A DNA stretch of 46,762 nt from an uncultured Eubacteriales bacterium (lineage in GTDB: Bacteria > Bacillota > Clostridia > Christensenellales > Aristaeellaceae): contig CACYGB010000017.1 in NCBI GenBank assembly GCA_902773895.1, positions 1 through 46,762 on the forward strand, written 5' to 3'. This document shows positions 1 through 46,762 of the stretch, one piece after another. Position numbers and translations under genes: made by a program. Under the pieces are notes generated by a model. The model was not told the origin of the DNA and did not search any database. It saw only the letters and a program-made list of their open reading frames with translations. How positions within the stretch are numbered: the stretch's first letter is position 1; each line of letters opens with the position of its first letter.

Positions 1-39
1 CTGCATAAGCAGCTCTTTTTTCTGTCCGCCAGCAGGACG

Positions 40-810
40 TTACTTTTTCAGGGTAAAGGCGGTTTCCAGAAACGCCTGTCCGTCCAGATACAATTTGACC
101 GTGTATTGCCCCGTGGGGATTCCTTCTTCGCGCGTATACAGGGTACGGAAGAAATCGGGGAAAACATAGCGGATATACGCCGTATCCCCCTTCCTTTTGC
201 TGACGGGAAACTGCGAAACGCCCTGGGAGGCGATGAAGCCGTCCGGCGCGCAGATCGACGCCACGCCGTTGTGCCTGGTGGTCTTTTTACCCTTGGTGGT
301 ATATTTGACGCGCAGCTCCAGGCCGTATTCATAGCCTTTTTTCATGTTCTTCATCATGGCGGCCACGCTCTTTTTGGTGTCCCGTTTTGCATCGGAATCC
401 TTTTTCCCGGGCTTGGTCTTGTATTTCAGGTACACAGTCGCTTTGCTTTTCTGGCTGGTTTCAAACGGTTCGCCGCCGGGGATCCGGGCGATCATGTAGC
501 CGAAATTGCCGTCGCTGTCCCGAACTATCAGCCGGTAACTGGCCCCCGGAATCAACGTGGTGAACTGGAAACGGCTTTCCCTGACCGCTTCCCCGATAAG
601 CCAGCTCATCTGCCCTTCATTGGCCGCTTCATTCCAATACTGGTAATACACATTGAACGGCCCGTTTCCGATGGTGTCGTTCCAGGCAATGGTGTACCAG
701 CCGTCTTTGTCCACGTCCGCGGAAGTAATGTCGAAAAACTCCGCCTGAGCCTCAGACGCTAATCCTGTCAGGACCAGCAGCAGACACAGCAGACTCCAAA
801 GCCGCTTCAT
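40..810 (-). CDS. Secreted protein of unknown function
   Basis: Protein of about 256 residues that I do not recognise as a family. It begins with a basic n-region and a hydrophobic stretch (LWSLLCLLLVLTGLASEAQA), a clear signal peptide with a likely cut after AQA. The mature part looks beta-rich, with a stretch near residues 30-115 resembling a fibronectin-III or Ig-like fold (TIAWNDT, FNVYYQYW, GASYRLIVRDSDGN). A Lys-rich linker follows, then a second beta-rich half ending LDGQAFLETAFTLKK. Two in-frame ATGs exist, at 816 and 810. The AGAGG site lies about 9 nt from the ATG at 810 but only 3 nt from the one at 816, so 810 is preferred. It lies downstream of hpf on the same strand, with a hairpin between them. 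An extracytoplasmic location is well supported; the function is not. Confidence 0.75.
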   Translation of the reverse strand: MKRLWSLLCLLLVLTGLASEAQAEFFDITSADVDKDGWYTIAWNDTIGNGPFNVYYQYWNEAANEGQMSWLIGEAVRESRFQFTTLIPGASYRLIVRDSDGNFGYMIARIPGGEPFETSQKSKATVYLKYKTKPGKKDSDAKRDTKKSVAAMMKNMKKGYEYGLELRVKYTTKGKKTTRHNGVASICAPDGFIASQGVSQFPVSKRKGDTAYIRYVFPDFFRTLYTREEGIPTGQYTVKLYLDGQAFLETAFTLKK

Positions 811-864
811 TCTCATGTTCCTCTTTCCCTTTCCCGATTCTTCCGTATCGCCGGTTCCAAACCC

Positions 865-896
865 AGCGGAGCCATGCCTGACGGCATGGCTCCGCT
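865..896 (-). terminator. Perfect 14-bp hairpin between hpf and the secreted-protein gene
   Basis: Perfect inverted repeat with 14-bp arms (865-878 and 883-896) and a TGAC/GTCA loop. It lies just downstream of the hpf stop on the minus strand. The following U-rich stretch is weak (GGGTTTGG), so it may be a weak terminator or an mRNA 3'-end stabiliser. Confidence 0.5.
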
Positions 897-919
897 GAAA
901 AATAAGGATAAATATGGAA

Positions 920-1459
920 TCAGTTTTCCGGCACCATCAGGCCCAGGTTGCCGTCCTTCCTTAAATATAGCACGTTGGTGCGCTCCGTTTCGATATTCAC
1001 GAAAACGAAGAAGCTGTGGCCCAGCAGTTCCATCTGCAAAATGGCGTCCTCCACAGCCATGGGACGGACCGGGAAAGTTTTGGTGCGGACGATTTGGCGC
1101 TCTCCGGTGCCGTAGGCGCTGATGTCCTCGATGAATTCGGGCGTTTCTTCCTTGTAGGCGCCTTCCCGCAGCCGCTTTTCCAGCTTGGTGCGGTGACGCA
1201 GGATCTGCCGCTCCAGTTTGGCCAGGGCGGAGTCGATGGACATAAACAGGTTGTCCTTGCTGGAAGATTCGGCCCGCAGCGTGACCCCGTTGATGGGCAC
1301 GGTGATTTCACAGATGCGCTCGTCCCTTTCCTTGCGCAGGCGCACGAACATTTCCGTATCCGGCTTCAGGTAGCGCTCCATGGCAGCGGTCTTTTTCGTG
1401 ATGCGGTTGGTGATGCCCGGCGTCACGACCATGTTCTTGGCGGTAATGGTGGTTTTCAT
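920..1459 (-). CDS. hpf: Long-form ribosome hibernation promoting factor
   Basis: About 179 residues, the size of long Hpf. The N-terminal S30AE domain (residues 1-105) binds the 30S decoding region. A linker leads to the C-terminal dimerisation domain (about 120-178), recognisable by VRTKTFPVRPMAVEDAI, QMELLGHSFFVF and LYLRKDGNLGL. In long-form Hpf the C-terminal domain pairs two 70S ribosomes into inactive 100S dimers in slow growth. A longer reading frame begins at 1480, but GAGGAG sits 8 nt before the ATG at 1459 (MKTTITAKN), which matches the family's N-terminus. The gene stands alone, with no convincing upstream sigma-A box found. Confidence 0.93.
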   Translation of the reverse strand: MKTTITAKNMVVTPGITNRITKKTAAMERYLKPDTEMFVRLRKERDERICEITVPINGVTLRAESSSKDNLFMSIDSALAKLERQILRHRTKLEKRLREGAYKEETPEFIEDISAYGTGERQIVRTKTFPVRPMAVEDAILQMELLGHSFFVFVNIETERTNVLYLRKDGNLGLMVPEN

Positions 1460-1806
1460 GGGAACAACTCCTCTCGTCATATGCTTGGACGGCGCCCCGC
1501 CGCCCGCTTTTTCTTCTTTTTCCTCTCTCTGCTGTCTGTATTCGCCGTGATGGAAAAAAATCCTGCTTTTCCATCCGTTTTTTACAAATTTATTTTTCCT
1601 TTCCTCAAAAAAGCGGCTTGACCGGGCAAACCGCCAAAAAGCAAGGGGTCAAAAGCCCCTTTCCGGGATGAAATCATAAAAAACCGGGTCCGGCTTTTCA
1701 ACGGCTTTAATCCGGAAGAATCCTGTACGGGTGAAATAAGCTTTCTTCCATCCGGATATAGCGGACAGCCATGATCGGCAGCCGGCGGAAAGCCCTTTCT
1801 TGCAGG

Positions 1807-1835
1807 TTGCCGGACACGCTTTGGTGTGATATACT
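1807..1835 (+). promoter_or_regulatory. Promoter of the GNAT gene
   Basis: TTGCCG-N17-TATACT with an extended -10 (TGa before TATACT), about 80 nt before the ATG at 1916. The 1460-1915 gap otherwise shows only AT-rich leader sequence of hpf and a small hairpin near 1643-1660. Confidence 0.6.
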
Positions 1836-1915
1836 GGCTTTGATGCAGCCAATCGGTTTTTTTGAGAGACTGAAAACGGCGAAGAAACTGAATTTTCGGG
1901 GAGGGTTCTATTTTC

Positions 1916-2422
1916 ATGGAAGAAATAAAGGACTCCATATGCATTAAGCCGGCTGAAACGGATGAGGAGCTGTGCGGAAGGGGATATGTGCACTGCACTT
2001 CCTGGCAGGAAGCTTACAGGGGCATTGTATGTGACAGATACCTTGATTCGATGACGGTAGCGGCTACGACCGCACGTGCGCGGCAGTTCCCGGAAAATAC
2101 GCTGATCGCAAAGGATCAAGAGAAAGTTGTGGGCTTTGCGGTATATGGTCCGTCGAGAGATGAAGACCTGCCGAATGCAGGAGAGGTGGTGGCCATTTAT
2201 GTCCTTTCAGCATATTATGGCCGGAAAATAGGATATCGACTGATGAATGAAGCCTTTTCCCGGCTGGAAGAATATAACACGGTCTTTGTGTGGGTGCTTG
2301 AAAAAAATGAGAGGGCTATTTCTTTTTACCGCAAATACGGTTTTGAATTCGATGGGCGCAAAAAACAATGGAATCTTGGCACACCGGTCTCCATCGTCAG
2401 AATGATAAAGAAAAGAAAATAG
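1916..2422 (+). CDS. GNAT family N-acetyltransferase
   Basis: 168 residues with a GNAT fold. The central beta-strand and acetyl-CoA pyrophosphate loop are seen in VVAIYVLSAYYGRKIGYRLM (motif A, R-K-I-G-Y), and motif B in VLEKNERAISFYRKYGFEFDG. Such enzymes move acetyl from acetyl-CoA to an amine; the acceptor cannot be read from sequence. A GGGGAGGG site lies about 10 nt before the ATG. Its base composition is more AT-rich than the flanking genes (many AAA, ATA and GAA codons), and it shares this with the next gene's start, which suggests fairly recent acquisition. It has its own extended -10 promoter and is followed at about 50 nt by the membrane polyferredoxin gene, so the two may be co-transcribed. 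Confidence 0.88.
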   Translation: MEEIKDSICIKPAETDEELCGRGYVHCTSWQEAYRGIVCDRYLDSMTVAATTARARQFPENTLIAKDQEKVVGFAVYGPSRDEDLPNAGEVVAIYVLSAYYGRKIGYRLMNEAFSRLEEYNTVFVWVLEKNERAISFYRKYGFEFDGRKKQWNLGTPVSIVRMIKKRK

Positions 2423-2471
2423 ACTCTGCTGAATGAACCAACGGAAAAACGGAATTCATGGAGATACAGCG

Positions 2472-3290
2472 ATGAAGAAATACACATTCCCGATCATGAT
2501 ACTGGTCGTATTTGAGTCGATCGCCATTACCTTATGGCTGACAAAAGGCAACCTGTTCTATCTGTTCAATTTCAGCTACATCGGCCTGTCCGTTTCGCTG
2601 GGCGTTTTCCTGTTTATCAAGAAATACAGGCATGCCCGGCGCGTTGTTCAGCTGCTTGTCGGTCTGTACATGCTGGTCTATCTCGGATTGATCTGCAACG
2701 AAAACATGCAGATCGAGGGCTTCTGGTATTATCTGTTCACCGGCGTGTTTGAGGCGGCCACCATCCATTATGCCGTGGCCAAGATCTTTGGGCCGCTGAT
2801 TTTCGGGCGCGGCTGGTGCGGATATGCCTGCTGGACGGCCATGGTGCTGGATTTCCTGCCTTATAAGGTACCAAAACAGCCGCGAAAAAAACTGGGGTGG
2901 ATCCGGTATATCACCTTTGCGGCTGCGCTCATCTTTGTTGCTGCCTTGTTCCTTGCGCACGCGGGAAACATGGAGCGGATCATGTTCTGGGCGTTTATTG
3001 TCGGCAACATCCTGTATTATGCGGTTGGGATCATCCTGGCCTTCGCCTTGCGGGACAACCGGGCTTTCTGCAAATACATCTGTCCGATTACGGTTTTCCT
3101 GAAGCCGATGAGTTATTTTTCTCTGTTTCGTGTAAAATGCGACAAGGAAAAGTGCATCTCCTGCGGAAAATGCAAACGGGTTTGCCCCATGAATGTGGAC
3201 GTAACCGATAATTCAAGGAAACGGGAAAACGGAACGGAATGTATCTTATGCATGGAGTGCGTAAGGAACTGCCCGAAAGACGCTCTGTAA
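2472..3290 (+). CDS. Membrane-bound 4Fe-4S polyferredoxin (NapH/CcoG-like)
   Basis: About 272 residues with five or six membrane helices in the first 200. Two cysteine motifs typical of the NapH/NosR/CcoG membrane group (Fer4_5) are present: GRGWCGYACW and CKYICPITV. The C-terminal cytoplasmic part holds two classical 4Fe-4S motifs, CISCGKCKRVCP and CILCMECVRNCP. Relatives pass electrons between the membrane and soluble partners. No partner reductase is encoded nearby, so the pathway is unknown. The frame is open from 2433, but GGAG lies 8 nt before the ATG at 2472 (MKKYTF), while the earlier ATG has no ribosome site. Confidence 0.85.
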   Translation: MKKYTFPIMILVVFESIAITLWLTKGNLFYLFNFSYIGLSVSLGVFLFIKKYRHARRVVQLLVGLYMLVYLGLICNENMQIEGFWYYLFTGVFEAATIHYAVAKIFGPLIFGRGWCGYACWTAMVLDFLPYKVPKQPRKKLGWIRYITFAAALIFVAALFLAHAGNMERIMFWAFIVGNILYYAVGIILAFALRDNRAFCKYICPITVFLKPMSYFSLFRVKCDKEKCISCGKCKRVCPMNVDVTDNSRKRENGTECILCMECVRNCPKDAL

Positions 3291-3311
3291 ACAATCCCGG
3301 CTTATGAAACG

Positions 3312-3360
3312 GAAGGGTGCGCTTTTCATCGCCTGCCAGACGGCGGAAAGCGCGCCCTTC
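3312..3360. repeat. Long imperfect hairpin upstream of dnaE
   Basis: Inverted repeat with arms GAAGGGTGCGCTTT and AAAGCGCGCCCTTC (one T-G wobble) around a GC-rich inner loop. It sits 20 nt after the polyferredoxin stop and 55 nt before the dnaE promoter. There is no T-run, so it is at most a weak terminator. Confidence 0.4.
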
Positions 3361-3414
3361 GCTGTTGATCAAGTAAGATCGGCATTGTTTCGCGGCGGTT
3401 CAAAAGCCTTTCCG

Positions 3415-3443
3415 TTTACAATCCGGGGAAAATGCGGTATAAT
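3415..3443 (+). promoter_or_regulatory. dnaE promoter
   Basis: TTTACA-N17-TATAAT, with expected transcription start near 3450 and a 35-nt leader. It lies inside the longer open frame that begins at 3304, which shows that dnaE starts at 3484. Confidence 0.8.
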
Positions 3444-3483
3444 AAAGTGTTTTCTTGTACACATCTGCACAGGAGGGAGAAAG

Positions 3484-6400
3484 ATGGCGTTCGCGCATCT
3501 GCATCTGCACACGGAATACAGCCTGCTGGACGGCGCGTGCCGGATCAAGCATCTGGTAAAGCGCGTCAAAGAATTGGGCATGGACGCCTGCGCCATCACC
3601 GACCACGGGGTGCTGTACGGCGCGGTGGAATTCTACATGGCCTGCCAGGCGGAAGGCATTCACCCGGTGATCGGATGCGAAGCCTATGTGTGCCCCGACA
3701 TGGAGGACAAGCGCTCCCTGTCCCGGGAATACAGCCACCTGATCCTGCTGTGTGAAAACGAAACGGGTTACCGGAACCTGATGTACCTGGTCAGCGAAGC
3801 CTACACCCGGGGGTTTTACTACCGTCCCCGGATGGATTACCGCCTGATCCGCGCCCATCACGAAGGGATCATCGCCCTGTCCGCCTGCATTTCCGGCGAT
3901 CTGCCCAAAATGCTGCTGGACGAGCGCTACGGCGACGCGGAAAAATACGTGCGCGACATGGCGGAGCTGTTCGGCCCGGATCACTACTACATCGAGCTGA
4001 TGGACCATGGCCTGATTGAGGAAAAAACGGTGCTGCCCCGGCTGATTGACATGAGCCGGAAAACCGGGGTGCCGCTGGTGGCGACCAACGACTGCCACTA
4101 CCTGCGCCGGGAGGATGCCGACGCCCAGGAGGTGCTGATGTGCATCCAGATGGGCAAAACCCTGGAGGACGACCAGCGCATGCGGCAGCACACCCAGGAG
4201 CTGTACGTGAAAAGCGAAGCGGAAATGCGCGCCCTGTTCCCCGATCTGGACGACGCCATCCAGCGCACCAACGAAATTGCCCATCGCTGCCAGGTGGATT
4301 TTGACTTCCACACGGTGCATCTGCCCCGGTACGACGTGCCGGCGGGCGAAACCGCCGAAAGTATGCTGCGCAGGCTGTGCGAGGAGGGCTTTTCCGTCCG
4401 CTACGCCCCCGACGATCAGGCGGCCCGGCAGCGGCTGGAATACGAATTGGGCGTCATCACCCAGATGGGCTATGTGGATTACTTCCTCATCGTGTGGGAT
4501 TTTATCAAGTACGCCAAGGATCACGGCATCATGGTGGGCCCGGGCCGCGGCAGCGGCGCCGGCAGCATCGTGGCCTACTGCCTGAATATCACCATGCTGG
4601 ATCCCCTGAAATATCAATTGCTCTTTGAGCGCTTCCTGAATCCGGAGCGGGTGTCGATGCCCGATATCGACGTGGATTTCTGCTACGAGCGCCGCCAGGA
4701 AGTGATCGACTACGTGGCCCGGAAATACGGCCACGACCACGTATGCCAGATCATCACCTTCGGCACCATGGCCGCCCGGGGCGTGATCCGGGACGTGGGC
4801 CGGGTGCTGGGCTATTCCTATGCCGACGTGGACCAGGTGGCCAAGGCGGTGCCCATGGCGCTGGATATGACGCTGGACAAGGCCATGAGCCAGAGCAAGG
4901 ACCTGAAAGACATGTACGATAACGACCCCCGGGTAAAGCGCCTGATCGACACGGCGATGACCCTGGAGGGCATGCCGCGCCACGCCTCCACCCACGCCGC
5001 CGGCGTGCTGATCACCCGGGAGCCCGCCACCTGCTATGTGCCCTTGCAGAAAAACGACGAAGTGATCACCACCCAGTACCCCATGGGCATCATCGAAAAG
5101 CTGGGGCTGCTGAAAATGGACTTCCTGGGCCTGCGCACGCTGACCGTGATCCGGGACACGCTGGACATGATCGCCAAGCGGGGCGTTCAGCTGAAGCCCG
5201 AGGAAATCCCCATGGACGATCCCGGCGTGTTCGACATGATCTGCGCCGGGGACACCGACGGGGTGTTCCAGCTGGAAGGCGGCGGCATGCGCACCTTTTT
5301 GACCAACATGCGCCCCCGCACGTTTGAAGACATCATCGCCGCCATTTCCCTGTACCGTCCGGGGCCCATGGAATCCATTCCCCGCTACATCCGGGGCAAG
5401 CAGCACCCGGAAACAGTGCAGTACAAAACGCCGCTGCTGGCCCCCATTCTGGACGTCACCTACGGCTGCATGGTGTACCAGGAGCAGGTGATGCAGATCG
5501 TGCGGGACCTGGCCGGCTACTCCTACGGCCGCAGCGACCTGGTGCGCCGGGCCATGGCCAAAAAGAAAAAAGACGTGATGGCCAAAGAACGGCAGAACTT
5601 TGTGTACGGCAACGCCGAGGAACACATTCCCGGCGCCGTGTCGAAGGGCGTCAGCGCCCCGGTGGCCGAATCCATCTTTGACGAAATGACCGCCTTCGCC
5701 TCCTACGCCTTCAACAAGCCCCACGCCGCCTGCTACGCCGTGGTGGCCCTGCAGACGGGCTACCTGAAATACCACTATCCCGCCGAATTCATGGCGGCGC
5801 TGATGAATTCCGTCACCGGCAACAGCGCCAAGATCTCCACCTACATTTACTATTGCCGCCAGAAGGGCATCCCCATCCTGCCGCCCCGGATCAATTCCTC
5901 CTTCTGGGCGTTTACGGTGGATGAAATGCCGGACGGAAAACGCGGCATCCGTTTTGGCATGGGCGGCGTGAAAAACGTGGGCGAAAAGGCGGTGGAAGCC
6001 ATCGTGCGGGACCGCTTCAACCACGGCCCGTACCGGGACATTTTCGATTTTTGCCGCCGTGTCAGCGGGGAGGATGTGAACAAGCGCGCCATCGAAAGCC
6101 TGATCAAGGCCGGCTGCTTCGACGGCCTGGGCGCCCACCGGCAGCAATGCATCGCGGTGTTTGAAAGCGCCGTGGATTCCCAGATGAACCAGCGCAAACA
6201 GATCGTCAGCGGCCAGGTTTCCCTGTTTGATTTCGGCCAGCCCGCCGAAGCCATGCGCACAGAGGAAACCTATCCGCCGCTGCCGGAATACCCCCTGAAG
6301 GAGCTGCTGGCCCAGGAAAAGGAAATGACCGGGGTCTACTGCTCCGCTCATCCCCTGGATGAATATGCCCGGGAGCTGGAAAAGCTGCCCGTGAACACCG

Positions 6401-6972
6401 CCGTCCTGGCGGAATACGCCGACCGGGAGGACAAAGGATTGTCGGAGGACGGCAAGCGCGTGGCCATGGGCGGCATCATCACCGAAAGCCACGCCAAAGC
6501 CACCAAGAAAGGGGCCATGATGGGCTTCTTTACCCTGGAGGATCAGACGGGCCAGGTGGAATGTATGCTGTTTCCCCGGGTCTGGGAGCAGTATGGCCGC
6601 AAATGCGGGGCCGACCAGGCCGTTCTGGTAACGGGCCGGCTTTCCGTCCGGGAGGATGAGGACCCCAAGCTGCTGGTGGATACGGTAGAACCCCTGGGGC
6701 AAAAACCCAAAAAGGACATGCGCACCGACGCCCAGACCGCCAAGGACGCACCGGTGAAGCTGTACCTGCGCCTGAACAGGGAGCAGATGAGCCCGGTGCA
6801 GGATCTGCTCAGCGCCATGAAAGGCGGCATTCCGGTGTTCATCAATCTGCCCCAGGAGGGCATCACCCTGCTGTCCCCCCGCAGCATGTGGGTGGAAAAC
6901 GCCGCCCGGGCCCGGGAAGTCCTGACGCCCCTGATCCAGGCGGAAAACATCAAAATCGTGGAAAAAGCCTGA
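3484..6972 (+). CDS. dnaE: DNA polymerase III alpha subunit (DnaE)
   Basis: About 1162 residues, normal for the DnaE1/DnaE3 type. Order: PHP domain (residues 1-280, HLHTEYSLLDG and ITDHGVLYGAVEF), polymerase palm and fingers with GPGRGSGAGS and the catalytic MPDIDVDF aspartates, then helix-hairpin-helix, an OB fold near 990-1060 and a C-terminal tail. QVSLFDF (about residues 910-917) looks like a beta-clamp-binding motif. In low-GC Gram-positives DnaE works with PolC at the fork. AGGAGGGA lies a few bases before the ATG, and a near-consensus promoter at 3415-3443 fixes the start. The upstream open frame (3304-3483) is not coding. It appears to head a transcript with the sensor kinase and mnmE. 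Confidence 0.96.
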   Translation: MAFAHLHLHTEYSLLDGACRIKHLVKRVKELGMDACAITDHGVLYGAVEFYMACQAEGIHPVIGCEAYVCPDMEDKRSLSREYSHLILLCENETGYRNLMYLVSEAYTRGFYYRPRMDYRLIRAHHEGIIALSACISGDLPKMLLDERYGDAEKYVRDMAELFGPDHYYIELMDHGLIEEKTVLPRLIDMSRKTGVPLVATNDCHYLRREDADAQEVLMCIQMGKTLEDDQRMRQHTQELYVKSEAEMRALFPDLDDAIQRTNEIAHRCQVDFDFHTVHLPRYDVPAGETAESMLRRLCEEGFSVRYAPDDQAARQRLEYELGVITQMGYVDYFLIVWDFIKYAKDHGIMVGPGRGSGAGSIVAYCLNITMLDPLKYQLLFERFLNPERVSMPDIDVDFCYERRQEVIDYVARKYGHDHVCQIITFGTMAARGVIRDVGRVLGYSYADVDQVAKAVPMALDMTLDKAMSQSKDLKDMYDNDPRVKRLIDTAMTLEGMPRHASTHAAGVLITREPATCYVPLQKNDEVITTQYPMGIIEKLGLLKMDFLGLRTLTVIRDTLDMIAKRGVQLKPEEIPMDDPGVFDMICAGDTDGVFQLEGGGMRTFLTNMRPRTFEDIIAAISLYRPGPMESIPRYIRGKQHPETVQYKTPLLAPILDVTYGCMVYQEQVMQIVRDLAGYSYGRSDLVRRAMAKKKKDVMAKERQNFVYGNAEEHIPGAVSKGVSAPVAESIFDEMTAFASYAFNKPHAACYAVVALQTGYLKYHYPAEFMAALMNSVTGNSAKISTYIYYCRQKGIPILPPRINSSFWAFTVDEMPDGKRGIRFGMGGVKNVGEKAVEAIVRDRFNHGPYRDIFDFCRRVSGEDVNKRAIESLIKAGCFDGLGAHRQQCIAVFESAVDSQMNQRKQIVSGQVSLFDFGQPAEAMRTEETYPPLPEYPLKELLAQEKEMTGVYCSAHPLDEYARELEKLPVNTAVLAEYADREDKGLSEDGKRVAMGGIITESHAKATKKGAMMGFFTLEDQTGQVECMLFPRVWEQYGRKCGADQAVLVTGRLSVREDEDPKLLVDTVEPLGQKPKKDMRTDAQTAKDAPVKLYLRLNREQMSPVQDLLSAMKGGIPVFINLPQEGITLLSPRSMWVENAARAREVLTPLIQAENIKIVEKA

Positions 6973-7007
6973 CCGGTCAAAGCCAAAGCTCAACCATACC
7001 GGACAAA

Positions 7008-7025
7008 GCGGGGCGGACGCCCCGC
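7008..7025 (+). repeat. Small GC hairpin before the kinase ribosome site
   Basis: Perfect 7-bp stem GCGGGGC/GCCCCGC with a 4-nt loop, ending immediately before the AAAGGAG ribosome site of the kinase gene. No T-run follows. It could affect read-through or translation from dnaE into the kinase gene. Confidence 0.4.
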
Positions 7026-7041
7026 GAAAGGAGACAGACGC

Positions 7042-7935
7042 ATGAAACCGCAGCTGAACCTGAACAAAGCGGCCCTGTACTCCATCGTCATCAACGCGCT
7101 GCAGATCGTGGCGGCTGTGGCGCTGGCCGTGCTGATTTTAATGGAAGATTATAATCCGTCCCTGCGCGGGCCAGTGGGCAACATCATTGTGATCACCCTG
7201 GCCACGGTGGTGTCCTGGGGCGCGTTTATGGACATCCGGGAAGCGGTCCGCGCCCGGAAAATGGGCTTCAAGCTGCAGGGGCTGGACGAAACCGTGTCCC
7301 AAATGACGGACCTGAACCACGCCCTGCGCGCCCAGCGGCACGATTTCCTGAACCACTTGCAGGTGGTGTACAGCCTGATCGAAATGGGCGAATACAGCGA
7401 AGCCAACCGGTATATCGCCCAGGTGTACGGCGACATCCAGCAGGTGAGCCGCACGCTGAAAACAGCCTGCGCGCCGGTGAACGCCCTGCTGCGGGCCAAG
7501 GTGGGCGAAGCGGAGCAAAAGGGCGTGAAGGTGGACTTGTCCGTCCACGCCGCCTGGGACAGCCTGCCCCTGCCCGCCTGGGAAATGTGCCGGGTGATTT
7601 CCAACCTGATCGACAATGCCCTGGACGCCCTGAACGGCGTCGAAAACCCCACGCTGTACCTGGAGCTGGCGGAGGATGTGAAGGGCTTTTCCTTCACCGT
7701 GAAAAACAACGGCCCCGCCATCCCCCCCGAAAAACAGAGCGCCATTTTTGAGGCCGGCGTGTCCGGCAAGGGCGAAGGCCGCGGCATGGGCCTGTTCATC
7801 GCCCGGGAAACCATGCGGCAGGCCGGCGGCGATTTGACCGTGGAAAGCAGCGACGCCTTCACCGCCTTCCACGGCCGGCTGCCCCGCAGCGTGAAAAAGA
7901 ACGAAGATCGGAAGGATCAGGACCATGCGCTTTGA
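7042..7935 (+). CDS. Spo0B-type membrane sensor histidine kinase
   Basis: 297 residues. Two membrane helices (about 10-34 and 45-64) have a very short outside loop, so there is no obvious extracytoplasmic sensor. A short helix leads to the phosphoacceptor box LRAQRHDFLNHLQVVYSL with His100, which is the Spo0B-alpha/DcuS-CitA type (RHDF-N-HLQ). A GHKL ATPase domain follows with the N-box NLIDNALDAL and a glycine-rich GEGRGMGLFIARE. No response regulator is adjacent. AAAGGAG is 9 nt before the ATG. The gene end overlaps the mnmE start by 11 nt, implying translational coupling in a dnaE-kinase-mnmE transcript. The signal and partner are unknown. Confidence 0.87.
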   Translation: MKPQLNLNKAALYSIVINALQIVAAVALAVLILMEDYNPSLRGPVGNIIVITLATVVSWGAFMDIREAVRARKMGFKLQGLDETVSQMTDLNHALRAQRHDFLNHLQVVYSLIEMGEYSEANRYIAQVYGDIQQVSRTLKTACAPVNALLRAKVGEAEQKGVKVDLSVHAAWDSLPLPAWEMCRVISNLIDNALDALNGVENPTLYLELAEDVKGFSFTVKNNGPAIPPEKQSAIFEAGVSGKGEGRGMGLFIARETMRQAGGDLTVESSDAFTAFHGRLPRSVKKNEDRKDQDHAL

Positions 7936-9259
7936 GGAAAAGGATACCATCGCCGCCCTGGCCACCGCGCCGGGCGAAGGGGGCATCGCCATCGTGCGCG
8001 TCAGCGGCCCGGAAGCCGAAAACGCGCTGAAAGCCCTGTTCGTTCCCCGGCGGGACTTCGAAAGCCATCGCTTTTATTACGGCCATATCGTGGATCAGGG
8101 GGAAACCCTGGATGAATGCATGGCCGTCCTGATGCGCGCTCCCCAGTCCTACACCCGGGAGGACGTGGCGGAAATCCACCTGCACGGCGGCGAATGGGCC
8201 GCGCGCAGCGTGCTGCAGTCCCTGTACCGCCTGGGCATCCGGGCGGCGGAGCCGGGGGAATTCACCCGGCGCGCCTTCCTGAACGGCCGCATTGACCTGA
8301 GCCGCGCCGAAGCGGTGATGAACCTGATCGCCGCCGACTCCAGCCGGGCGGCCCGGGCGGCGGTGCGGCAGCTGGACGGCGGCGTCAGCGCCTTTATCCG
8401 CGACGCCCAGGCCCGGATGATCACCCTGCTTTCCGGGGCGGCCGCCGCGCTGGATTATCCCGAGGAAATTACGTTTGAAGAAGCGGCCGGTGACCTGGAA
8501 AGCGGCGCCCTGCGCCTGGCGGAGCAATTGGAAAAGGCCTGCGACGAGCGGGGCGCCCGCATTGCCGAGCACGGCATCGAGGCGGTGCTGTGCGGACGGC
8601 CCAACGTGGGCAAATCCAGCCTGCTCAACGCCTTCGCCCGCCAGGAGCGGGCCATCGTGACCGACATTCCCGGCACCACCCGGGACATCATCCGCGCCGA
8701 CGTGCTCATCGACGGGCTGCGGGTCCATTTTTCCGACACCGCCGGGCTTCGGGACAGCGCCGACGCCATTGAGCAGATCGGTGTGGAGCGGGCCCGCCGG
8801 GCCATCGCCGGGGCCGACGCGGTGTTGACCGTGCTCAACGCCCGGGAGGAATTGACGGAGGAGGACCGGGCGCTGCTGAAGGAAACGGAAAACGCCCCCC
8901 GCATCATCGTGCTGAACCAGTGGGACCAACCCACCGTCCTGCGTCCCGGCGACTTTCCCGGCGCCGTGACCGTATCCGCCGTCACGGGCGAAGGCCTGGC
9001 GGAACTGGAAAAGCGGGTGGCCGCCTTCGGCGCCGGCGCCGGCGAAAGCGCCCTGACCCAGCAGCGCCACATGGCCCTGGCCCGGGAAGCAGCCGCCTCC
9101 CTGCGCTCCGCCGCCGCAGTCTGCCGCGCCGGCGAGGATGTGTCCCTGGCCGTGATCGACCTGCAAAGCGCCCTGGCCGCCCTGGGGCGCATCACCGGCG
9201 AGCAGGTGGACGAAAAACTGATGGACGATATTTTTTCCCGTTTCTGCGTGGGCAAATGA
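7925..9259 (+). CDS. mnmE: tRNA modification GTPase MnmE
   Basis: 444 residues, full length. The N-terminal tetrahydrofolate-binding domain (DTIAALATAPGEGGIAIVRVSG) is followed by a helical domain holding a G domain (G1 GRPNVGKSS, G2 TDIPGTTRD, G3 DTAGLRD). The C-terminus ends in the diagnostic FCVGK with the catalytic cysteine. With MnmG it installs the C5 aminomethyl-type group on U34 of certain tRNAs. The G4 motif reads NQWD rather than the usual NKxD. In many Bacillota mnmE sits with mnmG and rsmG near the origin; here it lies between a kinase and rho, and mnmG is not in the window. Its start overlaps the kinase end. Confidence 0.95.
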   Translation: MRFEEKDTIAALATAPGEGGIAIVRVSGPEAENALKALFVPRRDFESHRFYYGHIVDQGETLDECMAVLMRAPQSYTREDVAEIHLHGGEWAARSVLQSLYRLGIRAAEPGEFTRRAFLNGRIDLSRAEAVMNLIAADSSRAARAAVRQLDGGVSAFIRDAQARMITLLSGAAAALDYPEEITFEEAAGDLESGALRLAEQLEKACDERGARIAEHGIEAVLCGRPNVGKSSLLNAFARQERAIVTDIPGTTRDIIRADVLIDGLRVHFSDTAGLRDSADAIEQIGVERARRAIAGADAVLTVLNAREELTEEDRALLKETENAPRIIVLNQWDQPTVLRPGDFPGAVTVSAVTGEGLAELEKRVAAFGAGAGESALTQQRHMALAREAAASLRSAAAVCRAGEDVSLAVIDLQSALAALGRITGEQVDEKLMDDIFSRFCVGK

Positions 9260-9270
9260 ATTCAATATCC

Positions 9271-9304
9271 GTGAAAATTGAATACAAATTCAACGAATTT
9301 TCAC
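9271..9304 (+). terminator. AT-rich inverted repeat after mnmE
   Basis: Arms GTGAAAATT (9271-9279) and AATTTTCAC (9296-9304) are perfect, with a second inner pair GAAT/ATTC. It starts 12 nt after the mnmE stop and ends about 28 nt before the rho -35 box. There is no T-run. It could be a 3' end or a protein-binding site upstream of the rho promoter. Confidence 0.4.
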
Positions 9305-9331
9305 GAAGCTTTACGAATTCAGGAAAAAAGA

Positions 9332-9360
9332 TTGAAATGGATAAAAAAATCTGTTATAAT
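9332..9360 (+). promoter_or_regulatory. rho promoter with extended -10
   Basis: TTGAAA-N17-TATAAT preceded by TGt (extended -10). Transcription would begin near 9367, giving a leader of about 170 nt before the rho start. rho leaders are often sites of autoregulation. Confidence 0.75.
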
Positions 9361-9540
9361 TGACGCACCAATGGTTTGCGGCAGAAAAGAAATCCGTCAC
9401 AAAACAGGAATTGAGGTCTGACATGATCTGATGAAAAAACAAGCACGCCCCCGCGCGATATAAGCCTGTTCTTCATCCGGCCCCAAAGCAACCGCCGCTT
9501 TTCTTTCCGTATGATTTCACGAAGCAAGCAGGAGGATCCG

Positions 9541-11310
9541 ATGAGCGAAAAATTCGAAAAAATGTCCGTGGTAGAGCTGCGCAAGGTCGCCAAGGAAATG
9601 GGCGTCAAGCTGGGCGCCGGCATCAACAAGCAAGGCATTATCGAAAAGCTGGCGGAGGCGGAAAGCGCCTCTGCCGCCAGCGAAGCGCCCCGGCCCGTCT
9701 CCCGGCCCATCCGCAGTGCCACGCTGATCACCGATGATGAATCGGAGGATGAGGATGTGCCAGTTTTGACCCCCAATCCCCGCGCGCAGCAGCCTGCCGC
9801 CCGCCCCGGGGCCACGCCTGCCGGCGCTTCCTCCCTGAGCACCATTTCCGCCAAGGCTCCCGCCTTTACCATGGAGGGTTCCCGCGCCTGGCACAATCCC
9901 CGGCCTTATCAGAACGCGTCGCCGTCCTACCAGCGTCCGCAGAACAATACCTGGGGCGCGCCGCGGACCCCGCAGCCTGCCGCCCCGCAGCAGCGCACCT
10001 ACGCTCCCGCGCCGCAGCAGGCCTCCGCCCGGCCCGCGCCCTCCTATCCCCAGCGCTTCGGGCCGGAGCAGTCCGCCGCGGAGCCCCAGCAGCCCGCCGT
10101 GCAGGATTACCGGCCCGCCTACCACCAGGATTACCAGGAACCCCGGGAGCAGATGTACACCCGCCCCGCCTATGCGGCGCAGGCCCCCGCGCCCGGCCCC
10201 TCCCTGCCCGAGTTGCTGACCGGCGGCGACGTCAGCGACGGCGAAGGCGTGCTGGAAATGCACCCGGACGGCTACGGCGTGCTTCGCACCCGGGTGGCCG
10301 GCAAAAAGGACATTTATATTTCCAACGCCCAGATCCGCCGGTTCGCCCTGCGCACCGGGGATTTCGTCCAGGGCAAAACCCGGCCCCAGCGGGAAAACGA
10401 CCGCTACACGGCCATGCTGTACATCACCGAAATCAACGGCCGCAGCGCCGAGGAAACCAAGGACCGCCCCTACTTTGAAAACTTTACCGCGGTCTATCCC
10501 CGCAAGCGCATCAACCTGTCCGGCCGCAGCCAGGACGCGGCCCTGCGGCTCATCGACCTGCTCTCCCCCATCGGCTTTGGCCAGCGCGCCCTGATCCCCT
10601 GCGCGGGAAAGGCGGACAAAACCGGCATGATGAAAAAGCTGGCTGCCGCCATATGCCGCAACTACCCCAAGGCCCAGGTGAAGGTGCTGCTGGTGGATCA
10701 GCGGCCTGAAGAAGTGACCGAGATCCGGGAAGCCCTGAAGGCGGAAGTCATCGCCACCACTTTCGACCAGAGCCCGGAAGTCCAGGCGCGGGTATTCGAC
10801 CTGTGCATCGAGCAGGCCCAGCGTCTGGTGGAGGACGGCCGGGACGTGGTGCTGCTTTTGGACAGCCTGACCCGGATGGCCCGGATCTGCAACCAGAACG
10901 TGCCCGCCACAGCGCGCACCCTGGCCAGCGGGCTGGCTGCCGGCGCCATGCTGCGGCCCAAGAAGTTTTTCGGCGCAGCCCGGAACACCCGGGAAGCCGG
11001 CACCCTGACGGTGATCGCTTTCGCCGAAACGGGCAGCGCCCTGGACGACGCCGTACTGGAGGAAATCGAAAGCGCAGCCAACATGGAACTGCGCCTGACC
11101 GGCCTGGGCAGCGTGGGCTTTGACCCCCTGGCCGCCTTCAACCGGAAATCGGAGCTGCTGCTGGACGAAAAGGAAACGGACGTGGCCGGCAAAATCCGCG
11201 CCATGCTCAGCGGCCTCTCCCCCGAGGAAAGCCTGGCCCAGCTGCTTTCCATGCTGGAAAAAACCGACAGCAACGACGACCTGGTGCAGAAATTCGACAG
11301 CTGGATGTGA
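9541..11310 (+). CDS. rho: Rho-like transcription termination factor with altered ATPase motifs
   Basis: About 589 residues against about 420 in E. coli. Residues 1-42 form a Rho_N domain. Residues 45-230 are a disordered Pro/Ala/Gln/Tyr-rich insert. A cold-shock-like RNA-binding domain follows (about 235-300: DGYGVLR, KDIYIS, QIRRFALRTGD), then a RecA-like core. The primary RNA site looks intact. Core residues differ from canonical Rho. The Walker A PPKAGKT becomes AGKADKT (residues 355-361, Gly to Asp). The DERPEEV segment reads DQRPEEV (Gln387 where the catalytic Glu is expected). The Q-loop lacks its GK. The RVFPAID and NRSGTRKEE arginines are missing (GFDPLAAFNRKSELL). Walker B LLLDSLTR is kept. 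AGGAGG is 5 nt before the ATG at 9541; the upstream frame from 9511 is not used. Being a Rho homologue is secure, but termination activity is doubtful. Confidence 0.9.
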   Translation: MSEKFEKMSVVELRKVAKEMGVKLGAGINKQGIIEKLAEAESASAASEAPRPVSRPIRSATLITDDESEDEDVPVLTPNPRAQQPAARPGATPAGASSLSTISAKAPAFTMEGSRAWHNPRPYQNASPSYQRPQNNTWGAPRTPQPAAPQQRTYAPAPQQASARPAPSYPQRFGPEQSAAEPQQPAVQDYRPAYHQDYQEPREQMYTRPAYAAQAPAPGPSLPELLTGGDVSDGEGVLEMHPDGYGVLRTRVAGKKDIYISNAQIRRFALRTGDFVQGKTRPQRENDRYTAMLYITEINGRSAEETKDRPYFENFTAVYPRKRINLSGRSQDAALRLIDLLSPIGFGQRALIPCAGKADKTGMMKKLAAAICRNYPKAQVKVLLVDQRPEEVTEIREALKAEVIATTFDQSPEVQARVFDLCIEQAQRLVEDGRDVVLLLDSLTRMARICNQNVPATARTLASGLAAGAMLRPKKFFGAARNTREAGTLTVIAFAETGSALDDAVLEEIESAANMELRLTGLGSVGFDPLAAFNRKSELLLDEKETDVAGKIRAMLSGLSPEESLAQLLSMLEKTDSNDDLVQKFDSWM

Positions 11311-11316
11311 GGCGCC

Positions 11317-12108
11317 ATGTACAAAGCGGTATTCAGCGATATTGACGGCACCCTGCTCAACAGCGCCCACCAGGTGACTCCCCGCACCCGGGACGCCATC
11401 CTGGCCCTGGACGGCAAGGGCATTCCCTTCACCCTGGTATCCGCCCGCAGCCCCGCGGCCATTGAGCCCATCCGCAGGAAAAACGGCTTTTCCGGCCCGC
11501 TGATCTGTTTCAGCGGCGCGCTGATCCTGGACCGGGACGGAAACGTGCTGCACAGTCAGGGCATGGATTTGGCACAGGCCCGGGAAATCATCGAATTTGC
11601 GGAAGAGAACCGCTTCGACATGGCCTGGAGCCTGTACTCCGCCGCCGACTGGCTGGTGCGGGACCGCTCCGACCCCAAGGTGGCCATGGAAGAAGCCATC
11701 GTGGAACTGCAGGCCCAAAACCTGCCCCTGGGACAATGGCCCCGGGAACAGACGTTTTACAAGATCCTGTGTATCTGCAACCCCGCCGCTTCCCCCGAAA
11801 TTGAACGCCGGATGAAAGCCCGCTTCCCGCGCCTGAGCATCGTGCGCTCCTCCGAAATGATGCTGGAGATCATGGTGGGCGGCGTCAGCAAGGGCTTCGC
11901 GGTGCGCCGGCTGTGCAGCCATCTGGGCATCGATCCCCGGGAGGCCATCGCCCTGGGCGACAACTACAACGACCTGGACATGCTGAATGCCGTGGGCCGG
12001 CCGGTGGTGATGCAAAACGCGCCGGAGGACATCCGCCGCCGCTTCGATTTCATCACCGACGACAACGACCACGACGGCGTGGCCCGGGCCATCCGGCAGC
12101 TGATCTGA
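11317..12108 (+). CDS. Cof-type HAD hydrolase
   Basis: 263 residues. HAD motif I is FSDIDGTLLNS at the N-terminus, motif II is in TLVSARSP, Lys is near GGVSKGFAV, and motif IV is GDNYNDLDML. A large C2B cap between motifs II and III is typical of the Cof/YbiV subfamily. These enzymes dephosphorylate sugar phosphates, FMN or pyridoxal phosphate; the substrate cannot be assigned. It starts 6 nt after the rho stop with a weak GAGG site, so it is probably co-transcribed and coupled with rho. Confidence 0.9.
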   Translation: MYKAVFSDIDGTLLNSAHQVTPRTRDAILALDGKGIPFTLVSARSPAAIEPIRRKNGFSGPLICFSGALILDRDGNVLHSQGMDLAQAREIIEFAEENRFDMAWSLYSAADWLVRDRSDPKVAMEEAIVELQAQNLPLGQWPREQTFYKILCICNPAASPEIERRMKARFPRLSIVRSSEMMLEIMVGGVSKGFAVRRLCSHLGIDPREAIALGDNYNDLDMLNAVGRPVVMQNAPEDIRRRFDFITDDNDHDGVARAIRQLI

Positions 12109-12165
12109 TTTTTCCCGTCATACGGCGCATGTTTTGCAGCATAGGCTTTCCCGGGAGGGAACGCC

Positions 12166-12832
12166 ATGAAGCGGACGGAATGCGTCAGGACCCGACGGCG
12201 GCTCGCATTGCGCATGGCGCTGCAGATCCCGGCAGCGCTTGTGCTTGTTTTTCTGCTATTGGAGAAAAACCTGGAAAAAGTGATTCTGGCCATGGCCCAC
12301 GCCTGGGCTGAGGCCATGGCGGTAATACATCAGCGAGGCCGTACGGGACACCATGGGCGGCCCCATTCCCTATGAGGACATGATCGCCGTCCGCACCGAC
12401 AGCGCCGGCCGCGTCACCATGCTGCAGGCCAACGCTGTGCGGATGAACGAGCTGGCCACCCTGACGGCCATCGAGGCGCAAAAGCGGCTGCAAAGCGCCG
12501 ACGCCCAAAGCGTTTCCATCCCGCTGGGCGCCGCCCTGGGCATCCCCTTTCTGTCCGTCCTGGGGCCGCAGATTCCGGTGCGCATTGTGCCGGTCAGCGC
12601 GGTGTCCGCCGCCTTTTCCACCGAGTTCGAGTCCGCCGGCATCAACCAGAGCCGCCACAAAATCTTCCTGTCCCTGCACGCCCAGGCGCGGCTGGTCATT
12701 CCCGGCGGCGCCAAACAGGTAGATCTGAAAGGCCAGGTGCTCATTGCCGAATCCATCATCGTGGGCGAGGTTCCCCAATCCTACGTAAACGTGCCGGAAA
12801 TGGACGACGCGCTGAATTTTGCCCTTCCGTGA
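12166..12832 (+). pseudogene. yunB: YunB-like sporulation protein, frameshifted
   Basis: Two overlapping frames together make one YunB-like protein of about 221 residues. The first (from ATG 12166, with GGGAGGG about 6 nt before it) gives a basic N-terminus and one membrane helix (LQIPAALVLVFLLLEKNL). It runs out of frame near 12317-12328. The next frame continues as YISEAVRDTMGGPIPYEDMI and the conserved YunB body (VSIPLGAALG, FSTEFESAGINQSRHKIF, YVNVPEMDDALNF). The shift is +1 (one extra base or two missing). In B. subtilis yunB is a mother-cell sporulation gene. Either the gene is broken here or the draft has an error. The assignment rests on recalled family features. Confidence 0.7.
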
Positions 12833-12904
12833 CGGAAAAACGGTAAAAAATTCAAAAAAAATGGAAAATCCGGCCCATTTGAGCCAGGAAAATTCGTCCT
12901 TTGC

Positions 12905-12933
12905 TTGACACAAAGGCTTTCTTGTTCTAAAAT
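12905..12933 (+). promoter_or_regulatory. Near-consensus promoter for the Ig-like membrane protein
   Basis: TTGACA-N17-TAAAAT, with the start of transcription near 12940 and a leader of about 55 nt before ATG 12996. Confidence 0.82.
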
Positions 12934-12995
12934 GAACAAAGTGGATATTTATGTCCCGGCGCAGAAAACTGCGGCCCGGGAAGGAGGGAGGGGCA

Positions 12996-14966
12996 ATGAT
13001 GTTTGCCCGTCGTAAACTGATTGGAATCGCAGGGCTGCTGGCTCTGATTATGGCGCTCCTGCTGGCCATGGGCACGACGGCGCTGGCGGAGGGGGATCCG
13101 GTGGATTTTACCATCCAGGTTACCCCCAAGGCGCTGACCGAGCCCGGGGATGTGACGGTTTCCCTGCGGGTGGCCAACACCTCCTCTGAGGATATGATGT
13201 ACCCCGTCACGCTCTATGATCCCGCCGGCAACGTGGTCAAAGGCTTCGGCAACCAGGGCAGCTATACCCTGTCCGCCGGCGCTTTCCGCACCTGGGAAGG
13301 CACCTGGCGCGTGACCCAGGCCCAGCTGGACGCCGGCGAATTCGCCTACCTGCTGAAATACTCCATGGACGACAACGGCGAAGTGGTGAATTTCGAGCGC
13401 AAGGCCGTGGCCCGCATCGAAGCCGCCGGCGAAAAGGTCACCCTGGCCGTCAGCCGCACCATCAACCCCGAAGTGGTCCGCTCCGGCGGCCAGGCCTCCG
13501 TGGTGTACGAGCTGTACAACAGCGGCAACATTGAGCTGACCGACATCCGGGTGAAGGAGCACATCTCCAAAACCGCCCAGACGATAAAATCCCTGGGCGC
13601 CAACCAGCGCGCCACCCTGACCTTTACCTCCCGGATGGGCAACGCGGACCTGTCCAGCAGCGCCACCATTACCTACAAGGCCAAAGGCACCACCCGCACC
13701 ATCACCCAGAAGGTGGACGAGGCGGTCATTCCCCTGGCCAAGCCCAATTTGAAAATCTCCCTGTCCTCCCCCACGGCCGGCGTCAACATCGGGGACGCCG
13801 CCACGCTGGTCGTCACCTTCACCAACAGCGGCAACGTGTCCTACCGCAACGTCAAAGTGGTGGACGACAAAAAAGGCGAGATCCTGACGAACCTGTCCAT
13901 TCCCGCCGGGGCCACCGTAACGGAAGAAAAGCAGTTCATCCTGAAAGAGCCCACCACCTTCAAGGTGACCGCCAGCCTGCCGGACAACACCGGCGAAACC
14001 CGCACCCTCAGCGCGGGGGAATTGACCATCGGCGTCTATGACCCGGAAAAATCCATGCACCTGACGCTGGATCTGGCGGCGGATCAAACCACCGTTCCCG
14101 CCATTCCCGCCGACGTGCGCTTCCACCTGACGGTGACCAACAACAGCAACGTCAAGGCGGAAAAGATCATTATTTCCCACGGCGCTACCACCATCTACAC
14201 CATCCCGTCCCTGGAACCCGGCGCCAACGCCGTCATTACCCGGGACGTGCGCATCTCCCAGGCCGGCAAATTCCGCTTCACCGCCTCCGTCAAGGACGCG
14301 CTGAAGAACACCGTCACCTTTGATTCCAACACCGTGCAGATCGTGTTCGCCCAGCCCACCGCCGCGCCTACCCAGGTGCCCGTGGTCACCGTGGCGCCGC
14401 CTGCGCTGGTGACCCCCGTGCCGGCGGATCCCATGCTGGGCCAGGCCCGCGGCGCCCTGCTGACGGCCGGCGCCGTGATCGGCGGCCTGTTCGGCGTAGC
14501 CTTCGTGCTGTTCCTGGTCAGCAGCATCGTGCGGCTGTACAAAAAGGCCAAATCCAACGCCGCCTATGATCACCTGGAGCTGGGCGAACGCCGGGATTAC
14601 ACCGAGCCCGCTGACGAGGAGCTGGAAGACATCGACGTCCGCACGGAAGAAAACTATCACGCGGACGAAGAAGAGGACATCGTTAAGCCCCTGAAGAAAG
14701 CCGCGGAGGATCTGCCCGATCCCGACGACCTGCCCGATTGGGACGGCGAGAGCGGCTACCGTGTAACCCGGGTGGAAGAAAAGCCGGCAGAGGAAGCCGC
14801 TCCCCAGCAGGAAACGGCAGCCCCGGAAGAACCCGCTGAAGAGAAAACAGCGGAAATCCCGCAGGAAGCCGAAACGCCCATCGAGGAAACCACCGAAGAA
14901 GCGGTGGAGGACGTGCCCCGGCACCGCCGCAGCCGCCGCACCCAGCGGACGGAAGACGGCGAATAA
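12996..14966 (+). CDS. Membrane-anchored protein with Ig-like (CARDB/DUF11-type) repeats
   Basis: About 656 residues. An N-terminal signal sequence (LIGIAGLLALIMALLLAMGT, then TALA) is followed by four repeated beta-sandwich units of about 110 residues. These share patterns such as VSLRVANTSSEDM, VVYELYNSGNIELTDI, VTFTNSGNVSYRNVKV and LTVTNNSNVKAEKI, as in CARDB, DUF11 or NEW3 domains. A Pro/Thr-rich linker leads to one membrane helix (about 490-515). The cytoplasmic tail is rich in Glu and Pro and ends in a basic RHRRSRR cluster. AAGGAGG is 8 nt before ATG 12996, so the longer frame from 12951 is rejected. A strong promoter precedes it and a hairpin terminator follows. The ligand is unknown; an envelope scaffold or adhesin is plausible. 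Confidence 0.82.
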   Translation: MMFARRKLIGIAGLLALIMALLLAMGTTALAEGDPVDFTIQVTPKALTEPGDVTVSLRVANTSSEDMMYPVTLYDPAGNVVKGFGNQGSYTLSAGAFRTWEGTWRVTQAQLDAGEFAYLLKYSMDDNGEVVNFERKAVARIEAAGEKVTLAVSRTINPEVVRSGGQASVVYELYNSGNIELTDIRVKEHISKTAQTIKSLGANQRATLTFTSRMGNADLSSSATITYKAKGTTRTITQKVDEAVIPLAKPNLKISLSSPTAGVNIGDAATLVVTFTNSGNVSYRNVKVVDDKKGEILTNLSIPAGATVTEEKQFILKEPTTFKVTASLPDNTGETRTLSAGELTIGVYDPEKSMHLTLDLAADQTTVPAIPADVRFHLTVTNNSNVKAEKIIISHGATTIYTIPSLEPGANAVITRDVRISQAGKFRFTASVKDALKNTVTFDSNTVQIVFAQPTAAPTQVPVVTVAPPALVTPVPADPMLGQARGALLTAGAVIGGLFGVAFVLFLVSSIVRLYKKAKSNAAYDHLELGERRDYTEPADEELEDIDVRTEENYHADEEEDIVKPLKKAAEDLPDPDDLPDWDGESGYRVTRVEEKPAEEAAPQQETAAPEEPAEEKTAEIPQEAETPIEETTEEAVEDVPRHRRSRRTQRTEDGE

Positions 14967-14984
14967 GCAACCCAATCCATTCTG

Positions 14985-15022
14985 AACCGTCGGCAAGCCA
15001 TGATCGCCTGCCGGCGGTTTTT
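14985..15022 (+). terminator. Intrinsic terminator
   Basis: 11-bp stem AACCGTCGGCA/TGCCGGCGGTT (one wobble) followed by TTTTT, 18 nt after the stop of the Ig-like protein gene. Confidence 0.8.
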
Positions 15023-15056
15023 CAAAAACACTTTTGAACAGAAAGGAATCGCCCGC

Positions 15057-15479
15057 ATGAAAAGCCTGCGCATCCTGGTCATTGACGGCCAGGGCGGCGG
15101 CATTGGCCGGCAGCTGGTGGAAGCCATCCGGGAAGCCGCCATTCCCTGCGAAATCACCGCAGTCGGCACCAATACCGCCGCCACCGCCGCCATGCTCAAA
15201 TCCGGCGCCGATCAGGGCGCCACCGGCGAAAACGCGGTGGCGGTCTGCGCCCGGGACGCCGAAATCATCACCGGGCCCGTCGGTATCGCCATTGCCGATT
15301 CCCTGCTGGGGGAAATCACGCCCCGGATGGCGCTGGCCGTGGGCCAAAGCCCGGCGCGGAAGCTGCTGCTGCCGGTGAATCATTGCAGCAACATCATCGT
15401 GGGCGTGGGAGACCTGTCCCTGCGCACCCTGACCCAGGAGGCGGTGCGGCGCATCCGGGAGATGGCGGAGGAAGCATGA
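15057..15479 (+). CDS. DUF3842 family protein
   Basis: About 140 residues. A Rossmann-like start (ILVIDGQGGGIGRQLVEAI) and the conserved body AVGTNTAATAAMLKSGAD, ITGPVGIAIADSLLGEITP and NHCSNIIVGVGDLSL mark this as DUF3842, a small clostridial family with no known function. The Gly-rich GQGGGIG loop suggests nucleotide binding. AAAGGA lies about 10 nt before ATG 15057. The frame open from 15000 runs through a terminator and is not used. Its stop overlaps the next start as ATGA, so the two proteins are probably made together. Confidence 0.82.
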   Translation: MKSLRILVIDGQGGGIGRQLVEAIREAAIPCEITAVGTNTAATAAMLKSGADQGATGENAVAVCARDAEIITGPVGIAIADSLLGEITPRMALAVGQSPARKLLLPVNHCSNIIVGVGDLSLRTLTQEAVRRIREMAEEA

Positions 15480-16033
15480 CGTTTGACACGGCACGGGCTT
15501 TGATCGAAAGCCGGCTAAAAGACAGGCTGATCGTGGCCCTGGAGGGCGGCGCAGCCAGCGGGAAAACCACCCTGGCCGCTCAACTGGCGGCACATTTTCA
15601 CGCGCCGGTGATCGCCATGGACGACTTTTTCCTTCCCTCCTCCCTGCGCACACCCCAGCGCTTTGCCCAGGTCGGCGGAAACATCCACTATGAACGCTTC
15701 AATGAGCAGGTGGCCGACGCCGTCCGGAACCGGCGCCCCATTCAATACGACGTCTTCGACTGCCACGCCGGAATAATCCGGGAGCGGATCCTGATTCCGG
15801 AAGAGCAGCCGCTGGTGCTGGTGGAAGGCGTTTATTCCCTGCATCCCCTGTTCCGGGACATCTACGATTTGCGCATATTCCTGCGCACTGCGCCCGAAAC
15901 CCAGGATGCCCGGCTCCGCGCCCGGGGCGATTGGCTGTACCGCCGCTTTCAGGCTGAATGGCTGCCCCTGGAAAAGGCGTACTTTGATTCCGAAGACTGG
16001 GCCGCCCTTTGCGACGCTGTGCTGGATACGTAA
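15476..16033 (+). CDS. Uridine kinase-like P-loop protein
   Basis: About 185 residues. The Walker A loop EGGAASGKTT sits near the N-terminus. It is followed by APVIAMDDFFLP (the DD of the uridine kinase/phosphoribulokinase group), IHYERFNEQV, YDVFDCHAG, and VLVEGVYSLHPLF ending a nucleoside-kinase core. A lid-like RLRARGDWLYRRFQAEW segment follows. It is near the size of uridine kinase, but substrate specificity is unclear. It starts inside the DUF3842 stop (ATGA overlap). Confidence 0.82.
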   Translation: MTFDTARALIESRLKDRLIVALEGGAASGKTTLAAQLAAHFHAPVIAMDDFFLPSSLRTPQRFAQVGGNIHYERFNEQVADAVRNRRPIQYDVFDCHAGIIRERILIPEEQPLVLVEGVYSLHPLFRDIYDLRIFLRTAPETQDARLRARGDWLYRRFQAEWLPLEKAYFDSEDWAALCDAVLDT

Positions 16034-16102
16034 GGGCCGCCGGCTGCGGATACCGCATGGCTGTATTTTCAAGCGATGTCCCGCTGAAGCAGGGAGAACG
16101 CT

Positions 16103-16478
16103 GGGGCGCTGCCCCACACCCCGCCGGGGAGGATGATCCTCCCCGGATCCCATCCATTTCGGATACTGTGTTACTTTCTTTTCAAACAATGCTCCGCAGT
16201 AGCAGAGGAAACGAAAACCTGCCGTTCCCGGGCAGGCCGGCTAAGCCGGCCCGCCTGTGCGCAAGCGCACAGGGAAAAGGCTGGGGATTTCCCGAAAAAC
16301 AAGCCCGCTTGTTTTCTCGGAAATCCCCAGCCTTTTTGATTGCCCGGGAGCTCTCTTGCTGACATAAAAAGCCCCGGGCGCATACTGTTTGTTTTACCAA
16401 GTGTGCAGCATCGCCAAGGAGAAGTCCAGGACCCGGCGGGTCCTGGTTCAGGGGCCCGGGGGCTGAAGAAGCCCCCGG
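16103..16478. repeat. Cluster of perfect palindromes in a 450-bp gap
   Basis: This convergent gap carries at least six inverted repeats. They are GGGGC/GCCCC (16103-16115), CCGGGGAGGAT/ATCCTCCCCGG (16124-16146), GGCCGGC/GCCGGCC (16235-16251), CCTGTGCGC/GCGCACAGG (16254-16273), CCAGGACCC/GGGTCCTGG (16426-16446) and CCGGGGGC/GCCCCCGG (16456-16478). The large terminator-like hairpin at 16275-16337 is listed separately. No coding frame is convincing. It resembles intergenic palindromic (REP-like) DNA. Confidence 0.65.
16275..16337. terminator. Large bidirectional terminator-like hairpin
   Basis: Arms of about 28 nt pair almost fully (AAAAGGCTGGGGATTTCC with GGAAATCCCCAGCCTTTTT, and inner AAACAAG/CTTGTTT). 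The A-run on one side and T-run on the other suit termination in both directions between the convergent kinase-like and L,D-transpeptidase genes. Confidence 0.75.
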
Positions 16479-16491
16479 CGCCTATGCCCCT

Positions 16492-17808
16492 TTACTTCCC
16501 AACAGGGCGCTTGGGCAGTACCGGCGCGCCGTTCACCACCTCCAGCGTGGTCCCCGCCGCGCAGTGGAAATAGATCCATTTCACGTCGTCCAGCGGCGTG
16601 CGGATGCAGCCGCCGGTGTGCATGGTGCCAAAGTCCGCCAGCCGCGCCCGGATCAGCGTATCCAAGCTTCTGCCCCGGTACAGGGGACCGTGGATATAGC
16701 GGCCCGCGGTGTACTGGATGGCGTAAGGCGCATAGCTGGGCCCAAAATAATGCCAGGATTCCCGGGCGCCCAGGGTGAACAGTCCGGACGGCGTAGGCGT
16801 GGTGATACGGCCGATGGCCACCACCGTTTGCAGGACCTTCCGGCTGGTTTTCCCGCCGTTTTCGTCCGCGCGGTACACCGTCAGCGTCCGGGTGCCCTTG
16901 TTCAGGTGCAGGTAATACCGGTCTTTCCCGTTGCCGCCGGGATACACGAACGCGCTGTTGGCGGCAAAGCCCGTTCTCTTCCCGTCGCTGATCTGGATGA
17001 ATTTGCCGATGCGGTAGGTCACCTTCACTGCCGTTCCCGGTTCAATGGTGCCGATGCGCTTGGCCGCGTTTCCCTCCGGCACGCTGTACAGCGCCGCCTT
17101 CCGCTCGGCAAACGCCTCCGTATCCTTGGGGGCCACCGCCGTTCCCTGGGAAACCACGTCGCTTTTCCTGACGTAATAGGTGCTGTTTTTCCAGGGGAAA
17201 ACATAGAACGCGCCGTACTTCTGATCCAGGATCACCGTTTGTTCCCCCGTCACCCGGGTTTTGGTGCCGGCGGTGGAAAACGGCAGGGTGTACAGCGGCG
17301 TATCGGGCCCGATGGTGGTCAGGATGGGCACCATCTTTTCTGTCTTGGGCGAGGTCAGGGCGTCCTTGCGCGGGACGAAGCCATAGGTGCCCCGATAAAA
17401 AACCAGGAAATAATTCTGCATGATCCGCAGAGGCTTCACCCCGGTGCAGGCCGGGAGCCTGGTTTTCAGGGGATGGTTCTCATTGCCGGTGCCGTACATG
17501 GTCTGCGCCGTTTTCCAGTAATACACCTTGCCGTCCGCGCGGTTGGTGGTAAAAAAGCCCAGGTTGGCCGTCAGCACATAGGTGCCGTCCCCGGAGCGGG
17601 AGTATTTTTCACCCCGCTGGGTGATTTTCAGCACCGTATACGCCGGCAGGGACCGGGCCGTTTTTTTCTTTTCCGACGGCCCGGCATACACCGGGGTCTT
17701 CGTTTTGGTGTAAGCATAATACGTGTCCGCAGCCAGCGCGGAGCACGCCATCAGCAGGATCAGCCCCAGGGCCGCAAAAAAACCCAGTCCTTTTCCCCAG
17801 CGATTCAT
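16492..17808 (-). CDS. Secreted L,D-transpeptidase (YkuD domain)
   Basis: About 438 residues. A signal peptide (GLGFFAALGLILLMACSALA, cut before ADTYY) is followed by three SH3-like wall-binding segments (for example TPVYAGPSEKKKTARSLPAY and PLYTLPFSTAGTKTRV). A C-terminal YkuD catalytic domain (about 300-425) has YIHGPLYRG and the cysteine motif MHTGGCIRTPLDDVKWIY. It should form 3-3 peptidoglycan cross-links or attach proteins to the wall outside the membrane. The catalytic motif is HTGGCIR rather than the commoner SHGCIR. GAGG lies 8 nt before ATG 17808 and a consensus promoter lies upstream, so the longer frame from 17919 is rejected. Confidence 0.9.
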   Translation of the reverse strand: MNRWGKGLGFFAALGLILLMACSALAADTYYAYTKTKTPVYAGPSEKKKTARSLPAYTVLKITQRGEKYSRSGDGTYVLTANLGFFTTNRADGKVYYWKTAQTMYGTGNENHPLKTRLPACTGVKPLRIMQNYFLVFYRGTYGFVPRKDALTSPKTEKMVPILTTIGPDTPLYTLPFSTAGTKTRVTGEQTVILDQKYGAFYVFPWKNSTYYVRKSDVVSQGTAVAPKDTEAFAERKAALYSVPEGNAAKRIGTIEPGTAVKVTYRIGKFIQISDGKRTGFAANSAFVYPGGNGKDRYYLHLNKGTRTLTVYRADENGGKTSRKVLQTVVAIGRITTPTPSGLFTLGARESWHYFGPSYAPYAIQYTAGRYIHGPLYRGRSLDTLIRARLADFGTMHTGGCIRTPLDDVKWIYFHCAAGTTLEVVNGAPVLPKRPVGK

Positions 17809-17841
17809 ACGCGGTTCCTCACTTCGGTATCCATTTCGCTC

Positions 17842-17871
17842 ATTATAAGCCCGGCTGAAATTGCCTGTCAA
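17842..17871 (-). promoter_or_regulatory. L,D-transpeptidase promoter
   Basis: On the minus strand TTGACA-N18-TATAAT, about 33 nt before the ATG at 17808. Both hexamers are consensus. Confidence 0.82.
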
Positions 17872-17982
17872 GAAAAGCGGCGCTTTCCAAATGTAAAACT
17901 TGTCCCCCTTCCGGCTCAATCAGCCGTGAAGCAGCGCGACCCGGTGGAACGTAAAAAAATTGTAACATATTTCTCCTTTCGG

Positions 17983-18012
17983 TTGTGTTCTGCCCCGGAA
18001 ATATGGTATAAT
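17983..18012 (+). promoter_or_regulatory. Promoter of the small membrane-protein pair
   Basis: TTGTGT-N18-TATAAT, about 40 nt before ATG 18053, which carries an AAGGAG site. Confidence 0.65.
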
Positions 18013-18052
18013 AAGAAGACATCCGGTATCACGCCCCAGGAAGGAGACGTCC

Positions 18053-18424
18053 ATGGCCAAAGCAAGCGCCGCGCGCAAAAGAAACACCGCCCTGATCCGC
18101 TTCTGCGCGCTGGCTGTTTCCGCCCTGGCGCTGCAGGGCCTGGCCCTGCCGATGCTGACGGCGGACGGGGATACGGCGGTGGCGCTGTACGTGCTGCATC
18201 TGTACGCCGTATTGCCCCTGTGCGCCCTGCTGCTTGCCTTCTGGGCAGGCCTGGGCGGTGTGCATCCCCTGGCGGGATGCTGGCCCGTGGGGCTGGCGCT
18301 GCTGGTGCTGCCGGTGTACCAAAGCCCGGAGATGGGCATTGTGTGCATCCTGCTGTCGCTGGTCGGCTGTGTAGCCGGCCAGGAATGGAAAAAACGCAAG
18401 CGGAAGGGAGCGCGCCATGGCTGA
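18053..18424 (+). CDS. Small membrane protein of unknown function
   Basis: 123 residues. A basic start (AKASAARKRN) is followed by three or four hydrophobic helices (about 17-36, 43-70, 72-86, 90-108) and a strongly basic tail (WKKRKRKGARHG), so both ends are probably cytoplasmic. I do not recognise a family. AAGGAG lies before the ATG. The end overlaps the start of the next gene by 8 nt, which implies coupled translation. These two genes sit just upstream of the CotH cluster on the same strand and could belong to it. Confidence 0.75.
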   Translation: MAKASAARKRNTALIRFCALAVSALALQGLALPMLTADGDTAVALYVLHLYAVLPLCALLLAFWAGLGGVHPLAGCWPVGLALLVLPVYQSPEMGIVCILLSLVGCVAGQEWKKRKRKGARHG

Positions 18425-18983
18425 CAAACCCAAGGGAATCTGCGCGCGGCTGTTCAGCCGCCTGGGCGGCATGATCCTGGCCCTGCTGGCGGCAGCCCTG
18501 ATTTATCTGGCGGCGGTGCTGCTGCAATCGCCGGGGGCCAACCGGCAGGAGGGCCTCATCACGGAGGAAACCCAGCCGCCCGTCACCCGGATGCAGGCCG
18601 CCACCATGAACGACGCCCGGGAGCTGGCCCGGATGTTTGAAAGCCGTCTGCCGGTGCTGAGCGGCTACCAGCTCAGCGGCCAGGGCGTCAACACCAGCCA
18701 CGACGGCGCCACTGCCCGGCTGGTGAACCTGTACTACAACGGCGTCACCCTGTCCGCCGTCCAGCCGGCCACCGCCGCGCCGCTGCTGCTGCACGGAGAT
18801 CTGGATGTGGAATTGCGCAGCGACCTGACCGTGCTGAACCTGCCGGCGGTGCTGGCCTCCCGCGGGAACGCCCGCTGCCTGTATTTTTCCGACGAGGCCG
18901 CGGCCTACGCCCTGTACGCGCCAGACGCCGCGGAAGACGTGTTCCTTTCCCTGATTCCCCGGCTTTCCTGGGTGGAACCGTAA
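18417..18983 (+). CDS. Membrane-anchored extracytoplasmic protein of unknown function
   Basis: 188 residues. A basic N-terminus and one helix (GGMILALLAAALIYLAAVLL, about 17-37) form a signal anchor. A soluble domain follows outside, with patterns TMNDARELARMFESRLPVL and NLYYNGVTLSAVQPATAAPL. No motif identifies an enzyme, and no family is recognised. The first codons overlap the preceding gene. The CotH promoter follows 9 nt after the stop, so read-through into the CotH cluster is possible. Confidence 0.75.
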   Translation: MADKPKGICARLFSRLGGMILALLAAALIYLAAVLLQSPGANRQEGLITEETQPPVTRMQAATMNDARELARMFESRLPVLSGYQLSGQGVNTSHDGATARLVNLYYNGVTLSAVQPATAAPLLLHGDLDVELRSDLTVLNLPAVLASRGNARCLYFSDEAAAYALYAPDAAEDVFLSLIPRLSWVEP

Positions 18984-18991
18984 AAAAACGC

Positions 18992-19020
18992 TTTTGCTTC
19001 CGGCACGTCTATGGTATAAT
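18992..19020 (+). promoter_or_regulatory. Extended -10 promoter of the CotH cluster
   Basis: TATAAT at 19015 preceded by TGg (extended -10). The -35 is poor (TTTTGC at 17-nt spacing). The leader is about 63 nt to the TTG start. Confidence 0.6.
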
Positions 19021-19089
19021 GATCCGGTGATCCCGATTTTTCCGCTTCGGCGTTTCAAAAACCTTCTCCCCTGAAAGGAGGAAACTGAC

Positions 19090-22000
19090 TTGGCCTCATC
19101 CGTGCGCAACACCCGGCGCAAGAAAAAACAAAAGGATACCCGGCTGCCGCTGCTGATCCTGCTGGCGGCAGGGCTGGCCTTATTCGTGGCGGTCATGCCC
19201 AAATCCCCCACCATCAAGGCGGTGAACGCATCCGCCTCCGGCCAGATGTCCACCCACGCGGGCCTGGTTTTTTCCGAGATCATGTCGGACAACGCCTCCG
19301 CCCTGCCGGATGAAAACGGCAAATTCGGCGACTGGGTGGAAATCTACAATTCCCTGGACGAGCCCATCAACCTGAACGGCGTGGGCCTGTCCGACCGCAG
19401 CGACCGGATCAAATTCCTGTTCCCGGACGTGACGCTGTCCGCCCACGGCTACGTGGTGGTTTTCTGCGACAAAGTGAACCGGAACGACGCCCACGGCACC
19501 TTCCACGCCAAGTTCGGCCTGTCCTCCCTGGGGGACACGCTGTACCTTTTTGACGCGTCCGGTATCGCCATTGACTCGGTCAGCGTGCCCACGCTGAACG
19601 CCGACGAAAGCTATCACCGCGGCGAAACGGGCGCCTGGGAAAAGACGGAGGCCTATTCCCCCGGCTTCCCCAACACCCTGCAGGGCCACGACGACTACAT
19701 TGCCCAGTACACGGTGGAGCCCGGCACCCTGATGATCAACGAAATCGTGCCCATCCCCCGCTCCGGCCTCCGGGACGAGGATGACGAGCTGAGCGACTGG
19801 CTGGAACTGTACAACGCCGGCGATCAAAACATCGCCCTGCGATCCTACGCCCTGTCTGACGACGAAACCAAGCCCCTGAAGTGGATTTTCCCGGAGGACG
19901 CGGTCATTCCCGCCAAAGGGTATTACATCGTGTTCTGCTCCGGCAAAAACAAGGTGGAGGAAAGCACCCGGTATCCCCACACCAATTTCGGCATCAACAA
20001 CGAAGAAGAGACCCTGGTGCTGTCCACCATCACCGGCGAACTCATCGACCGGGTGACGGTCACCGGCGTCGGCCGGGATATGAGCTACGGCCGGGACCCC
20101 GAAACCCTTTCCTGGCGCGTGTACACACTGCCCACTCCCGGCGCCCCCAACAACCAGACCGGCGCCAACCGGGCGGACCAGTATCTGCGCGCGCTGAACC
20201 CCACCGGGGTGTATGTGTCTGAGATCATGTCCTCGGCCAACCTGATCAAGGCCTTTCCCGATCTTGATTCCGGGGATTACATCGAAATTTATAACTCCTC
20301 CACCCAGACCTGGGATCTGTCGGGCTGGGGGCTGAGCGACAATGTCAACTGGCCCAGAAAATGGACGTTCCCCCAGGGAACGTCCATTTCTCCCGGGGAA
20401 TACAAAGTAATCCTGTGCAGCAAGTTCATGGGCGCCAACACCAATATCTCCCGCCTGCAGGCCAATTTCGGCCTCAAGCGCGCCGGCGGTGAAATGGTGA
20501 CCCTGTCCGACGCCACCGGCCGGGTGCTGGACCGGCTGTATCTGCCGGAAATTCCCACGGACGTATCCTACGGACGCTCTTTGGGGACCAACGGTTTTTT
20601 TTATTATGACGCGCCGACCCCGGGCCAGGCCAACGCCAGCGGCTTCTACGGCTTTTCGGCCAGGCCGGTGCTGAGCCAGCCCAGCGGACTGTATTCCGGC
20701 GAGGTGCTGCTGACCATCACCTGCCCCGATGCCGGCGCCACCATCCGCTACACCGTGGACGGCTCCATCCCCACCGTGGACAACAGCTTCGTGTATTCGC
20801 AGCCGCTGCTGATCAGCAACCACGCGGTGGTGCGCGTGCGCTGCTTCCAGACGGGCCTGCAGCCCTCGGAAACGGTGACGGCCACCTACATCATGAACAC
20901 CTACCATACCCTGGACGTGGTGAGCCTGGTGTGCGATCCCTATGAACTGTGGAACACCACCAACGGCCTGATGTCCGACGCGCCGGACCTGAACAAGACC
21001 CCCAGCGGCGTGGTGAACAAATCCAAGCTGCCCTTCAAAACGCCCCTGTACCGCACCTACGGCAAGGATGACCGCCAGGGCTACGTGGAAATCTTCAGCC
21101 AGGATACCAAGAAGGCCTACATCTCCCAGGGAATCAAAATGGACCTGATGGGCGACTACAGCCTGGATATGCCCCAGAAATCCTTCAAGGTCCGGGCGCA
21201 GGCGGCGCTGGGCGAGAAATACTTCAATTACCCGCTGTTTGAGCACCGGGACTATACTTTCTACAAATCCTTCACCCTGCGCAACTCCGGCAACGACAAC
21301 GTGTGGACCCGGGTGGCCGACGGCGTGCAGACCCGGCTCATCGACGAATACCTGAATTCCCCCATCCTGACGCTGGACTGGAAGCCCGTGGTGGTGTACC
21401 TGAACGGGGAATACTGGGGCCACTACAACATGCGCGAGCGCAAGGACCGTTTCTCCATCGCCCAGCATGAGGGCCTGGATCTGGAAACGGACAGCGAAAT
21501 CTATGAAAACATGAACATCCTGCGCGCCGGCTGGAGCACCGTGCAGGGCAGCAACAGCGAATACCGCGCCATGCTGAAAACCTTTGCCGACCTGAAGCCC
21601 AATTCCAGCGCCAAGGACCTGCAATACATTTACGATCATGTGGACGTGGAAAGCTACATCGAGTGGTACGCCATCAAGATGTTCTTCGGCGACAGCGACC
21701 CCGGCAACATCATGTTCTACCAGCTGCCCGGCGGCAAATGGAAGTGCGTGATGTTCGACCTGGACTACGGCCTGTTCAACTCCCAGTTCGACAGCCCCAA
21801 ATCCTACCTGAAAACCAAGGGCATGGGCCAGCAGAACATCAACAACACCATTTTCCGCAAGATGATAGAATCCGACGAGATCCGCGACAAATTCCTCACC
21901 CGCCTGGGCAACGTGTTCCAGACGCTGACCAGCGAAGTGATGATCGATATGCTGAACCAGTGCACCGAAATCATCTATCCCGAACTGGCCCGGCATTACG

Positions 22001-22218
22001 CCCGGTGGGCGCCCTACAAGGAGCCCACCATCAACTCCGAATCCCCCACCACGTCCGACGGCTACATGCGCTACTGGCAGCAGCGCGTGAACCGCATGAA
22101 GAACACCATGAACAAACGCCCCTACTACCTGTGGGGCTTCGTGCAGGATCAGTTCGGCCTGAGCAATAACCAGATGGTGAAATATTTCGGCAAACGGCCC
22201 GCAAAGCCGGCTGACTGA
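19090..22218 (+). CDS. CotH kinase-domain protein with lamin-tail and chitobiase-like domains
   Basis: 1042 residues, starting with TTG at 19090. AAAGGAGG lies 8 nt before it and no nearby ATG fits. A basic N-terminus and one helix (about 16-36) anchor it outside the cell. Three lamin-tail (LTD) domains follow (about 55-200, 205-365, 375-520), each opening with a FSEIMSDNAS or INEIVPIP-type strand and a DWVEIYN motif. Next is a CHB_HEX_C-type segment (about 530-605, ATIRYTVDGSIPTVDNSF). The CotH domain (about 640-1000) shows SFKVRAQAALGEKYFNYPLF, YLNGEYWGHYNMRERKD and KCVMFDLDYGLFN. B. subtilis CotH is an atypical kinase that phosphorylates spore-coat proteins. The vegetative-type promoter and the LTD domains suggest a cell-surface role here. 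It heads a cluster with DUF4956 and VTC proteins. Confidence 0.92.
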   Translation: MASSVRNTRRKKKQKDTRLPLLILLAAGLALFVAVMPKSPTIKAVNASASGQMSTHAGLVFSEIMSDNASALPDENGKFGDWVEIYNSLDEPINLNGVGLSDRSDRIKFLFPDVTLSAHGYVVVFCDKVNRNDAHGTFHAKFGLSSLGDTLYLFDASGIAIDSVSVPTLNADESYHRGETGAWEKTEAYSPGFPNTLQGHDDYIAQYTVEPGTLMINEIVPIPRSGLRDEDDELSDWLELYNAGDQNIALRSYALSDDETKPLKWIFPEDAVIPAKGYYIVFCSGKNKVEESTRYPHTNFGINNEEETLVLSTITGELIDRVTVTGVGRDMSYGRDPETLSWRVYTLPTPGAPNNQTGANRADQYLRALNPTGVYVSEIMSSANLIKAFPDLDSGDYIEIYNSSTQTWDLSGWGLSDNVNWPRKWTFPQGTSISPGEYKVILCSKFMGANTNISRLQANFGLKRAGGEMVTLSDATGRVLDRLYLPEIPTDVSYGRSLGTNGFFYYDAPTPGQANASGFYGFSARPVLSQPSGLYSGEVLLTITCPDAGATIRYTVDGSIPTVDNSFVYSQPLLISNHAVVRVRCFQTGLQPSETVTATYIMNTYHTLDVVSLVCDPYELWNTTNGLMSDAPDLNKTPSGVVNKSKLPFKTPLYRTYGKDDRQGYVEIFSQDTKKAYISQGIKMDLMGDYSLDMPQKSFKVRAQAALGEKYFNYPLFEHRDYTFYKSFTLRNSGNDNVWTRVADGVQTRLIDEYLNSPILTLDWKPVVVYLNGEYWGHYNMRERKDRFSIAQHEGLDLETDSEIYENMNILRAGWSTVQGSNSEYRAMLKTFADLKPNSSAKDLQYIYDHVDVESYIEWYAIKMFFGDSDPGNIMFYQLPGGKWKCVMFDLDYGLFNSQFDSPKSYLKTKGMGQQNINNTIFRKMIESDEIRDKFLTRLGNVFQTLTSEVMIDMLNQCTEIIYPELARHYARWAPYKEPTINSESPTTSDGYMRYWQQRVNRMKNTMNKRPYYLWGFVQDQFGLSNNQMVKYFGKRPAKPAD

Positions 22219-22247
22219 TTGACTGGACGGGAAAAAACGTGTACTAT
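22219..22247 (+). promoter_or_regulatory. Possible internal promoter for DUF4956
   Basis: TTGACT-N17-TACTAT beginning at the CotH gene end, 33 nt before ATG 22280. It would allow the downstream genes to be expressed apart from CotH. Confidence 0.5.
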
Positions 22248-22279
22248 AAAGAAATGGAATATGCAGGGAGGACGCAAGC

Positions 22280-23038
22280 ATGAACGCATTCGCACTTTTG
22301 ACCGCTACCAACGGAAACCTGACCTTCAACGACGTGGTGCACGGCTCCACGTTTGCCGATTGGTTCGCCAGCCAGCTGAGCAATTTCACACCCCTGAACG
22401 TGGTGATCGCCCTGGTGGAGGCGCTGATTGCCGGCGTCATCATTTCCCTGGTGTATAAAAAGACCTACCGGGGCGTGCTCTATTCTCCCTCCTTCAGCCT
22501 GACGCTGATCCTACTGTGCCTGGTCACCACCCCCGTGGTTATGGCCATCGGCAGCAACGTGGCCCTGTCGATGGGCATGGTGGGCGCCCTGTCCATCGTG
22601 CGTTTCCGCACCGCCGTCAAGGATCCTTTGGACACCGCCTACATGTTCTGGTCCATCACCATGGGCATCCTGATCGGCTCCAACGCCCACATCATCGCCA
22701 TCGCCGCCGTAATCGGCATTTCGGTGATCATGCTGGCCCTGTCCTACTTCAAATTCCGCAACCCCAACGCATACCTGCTGGTGCTGCACTATACCAATGA
22801 AAGCAGCAACGGCTACGACAACGAACGGATGCCCAACGTGGAAAATGAAATCGAAAGCGAGCTCAAACGCGGCGCCCGTACCTACCGTCTGCGCTCCAAG
22901 ACCGTGACCCGCGGCGGCACTGAAATGACGGTGGAGGTGCGGCTGGATCACCGGGCCGACATCGTGAGCAATATGCTGAACATCAGTGGTGTGGTGGATG
23001 CCACCCTGGTGGCCTGCCAGACTGAAACGGGGGCCTGA
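22280..23038 (+). CDS. DUF4956 membrane protein
   Basis: 252 residues. Three or four membrane helices occupy about 35-160 and contain the family signature SMGMVGALSIVRFRTAVKDP. A cytoplasmic domain of about 90 residues follows (SELKRGARTYRLRSKTVT, VRLDHRADIVSNMLNISGV). DUF4956 proteins commonly lie beside CotH and VTC genes, but their activity is not known. GGGAGG lies 8 nt before the ATG, and the next gene begins 2 nt after the stop. A membrane partner of the VTC-like protein is a reasonable inference. Confidence 0.88.
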   Translation: MNAFALLTATNGNLTFNDVVHGSTFADWFASQLSNFTPLNVVIALVEALIAGVIISLVYKKTYRGVLYSPSFSLTLILLCLVTTPVVMAIGSNVALSMGMVGALSIVRFRTAVKDPLDTAYMFWSITMGILIGSNAHIIAIAAVIGISVIMLALSYFKFRNPNAYLLVLHYTNESSNGYDNERMPNVENEIESELKRGARTYRLRSKTVTRGGTEMTVEVRLDHRADIVSNMLNISGVVDATLVACQTETGA

Positions 23039-23040
23039 GC

Positions 23041-23742
23041 ATGGCCCTTCCCCTTCGCCATGAGCTGAAATTCCTGATCACGCGCACCCAGTTTGAAGTG
23101 CTGAACCGCACCCTGGCCGGCGCTTTGTACCTGGACCCGCACGCGGAGAAAAACGGCGGCATGTACCATATCCGCTCGCTGTATTTCGATACGGCTTTTG
23201 ACGACGCGCTGTACGACAAATACGCCGGCGTCATGAACCGCAACAAATACCGGATGCGGATCTACAACCTGTCCGACCGGGAAATCCACATGGAATGCAA
23301 AACCAAGTTCGGCTCCCTGATTTCCAAGCGCAGCGTGCGCATCAGCCGGGACCTGGCCGAGCAATTGATCGCCGCCGATCCCACGGGCCTGGAAAACACC
23401 CGCAGCGGATTGCTGCGCGACGTGTACCGGGAAATGCGCACCAACCTTTTGCATCCCGTGGTCATTGTGGACTACGAGCGCATTCCCTACCTGCACCAGG
23501 CGGAGGAAGTGCGCATCACCTTTGACATGCGGGTGCGCACCGGGCTGAACAGCATCGACATTTTTAATCCGCACGTGCCCACCGTGCCGGTGCTGGATCA
23601 CGACGAAACCATCCTGGAAGTGAAATACAACCGGGTGCTGCCTCCCTATATCGCCGATATCCTGTCCTTCGCCTGCCCCGAAGCGGTGCAGAGCGCCGTG
23701 TCCAAATACACCCTGTGCCGGCGCTACGAATTCAAGGAATAA
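23041..23742 (+). CDS. VTC-domain (polyphosphate polymerase-like) protein
   Basis: 233 residues of the VTC fold, a tunnel-shaped beta barrel of the CYTH/TTM type. Charged strands that would line the tunnel are visible: LRHELKFLITRTQF, IRSLYFDTAFDDAL, NKYRMRIYNLSDREIHMECK, SKRSVRISRD and PVVIVDYERIPY, ending in TILEVKYNRVLPPYI. Eukaryotic Vtc4 makes polyphosphate from ATP at a membrane. The bacterial members usually lie next to DUF4956, as here (2-nt gap), and are named for polyphosphate synthesis mainly by homology. No membrane helix is present, so it probably acts at the inner face with DUF4956. Confidence 0.9.
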   Translation: MALPLRHELKFLITRTQFEVLNRTLAGALYLDPHAEKNGGMYHIRSLYFDTAFDDALYDKYAGVMNRNKYRMRIYNLSDREIHMECKTKFGSLISKRSVRISRDLAEQLIAADPTGLENTRSGLLRDVYREMRTNLLHPVVIVDYERIPYLHQAEEVRITFDMRVRTGLNSIDIFNPHVPTVPVLDHDETILEVKYNRVLPPYIADILSFACPEAVQSAVSKYTLCRRYEFKE

Positions 23743-23799
23743 ACGCGCATTATTTCCAGCAGACCCCAACAGCAAGCCATCCGGAAAGGAGGATCGCCC

Positions 23800-24897
23800 A
23801 TGACGCAAACCGCCCGATACCGCTGCCCGTGCTGCGGCGCGGCGCTGACCTTCGGCGGGCTCAGCCAGCAGCTGGACTGCGCCTCCTGCGGCAATTCCTT
23901 TCCGCTGGAAACGCTGCAGGCCGTGGAAAGCATCCAGGTGGAAAACACCCAGGATGACCAGCTGTACTGGAACGCCGGGGAAAACGACGGCTTCTCCGAC
24001 CAGGAAAACTCCCATTTGAAGGCTTACCGCTGCCAGGCCTGCGGCGCCGAAATTCTGGCAGATGAAACCACCGCCGCCACCGAATGCGTGTACTGCGGCA
24101 ATCCTTCCATCATGCCGGATGTGCTCACCGGCGCTTACCGGCCGGACGGCATCATTCCCTTCCAAAAGACCCGGGAGGAAGCACAAAACGCGTTCCGCAG
24201 GCACTGCCGGGGAAAGAAGCTGCTGCCCAACGGCTTTGCCGATGAAAGCCGGGTGGAAAAAATCACCGGGGTGTACGTGCCCTTCTGGCTGTTTGGCTGC
24301 GAAGCGGAAGCGGACGTGACCTATAACGCCACCAAGGTGTCCGTTTCCCGGGAAGGCAATTACCAGGTGACCCGCACCGCCCATTTCCTGGTGCGCCGGG
24401 GCGGCCACGTGGGTTTCCATCAGGTGCCGGTGGACGGCTCCAGCAAAATGGATGACGCCATGATGGAATCCATCGAGCCCTACGACGGCAGCGCCATCGG
24501 CGGCTTCACCATCGCCTACCTGAGCGGCTACCAGGCCCAGCGCCACGACGTGGACGCCGCCGCCTGCGAGCCCCGGGCCAACCAGCGCATCCGCGCCACG
24601 GTGTCCAGCCTGATGCGCAATACGGTGTCGGGTTATGCTTCCGTTACGCCTGCCAACACGCAAATCGAGCTGCAGCGCAGCGAGGTCAAGCAGGTGCTGA
24701 TGCCCGTGTGGATGCTGAACACCCGCTACCAGGACAAGATCTACACCTTCGCCATGAACGGGCAAACCGGCCTGTTCATCGGGGATCTGCCCACGGACAA
24801 GGGCAAATTCTGGCGCTGGTTCCTGGGCCTGTTCGGCGGCATCAGCCTGGGCGGCTATGCGCTGCTGTATCTGCTGTTTACCATGGGGGTGCTGTGA
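23800..24897 (+). CDS. Zinc-ribbon membrane protein next to TPM
   Basis: 365 residues. There are two zinc-ribbon pairs, YRCPCCGAALTFGG with CASCGNSF (residues 7-32) and YRCQACGAEI with CVYCGN (about 70-105). A beta-rich domain follows, including VPFWLFGCEAEADVTYNATK and PVWMLNTRYQDKIYTFAMNG. One C-terminal membrane helix (about 340-362) ends the chain. This architecture is widespread in Clostridia beside TPM proteins but has no assigned function. AAAGGAGG lies just before the ATG. It follows the VTC gene by 57 nt and precedes the TPM gene by 1 nt. Confidence 0.82.
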   Translation: MTQTARYRCPCCGAALTFGGLSQQLDCASCGNSFPLETLQAVESIQVENTQDDQLYWNAGENDGFSDQENSHLKAYRCQACGAEILADETTAATECVYCGNPSIMPDVLTGAYRPDGIIPFQKTREEAQNAFRRHCRGKKLLPNGFADESRVEKITGVYVPFWLFGCEAEADVTYNATKVSVSREGNYQVTRTAHFLVRRGGHVGFHQVPVDGSSKMDDAMMESIEPYDGSAIGGFTIAYLSGYQAQRHDVDAAACEPRANQRIRATVSSLMRNTVSGYASVTPANTQIELQRSEVKQVLMPVWMLNTRYQDKIYTFAMNGQTGLFIGDLPTDKGKFWRWFLGLFGGISLGGYALLYLLFTMGVL

Positions 24898-24898
24898 A

Positions 24899-25654
24899 AT
24901 GAAACGATTGATCGCACTCCTGGCGGTGCTGCTGTGCATCGCCCTGCCGGCCCTGGCGGAGCAGCGGGTGTTCGACGAAGCGGATTTGCTGTCCGCCTCC
25001 GCGGAAAGCGCCCTGGAGGAAGCCATCGACGCGATCCGCAGGGATTACGAGTTTGACGTGGTGGTGGCTACCGTGCCCCACACCAACAGCATGGAAATCC
25101 AATACTTCGCAGCGGATTTTTACGATTACAGCGGGTTTGGCTTCCACAGCACCCATGACGGCATCCTGCTGCTGATTTCTTCCTCCACCCGGCAGTATTA
25201 CATCCTGAACACCGGCGTGGGCGAAAGGATCTTCACCGACTCCGTGATGTACCGGATGGAGGACGATTTTCTGCCTTCTCTGCGGCGGAACGATTACGCC
25301 GGGGCCGCGGCAATCTTCGTGCGGGACGTGGGCGACCGGCTGAACCGCTTTACGCCCTTTGGCCGCGCCAACGCCGCCCTGCCCTTCCTGGCCGGCGGCG
25401 GACTGCTGGCCGCCCTGATCGCGTCGCTGATTTTCAAAAGCCAGATGAAAACCGTCCGCCGCAAAACCGGCGCGGACCGCTACATCCGCAAGGGCAGCTT
25501 CAGCCTGACCCGGGTGCAGGACGTGTACCTGTACACCTCCACCACCCGCACGCGCATCGAAACCTCCTCGCCCTCGGGCCGGGGCGGCGGAGGAGGCGGC
25601 GGCTTTACCGGCTCCTCCGGCACCCATCACACCGGCCACGGAGGCAGCTTCTGA
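24899..25654 (+). CDS. TPM-domain protein (YgcG-like)
   Basis: About 251 residues. A signal peptide (LIALLAVLLCIALPALA) is followed by a TPM domain (about 20-150) with the typical VFDEADLLSASAESALEEAI, DGILLLISSSTRQYYI and TGVGERIFTD. One membrane helix comes next (about 168-188). The tail ends in a Gly/His/Ser-rich stretch, GGGGGGGFTGSSG then HHTGHGGSF, as in many TPM proteins. TPM domains are linked to photosystem repair in plants and to membrane phosphatase-like roles in bacteria; the role here is unknown. The start at 24899 follows the preceding stop by 1 nt; the longer frame from 24857 lacks a signal peptide at its start. Confidence 0.87.
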   Translation: MKRLIALLAVLLCIALPALAEQRVFDEADLLSASAESALEEAIDAIRRDYEFDVVVATVPHTNSMEIQYFAADFYDYSGFGFHSTHDGILLLISSSTRQYYILNTGVGERIFTDSVMYRMEDDFLPSLRRNDYAGAAAIFVRDVGDRLNRFTPFGRANAALPFLAGGGLLAALIASLIFKSQMKTVRRKTGADRYIRKGSFSLTRVQDVYLYTSTTRTRIETSSPSGRGGGGGGGFTGSSGTHHTGHGGSF

Positions 25655-25758
25655 CCCTGATTCAAATCATTCGAAGCGCGCAGGAAAGCCATATGGATTT
25701 TCCTGAGCATTGGCCAACTCCCGCATACAGGAATAACAGGAATGAAAAATGAACCACA

Positions 25759-25796
25759 ACGACCCGCAGCGCAATACAAGCTGCGGGTCGTTTTTT
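25759..25796 (+). terminator. Strong intrinsic terminator ending the CotH-TPM cluster
   Basis: Perfect 12-bp stem (25759-25770 with 25780-25791), 9-nt loop, then TTTTTT. It lies between the convergent TPM and mnmA genes. Confidence 0.9.
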
Positions 25797-25809
25797 CGAT
25801 ATAAGCCTT

Positions 25810-28235
<2,426 letters not shown>

Positions 28236-28261
28236 GGGGCATCCCGGCCGGCACGCCCCGT

Positions 28262-28291
28262 ATTATATCATATTTGCCGCTGCGCGTGCAA
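28262..28291 (-). promoter_or_regulatory. Promoter for HAD-tmk inside the end of csfB
   Basis: On the minus strand TTGCAC-N18-TATAAT with TGa before the -10. The csfB stop codon (28268-28270) directly abuts the -10 box, so csfB coding DNA also serves as the tmk promoter. Confidence 0.65.
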
Positions 28292-28432
28292 GTCATTCCC
28301 CCGGCGCAGCCGTCGCCCATCCGCTTCCTCCTGCGCGCACCGCAGCAGCCGCTTTTCACAAGGAAAGCAGATCAGACAATTGAAAATATGCAATCCCGCC
28401 GGAGAGCTTTTCCCGCATACGATACATTCCAT
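28268..28432 (-). CDS. csfB: Gin (CsfB), anti-sigma factor of sporulation
   Basis: 54-residue protein in an otherwise unassigned gap. It starts ECIVCGKSSPAGLHIFNCLI and continues CFPCEKRLLRC. The CxxCGK then CxxCEK zinc-binding pattern with a Gly-x-His spacer matches Gin/CsfB, which inhibits sigma-G (and sigma-E) during sporulation in B. subtilis. GGAGGGAG lies 4-5 nt before the ATG. Its position upstream of tmk matches the csfB-to-tmk order of Bacillus, which supports the call. It is the best single indication that this organism belongs to a spore-forming lineage. The tail (QEEADGRRLRRGNDLHAQRQ) is basic and not conserved as far as I know. Confidence 0.82.
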   Translation of the reverse strand: MECIVCGKSSPAGLHIFNCLICFPCEKRLLRCAQEEADGRRLRRGNDLHAQRQI

Positions 28433-28478
28433 TCCGCTCCCTCCTTCCGGGACACAGTTTTCCCCGGAATTGGCAGGT

Positions 28479-28964
28479 CTATCCAGGAAAATCGCGGCTG
28501 CCGTCCACCAAATAGCGCACCGGATCCTCCGGGGAATACAGCCGCCGCGTCAGGGAAAACAGGCCGTTTTCCCGCAGCGCGTCCTGCCGGTCCTCCCGCA
28601 GCAGAAAGAGCAGAAAGCTCTGCCCGTCCTCCGTCAGCGCCTCCGCCCGCACCGGGATCAGCCCCTTCCCCTCCGGCACAGGATACGCCCGGAACCCCGC
28701 CGTCAGCCGCACCGCCTGGCCCGGCGTCAGCAGGGCAGCCCGGGCCTTCCCTGCCGCCAGCTCTCCCGGCGGATCCTTGCTAAGCACCGCGCCCGGCACA
28801 GCGTCCTTTCCCTCCTTGGGAACCAGCACCGCCCCGATGTCCGCCCAGGGCGGCAAAGTCGGCCCCGGACGATCGGAAGACGGAACCGGCGACGGGCGAA
28901 AAAACAGCGCGGAGGTGGACGCCGGGGTCGCGCCAGCACTGTAACGCCCCATTTCTTCATACAA
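28479..28964 (-). CDS. Protein of unknown function between DUF308 and csfB
   Basis: Up to 161 residues. Codon use matches real genes of the window (GC-rich third positions), but no family is recognised. There is no signal peptide or membrane helix. Segments such as FLLFLLREDRQDALRENGLF and the closing YLVDGSRDFPG look folded; the first 50 residues are Pro/Ser/Ala-rich. The start is a problem. The TTG at 28964 has GGAGGG 5 nt upstream, but that sequence is also the 3' arm of the DUF308 terminator, and the TTG lies in its T-run. ATG 28952 has no ribosome site. An ATG at 28960 with 9-nt spacing opens a different frame, so a frameshifted N-terminus is possible. Confidence 0.5.
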   Translation of the reverse strand: MYEEMGRYSAGATPASTSALFFRPSPVPSSDRPGPTLPPWADIGAVLVPKEGKDAVPGAVLSKDPPGELAAGKARAALLTPGQAVRLTAGFRAYPVPEGKGLIPVRAEALTEDGQSFLLFLLREDRQDALRENGLFSLTRRLYSPEDPVRYLVDGSRDFPG

Positions 28965-28999
28965 AAAATCCCTCCGCCCCAGGGTATGCGGCGAAGGGA
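28963..28999 (-). terminator. Terminator of the DUF308 gene
   Basis: On the minus strand a 10-bp stem TCCCTTCGCC/GGCGGAGGGA (one wobble) followed by ATTTTTTG. Its 3' arm doubles as the only ribosome site for the next reading frame. Confidence 0.75.
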
Positions 29000-29014
29000 T
29001 TGGGTATGCAGCTT

Positions 29015-29581
29015 TTACAGGCTCTTGCGCCAGGCGTCGATCTGCTTGCCCGCCACCAGCACGGTAACCAGCTCGGTAACGCCTTCATAGATCAGGCACG
29101 CGCCGATCACCGACACCGTGACGGCCATGGTGGCAAAGGGCCCCAGCAGGATCACATAGCCCAGCAGCATGGACACGATCGCCAGCGCCAGCAGCAGCCC
29201 CCACCGGGTAAAGCCGGCCTTTTTGGCGTCCACGGAGCGCAGGATATTGGCGATGCCAAAGCCGATCATCACGATGGCGAACAGCGTGGGAACCAGGCCC
29301 ATGACGGTTTGCGGCTTGGAGACCATGAAAATGCCCAGGCCCAGGCTGAACAGCCCCACGATCAGGTCGCTTTGGAAAATGACGGGACGGGAATGCTCCT
29401 GCTTGAAGTACCGGACCATGCGGATCACCCCGGACGCGATGGCGACGCCGCCCATTACATAGCACAGCCCCTCCAGCACCGGCCCCGGCCACAAAAGCAT
29501 CACCAGCCCGGCCAGGATGCACAGGATGGCGGAGCAGATCCAGTTTTTCTTCAGCTTCTCTATGATTTCCTGAAAATACAT
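29015..29581 (-). CDS. DUF308 (HdeD-like) membrane protein
   Basis: 188 residues with six hydrophobic helices in three pairs (for example WICSAILCILAGLVMLLWPG, IVGLFSLGLGIFMV and GLLLALAIVSMLLGYVILLG). Repeated GLFSLGLGIFM and G-W-P patterns mark the HdeD/DUF308 family. E. coli HdeD is linked to acid resistance at high density, but most members have no known role. AAGGAGG is 8 nt before the ATG. It is transcribed away from bioY from a promoter that overlaps the bioY promoter, and is closed by a terminator at 28963-28999. Confidence 0.87.
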   Translation of the reverse strand: MYFQEIIEKLKKNWICSAILCILAGLVMLLWPGPVLEGLCYVMGGVAIASGVIRMVRYFKQEHSRPVIFQSDLIVGLFSLGLGIFMVSKPQTVMGLVPTLFAIVMIGFGIANILRSVDAKKAGFTRWGLLLALAIVSMLLGYVILLGPFATMAVTVSVIGACLIYEGVTELVTVLVAGKQIDAWRKSL

Positions 29582-29606
29582 GGTTTGTATTCCTCCTTAT
29601 TTTCCA

Positions 29607-29635
29607 TTGACAACCCGGAACAGGTACAGTATACT
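29607..29635 (+). promoter_or_regulatory. bioY promoter
   Basis: TTGACA-N17-TATACT, about 48 nt before the bioY ATG. It overlaps the opposite-strand DUF308 promoter: the two -10 boxes share bases 29630-29633. Confidence 0.78.
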
Positions 29636-29657
29636 ACTTCCGTTTGCGCTCCGTCAA
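29628..29657 (-). promoter_or_regulatory. DUF308 promoter overlapping the bioY promoter
   Basis: On the minus strand TTGACG-N18-TATACT. The palindromic AGTATACT supplies the -10 for both directions. Confidence 0.7.
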
Positions 29658-29682
29658 TTGATCTGAGAGGGGAAAATTTATA

Positions 29683-30207
29683 ATGAAGAAAATGACCACA
29701 CGGATGCTGGTATTCTGCGCCCTGTTCGCCGCGCTGACCGCGGTCTGCGCCTGGATCGCCATTCCCATTGGGCCGGTGCCCATTTCCCTGGCCACCTTTG
29801 CTGTGATGATGTGCGGCCTGCTTTTGGGCTGGAAATACGGCGTGATCGCTATTGCTGTATATATCCTGCTGGGACTGGCCGGCGTGCCCGTTTTTGCCAA
29901 TTTCAAGGCGGCTTCCGCCCTGATGGGCCCCACCGGCGGCTACATCATCGGGTATCTGCCCTATGCCCTGCTGGCCGGCCTGGCCGTTCCCCGGCTGCAG
30001 GAAAAATTCTTTGGCCGCTGCGTGCTGCTGGTGCTGGGCACCATCGCCTGCTACGCGCTGGGCACCGGCTGGTTCATGCATGCCACCGGCCGCACCCTGG
30101 GAGAAAGCATGGGGCTGTGCGTGCTGCCTTTCCTGCCCGGCGACGCCGCCAAGATTCTGCTGAGCGCCTTCCTGGCCCCGCGGCTGCGCAAAGCGCTGAA
30201 AATCTGA
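29683..30207 (+). CDS. bioY: Biotin transporter substrate-binding subunit BioY
   Basis: 174 residues with six membrane helices. BioY hallmarks are PIGPVPISLATFAVMMCGLL near the N-terminus, ILLGLAGVPVFANF, GPTGGYIIGY and the C-terminal LPFLPGDAAKILL. It is the S component of an ECF transporter that binds biotin and uses a shared EcfAAT energising module encoded elsewhere. GAGAGGGG lies 10 nt before the ATG. It stands alone, with no biotin ligase-type operator recognised in the short upstream region. The genes for biotin synthesis are not in the window, which fits uptake. Confidence 0.94.
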   Translation: MKKMTTRMLVFCALFAALTAVCAWIAIPIGPVPISLATFAVMMCGLLLGWKYGVIAIAVYILLGLAGVPVFANFKAASALMGPTGGYIIGYLPYALLAGLAVPRLQEKFFGRCVLLVLGTIACYALGTGWFMHATGRTLGESMGLCVLPFLPGDAAKILLSAFLAPRLRKALKI

Positions 30208-30218
30208 GCCGCACATTT

Positions 30219-30254
30219 GAAACGCCCGTTCGCCTTCCGGTGAACGGGCGTTTC
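30219..30254. terminator. Terminator between bioY and clpC
   Basis: Perfect 13-bp stem GAAACGCCCGTTC/GAACGGGCGTTTC, 10-nt loop, then a modest T-rich tail. It lies between convergent genes and probably serves both. Confidence 0.75.
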
Positions 30255-30259
30255 CTGTT

Positions 30260-32683
30260 TCAGGCTTCTTCCACCTGCTCGAAAACGATTTTTTCTTCCT
30301 CCATCCGCATGCGGATCCTGCCGCCCAGATGGATTTCCCCGGCAATCAGCTTTTCGGACAGGGAATCCTCAATGGTGCGCTGGATCACGCGCCGCAAGGG
30401 ACGCGCCCCGAACTGGGGATCGAACCCTGCCTGGGCCAGGTGGGCCACCACGTCGGCCCCGTACTCCAGGGTGATGTCCCGCTCCTGCAGGCGCTTGGCC
30501 ACCTGGGAAAGCATCAGGCCGGCAATGGCCTCGATGTCCTTTTGCTCCAGCTTGTGGAACACGATGATTTCGTCCACCCGGTTCAGGAACTCCGGCCGGA
30601 ACACGCTCTTGATGTCGGTCAGCACCTTTTCCCGCATCCGCTCGTAATCCATGGCATCGGCCATGCCGCCGCCAAAGCCCATGCTGCCCCGCTGGGCGGA
30701 CTGGGCGCCGGCGTTGCTGGTCATGACGATGATGCAGTTTTTGAAGCTCACCACCCGGCCCATGCTATCGGTCAGCCGTCCGTCCTCCAGGATCTGCAGC
30801 AGCATATTGAACACGTCGGGATGGGCCTTCTCAATTTCATCAAACAGCACCACGGAATAGGGCTTGCGGCGGACGGCTTCCGTCAGTTGTCCGCCTTCCT
30901 CGAAGCCCACATAGCCCGGCGGGGAGCCCACCATCCGGCTGACCGTGTGCTTTTCCATGTATTCCGACATATCCAGACGGATCAGGGCGTCCTCGTCCCC
31001 GAACATGGCTTCGCCCAGGGCCCGGCACAATTCCGTTTTGCCCACGCCCGTGGGGCCCAGGAAGATGAAACTGCCGATGGGCCGCTTGGGATCCTTCAGC
31101 CCGGCTCGCGCCCGGCGGATGGCCCGGCTGACGGCGGACACGGCTTCCTCCTGGCCGATAACCCGCTTGTGCAGGATCTCCTCCAGGTGCAGCAGCCTTT
31201 CCGATTCTTCCTCCGTCATCTTCTTCACCGGGATGCCGGTCCAGCCGGCCACCACCTGGGCGATGTCCTCTTCCCCCACGGTATCCTTGGCGGCGGACTT
31301 TTTCTTTTCCCACGCCGCGCGTTTTTCGTCGATTTCGGCCCGCAGGGCATGCTCCTCGTCCCGCAGGGCGGCCGCCTTTTCATAATCCTGCTTGTCGATG
31401 GCTTCCCGCTTTTCGCGCAGCACGCTTTCCAGTTCCTTTTCCTGGGCCTTCACATCCGGCGGCGCGGTGTAGGCGTGGATGCGCACCCGGCTGGCGGCCT
31501 CGTCCATCAGGTCGATGGCCTTGTCCGGCTGGAAACGGTCGGCAATATAGCGGTTGCTCAGTTTCACGGCAGCTTCCAGGGCTTCGTCGGTGATGCGCAC
31601 CTTGTGGTGGGCTTCGTACCGGTCCCGCAGGCCCTTCATGATGGCCAGGGTTTCCTCCTCCGTGGGCTCGTTCACCGTCACAGGCTGGAAACGCCGGGCC
31701 AGGGCGGCGTCCTTTTCGATGTTTTTGCGGTATTCATCCAGCGTCGTCGCGCCGATGCACTGGATCTCGCCCCGGGCCAGGGCTGGCTTCAAAATGTTGG
31801 CGGCATCCATGCTGCCCTCCGCCTTGCCGGCGCCGATGATGTTCTGCAGTTCGTCGATAAATAGGATCACGTCGCCGCGTTTTTTCACTTCGTCCAGAGT
31901 ATTTTTGAGCCGTTCCTCAAATTCGCCCCGGTACTTGCTGCCGGCCACCATGCTGCCCATATCCAGGGAAATGATTTTCTTGTCCGCCAGAGTATCGGGC
32001 ACGCTGCCCTGCTGGATGCGCTGGGCCAGGCCCTCCGCCACGGCGGATTTGCCCACGCCGGGCTCGCCGATCAGCACCGGATTATTTTTGGTGCGGCGGG
32101 AGAGGATCTGCACGATCCGCTCGATTTCATTGGCCCGGCCGATCACCGGGTCCAGTTCGCCCCGTTCGGCTGCCAGCGTCAGATCCCGGCCGTATTTTTT
32201 CAGGGCGGAATCGCCGTCGCCCTCCTCCTTGTCCTCCCGGGGCGCGTCCCTGCGGCTGCCAAGGGCCTCCTGCACGCTGCGGCGCAGGCGGTCGATATCG
32301 CAGCCCATGCCGGTGAGCACCCGCATGGCCACGCTTTCGTTTTCATTCAGCAGCGCCAGCCAGAAATGGCCCGCCGTCACATACGGCTGGCCCAGCCGCT
32401 GGGCCTCCCGGATGCTGGTTTCCATGATTTTTTTCACCCGGGGCGTCAATTCCAGCTGGGATGGGGCATGGCCGCCCACGCCGGTGATCTGCTTGACGGC
32501 TTCGGTCACCGTTTCCGTGATTACGTTGTCCGGCAGCGCCGGCGCGTCGCTGCGGGCTTCCCGCAGCAGGCCGATCAGAAAATGCTCGCTGCCCACGTAC
32601 GTATGGCCCAGCTCTACCGCGGCCTGCTGGGCCGCGGCGATGACCCGCTGCGCCCGTTCGTTGAATCGTCCAAAAATCGCCAT
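30260..32683 (-). CDS. clpC: ATP-dependent Clp protease ATPase ClpC
   Basis: 807 residues, full length. Two Clp-N repeats (1-145) are followed by AAA1 with [15 protein letters not shown] and [18 protein letters not shown]-containing middle domain ([20 protein letters not shown]) follows, then AAA2 with [15 protein letters not shown] and [17 protein letters not shown], and a ClpB-like D2 C-terminus. ClpC unfolds substrates for ClpP; in Bacillota McsB marks many of these with phosphoarginine, read by the N domain. It is the last gene of the ctsR operon, with its start directly against the mcsB stop and GGAGG inside the mcsB end. Confidence 0.96.
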
Positions 32684-33629
32684 TTATTCATTTCCTCCGT
32701 TGATAGCGCGGCGAATGATTTCGCAGCGGTATGCGTCGATCTCCTGGGGCTGCATATCGATTCCTGCCGCCTTGGCCACATGGGCCGGCTGGGCCCGGGT
32801 CAGCAGCGCGTCGCAAGCCTCCGTGGTCAGGGGCAGCTTTTCCATGGCGGCGCCCAGGCGCAGGTTGCTCCAGTGCACCATGAATTCCTTCAGCGGCATC
32901 CTGCGGGCGTACAGACACAGGCCGAAGGACCGCTGCAGCTGGTCTTCAAAGGCCACGCCGTCCATTTCCCACGTTTTTTCCCGCAGGGCCCGCTCCATTT
33001 CCGTGATCTGCCGGGCCAGGGCGGACACCGTATCCATGATTTCCTTTTCCGTGCGGCCCAGCGTCACCTGGTTGCTGAGCTGGTACAGGTTGCCCTGGGC
33101 CTCGCTGCCCTCGCCGTAAATGCCCCGGATGGTCAGGCCCAGCTTGGCCGCCAGCTGGTTGACCTTGCCCATCTGCTTCAGGAAGGTCAGCATGGGCAGA
33201 TGCAGCATCAGGGACGCCCGCATCCCGGTGCCGGTGTTGGTAGGGCAGGCGGTCAGGTAGCCCAACTGATGATCGAAGGCGAAGGACAATTGCCGCTGCA
33301 GCGCGTCTTCGATGGCGAACACATTCTCCGCCGCCTCCGCCAGGTTTTCGCCGGCGCAGAAGGCCTGCAGCCGCAGGTGATCCTCCTCGTTCATCATGAC
33401 GGAAATCTTTTCCCGGGCTGATCAGGTGGCTTTCCACCAGGGCCTTGCGCTCGGTATCCTCCATGCCTCGCAGGGGCAGGAAGGTGTATACCTCCGGCAG
33501 GTCCCGCAGTGCGTCCAGGGTGCGCTGCACGCACTGCTCGCTCTGGGCCGGGGTAATGCGCCCGGCAAAAGGCAAATCCGCGTAGTTCCGGGCCAGGCGC
33601 ACCCGGGAAGACAGGATCGTTTCGCTCAT
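32684..33629 (-). pseudogene. mcsB: Protein-arginine kinase McsB, frameshifted with a short deletion
   Basis: Two frames together form McsB. The N-terminal part starts SETILSSRVRLARNYADLPF (ATG 33629, overlapping mcsA by ATGA) and runs to LVESHLISPGK near 33410. The C-terminal part continues as ISVMMNEEDHLRLQAF, then [40 protein letters not shown] and [10 protein letters not shown] to the stop at 32684. Relative to B. subtilis McsB as I recall it, about 17 residues between HLISP and the SVM-NEEDH strand are absent, and the reading frame shifts at the same point (33405-33420). The protein would be cut off early. McsB phosphorylates arginines on CtsR and on damaged proteins. A true lesion or a draft error are both possible. 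Confidence 0.85.
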
Positions 33630-34111
33630 GCTTCTTCCTCCCGCGCGGCCGTCAGCGCCCGCAGCTGGTCCCGCAGCCGGGCCGCCTCCTCAAAGTTTTC
33701 TTCCGCCACGGCCGCCTCCATCTGGGCGCGCAGTTCTTCCCGGCGGTTCAGCATTTCCTGCTCCTGCTCGCTGGCGGCCGGCCGGCGGCCCGCATGCTGG
33801 GCGCGGCCCTGCACCCGGGTGATCAGCGGCGTCAGTTCCTTGCGGAAGGCCTGGTAGCACTCCGCGCAGCCCAGCATACCGCTTTTCTGGAACTGGGCAT
33901 AGGTTTCCCCGCACCGGGGGCAGGTAATATCCGGCGATTTCTGTTTCTGCGCCATGGCGGCCAGCACCGCGGCCAGCACCGCCTGCATTTCCCCCGCCTG
34001 GTATTTTTTCAGGCAGTCCCGGCACAGATGCCGGGTGGTGGATTCCCCGTTGACCACGGTGGTGACCATCACCTCGGCCTGACGGATTCCGCATTCTTCG
34101 CAAAGCATCAT
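33626..34111 (-). CDS. mcsA: McsA, zinc-finger activator of McsB
   Basis: About 161 residues. Four CxxC pairs (LCEECG, LCRDCL, TCPRCG, GCAECY) form two zinc-binding modules in the first 90 residues. A C-terminal UVR motif (REELRAQMEAAVAEENFEEA) pairs with ClpC-type proteins. McsA activates the McsB arginine kinase. AAGGGA lies 8 nt before ATG 34111; the longer frame from 34189 would overlap ctsR and lacks a ribosome site. Its stop overlaps the mcsB start as ATGA. Intact here, in contrast to mcsB. Confidence 0.92.
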   Translation of the reverse strand: MMLCEECGIRQAEVMVTTVVNGESTTRHLCRDCLKKYQAGEMQAVLAAVLAAMAQKQKSPDITCPRCGETYAQFQKSGMLGCAECYQAFRKELTPLITRVQGRAQHAGRRPAASEQEQEMLNRREELRAQMEAAVAEENFEEAARLRDQLRALTAAREEEA

Positions 34112-34163
34112 TCCATAATTCCCTTCATTCACGATCCGTAACAGCATCCTATGCGGCGCGCGG

Positions 34164-34649
34164 TCAGCCGTTCCCGGCATTTTTCGCATGCTGCTGCGCC
34201 ACGGTGAGCAGCATACACTTGAGGATTTTGGCGCGCATGGCGTCCTTCACCGCCTCCGGGAGCGGCCCGGCCAGCGCCTGGGGGGAAACGGCCGCGGCCA
34301 TCAATTGCGCTTCGGACAGCGTGACCAGCTTCCTTTCCGCCAGCTGGGCGCACAGCACCTGCGCAGACTGGGCGTCCAAACTGTCGCCGATGCGCTCGTG
34401 CAGCAAATAGGTCAGATGATCCACCGAGGATTGCTGCACCCGCACGATGCGGATGTAGCCGCCGCCGCCCCGCTGAGACGAGGTCACGTACCCGTGGTCC
34501 GGCGTAAAGCGGGTCGCCAGCACATAATTGATCTGGGACGGAGCGCAGTGAAAATACTCCGCCAGCTCGTTCCGCTTCAGCTCCACTTCCGGCTGATCCT
34601 CCTGGATCATGGCCTTGATGAAGCTCTCGATCGTATCGCTCAATCGCAT
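34164..34649 (-). CDS. ctsR: CtsR, heat-shock repressor
   Basis: 161 residues. The N-terminal winged helix reads LSDTIESFIKAMIQ, VELKRNELAEYFHCAPSQIN and YVLATRFTPDHGYVTSSQRG, followed by the Gly-rich wing GGGGYIRIVRV that contacts DNA. The C-terminal helical dimer domain ends LKCMLLTVAQQH. CtsR represses its own operon and clp genes and is released on heat shock. A CtsR-type operator sits about 20 nt upstream, between the -10 and the start. GGGAGGGA precedes ATG 34649. Confidence 0.94.
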   Translation of the reverse strand: MRLSDTIESFIKAMIQEDQPEVELKRNELAEYFHCAPSQINYVLATRFTPDHGYVTSSQRGGGGYIRIVRVQQSSVDHLTYLLHERIGDSLDAQSAQVLCAQLAERKLVTLSEAQLMAAAVSPQALAGPLPEAVKDAMRAKILKCMLLTVAQQHAKNAGNG

Positions 34650-34668
34650 GTCTGATCCCTCCCGGGAA

Positions 34669-34685
34669 ATTGTCTTTCTTTGACC
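34669..34685 (-). promoter_or_regulatory. CtsR operator
   Basis: On the minus strand GGTCAAA-GAA-AGACAAT. This matches the CtsR heptad direct repeat (RGTCAAA-NAN-RGTCAAA) with two changes in the second half. It lies just downstream of the -10, where a bound repressor would block the ctsR promoter. Confidence 0.75.
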
Positions 34686-34691
34686 ATTATG

Positions 34692-34720
34692 ATTATATCA
34701 TCTTTTTCCCTGCTGCGCAA
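34692..34720 (-). promoter_or_regulatory. ctsR operon promoter
   Basis: On the minus strand TTGCGC-N17-TATAAT with TGa before the -10 (extended -10). The weak -35 fits a repressed stress operon. The DNA from 34721 to 34850 shows nothing else recognisable. Confidence 0.65.
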
Positions 34721-34852
34721 GTGCCAATTTTCCCTGTTTTCCGCTTCCCTTTTAGGCCGTTCCGGTTGATCAGGTCCACGCCCGTCTGCACCGTTTCCCG
34801 GCAATCATCCCGGTGAATTGCGCTTAAGAATTCATATTTTTATTTTATCCCC

Positions 34853-34881
34853 TTGTATTCTCTCCGTGCATCGCATATACT
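34853..34881 (+). promoter_or_regulatory. Promoter of small RNA unit 1
   Basis: TTGTAT-N17-TATACT, with expected start near 34888, exactly where the 5' arm of the RNA closing stem begins. Confidence 0.65.
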
Positions 34882-34887
34882 GGACGT

Positions 34888-34958
34888 AAGCAGCAGGGCT
34901 CGCCTGGTTTAAACTGGGATCCATCCCAGCACCTGGCTATGATGGGACTGCTGCTTTT
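34888..34958 (+). ncRNA. Candidate small RNA 1 of a tandem array
   Basis: About 71 nt. The first nine bases (AAGCAGCAG, 34888-34896) pair perfectly with CTGCTGCTT (34948-34956), followed by a short T-run, so the 5' and 3' ends close on each other. Inside is a perfect 7-bp pair CTGGGAT/ATCCCAG (34914-34920 with 34923-34929), extendable by neighbouring bases. There is no ribosome site or fitting reading frame. The T-run runs into the -35 box of unit 2. I do not recognise a known RNA family. Confidence 0.6.
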
Positions 34959-34959
34959 A

Positions 34960-34988
34960 TTGACGCCGCCAGCGTCTTCTGTTATAAT
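34960..34988 (+). promoter_or_regulatory. Promoter of small RNA unit 2
   Basis: TTGACG-N17-TATAAT with TGt before the -10 (extended -10). It starts 2 nt after the unit 1 RNA. Confidence 0.7.
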
Positions 34989-34994
34989 TATATG

Positions 34995-35075
34995 GAAGAG
35001 GCAAGCGCCACCGGTCGTCGCTTTTGCGGTAGAGAGCCTTTGAGCTCGTCCGGTGCTCCGGTCTCTTCATTTTTT
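34995..35075 (+). ncRNA. Candidate small RNA 2 of a tandem array
   Basis: About 81 nt. Closing stem GAAGAG (34995-35000) with CTCTTC (35063-35068), followed by six T. A second stem CACCGG (35009-35014) pairs with CCGGTG (35050-35055). Two inner hairpins are CGC-TTTT-GCG (35019-35028) and GAGC/GCTC (35034-35047). This is a branched fold with a terminator-like end. A 31-codon open frame from 34992 begins before the expected RNA start and has no ribosome site. Confidence 0.6.
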
Positions 35076-35093
35076 CATTTCGAATGAAGGTTA

Positions 35094-35122
35094 TTGACGC
35101 CTACTTCGGCTCGTGATACACT
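35094..35122 (+). promoter_or_regulatory. Promoter of small RNA unit 3
   Basis: TTGACG-N17-TACACT with TGa before the -10. The -35 is identical to that of unit 2. Confidence 0.65.
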
Positions 35123-35128
35123 GCCATG

Positions 35129-35199
35129 GAGGATGTTCTCCGTCTGATGTTGCGCCATCGCGCAGTCAGTCAGTAGCTGCGGAACGGCATCCTCTTTTT
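35129..35199 (+). ncRNA. Candidate small RNA 3 of a tandem array
   Basis: About 71 nt. Closing stem GAGGATG (35129-35135) with CATCCTC (35188-35194), followed by five T. It is extended inside by GTTC/GAAC pairing (35135-35138 with 35182-35185). An inner hairpin TGCGC-CATC-GCGCA lies at 35151-35164. The primary sequence differs from units 1 and 2, but the plan (promoter, about 7 nt, end-to-end stem, T-run) is the same. The 35200-35350 gap that follows holds only small GC palindromes. Confidence 0.6.
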
Positions 35200-35352
35200 C
35201 TGTGGTGAAGCGTCGTTCCCCCGGCTGATTCACGCAAATTGAGCTTCCTTTCAAAGCTTCCACCGCCGGCGGCAGGTTTAATATGCGTCGCCCGCACCGG
35301 CGCTATGCCGAAGCGGGAAACGTAAAATTTCGCATTTCCGGCGGCGGGATCG

Positions 35353-35381
35353 TTGCGCGGCCTGGCCCGATATGGTACAAT
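35353..35381 (+). promoter_or_regulatory. Promoter of the GH3 gene
   Basis: TTGCGC-N17-TACAAT with TGg before the -10, 29 nt before the TTG start. Confidence 0.65.
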
Positions 35382-35410
35382 GAACGGGACCATCAAAGGA
35401 GGAAACGCCG

Positions 35411-36556
35411 TTGCGCCGATTGATTGCTTTTTTTCTGACGCTGCTGATGATTTTTCCCGCTGCCGCGGAAGAATGGATCGTGGAAGAAACGGACGAGGAA
35501 GCCCTGCCGGACCGCCGGGCCCAGGCCGGGGTGCTGATCCGGGATATGACGCTGGAAGAAAAGGTGTGGCAGCTGCTGCTGGTTGCCCCCGAAGCGCTGA
35601 CCGGGGAAAAATATACCACCAAACTGGGCAAAACCAACGTATTCACCGGCAAGCCCGCCGGCGGCATCGTGATTTACGGGCAGAACATCGTATCCGAAGC
35701 CCAATTGAAAAAACTGACCGCCCAGCTGCAGTCCCAGATCAAGGCAGCCGGCGGCTATCCCCTGTTCCTGGCGGTGCACGAGGAAGGCGGCGCCTATTCC
35801 CGGGTAGCCAGCAAGCTGGGCTATCCGCAGGTGCAGAGCGCGCCGGAAGTCGGCTTCACCCGCATGTCGGTCAACGCCCGCACAGCAGGGGCGCAGATCG
35901 GCGCCTATTTGACGCCCTTTGGCATCAACCTGGATTTCGCGCCGGTGGGCGACGTGCAGTGCGCCGAGGACGGCTGGATCAACGGCCGGCTTTACGGCAG
36001 CGATCCCCAGCTGGTGTCCCAGATGGCGTTCCAGATGGCCGAGGGCCTGCGCAGCCAGGGCGTCATCCCCTGCTTTTCCCATTTCCCCGGCCAGGCCAGC
36101 ATCAACGGCAACTTGAATAACCGCGAAGTGGTGAACACCCGCACCCTGGACGACATGCGCGCCGGGGACTGGGCCACGTTCCGCCTGGCGGCCTCCAGCT
36201 TCGCGGAAATGATCATGGTGTCCCACGGCACCGCCAAGGCGGCCGGCGACGGCCTGCCTGCCAGCCTGTCCCCCACGGTGATCGGCACGTGGCTTCGCAA
36301 GGAGCTGGGCTATACGGGCGTGGTGATCACCGATTCCCTGCGCATGGGCGCCATCACCAGCCGCTTCAAATCCGGCAAGGCCGCCGTGATGGCCCTGCAG
36401 GCCGGGGCCGATTTGCTGCTGCTGCCCAGCGACGCCGACGCTGCCGTGGCCGCCATCCTGAAGGCCGTGGAGAGCGGCGAATTGACGGAAGCGCGCATCG
36501 ACCAGAGCGTCACCCGGGTGCTGGCCCTGAAAATCGAAAAGGGCATTATCCGATAA
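35411..36556 (+). CDS. Secreted glycoside hydrolase family 3-like protein
   Basis: 381 residues, starting with TTG at 35411; AAAGGAGG lies 8 nt upstream. A signal peptide (LIAFFLTLLMIFPAAA, then EEW) exports it. The body is a GH3 TIM barrel of the NagZ/beta-N-acetylhexosaminidase type: VWQLLLVAPEALTGEK, GGIVIYGQNI, LFLAVHEEGGAYSRV, INLDFAPVGDV and the nucleophile region VVITDSLRMGAIT. The NagZ motif KHFPGHG...D-S/T-H is altered to SHFPGQASINGNLN, losing the Lys, the second His and the acid/base loop His. It may act on peptidoglycan sugars in a changed way or only bind them. It is alone between the small-RNA array and a terminator. Confidence 0.87.
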   Translation: MRRLIAFFLTLLMIFPAAAEEWIVEETDEEALPDRRAQAGVLIRDMTLEEKVWQLLLVAPEALTGEKYTTKLGKTNVFTGKPAGGIVIYGQNIVSEAQLKKLTAQLQSQIKAAGGYPLFLAVHEEGGAYSRVASKLGYPQVQSAPEVGFTRMSVNARTAGAQIGAYLTPFGINLDFAPVGDVQCAEDGWINGRLYGSDPQLVSQMAFQMAEGLRSQGVIPCFSHFPGQASINGNLNNREVVNTRTLDDMRAGDWATFRLAASSFAEMIMVSHGTAKAAGDGLPASLSPTVIGTWLRKELGYTGVVITDSLRMGAITSRFKSGKAAVMALQAGADLLLLPSDADAAVAAILKAVESGELTEARIDQSVTRVLALKIEKGIIR

Positions 36557-36572
36557 TCTTCCGTCCATCAGA

Positions 36573-36603
36573 AAACCCCTTCGCGCACAGCACGAAGGGG
36601 TTT
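36573..36603. terminator. Bidirectional terminator
   Basis: Perfect 11-bp stem AAACCCCTTCG/CGAAGGGGTTT with T-rich flanks on both strands, between the convergent GH3 and acyl-CoA synthetase genes. Confidence 0.82.
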
Positions 36604-36618
36604 GATTTATGGGGGATT

Positions 36619-38895
36619 TTACAGCAGGTTCCGCTGGATCTTGCCGCTGGTGGTTTTGGGCAGCTCCTCCCGGAACACCACGATGCGGGGATACTTGTAG
36701 GGCGCGGTGCGCTGCTTGACGTAGCTTTGGATTTCCTTTTTCAGCTCCTCCGTGCCTTCCTTGCCTTTTACCAGCACGATGCTGGCCTTCACCACCTGGC
36801 CGCGGATGGGATCGGGGGCAGCGGAAACGCCGCACTCCAGCACATAGGGCAATTCCATGATGACGGACTCGATTTCAAAGGGCCCGATGCGGTAGCCGGA
36901 GGACTTGATCAGATCGTCCACCCGGCCCACATACCAGTAGTAGCCGTCCTCATCCCGCCAGGCGGTGTCGCCGGTATGGTACAGGCCGTCGTGCCAGTTG
37001 CCGTTCACGTTGCGGTCGTCGCTGCCGTAGTAGCCGGTCAGCAATCCGCACTGGGGGCCGTGATCGGTGCGGATGACGATTTCGCCCACTTCGCCCACCG
37101 GCACCGGATTGCCGCTGGGGTCCACCAGGTCCACGTCGTACAGCGGCACAGGCTTGCCCATGGAGCCGGGCTTGGGCACCATGCCGGTCAGGTTGCCGAT
37201 AATGATGGCTGTTTCGCTCTGGCCAAAGCCTTCCATGATGGACAGGCCCGTGGCCTCCTTGAATTTCTGGAACACTTCGGGGTTCAGCGCTTCGCCGGCG
37301 ATGGACGCGTGCACGATGGAGGACAGGTCGTACTTGCTCAGATCCTCCTTGATCAGCATGCGGTACATGGTGGGCGGCGCGCAGAAGGTCTTGATGTCGT
37401 ACTGCTTGAACAGCGGCAGGATGTCGTCGGCATGGAAGCGGTCGAAATCATACACGAAGATGGCCGCCTCGCACAGCCACTGGCCGAAAATCTTGCCCCA
37501 GCAGGCCTTGGCCCAGCCGGTGTCCGAAATGGTCAGGTGCAGCTTTCCGGGAATCACGTTATGCCAGTATTTTGCGGTGATGTAATGCCCCAGGGGATAT
37601 TTGAAGCTGTGGCACACCAGCTTGGGATAGCCGGTGGTGCCGGAGGTGAAGAACATCAGCATGGGGTCGTCGCCGCCGGGCGCGTCCTCCGGCTTTTCAA
37701 ACCGGGAGGAGAACACGGCGTATTCGCTGTCAAAATCGTGCCAGCCTTCCCTTGTCCCGCCGCAGTACACCAGGCGCTTCACCCCGGGGCACTCCGGCAG
37801 CGCCTTTTCGATTTCCGACGCCGCCTGGCCGTGGCTGGTGCAGATGACGCCGCTGACCTCGCCGGTCTGGAAGCGGTAAATGTAATCCTTGCACAGCAAT
37901 TGATCGGTGCCGGGGATCACCACCACGCCCAGCTTTTCCATGGCCAGCATGGTGATCCAGAAATGATACTGCCGCCGGAGCACCAGCATCACCCGGTCGC
38001 CCCGTTTGAAGCCCAGGGAACGGTAGTAATTGGCCGCCCGGTTGCTCATTTTGCGCAGATCCTCGAAGGTGAACCGCCGCTCCTGCTTGTGAATGTCCAG
38101 ATGCAGCAGCGCCATCTGATCGGGCTTTTCCCGGGCCAGCTGGTCGATGATGTCGAAAGCGAAATTGAAGCGGTCGATGTCGTGGTAATGAATGGCCGTG
38201 GGCGTACCGCGCTCGTTCACCTGGGTGTCCAGGTAACGGTTGGCGATGGTGACGGCGTGCTCCGGCGCGGCGACGGCGGATTCGTGGATATGGGGATCGT
38301 ACTCCGTTTCCTCGCCGGGAATGACCACCGCCAGGAACACGCAGTCCTGCCCCTCGGCGGCGATGAGGCCGTGGGGTGTGGAGGAATCAAAGAAAATGGA
38401 ATCGCCGGGCCGCAGCGTTTCCGTATGCTCGCCGATCTGGGCCCGCAGCACGCCGGACAGGATGTAGTCAAACTCCTGGCCCGGATGGCTCACCGTTTCG
38501 ATGGGCGCGGCCTGCAGCTCCGGATCGTAGGAATACCGGGTCAGGTACGGCTCCACGATGCGCTTGCGGAACAGGGGTGCCAGGTTGCGCATCTCGATGC
38601 CCTTGATGTCGGTAATGATTTCCCCTTCGCCGTGGCGGGTGACGGTGTAATTGGACAGGCGGGGGCTGGTGCCCTCGATCAGGTCCACAATGTCCACGCC
38701 GAAGGCAATGGCGCATTTGTGCACAAAGGAGAAGGGCATTTCCGCGCTTCCCGCTTCATACCGGGCGCAGTCGGCTTCGCTGAAGCCCGTCATGCGGGCC
38801 AGATCGGCGGTGGAAAAGCCGGAAATTTCCTTCAGTTCCCGGATACGGGCAGCCACGTCCCGCAGCATTTCAGGGGCCTGGACAGGGGTCGGCAT
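36619..38895 (-). CDS. XRE-cupin-acyl-CoA synthetase fusion protein
   Basis: About 758 residues. An N-terminal XRE helix-turn-helix (about 10-65, STADLARMTGFSEADCARYE) precedes a cupin domain (about 110-205, PGQEFDYILSGVL and LRPGDSIFFDSSTPHGLI). A complete AMP-forming acyl-CoA synthetase follows (about 230-758): MFFTSGTTGYPKLVCHS, IMEGFGQSETAII, YHTGDTAW, VGRVDDLIKSSGYRIGP and the catalytic lysine in LPKTTSGKIQRNLL. The enzyme would turn a carboxylic acid, ATP and CoA into acyl-CoA. The XRE-cupin part suggests small-molecule sensing and perhaps DNA binding on the same chain. AAAGGAGG lies 9 nt before ATG 38895. A T-box leader controls it, and a 2-oxoacid oxidoreductase operon runs divergently. 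Confidence 0.92.
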   Translation of the reverse strand: MPTPVQAPEMLRDVAARIRELKEISGFSTADLARMTGFSEADCARYEAGSAEMPFSFVHKCAIAFGVDIVDLIEGTSPRLSNYTVTRHGEGEIITDIKGIEMRNLAPLFRKRIVEPYLTRYSYDPELQAAPIETVSHPGQEFDYILSGVLRAQIGEHTETLRPGDSIFFDSSTPHGLIAAEGQDCVFLAVVIPGEETEYDPHIHESAVAAPEHAVTIANRYLDTQVNERGTPTAIHYHDIDRFNFAFDIIDQLAREKPDQMALLHLDIHKQERRFTFEDLRKMSNRAANYYRSLGFKRGDRVMLVLRRQYHFWITMLAMEKLGVVVIPGTDQLLCKDYIYRFQTGEVSGVICTSHGQAASEIEKALPECPGVKRLVYCGGTREGWHDFDSEYAVFSSRFEKPEDAPGGDDPMLMFFTSGTTGYPKLVCHSFKYPLGHYITAKYWHNVIPGKLHLTISDTGWAKACWGKIFGQWLCEAAIFVYDFDRFHADDILPLFKQYDIKTFCAPPTMYRMLIKEDLSKYDLSSIVHASIAGEALNPEVFQKFKEATGLSIMEGFGQSETAIIIGNLTGMVPKPGSMGKPVPLYDVDLVDPSGNPVPVGEVGEIVIRTDHGPQCGLLTGYYGSDDRNVNGNWHDGLYHTGDTAWRDEDGYYWYVGRVDDLIKSSGYRIGPFEIESVIMELPYVLECGVSAAPDPIRGQVVKASIVLVKGKEGTEELKKEIQSYVKQRTAPYKYPRIVVFREELPKTTSGKIQRNLL

Positions 38896-38924
38896 AGGGG
38901 ACAACCTCCTTTGGTGAGACGAAC

Positions 38925-39196
38925 AAAAAGCCCGCCTCAAAGCTTTTTCTTTGAGACGGGCTGCGTTATCAGCTCGCGGTACCACTCAAATTGTGCGATT
39001 GCTCGCACCACTCTTCAGGCTCTTCAACAAGCCCTCCGCCCTGACGCGGCGGTCATCGGGAACCCTTACTGCGCTTTTCGGGGCACCGGCTCAGGAGCCA
39101 CAGCCGTGATCCGCATCCACGCCGGCTTTCAGCCGCCGCCGGCTCTCTTTGGAGGACCCGGATCCGCCTTCTCCTTCATTGCCTTTCTATGGAATT
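38925..39196 (-). promoter_or_regulatory. T-box riboswitch leader
   Basis: On the minus strand the transcript starts near 39196. The 5' part shows the AGAGAG...GGCTGAAAGCC arrangement of a Stem I tip. The T-box proper reads GAGTGGTACCGCGAGC (38971-38986). It is followed by a terminator with 14-bp arms (38929-38942 and 38949-38962) and five T. Uncharged tRNA should favour the antiterminator and expression of the synthetase fusion. From a hand fold (GATCCG/CGGATC and AGGAG/CTCCT helices) the specifier loop reads ACGGCTGTGG. GTG (Val) fits the usual position; an ATC (Ile) followed by A lies just before it. The specifier is therefore not settled. Confidence 0.9.
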
Positions 39197-39202
39197 GCAA
39201 AT

Positions 39203-39231
39203 AGTTTATCAGATGAAGCGGCGCTTGTCAA
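39203..39231 (-). promoter_or_regulatory. T-box leader promoter
   Basis: On the minus strand TTGACA-N17-TAAACT with TGa before the -10. Confidence 0.8.
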
Positions 39232-39286
39232 CGCCGGAAAAGCAAAAAAATCCTTCCTTATACAAAAAGAATACATTCCTTCAATA

Positions 39287-39315
39287 TTGACATTTATCCT
39301 ATGACGCGGGATAAT
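39287..39315 (+). promoter_or_regulatory. Promoter of the ATPase-oxidoreductase operon
   Basis: TTGACA-N17-GATAAT, about 38 nt before ATG 39353. It is divergent from the T-box promoter, with about 55 nt between the two -35 boxes. Confidence 0.7.
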
Positions 39316-39352
39316 GAAATGACCATTTCCCCGGGAAGAAAGGAGGCGGGCC

Positions 39353-40039
39353 ATGCGGCGTGTGATCGTGATCGCCGGCCACTACGGCAGCGGAAAAACG
39401 GAGCTGGCCGTCAGCCTGGCCATGCGCCTTTCCGCCCAGCAGGATCTGGAATATCCCCGCCTGGCGGTGGTGGATCTGGACATTGCCAACCCCTACTTCC
39501 GGTCCCGGGAAAGGATGCAGCTGCTGCGGGAGCACGGCGTTTCCATGTATGCCGACGTATTCCAGTCCACCGGCACCACGGCGGAGCTGCCGGCGCTGAC
39601 GGCGGCGCTGCGCGCTCCCCTGGAGGACGAGGGCTGCCGCACCATCATCGACCTGGGCGGCAACGACGCCGGGGCCCGGGTGCTGCGCCAGTTCCGCAAA
39701 TATTTTGAAGGCGACGCCCATGAACTGTGGGCCGTGGTGAATTTCCGGCGGTATGAAACGCTGACCGTGGAAAAAGCCCGGGAGCATGTGGAAGCCATCG
39801 CCGCCGAATTGCAGCTGCCGGTGAACGGCCTGGTAAACAACACCCACCTGCTGCGGGAAACCACGCCGGACATCTTGCGGGAAGGCCAAGCACTGGCGGA
39901 GCAGCTGTCCGCGGACATGGACATCCCGCTGCTGTACACCTGTTATCCCGCGGGGATCATCCGTCCGGAGGACATCCCGGATCTTCCCCGCCTGATGCCC
40001 CTGGGCCTGTATATGCGGCCCGCTTACCTGGATAAGTAG
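39353..40039 (+). CDS. P-loop ATPase (MinD/CobQ-like) linked to the oxidoreductase operon
   Basis: 228 residues. Walker A is VIVIAGHYGSGKTELAV near the N-terminus, LAVVDLDIANPYF follows (SIMIBI-type A' region), and the Walker B-like TIIDLGGNDAGARVL comes after. NGLVNNTHLL resembles the guanine/adenine-binding NKxD-type region. It belongs to the MinD/CobQ/ArsA superfamily; its exact job is unknown. AAAGGAGG lies just before the ATG. It leads the operon and is followed at 31 nt by the ferredoxin subunit, so a role in assembly or metal-cluster loading of the oxidoreductase is an inference. Confidence 0.82.
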   Translation: MRRVIVIAGHYGSGKTELAVSLAMRLSAQQDLEYPRLAVVDLDIANPYFRSRERMQLLREHGVSMYADVFQSTGTTAELPALTAALRAPLEDEGCRTIIDLGGNDAGARVLRQFRKYFEGDAHELWAVVNFRRYETLTVEKAREHVEAIAAELQLPVNGLVNNTHLLRETTPDILREGQALAEQLSADMDIPLLYTCYPAGIIRPEDIPDLPRLMPLGLYMRPAYLDK

Positions 40040-40070
40040 GAGAAGAGACGAAAAAAGGAAGGTGAATTGG

Positions 40071-40298
40071 ATGCGGGCTTTCAAGCTTGTTTTCCATCCG
40101 GAAAAATGCAAAGGCTGCGAGCTGTGCCGTTCCGTCTGCCCCAAGCAGGTCATCGGCATGAGCAAGCAGGTCAACGCCAAGGGCTATCATCCTGCCTGCG
40201 CCGAAAAGGAAGAAGCGTGCATCGGCTGCCAGAGCTGCGCACTGATGTGCCCTGACGGCGCCATTGAAATTTATCAGAAAGAGGAGGGCGACCAATGA
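40071..40298 (+). CDS. Ferredoxin subunit of 2-oxoacid:ferredoxin oxidoreductase
   Basis: 75 residues with two 4Fe-4S motifs, CKGCELCRSVCP and CIGCQSCALMCP, as in the delta (KorD/VorD-type) subunit that carries electrons from the thiamine-enzyme core to ferredoxin. GGAAGG is 8 nt before ATG 40071; a GTG three codons earlier (40062) is possible but overlaps the ribosome site. Its stop overlaps the alpha-subunit start by 4 nt. Confidence 0.92.
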   Translation: MRAFKLVFHPEKCKGCELCRSVCPKQVIGMSKQVNAKGYHPACAEKEEACIGCQSCALMCPDGAIEIYQKEEGDQ

Positions 40299-41389
40299 CC
40301 ACCGATAAAGTGCTCATGAAGGGCAACGAGGCCTTTGCCGAGGCCGCCATCCGCGGCGGCGCGCGCCTGTATTTCGGCTATCCCATCACGCCCCAGAGCG
40401 AAGTGCCCGAATATATGAGCCGGGAGCTGCCCAAGCACGGCGGCACCTTCATCCAGGCCGAAAGCGAACTGGGCGCCATCAACATGGCCTACGGCGCCGG
40501 CGCCGCAGGCGGCAGCGTGTTCATTTCCTCCTCCTCCCCCGGCATCGCCCTGATGCAGGAAGGCATGAGCTTCCTGTGCTCCGCCGAAGTGCCCCTGCTG
40601 GCGCTGAACGTCAGCCGTGGCGGCCCCGGCATCGGCGGCATCCAGCCCGGCCAGGCGGACTATTACCAGGTCACCCGGGGCGGCGGCAACGGCGACTACC
40701 GCATTCCCGTGTTCGCCCCATCCTCCATTCAGGAAGCCGTCGACCTGCTCTACGAGGGCACCGAGCTGGCCCAGACCTGGCGCAACCCCATTATGGTGCT
40801 GGCCGACGGCATGATCGGCCAGATGATGGAGCCCGTGCGCCTGCCGGATTTCAAGCCGGTTTACGCGCCCCATGAAATCGCGGCCCACCGGGATTGGGCC
40901 TGCACCGGCTTTAACGACCGGGGCGGCGATGAGAACCGCCGGGTGGTAAAATCCCTGCGCATGCAGCCCGAAAAGCTGGAAGAGCACGTGGAAAAGCTGT
41001 TCGTCAAATACGCCCGGGCCGAAAAAGAGCTGGTCCGGTATGAAAGCGAAAACCTCAAAGGCGCAGAAGTTGTCTTCGTGGCCTTCGGCACCACCGCCCG
41101 CATCTGCCGGGAAGCCTGCGAGATCCTGGCTGCCGACGGCATCAAGGCCGGCCTGATCCGGCCCATCAGCCTGTGGCCCTTCCCCAACAAGGCCTTTGAT
41201 GAAATCGACTACGGCACAACAAAGGCCGTCATTTCCGCCGAATTGTCCATGGGCCAGATGATCACCGACGTGCAGCTGGCCCTGAACGGCCGCCTGCCCG
41301 TAGCGCTGGCCCACCGCACCGGCGGCATGGTGCCCACGTCGCCCGAAGTGGCGGCGCGCGCAAAGGCCGTATTGGAGGGATTGAAATGA
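40295..41389 (+). CDS. vorB: 2-oxoacid:ferredoxin oxidoreductase alpha subunit (VorB-like)
   Basis: 364 residues. The conserved YFGYPITPQSEVPEYM, QAESELGAINMAYGAGAAG and SSSPGIALMQEGMSFL mark the pyrimidine-binding alpha subunit. Together with the beta and gamma chains it converts a 2-oxoacid and CoA to acyl-CoA, CO2 and reduced ferredoxin, reversibly. The closest named type from memory is the 3-methyl-2-oxobutanoate (VorB) group; a 2-oxoglutarate (KorA) role cannot be excluded, since delta-alpha-beta-gamma order occurs in both. The nearby T-box with a possible branched-chain specifier favours branched-chain substrates. It overlaps both neighbours by 4 nt. Confidence 0.9.
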   Translation: MTTDKVLMKGNEAFAEAAIRGGARLYFGYPITPQSEVPEYMSRELPKHGGTFIQAESELGAINMAYGAGAAGGSVFISSSSPGIALMQEGMSFLCSAEVPLLALNVSRGGPGIGGIQPGQADYYQVTRGGGNGDYRIPVFAPSSIQEAVDLLYEGTELAQTWRNPIMVLADGMIGQMMEPVRLPDFKPVYAPHEIAAHRDWACTGFNDRGGDENRRVVKSLRMQPEKLEEHVEKLFVKYARAEKELVRYESENLKGAEVVFVAFGTTARICREACEILAADGIKAGLIRPISLWPFPNKAFDEIDYGTTKAVISAELSMGQMITDVQLALNGRLPVALAHRTGGMVPTSPEVAARAKAVLEGLK

Positions 41390-42138
41390 AGCCGATTTTT
41401 GAATACACCAAGGGCATGACCGATATGCCCACCCATTACTGCCCCGGCTGCACCCACGGCATCGCCCACCGCGTCATCATGGAAGTGCTGGACGAAATGG
41501 GCCAGTTGGGCAACACCATCGGCGTGGCCCCCATCGGCTGCTCCGTCATGGCGCACCAGTACATGAACGTGGATATGTGCGAAGCGGCCCACGGCCGCGC
41601 CCCCGCGGTGGCCAGCGGCATCCGCCGGGTGCACCCCGACAAGATCGTGTTCACCTACCAGGGCGACGGCGACCTGGCCTCCATCGGCACGGCGGAAATC
41701 GTCCACGCCGCCGTCCGGGGCGAGAAATTCACCACCTTCTTCATCAACAACGGCATTTACGGCATGACCGGCGGCCAGATGGCCCCCACCACGCTGATCG
41801 GCCAGAAAAGCACCACCTGCCAGGACGGCCGCAGCAAGGAACTGAACGGCATGCCCGTGAAAATGAGCGAAATGCTGGCCACCATCGACGGCGCCGTGTA
41901 TGTGGAGCGCGTGGCGCTGGACAGCCCGGCCCACATCCGCCAGGCCAAGAAGGCCGTTCGCCGCGCCTTTGAAATCCAGCAAAAGGGCCTGGGCTTCACG
42001 CTGATCGAATTCCTGTCCACCTGCCCCACCAACTGGGGCCTGACCCCCGTGAAGGCCCTGGATTGGGTGCGGGATCAGGTGATGCCCTATTATCCCCTGG
42101 GCGTCATGAAAGAGCCGAAGGAGGCGGAGCAGGCATGA
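41386..42138 (+). CDS. 2-oxoacid:ferredoxin oxidoreductase beta subunit (thiamine-PP binding)
   Basis: 250 residues. THYCPGCTHGIAHRV, APIGCSVMAHQYM, and the thiamine-diphosphate motif TYQGDGDLASIGTAEIVHAA leading to FFINNGIYGMTGGQM are characteristic of the beta subunit. CPGC and later cysteines probably bind an extra cluster. It overlaps the alpha stop and the gamma start by 4 nt each, so the subunits are made in step. Confidence 0.93.
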   Translation: MKPIFEYTKGMTDMPTHYCPGCTHGIAHRVIMEVLDEMGQLGNTIGVAPIGCSVMAHQYMNVDMCEAAHGRAPAVASGIRRVHPDKIVFTYQGDGDLASIGTAEIVHAAVRGEKFTTFFINNGIYGMTGGQMAPTTLIGQKSTTCQDGRSKELNGMPVKMSEMLATIDGAVYVERVALDSPAHIRQAKKAVRRAFEIQQKGLGFTLIEFLSTCPTNWGLTPVKALDWVRDQVMPYYPLGVMKEPKEAEQA

Positions 42139-42659
42139 GTACCTACAAAATGTTTTTCGCCGGTTCCGGCGGCCAGGGCGTGCTGCTGATGGGCCAGATG
42201 ATCACCTACGCCGCCATGCTGGAAGGCAAGGAAGCCACCTTCCTGCCCTCCTACGGCCCCGAAATGCGCGGCGGCACCGCCAACTGCACCGTGGTGGTGT
42301 CCGACAAGCCCGTATCCTGCCCGCTGATTTACGAAGCCGACATCGCCGTGGTGATGAACCTGCCCTCCATGGACAAGTTTGAGCCCATGGTCAAGCCCGG
42401 CGGGTACCTGTTCTACAACGAATCCATCATCGACCGCAAGCCCAGCCGCAGCGACATCACCGCCGTGGCGGTGGATCTGGCCGCCCGCAGCGCCGCCCTG
42501 GGCAACGACAAGGTGGCCAACATGGTGATGCTGGGCGAAGTGGTGCGGGGCACCGGCGTGGTGCAGGTGGAAACCATTTTCAAGGTGTTTGAAAAGGTGT
42601 TCACCGGCCGCAAAGCCGCCCTGATCCCGCTGAACCGCCAGGCTTTCCTGGGCGAGTAA
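42135..42659 (+). CDS. 2-oxoacid:ferredoxin oxidoreductase gamma subunit
   Basis: 174 residues of the POR gamma fold: FFAGSGGQGVLLMGQMITYA, TFLPSYGPEMRGGTANCTVV and IAVVMNLPSMDKFEPMVKPG. This chain forms part of the CoA-binding and interface region. The start at 42135 overlaps the beta stop as ATGA; the longer frame from 42063 lies within beta and is a shadow. A terminator follows within 12 nt, ending the operon. Confidence 0.93.
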   Translation: MSTYKMFFAGSGGQGVLLMGQMITYAAMLEGKEATFLPSYGPEMRGGTANCTVVVSDKPVSCPLIYEADIAVVMNLPSMDKFEPMVKPGGYLFYNESIIDRKPSRSDITAVAVDLAARSAALGNDKVANMVMLGEVVRGTGVVQVETIFKVFEKVFTGRKAALIPLNRQAFLGE

Positions 42660-42670
42660 AACCCGGATCA

Positions 42671-42700
42671 AAAACCGTTCTTGCAAAAGAACGGTTTTTT
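42671..42700 (+). terminator. Operon terminator
   Basis: 12-bp stem AAAACCGTTCTT/AAGAACGGTTTT with a GCAA loop and a run of six T. Confidence 0.9.
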
Positions 42701-42756
42701 CAACGCCGCCCGCCGGCATTCCGTTTCCCATCCGATTTCTGCAAAGGGGATCCGCC

Positions 42757-43581
42757 ATGAAAACCAGGCAGTGGAAAGAAAAAGTCTTTGACATCGTCAG
42801 CAAGGACGACGGCGACAACAAGGCCAGCCGAATCTTTGACTTGCTGATCATGACGCTGATCGTGCTCAGCATCGTCTCCATCGTGCTGGAATCCTTCGAT
42901 GACCTGAACACGCGGTACCGCACGGTTTTTTCCGTTTTTGAAACCTTCACGGTGATCGTGTTCACGGTGGAATACATCCTGCGGATCTGGACGGCTGATC
43001 TCCTGTATCCCGGGCAGCGGCATCCCCGGCTGAAATACATCACCTCCTTCCTGGCGGTGATCGACCTGCTGGCCATTCTGCCGTTTTACCTGCCGTTCAT
43101 CGCGGCGGACATGCGGTTTTTGCGCATGGTGCGGCTGTTCCGGCTGTTCCGGCTGCTGCGGGTGTTCAAGTTCGGCCGGTACCTGGAGGCGCTGCAAACC
43201 GTGGTGCAGGTGATCCGCTCCTCCGCCAGCCGGCTGATCATTTCCGTGATCCTGTGCTTTTTCGTCATGCTTTTTTCCGCCATCATCATGTACACGGTAG
43301 AAAATCCGGTGCAGCCGGAGCAGTTTCCCAACGTGATCGCGTCCCTGTGGTGGGCCATCTGCACGCTGACCACGGTGGGTTACGGCGACGTCTATCCCGT
43401 CACGGCCATCGGCCGGTTTTTCGCGGCGGTGATCAGCCTGGTGGGCATCGGCGTCATCGCCATTCCCACCGGCATCATTGCCGCCGGGTTCACCTCGGCC
43501 ATTAACCGTGATTCCGACGGGGATGAGAACGATTCAAAACCGTTCTGTCCCTATTGTGGGCACAGAATCAGGAACGATTGA
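42757..43581 (+). CDS. Voltage-gated-type potassium channel with C-terminal zinc ribbon
   Basis: 274 residues. Six membrane helices include an S4-like segment with regularly spaced arginines (MRFLRMVRLFRLFRLLRVFK). The pore has the selectivity filter TTVGYGDVYP. The cytoplasmic end has an unusual short zinc-ribbon-like motif, FCPYCGHRI, at the last residues. K+ flux across the membrane is expected, and the tail may bind a metal or partner. AAAGGGG lies before the ATG. It stands alone between two terminators. Confidence 0.92.
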   Translation: MKTRQWKEKVFDIVSKDDGDNKASRIFDLLIMTLIVLSIVSIVLESFDDLNTRYRTVFSVFETFTVIVFTVEYILRIWTADLLYPGQRHPRLKYITSFLAVIDLLAILPFYLPFIAADMRFLRMVRLFRLFRLLRVFKFGRYLEALQTVVQVIRSSASRLIISVILCFFVMLFSAIIMYTVENPVQPEQFPNVIASLWWAICTLTTVGYGDVYPVTAIGRFFAAVISLVGIGVIAIPTGIIAAGFTSAINRDSDGDENDSKPFCPYCGHRIRND

Positions 43582-43663
43582 CCGATCGGTGGGGATTCTT
43601 CATCCGATTTCTTGCTTTAGTTTTCAGATTTGTGGCGATTCATTCCCATTTTGGCTTTTGCGC

Positions 43664-43700
43664 AAAAAAGGGCCCGGCAGGATGCCTGCCGGGCTTTTTT
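43664..43700. terminator. Bidirectional terminator
   Basis: Perfect 10-bp stem GCCCGGCAGG/CCTGCCGGGC with a 3-nt loop, with runs of six A before and six T after, so it can end transcripts from both sides. It lies between the K+ channel and the secreted-protein gene. Confidence 0.9.
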
Positions 43701-44425
43701 CAGTTCTTGCTGTTGTTTGCCTGCGCTGCGGCCATCCGGTCGTAGACTTCCTGGGTGATGGCGCCGGCGTCCAGCAAATCCTTCAGCAGGTCCTTCTGCG
43801 CGGTGCTGTCCGGGGCGCTGCCGCCCGGCTGGGCCGAAGGCGCGGGAGTAGCGGTGGTCTTGGCATCGGGGGCCGGCTGCTCTGTGTTTTCCTGCAGGTA
43901 CTTCTGGATCGCGTCAAAGGTTTCCTGGGTGATGACGCCGTTTTTCAGCATGGCGTCAAAGTCCGGCTGCGCATCCGGCTGCGCGGCGGCCTGGCCCGCT
44001 TTCTGGCCGCGGCCCATTTTGCCCTTCCGCTGCTGTCCGTTGCCCTGTTTCATGCCGGGCCGGGTCTGCTGGCCGGGCTGGGTCTGCTGGCCGTCGGTGG
44101 GCTGTTGGTCAGGCTGCTGTACCTGCTGGCTATCGGAAGGCCGCTGGTCAGGCTGCTGCGCCTGCTGGCCGTCGGTGGGCTGCCGGCCATTGGGACGCTG
44201 CCCGTCCGGCCGTCCGCCGGGGCCGCCCCGTTGTCCGCCGGGTTGTCCGCCGGGCTGTCCGGGACCCCGGCCGCGGCCTGCGTCGGCAATCTGCGTCGTC
44301 TCCGTGGTGGGTGCCGTTTCTGTTTGGGTCGTCTCCGTGGTGGGTACCGTTTCCGCCACCGCGGACACCAGGGAAACGCTCAGGATCAAAACCAGGGCCA
44401 AAGCCCATGCCATCACTTTTTTCAT
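43700..44425 (-). CDS. Secreted Gln/Pro/Gly-rich protein with two SHOCT-like motifs
   Basis: About 241 residues. A signal peptide (KKVMAWALALVLILSVSLVS, then AVAE) is followed by a Thr/Glu repeat (two TTETTQ units). A long low-complexity region is rich in Gly, Gln, Pro and Arg (GQPGGQPGGQRGG, QQPDQ and QPTDGQQ repeats). Two related helical motifs near the C-terminus, MLKNGVITQETFDAIQKYL and LLDAGAITQEVYDRMAA, resemble SHOCT or short oligomerisation repeats. GGAGG is 7 nt before ATG 44425. The promoter carries a CiaR-like direct repeat, so a two-component system probably controls it. The role is unknown, likely an envelope stress response. Confidence 0.8.
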   Translation of the reverse strand: MKKVMAWALALVLILSVSLVSAVAETVPTTETTQTETAPTTETTQIADAGRGRGPGQPGGQPGGQRGGPGGRPDGQRPNGRQPTDGQQAQQPDQRPSDSQQVQQPDQQPTDGQQTQPGQQTRPGMKQGNGQQRKGKMGRGQKAGQAAAQPDAQPDFDAMLKNGVITQETFDAIQKYLQENTEQPAPDAKTTATPAPSAQPGGSAPDSTAQKDLLKDLLDAGAITQEVYDRMAAAQANNSKN

Positions 44426-44492
44426 ATTGATACCTCCATTCTTTGCTTCTTGCATGGATTCCGTCATCGGCGCCTTTCTTGATGACGCGGCC

Positions 44493-44525
44493 AGTATAGC
44501 GCTCCTGGCTTAAAGAAAGCTTAAA
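44493..44525 (-). promoter_or_regulatory. CiaR-like operator and promoter
   Basis: On the minus strand TTTAAG-N5-TTTAAG, then 10 nt, then TATACT. The repeat replaces a -35 box. Repeat sequence, 5-nt spacing and the 10-nt distance to the -10 are those described for CiaR-activated promoters of streptococci, pointing to an OmpR-family response regulator. Confidence 0.7.
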
Positions 44526-44588
44526 CAGCGAAAAAAGCCGGGGATATGCTCTTTTTCATTTTCATTGGGAAAAATCACAAAAAAATGC

Positions 44589-44617
44589 TTGACAAATCCT
44601 TCTCCCTGTTTTATAAT
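44589..44617 (+). promoter_or_regulatory. tRNA promoter
   Basis: TTGACA-N17-TATAAT, a perfect sigma-A box, about 29 nt before the first tRNA. Confidence 0.88.
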
Positions 44618-44645
44618 GATTTTCGCGTCATAAAGGCGCGCACAT

Positions 44646-44722
<77 letters not shown>

Positions 44723-44725
44723 TTT

Positions 44726-44802
44726 GGCTCCGTAGCTCAGTTGGCTAGAGCATTCGGTTCATACCCGGAGTGTCAGTGGTTCGAATCCACTCGGAGCCAC
44801 CA
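44726..44802 (+). tRNA. tRNA-Met (CAT), elongator type
   Basis: 77 nt with acceptor stem GGCTCCG/CGGAGCC fully paired, D arm GCTCAGTTGGCTAGAGC, anticodon loop TTCATAC and encoded CCA. The elongator Met type is most likely. A tRNA-Ile that reads ATA after lysidine modification has the same anticodon and cannot be fully excluded. It is 3 nt after the initiator tRNA and shares its promoter. Confidence 0.9.
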
Positions 44803-44806
44803 AGAA

Positions 44807-44845
44807 AACCCTTGCAAATCCAGCGTTTGCAAGGGTTCTTTTTTT
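44807..44845 (+). terminator. tRNA transcript terminator
   Basis: 12-bp stem AACCCTTGCAAA/TTTGCAAGGGTT followed by C and seven T. Confidence 0.9.
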
Positions 44846-44894
44846 GCAAGTTCAAGAAGATCAAAGACTGTGCGGGCAAGAAAGCGGCATGCGC

Positions 44895-44993
44895 GTTTCC
44901 GCTTTGCCGCCCGTGATTTCAGACGCGTGCTTTCGGGGCTTGGTCTGTCCCGTTCAAAAATACGCGCAATTCGATACAAATGTCACGTCAGCC
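44895..44993. repeat. Islet repeat copy 1
   Basis: About 99 bp. It shares with copy 2 an identical 21-bp start (44895-44915) and a similar end (ATTCGA then GTCACGTCAGCC), with a diverged middle of equal length. It lies directly downstream (minus strand) of the 81-residue gene. Confidence 0.7.
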
Positions 44994-44995
44994 GC

Positions 44996-45241
44996 TTAGT
45001 AAATCACTCCTTTTCTATATTCATTGTCTTCTTCCCATTCTTCAAAAAACAAATTTCGTCCGCTTTCTTTGCTTCGTCTTAGTCTATCCATGAAAACATC
45101 ATCAGTCTCATTTTCTGGCGCTACATATGCTTTCAGCGTTTCATTCTCTTCTACGCTTAACTTTGTCCCCGGCTCTTTGTAACCAATAGCGCCATCTGGA
45201 TACTGCTGCCAATATGCAGCGATACATTTTTTGCTAATCAT
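44996..45241 (-). CDS. Small orphan protein of the tRNA-side islet
   Basis: 81 residues, acidic (many Glu and Asp), with no signal peptide or membrane helix. It contains ISKKCIAAYWQQYPDGAIGY and VFMDRLRRSKESGRNLFFEE. Codon use is AT-rich, unlike neighbouring genes. I do not recognise a family; small acidic proteins in such islets are often immunity-type proteins, but that is only an inference. Its ATG overlaps, as ATGA, the end of a start-less reading frame (about 51 codons, beginning after the stop at 45391) that reads as a protein remnant. That coupling suggests it once followed a larger gene. Confidence 0.6.
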   Translation of the reverse strand: MISKKCIAAYWQQYPDGAIGYKEPGTKLSVEENETLKAYVAPENETDDVFMDRLRRSKESGRNLFFEEWEEDNEYRKGVIY

Positions 45242-45295
45242 AAACCAAACCTTCCATATCGCTTCTGCTGTTCAGAATTCATTCCGCCTGTCGAT

Positions 45296-45396
45296 GTTTC
45301 CGCTTTGCCGCCCGTGCTCCCGATACGCTCTGTTTCTTCACGTTCTTCAAACCGCTGATCGCGAGCGAGCGATTCGACGGGAATGTTACGTCAGCC
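45296..45396. repeat. Islet repeat copy 2
   Basis: About 101 bp, sharing the 21-bp start with copy 1 (45296-45316) and the similar end at 45372-45396. On the minus strand it encodes part of a start-less frame (with NIPVESLARDQRFEERE) that ends coupled to the 81-residue gene. It begins at the stop of the Cys-rich gene. Confidence 0.7.
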
Positions 45397-45588
45397 CTGT
45401 TCTATTCTCCTTTCAAAGAATTCGCATTTTTCTTTATCATCAACAATTACATCAGGCATTCCATTCTTGTACATCGGGCAGTAATGCTTTCTTTTCTTTG
45501 GCTTATTTACGATCAGTTCATCATCAAACATCGCGTAAAAATCATCGTAATCTTTATAATAGCAATTACAGTTTTTACATTCTTCCAC
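45391..45588 (-). CDS. Small Cys-rich protein of the tRNA-side islet
   Basis: About 65 residues. It starts with GTG at 45588, where GGAGG lies 9 nt upstream; the ATG at 45630 has no ribosome site. The cysteines in EECKNCNCYY and, later, HYCPMY and KCEFFERR could form a zinc-binding knot. AT-rich codons suggest foreign origin. No family is recognised. It follows the MATE-ATPase gene on the same strand by 49 nt and is itself followed by repeat copy 2. Confidence 0.6.
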   Translation of the reverse strand: MEECKNCNCYYKDYDDFYAMFDDELIVNKPKKRKHYCPMYKNGMPDVIVDDKEKCEFFERRIEQG

Positions 45589-45637
45589 TTTCAAGAGCCT
45601 CCTGCAGTATAGGTTTTCCGTGCCTTCCATCCGCCGG

Positions 45638-46489
45638 TCAGATGTGGATGGTCAGCACGTTCTGGTCCAGCAGGTTCTGGTAGTTCACTTCCCTGGCGAG
45701 GGAATACACCATGCAGATTCCAAAGTCCTTGAAACGCTCCTCCCGGTTCCCGGAATCCAGGATCCGGGCATACTGGGAAGGATTGAAGGCCGCGCAGTCA
45801 TCCCGCATGCGCAGGACGATCTCCTCCTCCTTGCAGGTCAGCCGGATGTCCACGGAATGCTTTTTCCGGTCGATGGCAAAGCCGTGGGTAACGATGTTTC
45901 CGGCCATCTCCTCCGTGCAAAGCCCGGTATAATACGCCCGCCTGGCATCGATGTTTTTCTGCAGGCAGAAACGCTGCACCTGTTCGGCGATCCGGACGAC
46001 CTGTTCCATACTCCGCACCGTAATATCCATGCGGCGGTCCTCGCCGACCCCGAAGGAATCGGGAACCGCCATCAGGTCCTCCACGCTGCGCGGGAAGCGC
46101 TTTTTTTCCAACCAGGCCAGGGCCGTGATAACAGCCGCGCAAAAAACGCCGTTCAGGATATTGGCGACGTACAGCCCGTTCATGCCCATGGCGGGGATCA
46201 GCAGGAAGCTGAACAGCACCACGCCCACGGCGCCGTCCGTCACCGGCAGCACCAGGGAGGCGAGCCGTTTCTCCATCACCTGGACATACGCGGCAAAGGA
46301 CAGGCTGATGGGCGCGAACAGGCCCATGGCCCCCATGCCGCTCTCTCCGATGGCGTTGCCGGCATACAGGCTGTCCACGATGCTGTTGACCGCGTTGATG
46401 GCGATCATCAGCACCTGATACGGAAGCAGACGGTAAAACGTCGCTCCGATCAGCCGTTCGTCGTACAGCTTCTCACGGATTTTCCCCAT
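45638..46489 (-). CDS. MATE-type membrane segment fused to an RsbW-like ATPase, internally deleted
   Basis: About 283 residues. The first 50 or so match the start of a MATE-family transporter (LLPYQVLMIAINAVNSIVDS, AMGLFAPISLSFAAY). The chain then jumps to what looks like the last MATE helices (VTDGAVGVVLFSFLLIPAMG, NGLYVANILNGVFC). A histidine kinase-like ATPase (about 165-283) of the RsbW type follows, with TEEMAGNIVTHGF, LRMRDDCAAFNP and FGICMVYSL. Full-length proteins of this plan known to me carry a whole 12-helix transporter, so roughly 300 residues are missing in frame. It may be a remnant or a reduced signalling protein. AGGGAGAGGGG lies before ATG 46489, and a good promoter is upstream; the longer frame from 46741 is rejected. 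Confidence 0.72.
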   Translation of the reverse strand: MGKIREKLYDERLIGATFYRLLPYQVLMIAINAVNSIVDSLYAGNAIGESGMGAMGLFAPISLSFAAYVQVMEKRLASLVLPVTDGAVGVVLFSFLLIPAMGMNGLYVANILNGVFCAAVITALAWLEKKRFPRSVEDLMAVPDSFGVGEDRRMDITVRSMEQVVRIAEQVQRFCLQKNIDARRAYYTGLCTEEMAGNIVTHGFAIDRKKHSVDIRLTCKEEEIVLRMRDDCAAFNPSQYARILDSGNREERFKDFGICMVYSLAREVNYQNLLDQNVLTIHI

Positions 46490-46528
46490 CCGGTTCGCCC
46501 CTCTCCCTTTCAGATCCTCGGTATGCAG

Positions 46529-46557
46529 ATTATACCAACTTTGGACATGCGAATCAA
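46529..46557 (-). promoter_or_regulatory. Promoter of the MATE-ATPase gene
   Basis: On the minus strand TTGATT-N17-TATAAT with TGg before the -10, about 34 nt before ATG 46489. Confidence 0.7.
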
Positions 46558-46640
46558 TGATTCCCGGAAAAACCCTTTTCCCATCGGGCGGATGGCGTCC
46601 CCCTCCAGAAACGAGGTTCCTGATCATTTTTTTCAATCCG

Positions 46641-46669
46641 TTGCGTTCGGCCCGGTTCAATGCTATAAT
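46641..46669 (+). promoter_or_regulatory. Promoter facing the right edge
   Basis: TTGCGT-N17-TATAAT reading out of the window. AGGAGG follows at 46701-46706, and a gene may start just beyond; a GTG at 46695 opens a frame to the edge but has no matching ribosome site. Confidence 0.6.
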
Positions 46670-46762
46670 AAACCTGCAAACAGAGGAATAAGCCGTGATC
46701 AGGAGGCAGCGCCCTGCGCGCCTGGCAGCCGCGCCGCCCATCTCCCCCGCACGAAACGAATA

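Follow-up and report, generated by a model that had tools for sequence, protein, structure and literature searches.

Three tandem RNA units in a clostridial genome as putative orphan copies of RNAs encoded antisense to phage protein modules

The stretch of DNA described here (the window, 46,762 nt in full) comes from an uncultured Eubacteriales bacterium and carries three tandem RNA units at 34853-35199, between ctsR and a GH3 gene, each of which combines a sigma-A-type promoter, an end-to-end stem and a T-run, as seen by inspection of the sequence. These units are probably (with a likelihood of roughly 0.6) orphan copies of a family of RNAs encoded antisense to modules of phage proteins, the RNAs being putative module-specific antitoxins. 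Comparison of sequences establishes the recurrent arrangement of this family, its excess over chance, the conserved structure of its members, class-specific features, and the occurrence of tandem arrays and orphans; from there we infer an antitoxin role, toxicity of the modules, RNA-protein binding and protection.

The array between ctsR and the GH3 gene

The features of the locus are as follows.

34708-35303, no strand: segment lacking in G027, the closest syntenic relative, and holding all three units (flanking matches)
34853-34881, plus strand: unit 1 promoter, TTGTAT-17 nt-TATACT (scanner score 8); -35 TTGTAT at 34853-34858, -10 TATACT at 34876-34881
34888-34956, plus strand: unit 1 RNA body, 69 nt (fold z -2.8); closing stem of 9 bp, AAGCAGCAG/CTGCTGCTT, with a 3'-side bulge of 6 nt and an inner hairpin
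34955-34961, plus strand: unit 1 T-run, running on into the unit 2 -35 (sequence)
34960-34988, plus strand: unit 2 promoter, TTGACG-17 nt-TATAAT, extended -10 (scanner score 12, promoter scan); -35 TTGACG at 34960-34965, -10 TATAAT at 34983-34988 with TG ahead
34995-35068, plus strand: unit 2 RNA body, 74 nt, closing stem of 8 bp (fold z -2.7)
35069-35075, plus strand: unit 2 T-run (sequence)
35094-35122, plus strand: unit 3 promoter, TTGACG-17 nt-TACACT, extended -10 (promoter scan; conserved with the promoter of the antisense RNA on contig C103); -35 TTGACG at 35094-35099, -10 TACACT at 35117-35122 with TG ahead
35128-35195, plus strand: unit 3 RNA body, 68 nt, closing stem of 9 bp (fold z -4.3)
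35196-35199, plus strand: unit 3 T-run (sequence)

The initial annotation had described a separate promoter for each unit with a 17-nt spacer, two of them with an extended -10, and a T-run of unit 1 reaching into the -35 box of unit 2; the sequence bears out both descriptions (17 nt in units 1, 2, and 3; 34955-34961 vs. 34960-34965), the -35 of unit 1 being weak (3/6 consensus positions). All three units pass a scanner for the common design (spacer of 16–18 nt, start a few nt behind the promoter, stem of at least 6 bp, T-run), and their starts are 107 and 133 nt apart. Closing stems of 9, 6, and 7 bp had been proposed, of which the 9 bp of unit 1 stands while the scanner gives 8 and 9 bp for units 2 and 3.

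At looser scanner settings (promoter score at least 8, stem at least 6, E at most -18) the window yields 6 matches, all three units among them. Dinucleotide shuffles of the window (n = 300) gave a mean of 2.2 matches, with at least 6 in 7/300, and contained 0 same-strand clusters of three and 2 clusters of two. Stricter settings picked after the units were known (TTG in the -35, stem at least 8, E at most -25, length at most 95) return exactly units 1–3 in the window and 0 matches in a 400-kb sample from the same genome. A generic promoter scan of the window recovers units 2 and 3 only (2 found vs. 0.8 expected), and a terminator scan detects the end of none of the units because it accepts loops of 3–8 only.

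An alignment of the region between ctsR and the GH3 gene across relatives had been suggested, and the array proved to be missing in 8/8 syntenic relatives. The comparison covers 22 rows representing 21 genomes (L036 duplicates L010). The stretch at 34708-35303 measures 596 nt here vs. 156 nt in G027, with matches at 34642-34707 and 35304-35407 on its flanks, and the start-to-start gap between ctsR and the GH3 gene is 762 nt here vs. 130–319 nt in the 8 relatives with the same neighbors, none of which holds a scanner match of comparable quality. Scanner matches in the relatives' rows fall within the GH3 coding sequence (L021) or at the upstream end of ctsR with poor promoters (L012, L030); L030 also has a 109-nt match inside a 288-aa frame that passes the filter only without the length limit. 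A host regulator tied to ctsR is thus unsupported, the array being absent in the 8 relatives that share its flanks. No direct repeats or module fragments are seen around the array (sequence, ORF list, repeat scan of 34640-35430), the scan finding no repeats within that interval, and the ORF list shows no module opposite the units. Elsewhere in the window, at 44646-44802, there are two tandem tRNA genes, both with a CAT anticodon.

The earlier statement that no known RNA class is recognizable in the units holds, as Rfam searches of the window and of 10 member loci return tRNAs only, and a low-threshold Rfam scan of 34640-35420 gives only chance-level matches, all outside the units.

RNAs antisense to LPD3-like and PBECR3 modules

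A BLAST search of the window's own genome gives one match of note, between 35089-35175, from unit 3 with its promoter, and C103:602-691 on the reverse strand (73% identity, E 1.5e-6). The view that the sequences are unlike each other applies among the three units; on this other contig, unit 3 has a clear relative. The match lies antisense within a 308-aa open frame in which Pfam detects LPD3 only weakly, below the cut-off (E 0.017), and the C103 RNA sits behind the LPD3-like module, antisense to it, with a TTGACA-17-TACAAT promoter and a fold resembling that of unit 3 (z -5.7). Among the 27 pairs of unit 3, 18 are the same in C103, 4 differ on one side and still pair, 4 are kept through changes on both sides and 1 is broken. 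Conservation between the two RNAs covers the paired arms and leaves out the apical loop. Compensatory changes in the closing stems, whose absence the initial annotation named as a refutation, are present between unit 3 and C103 (the 4 both-side pairs) and also in the LPD3-like RNA family. The local alignment score of unit 3 is 62, against a null 95th percentile of 32–33. A covariance model (R1) built from 12 other LPD3-like RNAs gives unit 3 only 2.8 bits, which is no detection; a second model (R2), with C103 among its members, scores it at 14.4 bits (E 0.014 in 781 bases), and unit 3 is absent from the matches listed in the genome-wide R2 search, where 150 of 281–669 candidates per genome were scored. 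By BLAST the link of unit 3 to the module-antisense RNA family is considered firm; by model R2 it is weak.

Units 1 and 2 belong to the family by design and tandem position only, since they have no significant sequence relative among 84 RNAs (alignment scores vs. shuffles); in BLAST searches of 200 related genomes their best match outside their own genome has E 1e-3. A PBECR3-type assignment of unit 2 was dropped because its alignments to sets of 64 and 84 RNAs score no higher than those of shuffles. In 150 family genomes the best BLAST match outside the own genome reaches E 9e-4 over 28 nt for unit 3, whose matches at E 0.1 in 27/150 genomes are regarded as chance, and E 0.015 for the C103 RNA. 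The window array has no match in phages and plasmids at E 1, and its exact core pattern does not occur in IMG/VR. At L002:928-1140, on C103, the end of the LPD3-like gene lies beside two tRNA genes followed by a gene for a metallo-beta-lactamase-type RNase (RNase J-like by eye), as if an element had been inserted at the tRNAs.

LPD3 is a domain of the "polyvalent" proteins of phages and conjugative elements, listed without a known function where the name was introduced (PMC5512222). Six further modules turn up when the 150 family genomes are searched with the C103 protein; by eye, each has a long end-to-end stem on the opposite strand directly behind it, and most of these six show a promoter-like site. 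The collection was extended through IMG/VR (18 loci), species genomes (9 loci), PBECR3 searches and a class-wide search, and 47 modules were retained from 56 profile matches after removal of 9 (duplicates, matches not reaching the C-end of the module, or those with less than 120 nt downstream). With fixed scanner thresholds, 35/47 modules are accompanied by an antisense RNA that ends, at its 3' side, no more than 30 nt from the end of the module (LPD3-like 27/37, PBECR3 8/10); as all modules were found by protein except C103, reached through unit 3, the count without C103 is 34/46. Sense-direction RNAs at module ends number 0/47. Control windows in the same loci, which omit 400 nt around known modules and keep other modules in, contain an antisense RNA in 37/2208 cases and a sense RNA in 11, and shuffling of the downstream DNA leaves 0–4 of 47 (mean 1.1, 20 replicates). 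At the ends of ART-PolyVal domains, a non-RNase control, an antisense RNA is present in 0/4 loci. The 35 RNAs are 48–80 nt long, with a 17-nt spacer in 32/35 and TTGACA as -35 in 14. In total, 64 antisense RNAs of shared design were collected from 42 loci, many of them unalignable, and the proposal of a design common without sequence identity, made for the three units, turns out to describe the signature of a widespread RNA family.

Below the scanner thresholds are 12/47 modules. In two of these (L122 and L126), where the module forms the end of the protein, the RNA lies 19–20 nt further on, past the stop; L080, L083, L088, L098, L134, and L135 give no candidate RNA even with a relaxed scan, although L083, L088, and L098 nonetheless fold and align well with other RNAs, and the model to which some of these loci contribute pairs well. 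L134, from a Fournierella massiliensis strain, has an RNA with a strong promoter at 4327-4405. In proteins with several modules, every module comes with its own RNA: the three RNAs of L084 follow two PBECR3 modules and an LPD3-like one, and L155 likewise has a separate RNA for each. In the loci L155–L165, outside the 47 (L165 repeats the place of L162, and L158 a module of L147), an RNA lies within 66 nt of a module end in 8/11 loci, the exceptions being L159, L161, and L164. Solo PBECR-like proteins of ~142–149 aa (L124, L125, L161) occur without such an antisense RNA and possibly represent a different, chromosomal use of the fold. Linker peptides such as DSIPQ, NSI, and NDIV behind modules (for example in L084, L082, and L002) correspond to the antisense -10 box read on the other strand, and such conserved-looking peptides may be usable as marks of RNA-bearing modules in protein alignments.

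The modules are soluble-type domains of 110–160 aa with a mixed helix-strand model, within proteins of up to 2400 aa or more. Pfam assigns them to LPD3, PBECR3, or MuF_C only, and 14 LPD3-like modules have no match in NCBIfam or PADLOC at E 0.01. Foldseek searches with the module model return nothing at E 0.001, the top rows being NTF2-like, and the fold match of the LPD3-like module model to solved BECR RNases is weak. Among annotated phages, LPD3-like queries find none, and PBECR3 queries find none in one search and one record in another; scans of IMG/VR with PBECR3 alignments recover 2 and 1 loci, both including the contig of L084 itself.

Structure of the RNAs, tandem arrays and orphans

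An alignment (A8) of 12 LPD3-like RNAs, hand-picked as alignable, has 24 consensus pairs with double-sided changes in 17/24; its paired cells amount to 91.7% vs. 74.9% in shuffles, with neither the pairing nor the covariation reached in any of the shuffles (0/500), and slid structures give 40–50% pairing. Model R1 finds the C103 RNA, on which it was not trained, with E 1.7e-9, and among 8 untrained LPD3-like loci it detects C103, L077, L075, and L078 and misses L076, L079, L080, and L099.

The hairpin CGYYUYGGRCG occurs in 11/64 RNAs, many PBECR3 RNAs among them, and in 0/29 labeled LPD3-like; the labels behind this count come from a crude text pattern, under which L135, called PBECR3-like, is MuF_C by Pfam. 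Of five hairpin RNAs labeled "other," four lie at PBECR3 matches or fragments (L144, L160, L162, L163) and L156:1209 does not, while the PBECR3 modules of L123 and the first of L084 lack the hairpin. Two coding phases of the motif occur, in nine and two cases, and it therefore encodes different amino acids. The same hairpin RNA is also seen past the stop codon where a PBECR3 module ends the protein (L122:~1888-1960; L126:1898-1963, in G077), so that the motif persists outside coding sequence. As far as can be judged from sequence, RNA class follows module class and not the peptide, since the PBECR3-type hairpin occurs in two coding phases. MuF_C RNAs at L122:959-1017, L135:2330-2395, and L132:3539-3604 (assigned by Pfam for L122 and L135, by resemblance for L132) seemingly have in common, by eye, a 7-nt loop RAUUGKA that is missing from two other MuF_C RNAs (L097, L129). 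Two alignments were set aside, a MAFFT alignment of PBECR3 RNAs (A9) as insufficiently structural and one of unit 3, C103, G026, and G320 (A11) as poor (59% mean identity).

Tandem arrays occur in other Clostridia among stop-broken frames: L186 (G514) has six RNAs within 1.03 kb, L187 (G320) five within 1.15 kb, and L188 (G257) eight in two groups of four. Five RNAs of L188 resemble RNAs of L186, in other orders. The window array has the same look as these three. In a sister species (G026) an intergenic LPD3-type RNA stands as an orphan at C37:17940-18026 (L194:1501-1587, minus strand; R2 E 3.8e-9 in a search that scored 150 of 281–669 candidates per genome), with a fold of -47.3 kcal/mol (z -7.6), between an ABC permease gene and a phage integrase remnant; no clear promoter is seen there.

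Proposed role, alternatives and related systems

The RNAs of this family usually lie on the back strand of BECR-type (suspected RNase) modules of phage polyvalent and MuF proteins, opposite their 3' end. In the proposed mechanism, the linker that follows the module holds a sigma-A-type promoter that would fire backwards and yield an RNA of ~50–90 nt whose 5' and 3' ends are predicted to pair into a long stem closing at the T-run, which in LPD3-like modules falls in the A-rich codons of the last conserved motif. The RNA most likely binds and blocks the module protein, like type III and AbiF-RCd22 antitoxins, and a lysogen would thereby survive the modules of its own phage. Solo RNAs and arrays, including that of the window, may protect against modules from other phages, in the manner of orphan immunity gene arrays.

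Some of the same observations would fit RNAs that act only in cis on the mRNA of the module, as in type I-like systems (duplex formation, RNase III cleavage, transcription interference), the solo units being by-products. Pairing with the mRNA would be perfect because the RNAs are antisense to the module gene, and the type I antitoxins of clostridial prophages, as described in the available text, likewise overlap their toxin gene convergently (PMC6563280). A single RNA would, however, silence the whole gene, yet there is one for each module (L084, L155); the stems covary and are conserved, unit 3 and C103 having kept their arms and not the apical loop; and solo units and arrays retain promoter and structure without a module opposite. 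An exclusively cis-acting role is thus unlikely. Four observations favor recognition of the module protein over mRNA pairing: proteins with several modules carry a separate RNA for every module, compensatory changes preserve the RNA structure, the type of RNA goes with the type of module, and promoter and structure persist in solo copies.

That the family is real but the window copies are dying and non-functional, left behind by the decay of a prophage or some other element, is a minority reading, though one with several observations behind it: the locus is absent from the 8 syntenic relatives, the sister-species orphan lies beside an integrase remnant without a clear promoter, arrays elsewhere are found among broken modules, and the -35 of unit 1 is weak. 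It sits poorly with the joint retention of promoter, stem, and T-run in all three units, with the 8/9 differing pairs between unit 3 and C103 that still pair (4 via both-side changes), and with the lack of visible direct repeats or module fragments around the array. Regulatory sRNAs of the host, connected with ctsR or the GH3 gene and not with phages, would account for an intergenic position, own promoters, and compact folds, but this is very improbable given the match of unit 3 to an RNA that lies antisense in a phage-type gene and the lack of the array in relatives with the same flanks. Still less probable is that unit 3 represents a fragment of a gene coding for an LPD3-like protein, and not an RNA gene: the frame opposite unit 3 is open (ORF 35075-35263) and resembles the C103 linker peptide, but the homology begins at the -35 box and spans promoter and RNA only, no module is encoded alongside or appears in the minus-strand ORF list upstream, and two further units of the same design lie in tandem. 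The reading of the units as orphan copies of module-specific antitoxins is preferred.

Type III toxin-antitoxin systems (ToxIN and its kin) consist of a tandem-repeat RNA upstream of the toxin in one operon. The likeness, a structured RNA blocking an RNase, belongs here to the working model only, and the difference lies in a single stem-closed RNA with its own promoter on the strand opposite the module 3' end. A repeat RNA upstream of a toxin was not found (no repeats within 34640-35430; RNA opposite the module 3' end), nor was a type III toxin family among the 14 LPD3-like modules (NCBIfam, PADLOC, E 0.01). In a Clostridioides difficile prophage, the ncRNA of AbiF-RCd22 is described as neutralizing its toxic protein partner through direct RNA-protein contact, both in cis and in trans (PMC12373285). 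That RNA is phage-encoded like those considered here, with protein neutralization shown there and putative here; the partner in the published account (PMC12373285) is an Abi_2/AbiD/F protein instead of LPD3-like, PBECR3, and MuF_C modules, and here the RNA is antisense to the module gene.

Type I antitoxins of clostridial prophages are reported to overlap the toxin gene in convergent orientation, as do the RNAs in 35/47 module loci but not in the window; the toxins described there are small hydrophobic peptides of ~30–60 aa (PMC6563280), whereas the modules here are ~110–160 aa, each with its own RNA, and belong to proteins that can reach 2400 aa or more. PBECR and MuF-C are predicted RNases, and the RNAs lie in the genes of the MuF toxins and polyvalent proteins that the respective papers treat; in their available text immunity proteins are expected or none are discussed (PMC5576092, PMC5512222). 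The terms antisense and RNA antitoxin are absent from the accessible portion of the 2017 MuF paper (PMC5576092), and antisense, small RNA, and noncoding from that of the polyvalent paper (PMC5512222). Orphan immunity gene arrays of polymorphic toxins, as far as the available accounts go, are similarly tandem, shuffled and toxin-less, and consist of protein genes in place of RNAs (PMC5361080, PMC9484751). No description of RNAs antisense to LPD3, PBECR, or MuF_C modules was found in a library of open PubMed Central papers, two of which contain the word PBECR, and as far as those papers go the RNA family, its back-strand placement per module and its arrays are undescribed. Under the working model they would represent a new variant of RNA antitoxin.

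PBECR domains alone are stated to occur in up to 26% of polyvalent proteins (PMC5512222). MuF toxins, for their part, are expected to depend on immunity proteins, which are difficult to recognize (PMC5576092). The broader proposal, which at present has about even odds, is that each BECR-type RNase module of phage polyvalent or MuF proteins would form one traveling cassette with a protein-neutralizing RNA antitoxin on its back strand and that phages and bacteria would gather solo RNAs in tandem arrays, of which the window would hold a chromosomal one. If so, the question of MuF and polyvalent immunity would become directly testable, a large set of RNA antitoxins would lie outside Rfam, and conserved linker peptides would be explained as promoters read backwards. 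Inherited RNA arrays would then seem to counter toxins that phages deliver, and the whole would amount to a new type of toxin immunity whose arrays would be the RNA counterpart of orphan immunity gene arrays.
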